Shown here piece after piece: positions 1 through 32,355 of a stretch of DNA of 32,355 bases. Location: positions 1 through 32,355 of the forward strand of contig CAIXBT010000321.1 of assembly GCA_903917755.1 (NCBI GenBank), in the 5' to 3' direction. Each line of letters begins with the position of its first letter. Position 1 is the stretch's first letter. The notes below the pieces were generated by a model that was not told the origin of the DNA, did not search any database, and worked only from the letters and a program-made list of their open reading frames with translations. The position numbers and the translations under genes were made by a program. The stretch is from an uncultured Bacteroidota bacterium. GTDB taxonomy: Bacteria > Bacteroidota > Bacteroidia > Chitinophagales > LD1.

Positions 1-146
1 ATATGGATTCGGTTTAATGTGTAATTGAAAAAAGTGACAAGCTGAATTCAAGCTATATCCACAATAAATATCAGGCTGTGACAATGAAATTAATTCGCGA
101 TATTTTCATTCAGCATGTTTGTTTTGATACTTTTACCGAAAATAAT

Positions 147-722
147 ATGCTCATGACACACAGATCAATAATGACGGGCATGGCAATGCTTTTTTGCATA
201 GCGATGCTGTCGGTTGGTTGTAAGAAAAATTGTTCCTCAGTAGCCTGCCATGGCTATGGATATAATACATCTCTGGGTTACAGTATCTCTCAGTCAGAGG
301 TATGTACGAATGGTTCATGCTTCTGCCCGAATGGCCTCGAAGGCGATAGCTGTCATACTTTCAGTATCAATAAATTCATTCAGCCTACCAATACCTGGCA
401 GGTGTCGGATGGCTGTAGCGGCTATGGTTCCACTTACACAGTTTATCTGATCACCAGCACTTCAAACTATAACCTGTTTTACATAAACGGACTCTTCGGT
501 GGCGGGGCGCAGATAGAAGCCGATATCATATCAAATGGCAGCCATCAGGGAGTCAATCTGAATATACCGCCGCAGACCACACCATCAGGTACCATCAATT
601 CCGGTTCGGGTATTTACCAAACCAATGGCGGCATATATGGAAAGATCATTTTGACTTTGGACTACACATCAAACAGTACAGGCATAGAGTCAAACTGTAC
701 ACTCACCCTGTCTCAGTATTAG
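147..722 (+). CDS. Putative secreted lipoprotein with EGF-like Cys-rich segment
   Basis: ORF track 78..722 begins at GTG; an ATG at 147 gives a signal peptide with lipobox-like LSVGC, then C-x-C spacing (CTNGSCFCPNGLEGDSC) typical of EGF-like folds. Confidence 0.6.
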   Translation: MLMTHRSIMTGMAMLFCIAMLSVGCKKNCSSVACHGYGYNTSLGYSISQSEVCTNGSCFCPNGLEGDSCHTFSINKFIQPTNTWQVSDGCSGYGSTYTVYLITSTSNYNLFYINGLFGGGAQIEADIISNGSHQGVNLNIPPQTTPSGTINSGSGIYQTNGGIYGKIILTLDYTSNSTGIESNCTLTLSQY

Positions 723-723
723 T

Positions 724-2910
724 ATGGACTCACCGAGCTCTGAAAACACGATAAAAAAATGGGCTGAAAACTTCAAGGCTTCTGACTGGTTCACGACCAG
801 AGATGAAAAAACACGATTCAACTATTTCAAGGCACGCACACTGTATTATGGTTCTGTGGCTAAAGGCAATCAGCAGACGGGCTTTCAGCAGTGCTATATG
901 GAGTCGGCCACTACCGAGGCCAAAGGAGATAAGCAGGCAGTAGATATGGCCATAGACCTGCTGAAAAGTATAGGTGTGGAGGTGGCTGAGCAGAGTAATA
1001 TCACGGCTCAGAGCGGCAAGTTTCTGATGCTTTGCAATAATATTTTCAGGGCCTTCGCCAATCCTCGAAATCAGTATAATTTCAAACTGGCCGATCCTTT
1101 CGAATCCATCAGAGCTGATATGCATCAGCTGGCAGATATACTCACCGGCCAGACCAAGGCTCCTGAGGCTCCCAAGACAGAGAGCCAGTTTAACCGGTAT
1201 ATCAGCATACCGGAGGGCTATCTGAGTGACCCCTTCATCAGCGATCTTTTTAATAAAATAGAACGCAGTAGTGATAACTTTTTCATAACCGGAAAAGCCG
1301 GTACAGGCAAGTCCACCTTCCTTCATTTTCTCTCTCAGAATTCGAGGAAAAATGTAGTGATAGCTGCATATACGGGTATCGCGGCGATCAATGTGGGCGG
1401 CACCACCCTCAACTCATTGTTCATGCTGCCCTTCAGGCCGCTGCTGCCCCGCGATGAGGAGATCACTAAGTTTAGCAAGTGGAATCCGCGCAGGTCCATC
1501 ATTGCAAATATGGATACCCTCATCATAGACGAGGTGTCTATGGTGCGAGCGGATGTGCTGGAGGCAGTGGATCATTCGCTGCGTATCAATGGCGGCGACC
1601 CCTGCAGGCCATTCGGCGGCAAACAGGTGATACTGATCGGCGATGTATTTCAACTGCCCCCTGTGGTCAAGTCAGACAACCCTACTGAGTGGCAGATATT
1701 CGAAGAGGTGTATAAGACCCCCTACTTTTTCAGTGCGCCGAGTTTTAAGATGACGAAGTTTGAGTTTGTGGAATTTACTAAAATACACAGACAGTCTGAT
1801 GAGGATTTTAAAGAGATATTGAATAAGATCCGCATCGGCAATGTAGATGATGACGACCTCATGCCCATCAATAAGCGAGTGTATCCGAACTATGAGCCGC
1901 GTGATAAAGATTATGTGCTCACACTCGTGACCACTAACCGGCTGGCAGGCGATATAAATGATCGCAAACTCAATGAGATCAAGGAGCCGGAGTTTACCTA
2001 TAAGGCCGAGATAACGGGCGAGTTTGGTAAGGATAAATTTCCTACTGATGAGATACTGAAACTCAAAGCAGGTGCGCAGATCATCTTCATTCGCAATGAC
2101 ACTACTGTAGAGAAAAGTACAAAAGATAATAAGCGCCGCTGGGTGAACGGCACGATAGCCAAGATCCAGTCGCTTAAAGAAGATGAGATCGAGGTCGCAT
2201 TCGAAGATGGCAGCAGCTCTAAGATCAGCCGCGAAACATGGAACAATAATGTCTATAAGTGGAACCGCATGGAGCGGAAAATAGTGACGGAGACGGTCGG
2301 TACATTTTCGCAGTTTCCTATCAAGCTGTCCTGGGCCATCACCATACACAAAAGTCAGGGATTGACCTTCGACAAGATGGTGCTCAATATGGGCAGCGGG
2401 GCTTTCACACACGGGCAGACCTATGTAGCCCTTAGCAGGAGCCGATCACTGGCAGGATTGGCATTGAAGAAACCTATCACGACGCGAGACATCATCATAG
2501 ACGACAGGGTGCTTGATTTTTATAACAAGCATTTCACCTTCAATGATGAGTATCAGGAGTCACAGCAGAATCTTGAATTCATACTTGAGTTCTCAGATTT
2601 TTTTAAAGACCTGCTGGCCGTGCATTATTCTTTCACGGAGGAGCAATGGCTGAAATACAAGGGCATTCTTAATCACAAACTGGCTGGCAAGAAAAGTGAA
2701 ACAGATAAAAAGGTCTATCAGAAATTATCATTCGGAGAGATCAAGGCCATCATTCATGAGCGGGATGTGATTTTCAATCCATCATTTTGGAAAACCAATT
2801 TTGAGTATTTCTTCAATGATGGGGTGGTAGAGACTGTCATGGACTATCTGCTGGAACTGGATAAGATGATGAACCTGCGTGAAGATGAGCCGGAGTATGG
2901 AAAAGAGTAA
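724..2910 (+). CDS. Pif1/RecD2-like ATP-dependent DNA helicase
   Basis: Walker A GKAGTGKSTFL, DEVSMV Walker B-like, VALSRSRSLAGL C-terminal helicase motif, SWAITIHKSQGLTFD. Confidence 0.9.
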   Translation: MDSPSSENTIKKWAENFKASDWFTTRDEKTRFNYFKARTLYYGSVAKGNQQTGFQQCYMESATTEAKGDKQAVDMAIDLLKSIGVEVAEQSNITAQSGKFLMLCNNIFRAFANPRNQYNFKLADPFESIRADMHQLADILTGQTKAPEAPKTESQFNRYISIPEGYLSDPFISDLFNKIERSSDNFFITGKAGTGKSTFLHFLSQNSRKNVVIAAYTGIAAINVGGTTLNSLFMLPFRPLLPRDEEITKFSKWNPRRSIIANMDTLIIDEVSMVRADVLEAVDHSLRINGGDPCRPFGGKQVILIGDVFQLPPVVKSDNPTEWQIFEEVYKTPYFFSAPSFKMTKFEFVEFTKIHRQSDEDFKEILNKIRIGNVDDDDLMPINKRVYPNYEPRDKDYVLTLVTTNRLAGDINDRKLNEIKEPEFTYKAEITGEFGKDKFPTDEILKLKAGAQIIFIRNDTTVEKSTKDNKRRWVNGTIAKIQSLKEDEIEVAFEDGSSSKISRETWNNNVYKWNRMERKIVTETVGTFSQFPIKLSWAITIHKSQGLTFDKMVLNMGSGAFTHGQTYVALSRSRSLAGLALKKPITTRDIIIDDRVLDFYNKHFTFNDEYQESQQNLEFILEFSDFFKDLLAVHYSFTEEQWLKYKGILNHKLAGKKSETDKKVYQKLSFGEIKAIIHERDVIFNPSFWKTNFEYFFNDGVVETVMDYLLELDKMMNLREDEPEYGKE

Positions 2911-2917
2911 GGGCTGA

Positions 2918-3427
2918 TCAAACAGCTATTCGCTTCAGCTCTATAAACTCAAAGTCATATTTATGTTTCTCATCGGCATGGATGAATTCGGTGCTAATGG
3001 TCTCCCATTTAGCAGGGTCGATGGCAGGAAAATGAGTGTCAGCCTCAGGAAAAGTATGATGTACGCGTGTCAGAAAAATTCTCTCAGTGACCGGCAAAAG
3101 GGTCCTGTATATTTCGCCGCCGCCTATGATCATGAGTTCTTCTTCGCCATTGTCTTTGGCGAATTTGATGCCGTCTTCAAGGCTTGTTACGTTTTTGCAG
3201 CCTTCATATTTCAGCGTAGCGTCCCTTGATACCACTATGTTTGGTCTGCCTGCCAGCGGGCGAAACTTAGGGGGAATGGATTCATAGGTCTTTCTGCCTA
3301 CGAGTACATGGTGTCCCCAGGTTATGTTTTTGAAATGGGTCATGTCTTTAGGCAGCACCCACAGCAGGTCGCCGCCGCCGCCTATTTCATTGTTCATTCC
3401 TACCGCTACTACTATTGTTATCATCAT
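2918..3427 (-). CDS. folA: Dihydrofolate reductase
   Basis: MITIVVAVGMNNEIGGGGDLLWVLPKDMTHFKNITWGHHVLVGRKTYESIP...NIVVSRD...IIGGGEIYR: classic DHFR motifs. Confidence 0.95.
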   Translation of the reverse strand: MMITIVVAVGMNNEIGGGGDLLWVLPKDMTHFKNITWGHHVLVGRKTYESIPPKFRPLAGRPNIVVSRDATLKYEGCKNVTSLEDGIKFAKDNGEEELMIIGGGEIYRTLLPVTERIFLTRVHHTFPEADTHFPAIDPAKWETISTEFIHADEKHKYDFEFIELKRIAV

Positions 3428-3580
3428 GCGGATAAAGATAAAAATTTAGTGAGAAGAGCGGATTTATTGAATTTCATATATAGGATGTTCAATTATGAAT
3501 ATCGACTTTGTGTTGTGTTTTGATGGGAATCTGATATCATCGGATTGTGGAAGAGTCAAATTTTTACTAAATTAGCGAGA

Positions 3581-5845
3581 ATGGAAGTAGCGATCACCAC
3601 CGAACTGGATAATAACAATAAGCTTATACTCAAGCATTACAGGGCATTGCTGCGCACTCTGCGCAATAACACAACCCGTCAGGACAAAAAGAACATACGT
3701 GAGGCTTTTGAGCTGGCTATGGAGAGCCACAAGGATATGCGCCGCAAGTCGGGAGAGCCGTATATCATACATCCGCTCGATGTGGCTCGAGTGGCGAGCG
3801 AAGAAATAGGCCTCGATGTGACCTCGATCATCTGCGCACTGCTGCATGATGTAGTGGAAGATACAGATGTGACACTCGAAGAGATCGAACGCCATTTCAA
3901 TAAGGAAGTGGCCAAGATAGTAGATGGTCTGACCAAGATCTCAGGCATCTTTGACCTGAATAATAATAACTCATCCCTGCAGGCAGAGAACTTTCGCAAA
4001 CTGCTCCTGACACTCAATGATGACATACGTGTCATTCTCGTGAAGCTGGCTGACAGGCTGCATAATATGAGGACCCTCGACTCATTGAAACGAGATAAAC
4101 AGCTCAAGATAGCTTCCGAGACTTTGTTTCTCTATGCACCGCTCGCACATCGTATGGGTCTCTATGCTATCAAGACCGAACTGGAGGATCTCTCGCTGAA
4201 ATATACCGAACCCGATCTCTATAAGGACATAGCAAGACGATTGGCGGAGACCAAACGGGAGCGCAGCAAATTCATCAATGACTTCATCAAACCTATCAAA
4301 GAACTGCTTGAAAAAAAGGACTTCGATTTTGAAATATACGGGCGTCCAAAATCCATTTATTCTATCTACAATAAGATAAAGAACAAGGGTGTTCCTTTCG
4401 AAGAAATATACGACCTCTTTGCCATCCGCATCATTCTCAAATCTACTCCGGAGAAAGAAAAGGCGGATTGCTGGGCTGTCTATTCGACACTGACAGATAT
4501 TTACAAACCCAGTCCTGACCGTCTGCGCGACTGGCTCTCCAATCCTAAGACCAATGGCTATGAAGCGCTCCACACCACAGTGATGAGCAATACAGGTAAG
4601 TGGGTCGAAGTGCAGATACGTTCGGAGAGGATGCATGAGATAGCAGAAAAGGGTTTCGCCGCACACTGGAAGTATAAAGAGAACAGCGCCGACAATGCAC
4701 TCGACGAATGGTTGCAAAAGATCCGCAACGTACTGAGCAATGCTGACGGCAATGCACTCGATGTGGTCAATGATTTCAAGTATGAGTTATTCAGCGATGA
4801 GATATTTGTATTCACTCCTAAAGGTGACCTGAAGCGTGTACGCAAAGGTGCTACGGCACTGGACTTCGCCTTTGAGGTGCACTCGGCCATCGGCAAAAAA
4901 TGTATCGGGGCAAAGGTTAATACCAAACTCGTTCCCCTCAGCCACAAGCTGAAGAACGGTGACCAGGTGGAACTCCTCACATCCAATAAACAGGTGCCTA
5001 ATGAGGATTGGCTGAACTATGTGGTGACAGCTAAGGCCCGTTCGGTGATCAAGCAGGCGCTCAAAGAGGACAAACGCAAAATAGCTCTCGATGGCAAGGC
5101 TGAACTGGAGAAAAAACTGAAAGTGCTCAAGATGGAGGATAGTGAAGCTAATCTCATCCTCGTGATGAATTACTTTAAGGTGCTATCGCCCACAGAGCTC
5201 TATTATGACATAGCCGTAAGAAAACTGGACCTCGCTGCGCTCAATAAGCTGGATGTCATAGCCGGCAAGATCAAACTGCCTAAGGTAGTGACTGAGCAGA
5301 AATTGAGCCCGAGCGATATAGATGAAGCAGTAAAGGATGCACTGAAAAAGAATGCCGAACTCCTGATAATGGGAGAGAGCAGCGATAAGATAGATTATAA
5401 ATTCGCACCCTGCTGTAACCCCGTGCCGGGTGATGACGTCTTTGGATTTCTCACCGTCAGTGAGGGTATCAAGATACATCGTACCAACTGTCCCAATGCA
5501 GTACAACTGATGGCTAAATACAGCTATAGGATAGTGAAAACCAAATGGACCAAGCAGCACAACATAGCATTCCTGACAGGTATCAAGATCAATGGTATAG
5601 ATGATGTGGGTCTGGTCAATAAGATAACCAATGTCATCACCGGTCAGATGAATCTGAATATGCGCTCGGTGTCATTCGAGAGTGAGGATGGTATCTTCGA
5701 GGGCAATATCATGATCTATGTACATGACACTTCAGAGCTGGATGATCTGATAGCAAGGCTTGGCGCACTGGAGGGTATCCTGGGTGTAGAGCGTTATGAT
5801 ACGGAGGATAAGAACAACGATCAGGTCGTCACCGCGCGCAAATAG
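3581..5845 (+). CDS. relA: Bifunctional (p)ppGpp synthetase/hydrolase, RelA/SpoT family
   Basis: HD domain (HPLDVARV...ALLHDVVEDT), synthetase domain (YGRPKSIYSIYNKI...NGYEALHTTV), TGS (FVFTPKGDLKRVRKGATALDFAF), ACT-like C-terminus. Start set at ATG 3581 rather than TTG 3545. Confidence 0.95.
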   Translation: MEVAITTELDNNNKLILKHYRALLRTLRNNTTRQDKKNIREAFELAMESHKDMRRKSGEPYIIHPLDVARVASEEIGLDVTSIICALLHDVVEDTDVTLEEIERHFNKEVAKIVDGLTKISGIFDLNNNNSSLQAENFRKLLLTLNDDIRVILVKLADRLHNMRTLDSLKRDKQLKIASETLFLYAPLAHRMGLYAIKTELEDLSLKYTEPDLYKDIARRLAETKRERSKFINDFIKPIKELLEKKDFDFEIYGRPKSIYSIYNKIKNKGVPFEEIYDLFAIRIILKSTPEKEKADCWAVYSTLTDIYKPSPDRLRDWLSNPKTNGYEALHTTVMSNTGKWVEVQIRSERMHEIAEKGFAAHWKYKENSADNALDEWLQKIRNVLSNADGNALDVVNDFKYELFSDEIFVFTPKGDLKRVRKGATALDFAFEVHSAIGKKCIGAKVNTKLVPLSHKLKNGDQVELLTSNKQVPNEDWLNYVVTAKARSVIKQALKEDKRKIALDGKAELEKKLKVLKMEDSEANLILVMNYFKVLSPTELYYDIAVRKLDLAALNKLDVIAGKIKLPKVVTEQKLSPSDIDEAVKDALKKNAELLIMGESSDKIDYKFAPCCNPVPGDDVFGFLTVSEGIKIHRTNCPNAVQLMAKYSYRIVKTKWTKQHNIAFLTGIKINGIDDVGLVNKITNVITGQMNLNMRSVSFESEDGIFEGNIMIYVHDTSELDDLIARLGALEGILGVERYDTEDKNNDQVVTARK

Positions 5846-6336
5846 GTGATCAGGTCAGTACTCGATGACTGTTCATTTATTCCCAACTCTGTGATACCAT
5901 TAGCGCGAAGCTGAGTCACTATCTGCCCTCTGTGGAAGGTGCCATGATTGACTACATGATATAGTATCTCTTCGACAGTATTTGAATATGGCTTACCCTC
6001 CATATTCTTATATGAAATGGTACTCGTCAGAAAGTCTTCACCTTTGCTTTCCACAAAATCTTTCAGCGCTATGCAGTTGTCTATCCAACCAGCTATCAGG
6101 GTTTCCCTGTCGCCATCGAAACTATTGGAGGGCCAGTCACTTAGGCTTTCTCCCTGGAGTCTTTTGAGCCATACCAGCTCCGCATCCCAGATATGCAGGA
6201 TGGTTTTTTCGATAGTGGGGAAACTGCTGGCAGCTTCTTTTTTTAAGATAGATTCGTCTGCGGTTTCTATTATTTCTGATAACTTGGCAGTAGCCCAAAC
6301 GCTATAGTTCAGGTGTGTGAGCATGGTGTATGGCAT
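5821..6336 (-). CDS. DinB family protein
   Basis: Small alpha-helical protein with H...HxxxHRGQ (HVVNHGTFHRGQIVTQLR) typical of DinB/YfiT metal-binding proteins. Confidence 0.85.
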   Translation of the reverse strand: MPYTMLTHLNYSVWATAKLSEIIETADESILKKEAASSFPTIEKTILHIWDAELVWLKRLQGESLSDWPSNSFDGDRETLIAGWIDNCIALKDFVESKGEDFLTSTISYKNMEGKPYSNTVEEILYHVVNHGTFHRGQIVTQLRANGITELGINEQSSSTDLITYLRAVTT

Positions 6337-6369
6337 AAACGGGTATTTAGTAATTTAGAATAATTGACT

Positions 6370-7584
6370 ATGAGTAAAAATAAGAAAGATTTGAAGTTTG
6401 CCTCCATCGCATCGCAGGATAATATGCCATCTGAGGGTTATATCATGCCTCATACGGCACCATTGTATCTCTCATCGACCTATGTGTATGAATCTCCCGA
6501 AAAAGCGCAGGCAGTATTCAAGGGAAAAGAAAAAGCTTTCATTTACTCGCGCTGGAGCCACCCCAATGCAGAACTGGTAGAGAGAAAGATAGAGCAGATG
6601 GAGACTTTGGGTACGAATGATCAATGCCGGGCATTGCTTTTTTCATCAGGTATGGCAGCCATCTCGGCACTGTTTCAAACACTGATCAGACCGGGCGATT
6701 CTCTGCTTGTGCAGGGCAATATCTATGGCACTACAGTAGATTATATCAACCATGCAGCACAGCAGTTCGGACTGAAGGTATACTACGAAGATTTTAAAAA
6801 GCTCGATCAAATAGAGGCAATACTACAACGGGATAAGAAAGTAAAACTGGTATATACAGAGACACCCTCCAATCCCACTATCAATTGCTATGACCTGAAA
6901 GCCCTGTCGACTCTCGCACACAAATACAAAACAAGGATAGCGGTCGATAACACTTTCGCATCACCCTATCTGCAGCGTCCTCTGGAATATGGAGTGGATC
7001 TTGTGATTCATTCTTCTACCAAATATCTCAATGGTCATGGTTCGGGACTCAGCGGCCTGCTCATCGGCAGTGATATTGCATTTATGGATAAGGATGTGTG
7101 GAACATCAGAAAACTGCATGGCTCTATCTGTGCGCCTTTTGATGCATGGATGCTCAATATGGGTATGAAAACCCTCAGCCTGCGCATGCAGCAGCATTGC
7201 ATCAACGCTATGGCAGTGGCTAAGTGGCTGCAGGCACACAAGGCCATTTCAAAAGTCAACTATCTCGGGCTTGAGTCGCATCCAGATCATACATTGGCTA
7301 AGAAACAAATGAAAGACTATGGTGGGGTACTGAGCTTTGAGATGAAGAAAGGCTATAAAGCAGGAGAGAAGCTCATGAAGCAATTAAAATTTTGCAAACT
7401 TACCGCATCGCTTGGCACTACGGACACACTCATTCAGCATCCTGCATCGATGTCACACTATTTTGTTCCTAAAGAACAGCGCGAAAAATTCGGGATCACA
7501 GACGGACTTGTTCGTTTGTCTGTAGGTATCGAAGATGTGAGCGATATAATAGCAGATTTCGATCAGGCTTTAACTCATAAATAA
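6370..7584 (+). CDS. Trans-sulfuration enzyme family PLP-dependent protein (methionine gamma-lyase / cystathionine synthase-like)
   Basis: Cys/Met metabolism PLP motif DLVIHSSTKYLNGHGSGLSGLLIG; YSRWSHPNAELVERKIEQMETL. Start moved to ATG 6370. Confidence 0.9.
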   Translation: MSKNKKDLKFASIASQDNMPSEGYIMPHTAPLYLSSTYVYESPEKAQAVFKGKEKAFIYSRWSHPNAELVERKIEQMETLGTNDQCRALLFSSGMAAISALFQTLIRPGDSLLVQGNIYGTTVDYINHAAQQFGLKVYYEDFKKLDQIEAILQRDKKVKLVYTETPSNPTINCYDLKALSTLAHKYKTRIAVDNTFASPYLQRPLEYGVDLVIHSSTKYLNGHGSGLSGLLIGSDIAFMDKDVWNIRKLHGSICAPFDAWMLNMGMKTLSLRMQQHCINAMAVAKWLQAHKAISKVNYLGLESHPDHTLAKKQMKDYGGVLSFEMKKGYKAGEKLMKQLKFCKLTASLGTTDTLIQHPASMSHYFVPKEQREKFGITDGLVRLSVGIEDVSDIIADFDQALTHK

Positions 7585-8483
7585 TGGAATTCGGCAAAGT
7601 CCAGAATATAGACGAAGTAGATTTTACTTTTCCGCAAGATCATGCAGAAACGGGCAGGCTATTGTCATCTATCGGGAAAAAGAAAACACAAATTTACATA
7701 GGCTGTGCCAAATGGGGAAGACCTGACTGGATCGGCAAGATATATCCTAAAGGCACCAAAGCGACTGACTTCTTAAAACATTACACAAAGTTCTTCAACA
7801 CCATCGAGCTGAATGCTATGTTCTATCAGACATTCCCGCGATCGGTCACGGAGAAATGGGCAAGCTATTCAGATGATAGTTTTCGCTTTTGCCCCAAGAT
7901 GTCGCAGTATATCACTCACATCAAGCGTTTGAAAGGGGTAGATGCGGAGACGGATGCATTTCTCGATAGTTTATCCGGTTTTGGTGATAAATTGGGTCAT
8001 AGTTTTATTCAGTTTGATGAGAGATTCGGAACTAAAAATATAGATGCACTGAGAGACTATTTATCATATCTGCCCAAAGACTTCAAAGTCTGTGTAGAGT
8101 TCAGACACCCGGATTGGTTTAAAGAATCAATAGCAGCTCAGGAAGCTTTTGATATGCTTAGGCAAATGAAAGCGGGTACTGTGATCACAGATACATCTGG
8201 CAGACGCGATGTACTGCATATGCACCTGACCACATCGGTTGGGTTTATTCGTTTTGTGGGCAATAACCTCCATCCTACTGACTTCAGGAGGATCAATGAC
8301 TGGGTAGAGAGGATGAAACTATGGATAGATAGCGGTATCGAGACGATTTACTTTTTCATACATAATCACGAGGAACTTAACAGCCCTGAGCTGTGCAAAT
8401 ACACTATTCAACAACTGAATTCCGCAACGGGTTTCAACATTGCTGAGCCGAAACTGTTGAATGAAGAAATGTCATTATTCTAA
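7584..8483 (+). CDS. DUF72 domain-containing protein
   Basis: IYIGCAKWGRPDWIGKIYPKGTK...FNTIELNAMFYQ...FRFCPKMSQYITH...YFFIHNHEE; TAATG overlap with the previous CDS. Confidence 0.85.
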   Translation: MEFGKVQNIDEVDFTFPQDHAETGRLLSSIGKKKTQIYIGCAKWGRPDWIGKIYPKGTKATDFLKHYTKFFNTIELNAMFYQTFPRSVTEKWASYSDDSFRFCPKMSQYITHIKRLKGVDAETDAFLDSLSGFGDKLGHSFIQFDERFGTKNIDALRDYLSYLPKDFKVCVEFRHPDWFKESIAAQEAFDMLRQMKAGTVITDTSGRRDVLHMHLTTSVGFIRFVGNNLHPTDFRRINDWVERMKLWIDSGIETIYFFIHNHEELNSPELCKYTIQQLNSATGFNIAEPKLLNEEMSLF

Positions 8484-8501
8484 ATTGGCTTAATTCATCA
8501 A

Positions 8502-9353
8502 ATGGAAATATTTCTCAGATCAGCACTGGCTGTTTTAGTTTTTCAGTGTTTGCTTTTTATGATTGCCCTGCTAAAAAAGAATAACGGCATAGCAGACATA
8601 GGTTGGGGCATAGGTTTCATCATCATATCTGTAGTTGCTTCGCACTATTATCTTTTTAAGTGCGCCATCACCAGTATGTTCAGACATGATTGTGATCCTG
8701 ATCCGGCTTTTCTGATCCTGATTTCGCTGGTGGCGGTCTGGGCTTTGAGATTGTCGATATATCTGCTCATCCGCAACTGGAATAAGCCCGAAGACTGGCG
8801 CTATGCTAAATGGAGGCAAGACTGGGGCAGGACATGGCTCATACGCTCATTCCTTCAGGTATTTATTTTGCAAGGCTTTTTCATGTTAGTGATCGGGACG
8901 CCTATCGTGCTTTCTGCTCTGCAGAGTCAGGTAGACAGGGTTCCGTATACCGTACTTCAGCTCATTCTCACTTCAGCGGGTATCGCAGTCTGGCTGATCG
9001 GTTTTTTCTTTCAGGCAGTAGGAGACTATCAGTTATTCGTTTTTAAAAAAGATCCTGCACACAAAGGTCGTATCATGCGCTATGGGGTTTGGCAATACAC
9101 TCGTCATCCCAACTATTTCGGGGAGGCTGCGATGTGGTGGGGAATATTTCTGATCAGCTGTGTGTCTGCACACGATGCGGTAGCTGTATGCCTGAGAATG
9201 ATCGGTCCGGCTACCATTACCTTCATGTTATTGCAGGTGTCAGGTGTGACTATGCTGGAGAATAAATACAAAGGCAATTTGGAATATGAAGAATATCAGA
9301 AGAATACGAGTTCATTTATACCGCTAATACCTGAGAAGAGTGAAAGCAATTAG
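8502..9353 (+). CDS. DUF1295 / steroid 5-alpha reductase-like membrane protein
   Basis: Multiple hydrophobic segments plus GVWQYTRHPNYFGEAAMWWGIFL motif. Confidence 0.88.
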   Translation: MEIFLRSALAVLVFQCLLFMIALLKKNNGIADIGWGIGFIIISVVASHYYLFKCAITSMFRHDCDPDPAFLILISLVAVWALRLSIYLLIRNWNKPEDWRYAKWRQDWGRTWLIRSFLQVFILQGFFMLVIGTPIVLSALQSQVDRVPYTVLQLILTSAGIAVWLIGFFFQAVGDYQLFVFKKDPAHKGRIMRYGVWQYTRHPNYFGEAAMWWGIFLISCVSAHDAVAVCLRMIGPATITFMLLQVSGVTMLENKYKGNLEYEEYQKNTSSFIPLIPEKSESN

Positions 9354-9393
9354 ATACCCCCTAAAGAGATGTAAGAATGATGCCAGGGTTAGT

Positions 9394-9528
9394 CTATTTT
9401 GTGGTCCTTTCCAGTTCGGCTTGTTTTGATTTGTTCAGATCACTGACTTTGGAACTGAAGAAAACGAAAACCAACAGGATGACACAAAACACAACCAGCA
9501 TCACGTTCATTGAGGTATTTGATTTCAT
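9394..9528 (-). CDS. Unannotated 44-aa single-TM small protein
   Basis: Manual reverse-strand translation: MKSNTSMNVMLVVFCVILLVFVFFSSKVSDLNKSKQAELERTTK*; one clean TM helix followed by a charged tail. Below the 60-aa cutoff of the ORF track and in an otherwise empty gap. Confidence 0.6.
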   Translation of the reverse strand: MKSNTSMNVMLVVFCVILLVFVFFSSKVSDLNKSKQAELERTTK

Positions 9529-9848
9529 GATTGTCTAATTAGATTATTAAACTAACGTAAATTTACATTAATTAGTTTCACAATATTGTCATGGTATGGT
9601 CATATATTACCAACAGTAACTCATTGTAAATCAATCTAATAAAGAGTCATTTTGATTTTGGCAGGGTTTGTGATAGTAGAGGGAAAGTGCTAATGTGTTT
9701 AATGGACTAAACACAATTTGACTGATATTCTGACTCGATTCACCTCAAACGGAAAAATTCGGAATTGTGCAAATTTTTATTTAGTTAAATTTTGGGTGCC
9801 CCAAACAATTGTTTTGTTGTAATTTTTAACAAAATAGTTTTGCTCTGA

Positions 9849-11120
9849 TCAGGATATTCGGTCAAAACCAGTGTATCTGGCTAATGCTGCAGGTATTCTG
9901 ATGCCTTCAGGAGTTTGGTGATTTTCGAGTAATGAAGCCACTATACGCGGCAGAGCAAGCGCACTTCCGTTGAGTGAATGCGCCAGTCTTACTTTCTTAT
10001 TTTCATCTCTAAATCGTGCCTTCAGCCTGTTGGTCTGAAACGTCTCAAAGTTTGATACCGAGCTCACCTCAAGCCAACGCTTCTGTGCAGCACTATATAC
10101 CTCAAAATCATAGGTCAGTGCAGAGGTGAAACTCATATCTCCTCCGCACAGTCTCAATATACGATAGGGCAGTTCAAGTTGTTGCAGGAGGCTTTCCACA
10201 TGTTTCAGCATGCTCTCCAGTGTCTCGTATGACTTGTCAGGGTGCTGAATCTGAACGATCTCTACCTTATCGAACTGATGCAGGCGATTCAGGCCGCGCA
10301 CATCCTTGCCATAGCTACCCGCTTCTCTCCGGAAACAGGGTGTATAGGCTACATTCTTTTTGGGTAGGTCACGCTCTTCTATTATTTCATCGCGATATAT
10401 GTTTGTGACGGGTACCTCGGCGGTAGGTATCAGATAAAAATTATCTACAGTAGCGTGATACATCTGGCCTTCTTTGTCTGGTAGCTGTCCGGTACCGCGT
10501 GCTGAGTCTTCGTTCACCATATGCGGTGGCGCCACTTCGAAATAACCCGCGTCAATGGCATTGTCCAGAAAGAAACTGATCAGCGCACGTTGCAGTTTGG
10601 CACCTTTGCCCTTGTATACCGGAAATCCCGCTCCAGTGATCTTGACACCCAGCTCGAGATCAAACAGATCATATTTCTTGGCCAGATCCCAGTGTGGCTG
10701 AGCATTATCATGCAGTGTGGGTATCTCTCCTACCTGCTTCACCACCTCATTTTCTTCGGGGGTCTTGCCCACCGGTACTGAGGCGTGGGGCATGTTGGGA
10801 AATTGAATCAATATCTCTGTTTGTTTTGCTTCCAGAATGGACAGTTCTCCTGTTAGTTTACCCGATTCTTCTTTCAGGTTTATGGCAAGGGCCTTTTTCT
10901 GATCAGCCTCTTCTCTTTTTCCCTGTTTGAATAAGTCCCCTATTTCTTTGGCCAGTTTGTTCTCGTTATTGCGTATCTCTTCTAGCGCCTGCTGCACTTT
11001 GCGACGGAGCTCGTCTACCTCCAGCAGTTCATCCACGAGGTGCAGGTCTTTGAAATGTTTTTTCGCCAAACCGCTTTTCACCAGGTCTGTATTGCTCCTT
11101 ATAAGCGCTAATTCTAACAT
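9849..11120 (-). CDS. serS: Seryl-tRNA synthetase
   Basis: Full-length class II aaRS: FPNMPHASVPVGKTPEENEVV, TGQLPD, TPCFRREAGSYGKDVRGLNRLHQFDKVE, SLNGSALALPRIVASLLENHQTPEG. Confidence 0.97.
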   Translation of the reverse strand: MLELALIRSNTDLVKSGLAKKHFKDLHLVDELLEVDELRRKVQQALEEIRNNENKLAKEIGDLFKQGKREEADQKKALAINLKEESGKLTGELSILEAKQTEILIQFPNMPHASVPVGKTPEENEVVKQVGEIPTLHDNAQPHWDLAKKYDLFDLELGVKITGAGFPVYKGKGAKLQRALISFFLDNAIDAGYFEVAPPHMVNEDSARGTGQLPDKEGQMYHATVDNFYLIPTAEVPVTNIYRDEIIEERDLPKKNVAYTPCFRREAGSYGKDVRGLNRLHQFDKVEIVQIQHPDKSYETLESMLKHVESLLQQLELPYRILRLCGGDMSFTSALTYDFEVYSAAQKRWLEVSSVSNFETFQTNRLKARFRDENKKVRLAHSLNGSALALPRIVASLLENHQTPEGIRIPAALARYTGFDRIS

Positions 11121-11135
11121 AGTATCTTCTGAAAT

Positions 11136-11143
11136 TTAGTCTG
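11136..11143 (-). promoter_or_regulatory. Bacteroidetes-type -7 element (TATCTTTG) upstream of serS; approximate coordinates
   Basis: Reverse strand reads ...TTTCTATCTTTGCAGACTAAATTTCAGAAGATACTATG, matching TAnnTTTG; no clear -33 TTG. Confidence 0.4.
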
Positions 11144-11335
11144 CAAAGATAGAAATTGTTGTTTGTCTATATCCACTCATGTACCCGGGATATAACATAA
11201 ATGACAATTTATAAACGACAAATGCTAATATGCCTTAAAATCCGATCTTAGGGCACAACCATATGTGTATAAGTTTGCGTCTCAGAAATACTAAAAGCAT
11301 GAAAATCAGGTTTACTTTTAGTAAAACTATACAGT

Positions 11336-11824
11336 ATGCAATCAGTCATCACATCTAAGTGGAGGAAACTGGACGGCACACAGTTTCACGCTCCCATCAG
11401 AGACGTAGTAGAAAAAGCCCTCATTCACGAGCGCGAGTTAAACAACAAGATCAAAGTTTGTATCGGGACTGACTCGCAGGTGCGGGGGCTTGAGACTGAG
11501 TTTGCTACTGTTGTGCTGCTGCTGCGCAAAGGCAAAGGCGGCTATATGTTCATCAGCTCAGACAAAACCCATCAGCGCATGACCATCAAGGAGCGGATGC
11601 TTCTTGAGGTGTCGAAATCCATAGAGATAGCCTATCATCTCTGCCCGCTATTCGATCAGTATAAGACAGAACTGGAGGTGCATGCCGACATCAATACCAA
11701 TCCTCGCTTCGGCTCCAATACCGCATTGAGTGAAGCGATGGGTTATATCCTGTCGATGGGATTCACCTTCAAGGCCAAACCGGATGCGGTAGCAGCGAGC
11801 TGCTGTGCGAATAAGGTGGTGTAG
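11336..11824 (+). CDS. YkuK-like RNase H-fold protein (DUF458)
   Basis: VCIGTDSQVRG...FATVVLLLRKGKGGYMFIS...LEVHADINTNPRFGSN pattern. Confidence 0.75.
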   Translation: MQSVITSKWRKLDGTQFHAPIRDVVEKALIHERELNNKIKVCIGTDSQVRGLETEFATVVLLLRKGKGGYMFISSDKTHQRMTIKERMLLEVSKSIEIAYHLCPLFDQYKTELEVHADINTNPRFGSNTALSEAMGYILSMGFTFKAKPDAVAASCCANKVV

Positions 11825-11854
11825 TGCAGCGCAGAGACGTGTGGCGAAGGACAC

Positions 11855-12718
11855 TTATCTTTTTCCCACACCCTCAAAAGGCCTGGCATTCTCATATGCA
11901 CGGGCTTCTTTCCAATTATGCCAGCGCTTTGGCGAGGCCATATTGCATGCCTTATCTATGAGATAGTGGGCGCCGATATTAAACAAACCCCTTGCTCTGG
12001 TATTCATATTGCTCTGTGAGCGCAGTGCCAGACCGAAGCTAAAGTCCAGATAGTGCATATAGTGCCAGTAGCGTGTAGGCATGAAGATGGTTTCGCCGTG
12101 TTTCAGGATCGTTTCATAGCCCTTTACATTGCGAAGCGCAGGAAACTTGTCATAATCCGGCGACTCAGGTTCTATGAGGCTTTTGACCGTAAAGGGATGA
12201 TGATAGATCTTGTCTGACTCTTCGGGAGGAAATAGAATGATATGCTTATGGCCGATGAACTGGGTCAGGAATACATTGGCGCAGTCTATGTCATAATGCA
12301 TGGTCACTTCCGAACCCTCGCCTCCGAAAAACATAAAAGGAAAGCGTTTGATAAAACCACGCATGACAGTTGGAAAGGTAAAATCCTCCCGCAGTTCAGG
12401 AGCCGGATCGAAAATGTCAAAAAGAAAAAGTCTGAGGTCGCTATGGCCGTTTTCAGTCGCTTCCAGAAAATCCTTGAACAGCATCAGCCGGTCTGAGGTC
12501 ATGTATCCCGGGCCGGGTTTGGAATAATTGCTGTTATAGACAGGCACCTCCAGATAACCATAGCGGGTTTTAAAGAATTCGACGGTCCATTTATGCAGGG
12601 CAGGCCAGTCTTCAGCCATATCGGTGAATACGACAGGCTTGTTGGGGTGCAGATATTCATTCAGAAACTCCTTTTTGGTGAGTCCTGTCCTTCTGTCTAC
12701 TTGTTGCAATTGCATCAT
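11855..12718 (-). CDS. Cupin-like/JmjC-fold protein (FIH-like putative hydroxylase)
   Basis: PVVFTDMAEDWPALHKWT; HxD motif in MHYDIDCANVFLTQFIGHKHIILFPP and distal His in FMPTRYWHYMHYL. Confidence 0.8.
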   Translation of the reverse strand: MMQLQQVDRRTGLTKKEFLNEYLHPNKPVVFTDMAEDWPALHKWTVEFFKTRYGYLEVPVYNSNYSKPGPGYMTSDRLMLFKDFLEATENGHSDLRLFLFDIFDPAPELREDFTFPTVMRGFIKRFPFMFFGGEGSEVTMHYDIDCANVFLTQFIGHKHIILFPPEESDKIYHHPFTVKSLIEPESPDYDKFPALRNVKGYETILKHGETIFMPTRYWHYMHYLDFSFGLALRSQSNMNTRARGLFNIGAHYLIDKACNMASPKRWHNWKEARAYENARPFEGVGKR

Positions 12719-12812
12719 CCTATCAACAAATTTATGCTAATAAATTACAATAAGGCCAGAAGCACAGAATCTATATATGATGCCAGAGAAAATCATTTTA
12801 CAAAATCATGAC

Positions 12813-12842
12813 TTGCATCAAAAGACAAATCCTTTACCTTTG
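12813..12842 (+). promoter_or_regulatory. Bacteroidetes-type promoter TTG-N19-TACCTTTG upstream of gldF
   Basis: TTG at 12813-12815, 19 nt spacer, TACCTTTG at 12835-12842; agrees with the TTTG/TAnnTTTG consensus. Confidence 0.6.
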
Positions 12843-12918
12843 CGCAATTCATAAAGATTATTAACGGTATAGGGCATAGTGGCCTGATATTGTCTACTTT
12901 GTTTATTATTACAGACTG

Positions 12919-13650
12919 ATGTACGCTATTTTCAGAAAAGAACTCCGCCAATTTTTCAGCTCGCTCATAGGCTATATAGCCATTGGCGTGTTTCTGCTAT
13001 TGGTCGGATTCATGGTTTGGTTTGCACCAGAGTCAAACATACTGGATGCGGGATATGCTACTCTGGAGTATTTCTTCTTTGTGGCACCTTTTATACTCAT
13101 GATGCTCATTCCGGCCATTACCATGCGGTCATTCTCTGAAGAAATGCAGAGCGGTACTATCGAACTGCTAGCCACCCGCCCACTCACAGATTCAGATATT
13201 ATTTTCGGAAAATTCTTTGCGGCACTGGCATTGGTGCTGGCGGCTATTGCGCCGACATTGGTATATGTTTATACTGTCTATCAACTGGCGGCACCTATCG
13301 GCAATGTGGATATCGGCGGGATCATCGGTTCCTATTTTGGTTTGATCTTCCTTAGTGCGGTATTCGTATCTATCAGCCTTTTCACCTCATCTGTCACCAA
13401 GAGTCAGATCGTGGCATTCATAGGCGGCGCTTTCATCTGCTTTATACTTTACTATGCTGTGGAAGGTCTGGCGAAACTAGGCGCCTTCTATGGCAAATCA
13501 GACTATCTCGTGGAGCAGTTTGGTCTCTACTCACACTATGAATCTATCGGCAGAGGAATAGTAGATACAAGAGATGTGGTCTACTTTCTTTCGCTCATTG
13601 CGCTATTCACCTTATTTACCCGTACATCATTAGCCAGCAGAAAATGGTAA
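12919..13650 (+). CDS. gldF: Gliding motility-associated ABC transporter permease GldF
   Basis: ABC-2 permease with FFVAPFILMMLIPAITMRSFSEEMQSGTIELLATRPLTD; followed directly by gldG. Confidence 0.85.
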   Translation: MYAIFRKELRQFFSSLIGYIAIGVFLLLVGFMVWFAPESNILDAGYATLEYFFFVAPFILMMLIPAITMRSFSEEMQSGTIELLATRPLTDSDIIFGKFFAALALVLAAIAPTLVYVYTVYQLAAPIGNVDIGGIIGSYFGLIFLSAVFVSISLFTSSVTKSQIVAFIGGAFICFILYYAVEGLAKLGAFYGKSDYLVEQFGLYSHYESIGRGIVDTRDVVYFLSLIALFTLFTRTSLASRKW

Positions 13651-15368
13651 AAGGACTGAAAAGAAATATGAACAACCGCCGTGATGCAATATTCATACTA
13701 TTGATCACGATGGCGATCCTGATGCTGGCCAATATCCTCAGCCAATATCTCTATACTCGATTTGATCTGACCTCTGAAAAGAAATTTTCCATCATGCCCT
13801 CTACCAAAAAAATGGTGAGAGGACTGAAAGATGCAGTGACATTCAAGATATATCTGGAGGGCGATATGCCGGCAGGGTTCAAACGCCTTCGCCAGTCTAC
13901 ACGTGACCTGCTGAATGAACTAAGAGCTTATGGTGGCAAGAATATCCAGTTTGAATTCATAGACCCTGTGGCAGGCAAAAGTGAGGATGAGCGTAAGGCC
14001 ATTCTCGAAGAGCTACTGGCCAAAGGCCTGGCCCCGGCTAATGTACAGACCGGTAGTGCCAATCAAAGCAAGATCACAATGGTCTATCCCTGTGCAGTAG
14101 CATATTATTATGGCAGGGAGTATCCGATACAGCTTCTGGAAAATCAGATCGGCTATGACAAAGAGCAGGTGCTCAACAATTCAGCCATCTCTCTGGAATA
14201 TAAATTTGCGACAGCGATACAGAAACTGACCATGTACCGGCCACCGCAGGTAGCCTTCACGACTGGCCACGGAGAGTTGAATCAGGCTCAGCTCGCAGAT
14301 ATTCAGCAGCAGCTGAATAACCTCAGATATCATGTCGGCGTTATGGACATCACAAAGGGGTACAATATCAGTAGTGATTTTGATGCCCTGATAATAGCTA
14401 AACCGACTGTGCCCTTTGATGAAAAAGACAAATACAAGATAGATCAGTATATCATGCATGGGGGTAAAGTAATGTGGCTCATCGATGCCACTACAGCTGA
14501 CTTTGACAGTCTGAAGGTCAGCCTCACAGGTCAGTTTGTAGTCGATAAAAATGTGAATCTCGACGATCAGCTGTTCAAATATGGGGCACGTGTCAATACA
14601 GATCTGGTAGAAGATATTAATATGTGCAGCCCGATCCCGCTCAAGGTTGGCAATATGGGCAATGCTCCGCAGATAGAACTCTTTCCCTGGTATTATTTTC
14701 CACTGCTGCTTCCTGCGGGCGATCATCCTATAGTAAAGAATATGGATCCGGTGGCATCACAATTTGCCAGTACGGTGGATACTATCAGAAATCCCGGTGT
14801 GAAAAAGACCATACTCTTGCGCACGTCTGACAATTCAAAAGCAGTAATGACACCGGCACGGGTACACTTCGGCATCTTGCAGCAGAAACCTAATCCACAA
14901 TATTTCAATCAGCCGCGCTTGCCTGTGGCTGTGCTGCTGGAAGGTGAATTTCAGTCTTTGTATAAAAATCGCATGACCAAAGAATTTCTTGCAATAGGCG
15001 ATTCGATTTCTGATCTGAAATTTGTAGACCACAGCCCTGCCAGCAAGATGATCGTGATAGGTGATGGCGACATTATCAGAAATGAATTACGTCAGGATGG
15101 ATCTGCCTATCCCCTCGGGTATTACTCTGTGAGCCGCCAGACCATGGCAAACAAGGATTTCATCCTAAACTGCATCCAATATCTGGTGGATACTTCGGGG
15201 ATATTGGAAACAAGGAATAAAGAAGTGAAACTCAGGCTGCTCAATAAGATACGTGTACAGGAAGAGAAAGTGAAATGGCAGGTGATCAATATTATCGTGC
15301 CTATCGTTCTGATTGTTTTATTCGGTATAGGATTCAACTATTTCCGAAAGAAAAAGTACGCTGCTTAA
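13644..15368 (+). CDS. gldG: Gliding motility-associated ABC transporter substrate-binding protein GldG
   Basis: LTSEKKFSIMPSTKKMV...KIYLEGDMPAGFKRLRQSTRDLLNELRAY, IVIGDGDIIRNE; overlaps gldF by 7 bp. Confidence 0.88.
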   Translation: MVKGLKRNMNNRRDAIFILLITMAILMLANILSQYLYTRFDLTSEKKFSIMPSTKKMVRGLKDAVTFKIYLEGDMPAGFKRLRQSTRDLLNELRAYGGKNIQFEFIDPVAGKSEDERKAILEELLAKGLAPANVQTGSANQSKITMVYPCAVAYYYGREYPIQLLENQIGYDKEQVLNNSAISLEYKFATAIQKLTMYRPPQVAFTTGHGELNQAQLADIQQQLNNLRYHVGVMDITKGYNISSDFDALIIAKPTVPFDEKDKYKIDQYIMHGGKVMWLIDATTADFDSLKVSLTGQFVVDKNVNLDDQLFKYGARVNTDLVEDINMCSPIPLKVGNMGNAPQIELFPWYYFPLLLPAGDHPIVKNMDPVASQFASTVDTIRNPGVKKTILLRTSDNSKAVMTPARVHFGILQQKPNPQYFNQPRLPVAVLLEGEFQSLYKNRMTKEFLAIGDSISDLKFVDHSPASKMIVIGDGDIIRNELRQDGSAYPLGYYSVSRQTMANKDFILNCIQYLVDTSGILETRNKEVKLRLLNKIRVQEEKVKWQVINIIVPIVLIVLFGIGFNYFRKKKYAA

Positions 15369-15393
15369 ATATACTTGCGGTAAATAATACACC

Positions 15394-16437
15394 ATGAAAA
15401 AATTCTTTCCATATATCATTGCCTTTGTCTGTCTCATAGCTGGAGTAGGCTATTTTATGTATGAGTATTCTCCGTCCACATTGGAGAAAAAAGAAAGCCA
15501 GTTTGCAGTGCCGAATATAGGCGATGTCACTAAGATCAGGCTCACTGATACTAAAGGCCATATCGCAGAATTATCTCTTAAGGATAAAAAATGGATCGTG
15601 AACGGTAAGTATGAGATCAACAAGATGTCGCAGGATCTTTTATTCGCCGCCATTCAAAAACTCGAAACCAATTACCGGTCGCCCGACAATGCAGAGAAGA
15701 TAGTGTTTAAAGATATGGCCGATCAGCATACTAAATGCGAGGTATACCTCAATAATGAGGACAAGCCATCTAAGGTATACTATGTGGGCGGTCCTACAGC
15801 AGATGGCGAGGGTACCTATATGATCATGGAGCGAAACGGACAGATGGCGGGGCATTCATACGTGACACATATACCGGGTGTACATGCATACCTGACAGGT
15901 AGATACTATCCTGAAGAGGAAAGATGGCGCTCGATATGGGTATTCAGAGATAACAGCGAAAATATTCAGTCGCTCAAAGTGACCTACCATCGTGAGTTGC
16001 AAAAATCTCTTGAGCTAACCAAGGTCGGCAAGGACTCATTCGTGCTGGCTAATAGCGAGGGCAAGATACTCGAACAGCCTAAGCAGAAGTTCATCCACCA
16101 GTATCTTGATTTTTATAATGAGCTCTCTCTGGAGCAATTTGAAAATAAGAACCCTGCAAAGGATACCATCACCCCAAATGAACCATATTGCACCATCAGT
16201 ATGAAGCGGATGGATAAGACCGAGTCAAATATGATCATCTACTATATTCCGGTCAATGATCAGACGAGGGTTCAGTTTGATGATGAAGGCAGGAAGCTAT
16301 TGTATGATATCGAGCACTTTTACATCCTGTTTAATGACAAGAAAGACTTCGCGCTGATACAATACTACACCTGGGGCAAGATCCTGCATAGCTATCAGGA
16401 CTTCTTTCTGAAGCCCGAAGCCTCCAAAAAGCCCTGA
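15394..16437 (+). CDS. DUF4340-like protein with N-terminal TM
   Basis: N-terminal TM; repeated beta-type segments, position after gldG; VTKIRLTDTKGHIAELSLKDKKWIVNGKYEI resembles the DUF4340 start. Confidence 0.6.
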   Translation: MKKFFPYIIAFVCLIAGVGYFMYEYSPSTLEKKESQFAVPNIGDVTKIRLTDTKGHIAELSLKDKKWIVNGKYEINKMSQDLLFAAIQKLETNYRSPDNAEKIVFKDMADQHTKCEVYLNNEDKPSKVYYVGGPTADGEGTYMIMERNGQMAGHSYVTHIPGVHAYLTGRYYPEEERWRSIWVFRDNSENIQSLKVTYHRELQKSLELTKVGKDSFVLANSEGKILEQPKQKFIHQYLDFYNELSLEQFENKNPAKDTITPNEPYCTISMKRMDKTESNMIIYYIPVNDQTRVQFDDEGRKLLYDIEHFYILFNDKKDFALIQYYTWGKILHSYQDFFLKPEASKKP

Positions 16438-16535
16438 ATCGAAGACAATTATCCGTAGAATCTGTCATTTAAGGGTATAAATACATCAGTTTTTAACATT
16501 GTTGAAAGTCGAGGCTAATTTTTCCTTGCTTTATA

Positions 16536-16543
16536 TATATTTG
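16536..16543 (+). promoter_or_regulatory. Putative -7 element TATATTTG upstream of dnaN
   Basis: TAnnTTTG match 26 bp before the dnaN ATG; no good -33 element. Confidence 0.4.
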
Positions 16544-16569
16544 TTACTTACAAAAAAAGTTCAACCCAA

Positions 16570-17688
16570 ATGAAGTTCATAGTATCCACCACATCACTGC
16601 TCAAAAGTCTGCAAATGATCAGCGGCGTGATAAACACAAATTCTGTTTTACCGATCCTCGAGGATTTCCTTTTTGAGATCAAAGATGGCAAGCTGACAGG
16701 CTTTGCTACCGATCTGGAAACCTCTATGAGCACAGAGATACGTGTGGAGTCTAAGGAGACCGGCCGTATAGCCATTCCGGCACGCATACTGCTCGATACA
16801 CTCAAGACATTGCCTGAGCAGCCCCTGACTTTCAAGGTCGATATGAAGACATTCGGCGTGGAGATCACCTCTGAAACCGGTAAGTATAAACTGAGCGGCG
16901 AGAATCCTGATGATTTCCCTAAGATACCTCAGCCGGAGGGTGTGACAGAGATCAACCTTGCTGCTAACCTCCTGTCTAACTCGATAGCCCGCACGCTATT
17001 CGCGGTATCAAATGATGACCTGCGTCCGGCTATGACGGGTGTGCTGCTGAAGGTGGACAATGAGGGTACTACCTTCGTTTCTACAGATGCTCACAAACTA
17101 GTGAGACTGGTGAGGGCTGATATCAAGGCAGCTAAAGCATCTCAGTTCATCTTGCCCAAAAAAGCGCTCAGCCTGCTGAAAAGCGGATTGCCATCTTCTG
17201 AGACTTCGGTCAATGTATCTTACAACAAATCGAATGCATTCTTCTCGTTTGACAATACTCGTCTGATATGCCGCCTCATTGATGCCACATATCCGGATTA
17301 CAATGCAGTGATCCCGTCTAACAACCCGAATAAACTGACAGTAAACAGACTTGAGTTTCAGAATGCACTGCGCCGTATATCTATCTATTCGAATAAAACC
17401 ACTTATCAGGTCATACTTTCGATAGCAGGCAGCGAATTGAAAATATCTGCTCAGGATCTTGATTTCTCAAATGAAGCTAATGAGCGTCTGACCTGCAACT
17501 ATGAAGGAAATGACATGGACATCGCTTTCAATGCCCGTTTTCTGATCGAAATGCTGGGAGTGCTTGATTCTAGCGAGATCGAGATCGAACTGTCCACACC
17601 GACACGTGCTGGTGTGCTTCGTCCGGTAGAGAAAGCAGAGCATGAAGACCTGCTGATGCTGGTAATGCCTGTCATGATCAACGCATAA
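16570..17688 (+). CDS. dnaN: DNA polymerase III subunit beta (sliding clamp)
   Basis: MKFIVSTTSLLKSLQMISGVINTNSVLPILEDFLFEI...RPAMTGVLL...LVMPVMI. Confidence 0.96.
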   Translation: MKFIVSTTSLLKSLQMISGVINTNSVLPILEDFLFEIKDGKLTGFATDLETSMSTEIRVESKETGRIAIPARILLDTLKTLPEQPLTFKVDMKTFGVEITSETGKYKLSGENPDDFPKIPQPEGVTEINLAANLLSNSIARTLFAVSNDDLRPAMTGVLLKVDNEGTTFVSTDAHKLVRLVRADIKAAKASQFILPKKALSLLKSGLPSSETSVNVSYNKSNAFFSFDNTRLICRLIDATYPDYNAVIPSNNPNKLTVNRLEFQNALRRISIYSNKTTYQVILSIAGSELKISAQDLDFSNEANERLTCNYEGNDMDIAFNARFLIEMLGVLDSSEIEIELSTPTRAGVLRPVEKAEHEDLLMLVMPVMINA

Positions 17689-17714
17689 ACTTTTTAGTAG
17701 TCAATAACTTTGGT

Positions 17715-17745
17715 AGAGGTGCAATTATATTGTGCCTCTTTTTTT
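17715..17745 (+). terminator. Intrinsic terminator downstream of dnaN
   Basis: AGAGGTGCAAT-TAT-ATTGTGCCTCT (11-bp stem, two G-U wobbles) followed by a T7 tract. Confidence 0.8.
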
Positions 17746-17793
17746 ATGATGACCTGAGCCCTATTCATTGCATCTTCTTTATACTTTTGGGAT

Positions 17794-19215
17794 ATGAGAA
17801 ATGTATTTATTCTTTTATTGTTTTTGATAAGCGGTTCTGCATTTGCGCAGTCTGATGTTATCATTAATACGGTCACCCTCTGTATAGCCGAAGGCAGGTA
17901 TAATGATGCCGAAAAATACCTAGACTCGCTTCTGAAAGACAATCCAAACAGTATCGATGCGATGATGATGAAAGGCAATGTGCTGCTGAATTATGCTCTG
18001 ATGCAGACACCTGCACAGAATACTATCACTCTCGATGATGAATCTATTTATTCGCCTGATCTGGCATCACTGAAGACCCCTGTAGTAGTCATCCCCGGAG
18101 CGCTGGTACCTAAAATAGAAAAGCTATGGAAGCACTGTATAGAACTTGATTCGGGAAGATTGGATATTCGGGAAGGATTGTGTACACTCTATGGTATGGC
18201 AAACCGCAGAAAAGAGTTGATCGACTATCTGCCAGTAATAGCAAAGGCCGGTAAAGAAAAAGGTTCGGGATTCGTCTATGCACTCGTGCAATATGCCCAA
18301 CTCCTGTCAGAGCGCGGAGATAAAGAAGGAGCCTATGAAGCCTATAAGAAAATAGCCGCTCTCTATCCCCATACGAGCAGCGTGTGGTGTCTGCTTGCTT
18401 CGGCATATCGTAGCAATGGAGATCTTGTTAATGCAAAAATATATGCAGACAAGGCTTTTGTGATAGCCGCTGCTTCATCGGCAGATATGGCAGCATGCGG
18501 CGATGCACTGGATATATATAGCGTGCTGGGAGATTATGCTACTGCATTGGTAAATATGAATATCGCTGGCAGGGATACTACATTTCATGGCTATACATTT
18601 TACAGAGGGATATATAAATATGCGCATCACGATAGTACATGGAAGGCTAAGATGGTCGAGTTTGTGAGAGAATATTCAGCAACGCCGGATAGCGATGTAT
18701 TGTATAATGCGGCTACTTTCATGATCGCACCCTGGTTCAAAGATGACTACAATGACTTTAAGCGATTACTTACTTATTCTAATAGCGATTTTTACAGCGG
18801 TTTGATACTGGAAAAGGCTATCAGCGAACATAAAGATAGTATCATGCCCTATCTGATGGAGGCCCAATTGTTGGTCAATGGACATAATTACACTAAGGCA
18901 AACAAACTCTATGCGACTGTAGAAAAAATGACGATGAATGCTGATCTGAGAAATGAATACCTACTTCAGTATGCATTCTCTCTGTATTGTGCCGGAGAAT
19001 ATGGCAAAGCACAATCTAAGTGGGGTGAGCTGAGCAATGAGCAGGATCCCATTTTTGTGGCTATGTCAAATTATTTTCTTGGCAACTGCGCATTAAGAAT
19101 GGGCCGCAAAGATACAGCACGGAAATATTTTCAAACGGTGATAGAAAGCAAAGATCAGACTAAATATGCCTATCTGTCTAAACTTCAGCTAGAGAAATTG
19201 AGTGGGAAAAAGTAG
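17794..19215 (+). CDS. Secreted tetratricopeptide-repeat protein
   Basis: Signal peptide MRNVFILLLFLISGSAFAQ and multiple TPR-like segments (YNDAEKYLDSLLKDNPNSIDAMMMKGNVL; KEGAYEAYKKIAALYPHTSSVWCLLASAY). Confidence 0.8.
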   Translation: MRNVFILLLFLISGSAFAQSDVIINTVTLCIAEGRYNDAEKYLDSLLKDNPNSIDAMMMKGNVLLNYALMQTPAQNTITLDDESIYSPDLASLKTPVVVIPGALVPKIEKLWKHCIELDSGRLDIREGLCTLYGMANRRKELIDYLPVIAKAGKEKGSGFVYALVQYAQLLSERGDKEGAYEAYKKIAALYPHTSSVWCLLASAYRSNGDLVNAKIYADKAFVIAAASSADMAACGDALDIYSVLGDYATALVNMNIAGRDTTFHGYTFYRGIYKYAHHDSTWKAKMVEFVREYSATPDSDVLYNAATFMIAPWFKDDYNDFKRLLTYSNSDFYSGLILEKAISEHKDSIMPYLMEAQLLVNGHNYTKANKLYATVEKMTMNADLRNEYLLQYAFSLYCAGEYGKAQSKWGELSNEQDPIFVAMSNYFLGNCALRMGRKDTARKYFQTVIESKDQTKYAYLSKLQLEKLSGKK

Positions 19216-19842
19216 CTAGGGTTTTACATCACTTTTGTCTTCTACTTCCATCACGCCACCGGAGAGGATGTACTTGATGGTATCTGCAGACATCGAAGCG
19301 GGCAGTAGAGTGATTTGGTCCTTATTGACTAAGTAGAGCTGACCTGCGAAAGTATATGACAGAGGGAGGTAAACGGCTACTTTGTCCTTAATGTCAAATT
19401 CGCTGAGATCCTCATCAGTTATAAATCCGAGGCGAAAGATGCCGGCACCTTTGCCCATTTCTACGATGACTGGTTTTTTAAACTTCTTTTTATTGCTGAT
19501 GAACGCCCCGAAGAAATCTTTGAATGATGCATATATGTCCTTTACCAAAGGAGTATGCTCCAGAAGGCTCTCAATGATATTGAGGATCGGTTTGATAAGC
19601 ACCGTAGACCCAATGAATCCTAACATAGTGACAAACCCTGCAAAGACCAATATGCCGAGGCCGGGAAAACTGAAATGAAAGTATTGTTCGAAGGTCGGCT
19701 TGGTGCCGCTATCAAACAAGTCAAATATCTTGTAGATGACATAGACTGTGAATGAGGCCGGAGCTATCAGAAGCAGACCTTGAAAAAAGTAACTGACGAG
19801 ACGTTTCCCAAAAGATTTGAATTTTTCGGAGAATTGCGACAT
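19216..19842 (-). CDS. DUF502 family membrane protein
   Basis: FQGLLLIAPASFTVYVIYKIFDLFD...PGLGILVFAGFVTMLGFIGS...SLLEHTPLVKDIYASFKDFFGAF. Confidence 0.88.
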   Translation of the reverse strand: MSQFSEKFKSFGKRLVSYFFQGLLLIAPASFTVYVIYKIFDLFDSGTKPTFEQYFHFSFPGLGILVFAGFVTMLGFIGSTVLIKPILNIIESLLEHTPLVKDIYASFKDFFGAFISNKKKFKKPVIVEMGKGAGIFRLGFITDEDLSEFDIKDKVAVYLPLSYTFAGQLYLVNKDQITLLPASMSADTIKYILSGGVMEVEDKSDVKP

Positions 19843-19859
19843 GTTTAATTTTGTGCCTG

Positions 19860-19889
19860 CAAAATTACTCTTATTTAACGTCCTGCAAA
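19860..19889 (-). promoter_or_regulatory. Bacteroidetes-type promoter TTTG-N18-TAATTTTG upstream of the DUF502 gene
   Basis: Reverse strand reads TTTTGCAGGACGTTAAATAAGAGTAATTTTGCAGG; fits TTTG/TAnnTTTG spacing. Confidence 0.55.
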
Positions 19890-19934
19890 AGTAAGTGGCA
19901 ACTATTCAATCAATGTCGTCCACACATGCGGGAA

Positions 19935-21662
19935 CTAGAGGTCTGCTTCTACCAGATAAACTTTTTCGCATACCGAATCTCTGGTGAGTGGGTCTAAAAA
20001 TTTGGGGGTCAGTTTTGCTACCTGAAAGTGATAACGTTGTTGGATGATCCTATACCGGATATGCTCTTTGTCCATTTGATCTATGCCAAAAGAACTCGTA
20101 AAAACGATCAGGTGTTTTTTCTGTTTCAGCAGCTCAGAAAATTTATCCTTATCCCAAATTATAACCGGTACCTGTTGTGCATAGAAAATATCTGCTGAGC
20201 CTGGTCCATAGTGATAGGTGACGAATTCATTCGCAGGTGATCGGTGCATTTTGACATACCTGCCGAAGTCATCTCCCGGCTGGTACTTTAATATGGCAGG
20301 AAAATAAAAAGCGCCGATCAGGAGATTAAACACGATCATGATACCAGCAGAGAGGAGAAACAAATTGCGATAAACAATATCAAAGAAAATATGAGTCTCA
20401 GGAGAAGGTCCCTTATTGCCGTTAAAGATCTTATTGGTGCTGTGAGTCAGATATAGCAATGTATTTCGAATATTTCGAACAGGGCCATTAGTATATGCCA
20501 CGATGATGAATATGCTGAGATATAAAATAATAAGGAGAGAAAGAGAAAGCATATCGGCACCTTTGAAACAATATTGGAGTATGCAGGATAGAATGATCAA
20601 TGCCGATAACATGAGTAGCTGGATAACAGACAGAACCTTTCTGACCATAGCTTGTCGCTCTAATCGAGTGAAATAGTCAGCCGCTATCACAGCTCCGAGA
20701 GGATACGCCACAAAAATATAATGCGGCAGCTGATATCTGGAAAGCATGAGCGCAATTAGTATCAGTGTGAAACCGCTAATGGATATGATCTCTTTGGGCA
20801 CAAATTTTCTTCTGATGAGCCCTGCAAGCATATCGATCCATCCCGCAAAAAGAAAAAGTGACCAGGGTAGAAATGCCCAGATAGTAGTGTGTAAAAGGAA
20901 AAAAGCATCGGGGTTATTATTCCATTCACTCGCCCCGGTGATCCGTCCGAAGCTTTGTGTCCAGAAATAGAATTTCAATCCTTTCCAGCCCCATTGCTCA
21001 TATAGCCCGACGCACATGGGAGTTAGCATCGCTGAAATAATAATAAGGCCAACCAAAATACGGAGATCAATCAGCCAGCGCCATTTTTTCGCAAGAATGA
21101 TATGCGGCAATATTGATGCGCTGACAGCTATCAGACCTATGGGGCCTTTGGCCAGCAATGCGAGTCCGATCCCAATACTTCCACCCAGAATATGTATGGT
21201 TTCATTGCTTTCAAAAAATTCTGCCCATTGCCAGATAGAAAATATAACTGCACCCATCAGAATCGTATCTGTACGAACATCATTGGTGATGAGAAATAAG
21301 GCTTCTGTGGTGGCGAGCATCAGAGCAGCCATCAGAGCAGTCTGCTTTGAATAGAATATATTTGCAAAGCGGTAAGTAGAATAAATGGCCAGCAAGGCAA
21401 ACAGCAGAGAAGGTAGTTTATAACTCACATTGCCGATGCCTAGCAGATAAAAACTGAGTGAGTTTAGCCAAAATAGCAGCGGTGGTTTGTCGAGATAGTC
21501 GGTGCCAAGTGAATGGATCTTCAGAAAGCTTTTTGTAGTAAGCATTTCCCAGCTCATTTCGGCATATTGGGCGGCATCTATGGCCATTACATCCACAAAA
21601 AGATTAACAACATAAATGAGCAGGACAGGTAGAAAAAGAAAGTAAAAATATTTTTTTTGCAC
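19935..21662 (-). CDS. ArnT-like glycosyltransferase family 39 membrane protein
   Basis: DAAQYAEMSWEML...YLDKPPLLFWLNSLSFYLLG...LLAKGPIGLI; many TM segments. Confidence 0.87.
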   Translation of the reverse strand: MQKKYFYFLFLPVLLIYVVNLFVDVMAIDAAQYAEMSWEMLTTKSFLKIHSLGTDYLDKPPLLFWLNSLSFYLLGIGNVSYKLPSLLFALLAIYSTYRFANIFYSKQTALMAALMLATTEALFLITNDVRTDTILMGAVIFSIWQWAEFFESNETIHILGGSIGIGLALLAKGPIGLIAVSASILPHIILAKKWRWLIDLRILVGLIIISAMLTPMCVGLYEQWGWKGLKFYFWTQSFGRITGASEWNNNPDAFFLLHTTIWAFLPWSLFLFAGWIDMLAGLIRRKFVPKEIISISGFTLILIALMLSRYQLPHYIFVAYPLGAVIAADYFTRLERQAMVRKVLSVIQLLMLSALIILSCILQYCFKGADMLSLSLLIILYLSIFIIVAYTNGPVRNIRNTLLYLTHSTNKIFNGNKGPSPETHIFFDIVYRNLFLLSAGIMIVFNLLIGAFYFPAILKYQPGDDFGRYVKMHRSPANEFVTYHYGPGSADIFYAQQVPVIIWDKDKFSELLKQKKHLIVFTSSFGIDQMDKEHIRYRIIQQRYHFQVAKLTPKFLDPLTRDSVCEKVYLVEADL

Positions 21663-21746
21663 TCGTTATTTTTTCAAATAGTGACCTACATGATAGTTTT
21701 TATGTCCAATGCTAAAATATAGATTTTTGTTCCACCATTTATACTG

Positions 21747-21777
21747 TTGTCATTCTTGACTTGTTTTAGTAGGTTTG
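21747..21777 (+). promoter_or_regulatory. Bacteroidetes-type promoter TTG-N20-TAGGTTTG, 5 bp before ATG 21783
   Basis: TTG 21747-21749, TAGGTTTG 21770-21777; supports a start at 21783 instead of 21747 and a very short 5' leader. Confidence 0.5.
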
Positions 21778-21782
21778 ATATA

Positions 21783-22949
21783 ATGCTGAAAAAAATCCGT
21801 CCATGCTGTTTTCTGTTCTTTATACCACTATTGATGGGCATTTTTTCGCCTTTGCAATGCAGCGCTGAAAAAGACGGAAAATTCAAAACCGGCAAATGGG
21901 GCATAGAAGCAAACTATGTGACGGGGCAGTTTCTCAAGCATGGTGTAGCTATATTGCCCAGTCAGCCTGCGCAGGGTTTTGAGGTAAATTATTTAAGAAA
22001 GACACTTGGAGAAAAGCTTTGGCACAAGGGGATGAATTTTCCCGAGATAGGTGCCAGTTTTACCTTCTTTTATTTCGGAGACAATCAGGTATTCGGCAAT
22101 GCGATAGCGCTGATGGGGTATGGCAAGTTTTTTATGGTCAGGTCAAAGTTAGCGGACCTATATATGCGCATAGGCGGTGGCTACGCCCTGGTCACCAGGG
22201 TATATAACTCTGTGTCTAACCCCAATGACCAGCTCATCAGTACTATGCCAAATCTGGCGATCCAACTCAAGTTGGGTCTGGACTGGAAGATAAACCAGTA
22301 TGTGCAAATCAATACCGCTATCGGGTTTAATCATTTTTCCAATTCGGGAATGCAGCTACCTAACTTCGGCATGAATTTGCCAACGGGGACGATCGGCATC
22401 AGGGTGTTTCCCCAACCCAAGGAGCTAAGCTATAACTGTGATCACAACAAGGATTTTAAGAAGAACGAGCTGATGTGGAAATACTCAATAGGCATCCAGC
22501 AGCTCCATAGTTTTGGATATGGCTTTCCGACCCCATCTACCCGCAAATATCCAGTACCCGGCGGCCTGATAGCCTATGCCCGGTATATCAATTACGGGAT
22601 CAAATTTTACGGAGGTCTTTCATTTGAGTACTTCCCGTCTATCCGGGACTATCTGATCATGAATCCTGATGTCCACACCAGATATAGCCCTACCTTTGAG
22701 GCATCTATCCCGAGCGCACTGGTGGGAAGCGAATTAAAACTGGGACGACTGAGTATGTTCTACTCTGTGGGTGCCTATCTCTGGAAAAGCACAGCCACCA
22801 TTACGCCTGTTTATTTCAAGCTAGGTATGAATCTGTATCTGGCTGAAATAAATAAACGGCCGGGCACTACTTTTTTCTTTGGCAATAATGTAAAGGCGCA
22901 TACGAATGTGGCTCAATACAATGAATTTAGTATAGGAGGAACACTCTGA
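21783..22949 (+). CDS. Acyloxyacyl hydrolase / PagL-like outer-membrane protein
   Basis: Signal peptide then beta-barrel-like strands and NHFSNSGMQLPNFGMNLPTGTIGIRVFP (PagL-like HxSN...PNxG motif). Confidence 0.75.
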   Translation: MLKKIRPCCFLFFIPLLMGIFSPLQCSAEKDGKFKTGKWGIEANYVTGQFLKHGVAILPSQPAQGFEVNYLRKTLGEKLWHKGMNFPEIGASFTFFYFGDNQVFGNAIALMGYGKFFMVRSKLADLYMRIGGGYALVTRVYNSVSNPNDQLISTMPNLAIQLKLGLDWKINQYVQINTAIGFNHFSNSGMQLPNFGMNLPTGTIGIRVFPQPKELSYNCDHNKDFKKNELMWKYSIGIQQLHSFGYGFPTPSTRKYPVPGGLIAYARYINYGIKFYGGLSFEYFPSIRDYLIMNPDVHTRYSPTFEASIPSALVGSELKLGRLSMFYSVGAYLWKSTATITPVYFKLGMNLYLAEINKRPGTTFFFGNNVKAHTNVAQYNEFSIGGTL

Positions 22950-22951
22950 TC

Positions 22952-23431
22952 TCAGATGATCTTTTTGTAGTCTTTCAGTTTGTGTTTTTTGACTATGGTG
23001 CAGATGTCTTTATTTGTTTTGAAATCACTACGGGCACCCAGGTCATACATCTCAGTGAAAGGGTTTTTATCAATGATTAGTTTATACAGTTCATCAGGGG
23101 ATGGTGACTGACCCATTTTTGAATATTCTTCATAAGTTATTTTAATGAAGCAGGAATTAGGTCCGATGCCTCTGTTGTCAAGCCAATAGCCATGATGAAG
23201 TTCAGTAGGGAGGGCCAGTTTGCCCTCATAAAAAACATCCTGAGGTGCCGGGTAGGATACGATCCGGGATTTATCATCAGAGAGCGTCACTGGCACATAT
23301 TTAGAATAATCGGTTTTCATTTTATAAACTATAGCATGCGGTCCGGGTCTCCCTACCATAATAGTTTGAGGTTTCATACTGCAGCTGATGAGGACGATCA
23401 ATATCAGACCAAAGAGGATTGAATTTTTCAT
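22952..23431 (-). CDS. Hypothetical lipoprotein
   Basis: MKNSILFGLILIVLISCSMK lipobox; full ORF in an intergenic region. Confidence 0.65.
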   Translation of the reverse strand: MKNSILFGLILIVLISCSMKPQTIMVGRPGPHAIVYKMKTDYSKYVPVTLSDDKSRIVSYPAPQDVFYEGKLALPTELHHGYWLDNRGIGPNSCFIKITYEEYSKMGQSPSPDELYKLIIDKNPFTEMYDLGARSDFKTNKDICTIVKKHKLKDYKKII

Positions 23432-23493
23432 GTGAATCTGTTTTTAGATGGAGGCTAATTTAGCCTTAAAAGCGAAAGCAAAAAATTCCCTTA

Positions 23494-24318
23494 TCAATAG
23501 TCATCAGAGTTGGAACCGAAATAAGTCAGGATCTGATGCTGGATATAGGCAGCTCGTTGAGAACTGATCGAAAGGGCTGATAGCTTTTTTTGAATGGCCC
23601 TATCACTACCCTGTTGATTGTACCATGTGATATATTTGTTGCCTATTTCGGGTGGCGGCTTCTTGCTGATAGGGAGGAGCTCAAAACGATTGAAAGTATT
23701 GTCAATAAATAAAAAATAACCCGGTAGTTCAGCTAGCTCGACTTCGGTCCATACATGGTCAGCTTTGATACCGATGGTTGACTTGATACCTATTACCCCC
23801 AGCCAGGCTTTATAGGCCATTTCGCGTTCGCTGCACCAACCAAAACTATAGAAGGCACTGATATGCTCATAGCTATATGAGGGCTCATCTGACATAAAGT
23901 CTCCCCAAAATATTAAAGGCGTCCTATCTAGTGTGGCCATGCTCGCTCCCTGCGAACCGGGAGCTGCCGGCAGCTGCGAAAGTGTTTTTCCTTTTTTTAG
24001 ATTGACAATATTCAGGCGTGGATTGTGATTGGTATAATTCCAAAAGTAAGGTATGCCAAATCCGCCCGAAGTGTCTCCGTCTACTGAGTAGTAGCAGGTC
24101 AGTAGCATGTGCATATAGGCCAGTTTGGCTACGGTCATGTCAAGCGTATCATTACCGGTTATCTTGTATCCCGAATTTTGGATCTCTTGCTTCAGGAGGA
24201 CACTTTCCTGTATTTCGCGTTTCTGAAAAACGGAATCTACAAACTGGAAAAACCTAGTTTGTCCAAAGGCCTGACCGGTCCAGATCATCAAAGCCGCGAG
24301 AAAAATTCTGCTTGTCAT
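23494..24318 (-). CDS. Secreted transglutaminase-like (papain-fold) protein, putative
   Basis: Signal peptide (MTSRIFLAALMIWTGQAFGQ) and ordered Cys-His-Asp: FGWCSEREMAYKAWLGVIGIKSTIGIKADHVWTEVELAELPGYFLFIDNTF. Confidence 0.55.
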   Translation of the reverse strand: MTSRIFLAALMIWTGQAFGQTRFFQFVDSVFQKREIQESVLLKQEIQNSGYKITGNDTLDMTVAKLAYMHMLLTCYYSVDGDTSGGFGIPYFWNYTNHNPRLNIVNLKKGKTLSQLPAAPGSQGASMATLDRTPLIFWGDFMSDEPSYSYEHISAFYSFGWCSEREMAYKAWLGVIGIKSTIGIKADHVWTEVELAELPGYFLFIDNTFNRFELLPISKKPPPEIGNKYITWYNQQGSDRAIQKKLSALSISSQRAAYIQHQILTYFGSNSDDY

Positions 24319-24328
24319 TATTACATTA

Positions 24329-26533
24329 TCAATTCGCCAGTTCGCTCATAAACTTGATGCGAACCAGTTGTATCTCATCAATTTCTATGCCATCAGCACT
24401 AAATTCATCCATGGCAGCATCAAGAGAATCGGTTTCTGCCGAACGGAAGTAATCGTATATATCCTTCACCAGATCTTCGTCCATTATGTTGTTGAGGTGG
24501 TAGTCGATATTGAGTTTGGTGCCAGAATGAATAATGGTCTCCAGCTCTACGATCATATCCTTGCGGCTGATACCCAGAGTCCGGGCCAGATCATCGAGGC
24601 TGATACGCTTGTCTATGGCCTGAATGATCTTGATCTTCTCGCCGGCTTTATTGGCTACCGAACGCACAATGAAATCTGTAGGACGATCTATGTCATTGTC
24701 ATCGACATATTGCTTGATCATCTCTATGAATTTCTTGCCATAACGTTCTGCTTTGCCTTTGCTTACACCTATGATCCCTGCCATTTCATCCATAGTGATG
24801 GGATACTTCGTGGCCATCTCTTCGAGAGAGTTTTCCTGGAATATCACATAGGTAGGAAGATTGTTTGCCTTTGCTATCTTCTGGCGCAGGTCTTTTAGCA
24901 TGTTCAGCATCTGAGGGTCCACCACGCTGCGGTTGTTAGCATTTTCCTCTACGATAGTTTCATTTGCTTCTTCTTCATAATTATGATTCAGGGCCACCTC
25001 TACTTTAGTAGGTTTTTTGATGAATGCATGGCTCTTATCATTCAGCTTAAGGATGCCATATTGCTCAATGTCCTTATCTACCAGACCGATCATCATGGCA
25101 TTGCGCAAAACCGAATTCCAGTGATGTTCATCTTTATCTGAACCCGCACCGAACAGCGGCAGTTTATCATATTTGAAATCAGTGATCTCTTTCGACTTTT
25201 TGCCGATCAGAAATTTGACCAGATAAGGAAGGTCATGATTTTCCTTGACAGAGGCAATGGCCTCAACCGCGATCTTGGTATCCTGGGTTACATCTATTCT
25301 TTCTTTTGGATGGCGGCAGTTATCACACATGTTATTGCACTGCTCAGTTCGGTATTCTTCTCCGAAATAGTGTAATATGAACTTCCTGCGGCATTCGGCA
25401 GACTCGACATAAGCGACAGTCTCATTGACCAGCTGCAGGCCCCTTTCGCGTTCTGCTACGGTCTTGTCGCGGAGGAGTTTTTCCAGTTTTGAAATATCCT
25501 TATAGCTGAAATATACTACACAGTCACCTTCCATACCGTCTCGTCCTCCACGACCGGTTTCCTGATAGTAGTTTTCGAGTGATTTAGGAATATCATAATG
25601 TATAACATAGCGAATGTCCGGTTTATCAATACCCATTCCAAATGCGATAGTAGCCACGATCACATCGGTATCTTCCTGCAGGAAAGCATCCTGAGTGTGG
25701 GCGCGTATCTTATTGTCAATCCCGGCGTGATATGGGGCAGCTTTGATGCCATTAGCTCGGAGCACCTCTGCGATATCGTCTGCCGTCTTGCGATTTATCA
25801 CATATACGATACCTGATTTGCCGGTGCGCTGTTTGATGAATTGCACCATATTCTTAATGGCGAGCTGAGGTGTCTTTTTGGGTCTTATTTCATAATACAG
25901 ATTTGGCCTGTTGAAAGAAGATATGAATATCTCTGGCTTGCGGAGGTTGAGTGTTTTGACAATGTCGCTCTGGACCTTTGGTGTGGCTGTGGCTGTGAGC
26001 GCAATGATGGGAAAATCGCCCTGCAGCACATCTACTATCTCTTTGATACGCCTGTACTCAGGACGGAAATCATGGCCCCATTCTGAGATACAGTGTGCCT
26101 CATCCACTGCTACGAAAGAGATCGGCACCTCTTTGAAAATATCTGTAGTTTCCGGTTTGGTCAGTGTCTCAGGTGCTACGAAGAGCATTTTGGTTTTACC
26201 CTCTTTGATATCTTTTATCACCTTATTTCTCTCTGTACGGTTGAGAGAAGAGTTCAAAAAGTGAGCTATATCATCGTTTGAAGAGTAATTTCTGACTAGA
26301 TCCACCTGATTTTTCATCAAGGCGATGAGCGGTGAAATAATGATCGCGACGCCATCCATCATCATGGCCGGCAGTTGATAGCACAATGATTTTCCGCCGC
26401 CTGTGGGCATGATGACAAAGACATCTTTGCCAGCCATGAGGCTTTTAATTATTTTTTCCTGCTCCCCTTTGAATTTTGTAAAACCAAAATATTCGTTGAG
26501 GGCGGTTTTGAGGGATAATTCTGCTACTGCCAT
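24329..26533 (-). CDS. recQ: ATP-dependent DNA helicase RecQ
   Basis: FKGEQEKIIKSLMAGKDVFVIMPTGGGKSLCYQLPA, DEAHCISEWGHDFRPEY, YYQETGRGGRDG, zinc-binding C...CNNMCDNC, HRDC region. Confidence 0.96.
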   Translation of the reverse strand: MAVAELSLKTALNEYFGFTKFKGEQEKIIKSLMAGKDVFVIMPTGGGKSLCYQLPAMMMDGVAIIISPLIALMKNQVDLVRNYSSNDDIAHFLNSSLNRTERNKVIKDIKEGKTKMLFVAPETLTKPETTDIFKEVPISFVAVDEAHCISEWGHDFRPEYRRIKEIVDVLQGDFPIIALTATATPKVQSDIVKTLNLRKPEIFISSFNRPNLYYEIRPKKTPQLAIKNMVQFIKQRTGKSGIVYVINRKTADDIAEVLRANGIKAAPYHAGIDNKIRAHTQDAFLQEDTDVIVATIAFGMGIDKPDIRYVIHYDIPKSLENYYQETGRGGRDGMEGDCVVYFSYKDISKLEKLLRDKTVAERERGLQLVNETVAYVESAECRRKFILHYFGEEYRTEQCNNMCDNCRHPKERIDVTQDTKIAVEAIASVKENHDLPYLVKFLIGKKSKEITDFKYDKLPLFGAGSDKDEHHWNSVLRNAMMIGLVDKDIEQYGILKLNDKSHAFIKKPTKVEVALNHNYEEEANETIVEENANNRSVVDPQMLNMLKDLRQKIAKANNLPTYVIFQENSLEEMATKYPITMDEMAGIIGVSKGKAERYGKKFIEMIKQYVDDNDIDRPTDFIVRSVANKAGEKIKIIQAIDKRISLDDLARTLGISRKDMIVELETIIHSGTKLNIDYHLNNIMDEDLVKDIYDYFRSAETDSLDAAMDEFSADGIEIDEIQLVRIKFMSELAN

Positions 26534-26553
26534 AATGTTAAATTATTTTCATT

Positions 26554-26575
26554 TTCTGAGGCCGCGGCCTCAGAA
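26554..26575. repeat. 22-bp perfect palindrome upstream of recQ
   Basis: TTCTGAGGCCGCGGCCTCAGAA is identical to its own reverse complement. Confidence 0.95.
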
Positions 26576-26728
26576 CAAATTCTTCTCTTTTGTCAATGTC
26601 CTACGAAATATAATATAAAAAAAACGATTCAATGCCAAAAAGGGTCACAAGATTATCATTCTAACAAATAGTTTGTTGTGAAAGTTTTTTAAAACCAAGC
26701 TAGTATTCGGTGATATGCTCTGAATAGT

Positions 26729-26736
26729 TAAATTTG
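26729..26736 (+). promoter_or_regulatory. Putative -7 element TAAATTTG upstream of manC
   Basis: TAnnTTTG match 38 bp before the manC ATG. Confidence 0.4.
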
Positions 26737-26774
26737 CAGTTCTATTTTTTTAACAACCGTTAGGAGCATTCTGG

Positions 26775-27854
26775 ATGAAACATGTACATGTAGCCATCAT
26801 GGCAGGGGGAATAGGCAGCAGATTTTGGCCTCAAAGCCGAAGCTCCAAGCCCAAACAGTTTTTGGACATACTGGATACCGGCAAAACGCTTTTGCAGATC
26901 ACCTATGATCGCTTTATAAATATTTGTCCCTCAGAGAATATACACATAGTGACTCTTGATGAATATGAATATCTGGTCAAGGAACAGATACCTGGCATCC
27001 TGCCACATCAAATAGTCAAAGAACCCACACGTCGCAATACAGCCCCATGTGTGGCCTATATCTGTGACAAAATATATGCTAAAGACCCTGAAGCCAGTAT
27101 TATAGTCATACCATCGGATCACATCATCCTCTATGAGGATAAATTTCTGGAGATCATCGCAAAGTGCTTAGACTTTGTGGAGCAACATGATGCATTGGTG
27201 ACTCTTGGCATCAAACCCACCAGACCTTCTACAGGATATGGTTATATCCAGTATGACGAAGAGAAAAAAGAAGGAGAGTTCTATAAGGTCAAGACCTTCA
27301 CCGAAAAACCCGATGCTGAAATAGCCAAGACTTTTGTAAAAAGCGGAGATTTCCTTTGGAATTCGGGCATGTTCGTCTGGAAAGCAAAGACCATTCTTTA
27401 TGCCATGCACAAATACCTGCCCGAGGTAATGGATTGTTTCGCCGGTGCACAGGAACTATATGACACGCCCAAAGAAAAAGAATTCATAGACAGGGCCTAT
27501 TCTCAGTGTACCAATATTTCCATAGACTATGGTGTGATGGAGAAAGCCGACAATGTATATACGATCCCTTCGAAATTCGGATGGAGCGATATCGGCTCAT
27601 GGGACTCTCTATATGAGGTTTATCAAAAGGATTATCTCGGCAACGCAGTGATGGGCAAGAATGTCAAAATATATGATGCTGCCAATAATATGATCATGGT
27701 ACAAGATGGCAAACTGGTGGTACTGCAGGGGCTGGAGGGCTATTGTGTGGTGGATACCAAAGACGTACTCCTGATATGTCAGAAGTCTCAGGAGCAGCAG
27801 CTCAAAGAGATGACCATTGATTTAAAGAAAGACAATCTGGACCGCTATTTATAA
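26775..27854 (+). CDS. manC: Mannose-1-phosphate guanylyltransferase
   Basis: MAGGIGSRFWPQSRSSKPKQFLDI, RRNTAPC, FTEKPDAE, FLWNSGMFVWK, SIDYGVMEKA, WSDIGSWDSLYE. Confidence 0.95.
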   Translation: MKHVHVAIMAGGIGSRFWPQSRSSKPKQFLDILDTGKTLLQITYDRFINICPSENIHIVTLDEYEYLVKEQIPGILPHQIVKEPTRRNTAPCVAYICDKIYAKDPEASIIVIPSDHIILYEDKFLEIIAKCLDFVEQHDALVTLGIKPTRPSTGYGYIQYDEEKKEGEFYKVKTFTEKPDAEIAKTFVKSGDFLWNSGMFVWKAKTILYAMHKYLPEVMDCFAGAQELYDTPKEKEFIDRAYSQCTNISIDYGVMEKADNVYTIPSKFGWSDIGSWDSLYEVYQKDYLGNAVMGKNVKIYDAANNMIMVQDGKLVVLQGLEGYCVVDTKDVLLICQKSQEQQLKEMTIDLKKDNLDRYL

Positions 27855-27943
27855 ACCCAATGGGCATGAGTATTGAGATAATAAAGCCGAGAATATTTCC
27901 TTGTCAATTGTCTCAAGTCTAATGTCACATTTCTTTTGATTTC

Positions 27944-29101
27944 ATGAATTTTAAAGGTTCCATACGTTCTAAACTACCAGGTGTAGGTACAACCATATTC
28001 ACGGTTATGTCTGCCTATGCGCGTGAGCATGACGCTATCAACCTGTCTCAGGGATTCCCTGATTTTCAGCCCGACTCGCTACTGCAGGGTGAAGTAGAAC
28101 GAGCCATAAAAAGCGGTAATAATCAATATGCGCCGATGGCGGGCCTGATTACACTCAGAGAAGGCATAGCAGCTAAGGCAGAAAGCCTCTACGGAGCAAA
28201 AGTAGATGGAGAGTCGGAGATCACTATCACAGCGGGAGGTACGCAGGCATTGTTTACTGCTATCGCTGCCATGATCAGCGAAAATGACGAGGTGATCTTA
28301 TTCTCGCCGGCTTATGACAGCTATGCTCCCGCGGTAGAACTGGCCGGTGGCAAGACCATCCACTATAATATGGAGGCGCCTGGCTTTGTGATCAACTGGA
28401 AGCAGGTGCAGAAGCTCATCACACAGCGCACCCGGATGATAGTGATCAATTCTCCCCACAATCCTACCGGCACGATCCTGACCGATAAGGATATGAAGGA
28501 ACTGCAAAAACTCACAAAAGATACCGACATCATCATCCTCAGTGATGAGGTATATGAGCATATCATTTTTGATGGTGAGATGCACCAGAGTGTGTTACGC
28601 TATCCGGCACTGGCTGAGAGAAGCATGGTGGTAGGTTCTTTCGGCAAGACCTACCATGCCACAGGCTGGAAGGTCGGCTACTGTATTGCCCCGCGTGAAC
28701 TGACAGCTGAGTTCAGAAAAGTACATCAGTTCAATGTTTTCTCAGTGAGCACACCTATGCAGTATGCCTATGCAGAGATATTGAATCATCCTCATCTCTA
28801 TCAGGAGCTGGGTGCTTTCTACCAACAGAAAAGGGATTTTTTCAGAGATGCGATCAAAGGTTCAAAGTTTGAACTTATGGATAGCAAGGGCACTTATTTT
28901 CAGCTCGTTTCTTACAAAAATATTTCTGAAGAAAAGGATACGGATTTTGTGAAATGGCTGACCAGAGAGTGGAAGGTCGCCGCGATACCAGTCTCTGTTT
29001 TCTATCATCGCAATTTAGATCAAAAGGTCATTCGTTTTTGCTTTGCCAAAGAAAATGAAACACTGGAAAAAGCAGCAGAAAAGCTTTGCAAAATAAAGTA
29101 G
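27944..29101 (+). CDS. PLP-dependent aminotransferase (methionine aminotransferase/YbdL-like)
   Basis: INLSQGFPDFQPD, GGTQALFTAI, INSPHNPTG, SFGKTYHATGWKVGYCIAP. Confidence 0.9.
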   Translation: MNFKGSIRSKLPGVGTTIFTVMSAYAREHDAINLSQGFPDFQPDSLLQGEVERAIKSGNNQYAPMAGLITLREGIAAKAESLYGAKVDGESEITITAGGTQALFTAIAAMISENDEVILFSPAYDSYAPAVELAGGKTIHYNMEAPGFVINWKQVQKLITQRTRMIVINSPHNPTGTILTDKDMKELQKLTKDTDIIILSDEVYEHIIFDGEMHQSVLRYPALAERSMVVGSFGKTYHATGWKVGYCIAPRELTAEFRKVHQFNVFSVSTPMQYAYAEILNHPHLYQELGAFYQQKRDFFRDAIKGSKFELMDSKGTYFQLVSYKNISEEKDTDFVKWLTREWKVAAIPVSVFYHRNLDQKVIRFCFAKENETLEKAAEKLCKIK

Positions 29102-29154
29102 AATTCATTTTCTTATTTTACGTCCTACTATAGTTTTAAATCCAATCAGTTTTT

Positions 29155-30168
29155 ATGAAAAAAATAAGTTCTATAATCTATCTATCAGTTTTTATAACCC
29201 TGTCACTCAGTATTTCTGCACAGGAAAAATCTTCCTATAAGATCATAAACCGGATCCATCTGGATGGCGATGGCGGCTGGGACTATCTTACGATGGATGA
29301 CGCGGCTGGACTGCTATATGTTTCGCATGGCACTGTGGTACAGGTCGTAGATGTAAAGACAAGCAAAGTGATCGCCACCATAGACGACACTAAGGGTGTG
29401 CATGGCATCGCAATAGCTTCTGAATTCGGCAAAGGATATATCAGCTGCGGCAAGGATTCAACAGTGGTGGTTTTTGACATAAAGACCTACAAAACGCTCA
29501 ATAGGGTCAAAGTAAATGGCTCTAATCCTGATGCTATATTATATGACCCCTTTTCCAAAAATGTTTTTGCATTCAATGGTCGCAGCAAAAACGTGACTGT
29601 GATCGATGCAAAATCAGATAAGGTGACCGGAAGCATACCTGTAGAGGGCAAGCCGGAATTCGCAGCGACGGATGAAAAAGGGAAAGTCTATGTCAATATC
29701 GAAGACAAAAACAAACTCTGCGTGATCAATAGCCAAACCCTGAAAGTAGAAAACAGCTGGCCGGTGGCACCTGTAGATGAGCCGAGCGGCCTCGCCATAG
29801 ACAATGTATCGCACAGGTTATTTACGGTCAGCGATAGTCATCTGGCTGTGATAGATGCTAAGACAGGTACAGTGATCGCTTCGCTGACCATTGGGAACAG
29901 AGTGGATGGAGTCGCATTTGATACTGGCCTGAAAAGGGCATATAGTGCCAATGGCGAAGGCACAATGACAGTAGTAGGAGAAGTGAACGGCACTTACAAA
30001 GTGATTGAAAATGTGACCACTCAAAAAGGAGCAAGAACCATAGCTGTAGATTCCAAGACACATCATATCTATCTGCCTACCGCAGAATTTCGTGAAGGCG
30101 AATCAGATAAACGGCGCGCTATGGTGCCGGGCACATTTATGGTGCTTGAGATAGCTCCCAATCCATAA
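29155..30168 (+). CDS. YncE-like beta-propeller secreted protein
   Basis: Signal peptide; repeated blade units such as VVDVKTSKVIATIDDTKGVHGIAI, VIDAKSDKVTGSIPVEGKPEFAATDEKGKVYVN. Confidence 0.85.
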   Translation: MKKISSIIYLSVFITLSLSISAQEKSSYKIINRIHLDGDGGWDYLTMDDAAGLLYVSHGTVVQVVDVKTSKVIATIDDTKGVHGIAIASEFGKGYISCGKDSTVVVFDIKTYKTLNRVKVNGSNPDAILYDPFSKNVFAFNGRSKNVTVIDAKSDKVTGSIPVEGKPEFAATDEKGKVYVNIEDKNKLCVINSQTLKVENSWPVAPVDEPSGLAIDNVSHRLFTVSDSHLAVIDAKTGTVIASLTIGNRVDGVAFDTGLKRAYSANGEGTMTVVGEVNGTYKVIENVTTQKGARTIAVDSKTHHIYLPTAEFREGESDKRRAMVPGTFMVLEIAPNP

Positions 30169-30183
30169 AATCAATCATATTGT

Positions 30184-31095
30184 TCAAAATAAACCCTCTA
30201 CGCTCAGGTATCTTTCTCCTGTGTCATAAGAGAATGTAAGCACTTTTGAGCCTTTGGGGATCTCGGGTAATTTTTTTGCTACTGCTGCCAATGATGCACC
30301 GGAAGAAACACCAACGAATATTCCTTCTTTCTTTGCCGCCCGTTGTGCATATTCATATGCTTCCTCTTTGGTGACCTGGATCGTACCGTCCAGAATATCT
30401 ACATGAAGATTGACCGGAATGAAGCCTGCACCAATACCCTGTATAGGATGCGGACCGGGAGCACCGCCGCTGATGACAGGAGATGCAGCGGGTTCGACAG
30501 CGAAAACTTTCAGATCGGGAAATTTAGCTTTCAGTACTTCTGCCACTCCTGTAATGTGGCCGCCTGTACCTACCCCTGTGATCAGGTAATCGAGACCATC
30601 AGGAAAATCGGCCAATATTTCCTGCGCAGTAGTCCGTTTATGTGCCTCTATGTTTGCAGGATTGTTAAACTGCTGAGGCACCCATGAGTGAGGTGTAGAT
30701 GCAGCGAGCTCGTTGGCTTTTTCTATCGCCCCTTTCATGCCTTTCTCTCTTGGTGTCAGTTCGAACTCTGCTCCATACACCGCCATAAGCCTTCTGCGCT
30801 CGATACTCATACTTTCCGGCATCACCAGAATGATCCTATACCCCTTTACCGCGGCCACTATAGCGAGTCCTATTCCTGTGTTGCCGGATGTCGGCTCGAT
30901 GATCACTGAGTCTTTGTTGAGCAGCCCTTTCTGCTCTGCATCTTCTACCATAGCGAGTGCTATGCGGTCTTTGATAGATGCTCCGGGGTTGGCGCGTTCG
31001 AGTTTGACATATACTTCATGGTCATTGCCGAATAGCCTGTTGACGCGTACATGCGGTGTATTTCCTATGGTCTGCAAAATGTTTTGTGCCTTCAT
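30184..31095 (-). CDS. cysK: Cysteine synthase A (O-acetylserine sulfhydrylase)
   Basis: [58 protein letters not shown]. Confidence 0.95.
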
Positions 31096-31133
31096 GATGT
31101 GATGTTTTTATTTTAATAAATGGTTTGATGGTT

Positions 31134-31943
31134 TTAAATCATAAATTCAATGACGTTTTTCATCTCAGACCTGTCTCGGATCTTGACCTCGCTTTTCTGA
31201 TACACGACCGAAAATGCCGGCACACTTTCAGTAAGCCAGACATTGCCGCCTATCACAGAGTCATGGCCTATCGTGGTCTTGCCGCCCAGAATGGTACTGC
31301 CCGAATAGATGATCACATTGTCCTGAATGGTGGGGTGGCGTTTGACGGGAGCATTGCCTTTCTCTACTGTCAGTGCACCGAGGGTGACGCCCTGATATAT
31401 CTTGACATTAGCGCCGATGATCGTGGTCTCACCTATCACTATACCTGTGCCATGATCGATGAAGAAAGATGCTCCTATCTGCGCACCCGGGTGAATGTCG
31501 ATCCCTGTGCGGCTATGTGCATATTCAGATAGTATCCTTGGCAAAATGACGACTCCATTATTATACAAAATATGGGCGAGCCGGTGAATGGCTATGGCGT
31601 AGAAACCCGGATAGGCGATCACGACCTCTTCGAGTGAATTGGCTGCAGGATCGAAGGTGAGGATGGCCTCGGCATCCTTGATGAGCAGATCGAAGGTATC
31701 ATTCAACTCATCAAAGAAAATGTCAGATATAGAAGGGGCGGAACTGGATGCATCCAGCAGCGCTTCGAGTTTAGCCCGGAGCAGCGGCTCTCTTTGGCTG
31801 AGCAGATCTACTGTCAGCTCGCTACCCCAGCGCACAGGAAAGAGAAAATTTATTATCTCATCTGCGAAACTGTGTGCATGTATCATCTGTGCATAGCCGT
31901 TCGGGAAGCGTTTCTGGAAAGATCTTATTTTGTCTAAAAGCAT
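31134..31943 (-). CDS. cysE: Serine O-acetyltransferase (hexapeptide-repeat)
   Basis: LSEYAHSRTGIDIHPGAQIGASFFIDHGTGIVIGETTIIGANVKIYQGVTLGAL...KRHPTIQDNVIIYSGSTILGG. Confidence 0.95.
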   Translation of the reverse strand: MLLDKIRSFQKRFPNGYAQMIHAHSFADEIINFLFPVRWGSELTVDLLSQREPLLRAKLEALLDASSSAPSISDIFFDELNDTFDLLIKDAEAILTFDPAANSLEEVVIAYPGFYAIAIHRLAHILYNNGVVILPRILSEYAHSRTGIDIHPGAQIGASFFIDHGTGIVIGETTIIGANVKIYQGVTLGALTVEKGNAPVKRHPTIQDNVIIYSGSTILGGKTTIGHDSVIGGNVWLTESVPAFSVVYQKSEVKIRDRSEMKNVIEFMI

Positions 31944-31968
31944 ATGTCGTTTTTGTTTTTTAAGAAAT

Positions 31969-32000
31969 AAAAAAAGCCCCTCAGGGTGACTGAAGGGCTT
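31969..32000 (-). terminator. Intrinsic terminator/attenuator in the cysE-cysK leader
   Basis: Reverse strand: AAGCCCTTCAG-TCACC-CTGAGGGGCTT (11-bp stem, one G-U) running into TTTTTTT; lies before, not after, the operon. Confidence 0.92.
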
Positions 32001-32047
32001 AGAATATATTTTTTTGTTGTGATATACTACATGGCAAATCCCTTCAG
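31990..32047 (-). promoter_or_regulatory. Candidate antiterminator: CTGAAGGG (32047->32040) pairs with CCCTTCAG (31997->31990)
   Basis: Exact 8-nt complementarity between a segment inside the leader ORF and the 5' arm of the terminator; mutually exclusive with the terminator. Confidence 0.75.
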
Positions 32048-32098
32048 CGGCGCTGACTCAGCACAACAACAAACTGCAAAAGGATGATTTCTGTTCAT
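32027..32098 (-). CDS. Cysteine leader peptide (MNRNHPFAVCCCAESAPLKGFAM)
   Basis: Manual translation: ATG AAC AGA AAT CAT CCT TTT GCA GTT TGT TGT TGT GCT GAG TCA GCG CCG CTG AAG GGA TTT GCC ATG TAG; three tandem Cys codons upstream of cysteine biosynthesis genes, with a terminator in between. Confidence 0.82.
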   Translation of the reverse strand: MNRNHPFAVCCCAESAPLKGFAM

Positions 32099-32218
32099 GA
32101 TCTTATACGAAAATAACAATATTTGGAAAACCAAAAGGATATTAGTGTTTTATAATTTATTTTAATGGATGAAGAGTGATCAATAATTATCTACCTTAGC
32201 TCTAATCAAAATATCTAT

Positions 32219-32355
32219 ATGAAAGCATTATATGCAATTTTATTTGTTTTTGTTTCTGTCACATTCTCATTCGCTCAGGCACAACAAAAGGGAGTGACTG
32301 TCAACAACAAAGGAGCTGCTGCCAAGAGCAGCAAGGGAGGCGGTGTAGAAGCAAA
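32219..32355 (+). CDS. Secreted protein, 3'-truncated by the window edge
   Basis: MKALYAILFVFVSVTFSFAQAQQKGVTVNNKGAAAKSSKGGGVEA...: clean signal peptide, open to the end of the window. Confidence 0.6.
   Translation, partial: MKALYAILFVFVSVTFSFAQAQQKGVTVNNKGAAAKSSKGGGVEA

Follow-up and report, generated by a model that had tools for sequence, protein, structure and literature searches.

The cysE and cysK genes of an uncultured member of the Bacteroidota are preceded by a short open reading frame (ORF) with three consecutive cysteine codons and by a hairpin, which raises the question of whether these elements form a switch that responds to cysteine. A first, sequence-only reading of the locus had proposed a cysteine-sensing transcription attenuator. 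We find this interpretation supported, as both the anatomy of the locus and the comparison with relatives fit it and an antiterminator co-varies with the terminator. We consider it highly likely that cysE-cysK are controlled by a cysteine-responsive, ribosome-mediated transcription attenuator.

Anatomy of the cysE-cysK leader

We analyzed the window, i.e., the whole stretch of 32,355 nucleotides of contig CAIXBT010000321.1, and located the parts of the locus on its minus strand (Table 1). Direct reading confirmed the 23-codon ORF with the run of TGT codons described in the sequence-only reading, and the strong intrinsic terminator followed by cysE and cysK was also recovered. The terminator has a stem of 11 pairs and is the strongest match of the terminator scan in the region, and the leader region folds somewhat more strongly than shuffled sequences (z -2.0). 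CysK passes the NCBIfam model TIGR01139 with 411 bits (cut-off 351), while CysE exceeds the cut-off of NF041874, an EpsC-type model, but not that of TIGR01172. The leader ORF is the sole short ATG ORF encoding CCC outside the long ORFs of the 32-kb window. Across the whole window, no Rfam family scores at or above its gathering threshold, riboswitch and T-box families included. The plus strand (window positions 32219-32355) holds a divergent gene, which opens with a signal-peptide-like sequence around 120 bp from the leader ATG. Hence, the leader sits in a short promoter region between divergent genes, and the terminator cannot be that of a gene further upstream.

Table 1. Features of the cysE-cysK locus on contig CAIXBT010000321.1
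Feature	Positions	Strand	Remarks
Predicted -7 promoter box TATTTTCG	32115-32108	-	One mismatch to the Bacteroidota sigma-A consensus TAnnTTTG; 9 nt before the leader ATG
Predicted transcription start	~32103	-	Gives a 5-nt untranslated 5' end before the leader ATG (32098)
Leader ORF MNRNHPFAVCCCAESAPLKGFAM, 23 codons	32098-32027	-	Stop TAG at 32029-32027; read directly as ATG AAC AGA AAT CAT CCT TTT GCA GTT TGT TGT TGT GCT GAG TCA GCG CCG CTG AAG GGA TTT GCC ATG TAG
Putative regulatory codons TGT TGT TGT (codons 10-12)	32071-32063	-	Read directly
Antiterminator segment CTGAAGGG, within the leader ORF	32047-32040	-	Complementary to CCCTTCAG at 31997-31990
CCCTTCAG, 5' arm of the terminator	31997-31990	-	Partner of CTGAAGGG
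Intrinsic terminator	stem-loop 32000-31974, T-rich tail 31973-31964	-	Terminator scan
cysE, serine O-acetyltransferase, 269 aa	31943-31134	-	NCBIfam models
cysK, cysteine synthase A, 303 aa	31095-30184	-	38 nt after cysE

Bacteroidota make little use of Shine-Dalgarno sequences, and attenuation through a nearly leaderless leader ORF would be informative about the tightness of transcription-translation coupling in this phylum. The sigma-A box of Flavobacterium, TAnnTTTG, is placed at -12 to -5 in PMC9723704. In 27 of 34 loci, a TANNTTNG box precedes the leader ATG by no more than 25 nt, compared with 2.5 in shuffled sequences, and this Bacteroidota -7 box stands 4-10 nt before most leader ATGs. 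The spacing of the box in 26 loci predicts an untranslated 5' end of 0 nt in 10 of them, 1-6 nt in 11 (it is 5 nt in the window), and a longer one in 5. Going by these starts, which are predicted and not mapped, many of the leaders are probably leaderless or nearly so. Leaderless mRNAs make up just 5.5% in F. psychrophilum, so that their share among these Cys leaders would be unusual.

Conservation and probable translation of the leader ORF

We searched for CysE in 60 relatives, in named GTDB genomes, and in 396 class-level genomes, and read the upstream regions. The sequence-only reading had regarded tandem Cys codons at this place as very unlikely to arise by chance. The codon run alone does not sustain this argument, since a genome-wide pattern search found 511 TGYTGYTGY sites on both strands of the 4.05-Mb genome and 93 for the reversed control. 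At around five times the control, a repeat of this kind is not by itself evidence of a Cys run, and the abundance of such repeats would also favor the fortuitous meeting of a TGT repeat and an unrelated terminator. This explanation is extremely improbable in view of the conservation, co-occurrence, and co-variation of the elements. A Cys-run short ORF on the right strand is present in 21 of the 23 cysE upstream regions of the same family, where dinucleotide shuffles give a mean of 0.13 such ORFs (maximum 1) and the opposite strand gives none. It is absent from the 28 control upstream regions of PF01053 genes. Runs of other amino acids never exceed 4 of the 23 family regions, a value reached by Ile and by Val. 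Hence, what excludes chance is the conservation in relatives, not the rarity of the codon run.

The terminator accompanies the leader. Among the 21 family loci with a Cys-run ORF, 20 have a terminator of -11 kcal/mol or lower after it, so that the ORF, its Cys codons, and the hairpin are kept in close relatives, as the sequence-only reading had asked to be checked. The exception is L002, a sister genome carrying four Cys codons, whose sequence has unread bases exactly where the terminator is expected. Over 175 cysE loci, 29 have leader and terminator, 3 only the leader, 8 only the terminator, and 135 neither (Fisher P 1.5e-22, although related loci are not independent). When 120 loci were scanned, around 90 of them unrelated to cysE, the Cys-run ORF with a terminator was seen only upstream of cysE. 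Within the family, no qualifying Cys leader was found before cysD or before PF01053 genes.

The leader peptides differ almost everywhere except at the Cys residues (e.g., MIRFQNMCCCCSPYRGCKYIL, MKNIPTCCCCCCGATGGGILFLLA, MINKLFCCACCCTP, MFLDQIYMACCKCCFRIREGLAMS), and the ORFs have little in common beyond the Cys codons and a GAAGGG-type segment. The Cys positions use both codons (TGT 110, TGC 31); in each of the 26 loci that have a promoter box, the nearest ATG downstream of it shares the frame of the Cys run, where chance would give one third each. This is not expected of a repeat acting only as RNA; the ORF looks read as protein and we infer that it is translated. One might then suppose that the product is a working small peptide, for example with a metal- or redox-binding CCC motif, and that the terminator is merely the 3' end of its own gene. 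Cys runs are able to bind metals, and the ORF does have its own promoter box and terminator. Yet, beyond the Cys codons the peptide differs from lineage to lineage and has no match in Pfam, the 3' part of the ORF is constrained as antiterminator RNA, and the unit keeps its place in front of cysE, which makes a functional peptide very unlikely.

The antiterminator and the predicted switch

On comparative grounds, the GAAGGG-type segment is the antiterminator that was missing from the first reading, and it co-varies with the terminator arm between lineages. In the window, the pairing of CTGAAGGG with CCCTTCAG has a dG of -13.6 kcal/mol (shuffle P 0.003-0.007). In the relatives, the median distance from the first Cys codon is 24 nt to the antiterminator and 70 nt to the terminator. 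The paired sequences change together: GGAGAGGG pairs with the terminator arm CCCTTTCC in Runella (L053), GCGAAGGG with CCCTTCG in L017, and GGGAGGGACTTGC with GCAAGGCTCTCC in Flavobacterium suaedae (L057). When the arms were swapped between 21 lineages, own pairs had a mean of -12.4 kcal/mol, compared with -9.8 kcal/mol for swapped ones, and none of 20,000 permutations was as good. The pairing was re-optimised for each pair, which we preferred over a fixed register, whose choice favors the own pair. One subgroup (L018, L020, L021, L022) has a short and weak antiterminator. The parts of the proposed attenuator, their conservation, their spacing, and their co-variation are shown by the sequences.

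The position of the antiterminator, free when the ribosome is at the Cys codons and covered when it is at the stop codon, fits the logic of trp and his attenuation. Transcription would begin a few bases before the leader ATG, with a ribosome trailing the RNA polymerase. Under ample Cys-tRNA, the ribosome would pass the three Cys codons, reach the TAG, and cover CTGAAGGG; the terminator would then form and transcription would end before cysE. When Cys-tRNA is scarce, the ribosome would wait at the Cys codons and leave CTGAAGGG free to pair with CCCTTCAG once the latter is made, and the polymerase would read into cysE-cysK. Stalling, termination in vivo, and a response to cysteine or to charged tRNA-Cys are thus what the sequences lead us to expect, and the genes would very probably be switched on only when cysteine runs short.

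We folded nascent RNAs of 30 loci with the ribosome masked at either position. With the mask at the first Cys codon, the antiterminator forms in 27 of the 30; with the mask at the stop codon, it forms in 4, and the terminator in all 30. When the leader RNA is full-length, the terminator still exceeds the antiterminator in stability at 27 of the 30 loci, even in the stalled state. Hence, the switch must be kinetic, i.e., dependent on the order of synthesis; trp attenuation is likewise held to be kinetic. A pause-type 1:2 hairpin competing with the antiterminator has P<0.05 in 4 of 31 loci (combined P 0.0017, the loci not being independent). Judged by sequence and folding, this locus combines the elements of a trp/his-type attenuator: a Cys-run ORF, a terminator before the first gene, and an antiterminator that excludes the terminator.

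Known cysteine leaders and the spread of the probable attenuator in Bacteroidota

The locus shares with the trp, his, and leu attenuators of Proteobacteria the codons of the end product in a leader ORF, an antiterminator overlapping the end of this ORF, and a terminator before the biosynthetic genes. It differs from them in that it concerns cysteine, belongs to Bacteroidota, has no clear pause hairpin, and has a leader ORF that is probably leaderless or has a very short 5' end. Little is known, to our knowledge, about cysteine sensing in Bacteroidota, and the locus provides a concrete, testable cysteine switch with every part located. It also gives a simple rule for finding further members of the regulon: a TAnnTTTG box, a Cys-run ORF starting a few bases downstream, and then an antiterminator and a terminator.

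Cys leaders have been reported in mycobacteria and other Actinobacteria (PMC1262725), and leaderless poly-Cys ORFs of mycobacteria were reported to respond to cysteine in experiments (Canestrari 2020, cited in PMC13236596). As in mycobacteria, the Cys runs described here precede cysteine and sulfur genes; the leader ORFs are leaderless there and probably leaderless or nearly so here. In the mycobacterial leaders, the Cys run closes the ORF and no terminator is conserved, whereas here the run occupies an internal position and is followed by a strong terminator and a co-varying antiterminator. Mycobacteria belong to a distant phylum, and the presence of poly-Cys leaders, probably leaderless, in Bacteroidota as well suggests that this solution arose more than once. 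In Rhodobacterales, uORFC-8-2 upstream of cysS has two Cys codons at positions 14-15 and an intrinsic terminator (PMC8632094). It resembles our locus in the tandem Cys codons of a short ORF that precedes an intrinsic terminator, but it is restricted to Rhodobacterales and to a tRNA synthetase gene, whereas the leaders in Bacteroidota have 3-6 Cys codons (three in the window) and precede cysE-cysK. For F. psychrophilum, a species of this phylum, strong clues were reported that leader peptides encoded before amino-acid biosynthesis operons act by attenuation, in a study whose main text names neither cysteine, cysE, nor cysK (PMC9723704). Within the open-access literature searched, no previous account of a cysteine attenuator in Bacteroidota came to light, and the novelty suggested by the sequence-only reading holds to that extent; the subscription literature, such as Lopatovskaya 2010, lay largely outside this search and priority is not proven. 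The locus is, in our reading, a known kind of switch, described in Actinobacteria and Rhodobacterales, now in a new phylum and with its antiterminator identified.

As judged from the upstream sequences, the attenuator recurs before cysE-cysK across the phylum Bacteroidota. Named carriers outside the family are Runella (L052, L053) and Flavobacterium suaedae (L057), and the class-level carriers belong to several other families (L203, L211, L215, L216, L234, L264). The counterpoint is that, at class level, many cysE genes are not preceded by such a leader and most lack the attenuator. Two cysE loci of Chitinophagaceae (L031, L032) have the Cys-run ORFs MLLLVNCCCSLH and MHTCCCC; no terminator was found at either and both were excluded from the attenuator count. 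These ORFs possibly reflect another mode of control.

A second type of leader is found before cysH. Its ORF closes with 5-8 Cys codons directly before the stop (L141, L143, L271, L273, L276, L280, L292, L294). We found no intrinsic terminator at these leaders. Such terminator-less leaders in related genomes, together with those of mycobacteria, which lack a conserved terminator and for which Rho was proposed (PMC1262725), could suggest that cysE-cysK are also controlled mainly at translation or via Rho, the stalled ribosome exposing the cysE start or blocking Rho and the hairpin being secondary. This is unlikely, since the U-tailed hairpin at cysE is strong, conserved, and tied to the leader, and the antiterminator co-varies with it, which argues for transcription termination. 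For cysE-cysK, we thus retain the attenuator. For cysH, translational control is suggested by L271 and L273, whose Cys codons complement AACAGCAAC, located immediately before the cysH ATG. We lean, by a modest degree, towards a cysteine regulon of Bacteroidota made of largely leaderless poly-Cys leaders in two designs, one with terminator and antiterminator (cysE-cysK) and one without terminator and probably translational (cysH), some of the latter leaders standing behind a SAM riboswitch and sensing the supply of both methionine and cysteine. Two genomes of different families have a SAM riboswitch (RF00162) directly upstream of the poly-Cys leader and cysH (L292:1062-1162 and L294:2506-2649, minus strand), an arrangement that may allow tandem sensing of methionine and cysteine.

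Follow-up and report, generated by a model that had tools for sequence, protein, structure and literature searches.

A predicted cysteine-responsive transcription attenuator ahead of cysE-cysK and related leaders across Bacteroidota

Results

The leader ahead of the cysE-cysK genes of an uncultured Bacteroidota bacterium is very probably a cysteine-responsive, ribosome-mediated transcription attenuator. It lies in a 32,355-nucleotide stretch of DNA that was analysed as a whole (the window). Devices of the same kind appear to be widespread in Bacteroidota and seemingly undescribed, and this wider system is a more interesting result than the leader of the window. Bacteroidota are dominant in many gut and soil communities; to our knowledge, the control of amino-acid synthesis in this phylum is little known.

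Architecture of the leader and proposed mechanism

The elements of the leader lie on the minus strand. A candidate −33 promoter element, TTTGG (positions 32131–32135), agrees with the Bacteroidota consensus (PMC7366714) and is followed by a −7 box of the TAnnTTTG type, TATTTTCG (32108–32115), with five of six consensus letters. The ATG of a 23-codon leader ORF (uORF), MNRNHPFAVCCCAESAPLKGFAM with its stop codon (32027–32098), begins 9 nt further on, and the ORF contains three adjacent Cys codons, TGT TGT TGT (32063–32071), the proposed stall sites. Codons L18-K19-G20 of this ORF hold the octamer CTGAAGGG (32047→32040), which on direct reading is exactly complementary to CCCTTCAG (31997→31990). 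The latter lies within the 5′ arm of an 11-bp intrinsic terminator hairpin, AAGCCCTTCAG-TCACC-CTGAGGGGCTT (31974–32000), which has a T7 tract (31969–31975). The octamer is included in the proposed antiterminator 5′ strand, GCTGAAGGG (32040–32048), and the terminator 5′ arm doubles as the antiterminator 3′ strand.

The terminator sits between the predicted promoter and two genes whose products, as named by NCBIfam, make cysteine. The first regulated gene encodes a cysE-like serine O-acetyltransferase (31134–31943, minus strand; EPS_EpsC above cut-off, TIGR01172 cysE below cut-off), and its start lies 25 nt past the T tract, clear of the predicted hairpins. The second gene of the presumed operon is cysK, for cysteine synthase A (30184–31095, minus strand; TIGR01139 cysK above cut-off). 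Because the neighbouring gene across the leader is divergent (32219–32353, plus strand, running off the contig end), the terminator serves no known upstream minus-strand transcript.

We propose that transcription would start ~5 nt ahead of the uORF and that a ribosome would then begin the leader peptide. With Cys-tRNA scarce, the ribosome would stall at the Cys codons (32071–32063) with its leading edge short of 32048, leaving GCTGAAGGG to pair with the terminator 5′ arm as that arm is made; the terminator would then not form and cysE-cysK would be transcribed. With Cys-tRNA plentiful, the ribosome would reach the stop codon (32029–32027) and cover CTGAAGGG, upon which the terminator would fold and transcription would end. 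A ribosome at the stop codon would have a footprint of about 32047–32017, which takes in the octamer. The transcription start, uORF translation, stalling, read-through and cysteine response are what we infer from this arrangement.

Pairing energies and simulated ribosome positions

Pairing with the terminator 5′ arm was tested for the sequence between the last Cys codon and the terminator. In the window, the uORF tail and this arm form a duplex of −16.0 kcal/mol, compared with a mean of −7.2 kcal/mol in dinucleotide shuffles (p=0.003, the lowest value that 300 shuffles allow). The complement described in an earlier note on this DNA is exact on direct reading, as are the positions it gave for both octamers and for a third element, a 5-bp hairpin formed by the 13-nt inverted repeat TCAGC-GCC-GCTGA within the uORF (32056→32044, minus strand). 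Both competing structures fold better than shuffles: −17.1 kcal/mol (z −3.7) for the terminator and −15.2 kcal/mol (z −3.1) for the antiterminator.

At equilibrium, the terminator is the stabler fold of the full RNA in nearly all ribosome states; therefore, as far as these models go, the switch must be kinetic, the choice being made during transcription. Since equilibrium folding of the full leader says little on switching, we folded pre-terminator states instead, taking the RNA up to the terminator loop, with the 3′ arm not yet made, and placing a ribosome at varied codons with an assumed leading edge ~12 nt beyond the start of the A-site codon. For the window, the upstream pairing probability of the terminator 5′ arm was 1.0 for a ribosome placed at either the first or the last Cys codon, and 0.0 for one placed at the stop codon. 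In folding with these assumed footprints, then, a stall at the Cys codons leaves the antiterminator free and the stop-codon position masks it. Most homologues behave like the window; the outcome is less clear-cut for some, among them L020 and L053.

The earlier note had gone further and proposed a switch of three states, in which the 5-bp hairpin (32044–32056) protects the antiterminator strand and keeps it closed until a stalled ribosome opens the hairpin. We regard such a working third element as unlikely. In an alignment of the genus, the hairpin is fully kept in register in four of five members (L006 breaks it), 92% of its cells pair and one pair is changed on both sides, and it shows up in the fold predicted for RNA with the terminator in place. 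Against this, its covariation counts in the same alignment are not clearly above shuffles, its 3′ arm is already constrained by the antiterminator, and no counterpart is evident in other genera, although these retain the remaining elements. At −4.1 kcal/mol it is also weak beside both the antiterminator (−15.2 kcal/mol) and an overlapping upstream hairpin, GUGCUG-AGU-CAGCGC (−6.9 kcal/mol), which its 5′ arm prefers, and the predicted fold just before the terminator forms contains the antiterminator without the protector, even in the absence of a ribosome. The hairpin would lie out of reach of a ribosome that waits at the first Cys codon, and hiding of the antiterminator at plentiful cysteine is explained more simply by a ribosome at the stop codon. 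The stalling at Cys codons and the antiterminator/terminator choice put forward in the earlier note are supported and the opening of a protector by the stalled ribosome is not; the hairpin is dispensable for the mechanism and may tune the switch within the genus.

A candidate superattenuator helix between the Cys codons and post-stop sequence (UUGUUGUG with CACAACAA), present in the untranslated full-length fold, was discarded because relatives inspected by eye do not retain it.

Conservation and covariation

To compare leaders, CysE orthologues were collected from 61 related genomes and the regions upstream were read. At 22 of the 23 informative loci of the window's family (24 loci minus one cut by a contig edge), cysE is preceded at the same place by a terminator and, ahead of that, by a uORF in which Cys codons form a run or cluster. 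The genome with the cut locus has a matching leader at the edge of another contig (L208), and at L002 an assembly gap falls within the terminator. The exception, L008, is a cysE-bearing family member without the leader; together with several more distant loci that also lack it (L025–L028), it counts against the attenuator reading. A mechanical scan for a uORF plus terminator over 536 kb of fetched loci gave matches almost only at the leader sites, and zero in shuffled sequence.

The leader peptides share little besides the Cys run. The terminator arm differs across genera, and the uORF tail changes to match it: the pair is CUGAAGGG/CCCUUCAG in g1, GCGCAG/CUGUGU in g2 and GAAAGGG/CCCUUUC in Runella, where it is located past the stop codon. 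The check that the earlier note had suggested, namely whether the complement is retained or covaries among homologous leaders, thus speaks strongly for the note's view that the coding sequence doubles as a strand of the switch. Pair counts at the genus level are uninformative because most antiterminator pairs never vary there. In several g3 leaders of the family the simple duplex is not above shuffles; by eye these have an internal hairpin that could join both strands, and their antiterminator may be built differently.

Another 34 leaders, belonging to other genera and to other families, gave p<0.05 in 29 cases (Fisher 3e-30), a figure that overstates independence because the leaders are partly related. 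Their tails pair with their own terminators at a mean of −13.4 kcal/mol and with swapped terminators at −9.1 kcal/mol (Wilcoxon P=2e-10, subject to the same limit); these leaders are not a blind sample, as the search model includes the sequence of both elements, but it does not score their pairing. The last Cys codon is mostly separated from the antiterminator by 8–15 nt, a distance that fits the need for a stalled ribosome to leave the antiterminator only just uncovered. By every comparative test available, the leader of the window appears to be a genuine cysteine attenuator.

Promoter spacing

A −7 box (TAnnTTTG-like, at least 5/6 matches) lies 3–9 nt ahead of the uORF ATG in 39 of 60 leaders (65%), compared with 10.5% in shuffles, and the commonest spacing is 4 or 5 nt. 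In Flavobacterium johnsoniae, transcription starts 4–5 nt past the −7 element at probable promoters, and leaders exceed 10 nt in 87% of predicted transcripts (PMC6847099). Given this start distance and the observed spacing, many of the uORFs should begin at or near the RNA 5′ end and so be leaderless or nearly so. The 9-nt spacing in the window places the predicted start at about 32103–32102, with a predicted leader of ~5 nt.

Alternative explanations

Any single sequence can hold short ORFs and 8-nt complements by chance, and the device could in principle be a chance ORF before an ordinary terminator. Conservation at 22 of 23 informative loci, the empty scan of shuffled sequence, the divergent gene on the other side and the pairing in further leaders leave hardly any room for such a coincidence. 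Another alternative is translational attenuation, in which the uORF would govern how ribosomes reach the start of cysE; this mechanism is the one described for mycobacterial poly-Cys leaders (PMC9031893, PMC13236596). Here, homologues retain a strong terminator followed by a T tract, its 5′ arm covaries with the complementary uORF tail, and the cysE start lies beyond the predicted hairpins, which together make this mechanism very improbable for the window.

Much the same low probability attaches to arrest of the ribosome by the nascent leader peptide, or to sensing of something different from Cys-tRNA, for example redox state with the Cys-rich peptide as its target. The presence of peroxiredoxin genes under poly-Cys leaders in some relatives would fit a redox signal, but the sequence of the peptide is not conserved outside the Cys run, and other copies of the device carry Tyr or Trp runs matched to the pathway they precede, which points to codon supply as the signal. 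We therefore retain transcription attenuation by ribosome stalling at Cys codons as the preferred reading.

Relation to known attenuators

Like the classical attenuators of the trp, his and phe type, the leader combines an ORF rich in codons for the product, mutually exclusive antiterminator and intrinsic terminator, and a biosynthetic operon. Unlike them, it would sense cysteine, has no Shine-Dalgarno-led start and begins close to the promoter, and a conserved pause or protector hairpin was not found. Rfam models (riboswitch, T-box and amino-acid leaders) gave no match at gathering score in the window or seven related loci; at a permissive E-value there were sub-threshold matches only, the best being Phe_leader at 27.7 bits versus 55, which we do not take as membership.

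The closest relatives described so far are a Rhodobacterales cysS leader and the mycobacterial poly-Cys uORFs. A Cys-codon attenuator with a terminator was proposed for uORFC-8-2 ahead of cysS in Rhodobacterales (PMC8632094), and it shares with the present leader adjacent Cys codons in a uORF, an intrinsic terminator and proposed read-through at Cys-tRNA shortage. As described there, it is confined to alpha-proteobacteria, precedes cysS and has two Cys codons within a stem, whereas the Bacteroidota leaders have 2–6 Cys codons (elsewhere up to 9) and precede cysE-cysK and sulfur-assimilation genes. Poly-Cys leaders of Actinobacteria were first noted without conserved terminators (PMC1262725), and leaderless poly-Cys uORFs known from mycobacteria (Canestrari et al. 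2020) are reported to be translational (PMC9031893, PMC13236596). They resemble the present leaders in being poly-Cys and located before cysteine genes and, as predicted for the present leaders, in a (near-)leaderless start and in attenuation by ribosome speed at the Cys codons; in contrast to that translational type without a conserved terminator, the Bacteroidota leaders have a conserved intrinsic terminator and a covarying antiterminator. For Bacteroidota, two transcriptome papers give no more than general hints of leader-peptide attenuation (PMC7366714, PMC9723704). No description of a Bacteroidota cysteine attenuator was found in the open-licence literature, where absence is not proof of novelty.

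Distribution across Bacteroidota

Two covariance models, R1 built from the family and a broader R2, were run over whole genomes. Matches were obtained in 104 of 299 genomes of the order (E<=0.05), 95 of 396 genomes of the class (E<=0.001) and 17 of 300 genomes of the phylum (E<=1e-4), eight of these 17 outside the class; the counts take in leaders for other amino acids and some false matches (e.g. L173, L179 and L250). At the inspected loci, poly-Cys uORFs lie ahead of genes for cysteine synthase, sulfite/nitrite-reductase-like proteins, OAH/OAS sulfhydrylase, CysH and serine acetyltransferase, and also ahead of peroxiredoxin and RimK-like ligase genes, with downstream genes named by NCBIfam for representatives and by sequence resemblance for the remainder. 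It seems reasonably probable that Bacteroidota have an undescribed, phylum-wide system, with the window as one copy, of (near-)leaderless, non-Shine-Dalgarno uORFs that exert terminator-based attenuation by Cys, Tyr, Trp or branched-chain amino acids, tie much of sulfur assimilation to Cys-tRNA and in a number of genomes are stacked as two independent poly-Cys units. The recurrent covarying Cys attenuator predicts a regulon made up of cysE, cysK, sulfite reductase, cysH, OAH/OAS sulfhydrylase and peroxiredoxin operons. It also provides a natural setting in which to study the tightness of coupling between transcription and translation in bacteria without Shine-Dalgarno initiation.

The leader of the window is a single unit. 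Two model matches in series before one operon occur at 16 loci (L150, L154, L156, L158, L169, L170, L174, L178, L183, L209, L210, L218, L226, L228, L231 and L233), at 14 of which both uORFs have adjacent Cys codons. For the 12 tandem loci with two recognised terminators, the tails pair on average at −13.7 kcal/mol with their own terminator and at −10.2 kcal/mol with the neighbour's (P=2e-4), and a −7 box lies within 3–9 nt of five of the 12 first units and one of the 12 second units. This suggests that the pairs are two attenuators read serially from one promoter. The Salmonella mgtCBR operon, with two serial leader ORFs, is a precedent (PMC3641672); in the Bacteroidota pairs, by comparison, a Cys run is found in both units and each unit is equipped with a separate terminator. 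Such loci allow one to ask why a cell would place two sensors for one amino acid one after the other.

Individual loci extend the range of downstream genes. Poly-Cys leaders precede peroxiredoxin genes at L157, L160, L161, L170, L174, L184, L187 and L231, followed at L160, L161 and L187 by cysteine-synthase-like or PAPS-reductase genes, and a RimK-like ATP-grasp ligase gene at L155, L171 and L211. Cys-containing leaders with terminators are found ahead of acyl-CoA-thioesterase-like (hotdog) genes at L180, L215, L219 and L230, an unexpected target for a cysteine gauge. Leaders with Tyr runs (e.g. MKSNRIYYYYYYTPAQERYR) and terminators precede phenylalanine 4-monooxygenase, a tyrosine-making enzyme, at L166, L195 and L198 and are candidate tyrosine attenuators. 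Trp-run leaders (e.g. MNLMNKHWWWHSNSSRGL) lie ahead of trpE- or trpB-like genes at L185, L201, L227, L232 and L234, and a Leu/Val/Ile-rich uORF, MNPFNINILGLLLAVVIISVTKRERPFF, ahead of an ilvE-like gene at L214.

The window's own genome contains a second poly-Cys leader with a terminator (L190, G000:C11:2823-2965), MKNILIHTTMCCCSHRQGLGYSWT if a GTG start is used, whose antiterminator duplex is not above shuffles (p 0.31). This leader and its counterpart in the same genus, L189, precede a DUF4395 membrane protein.
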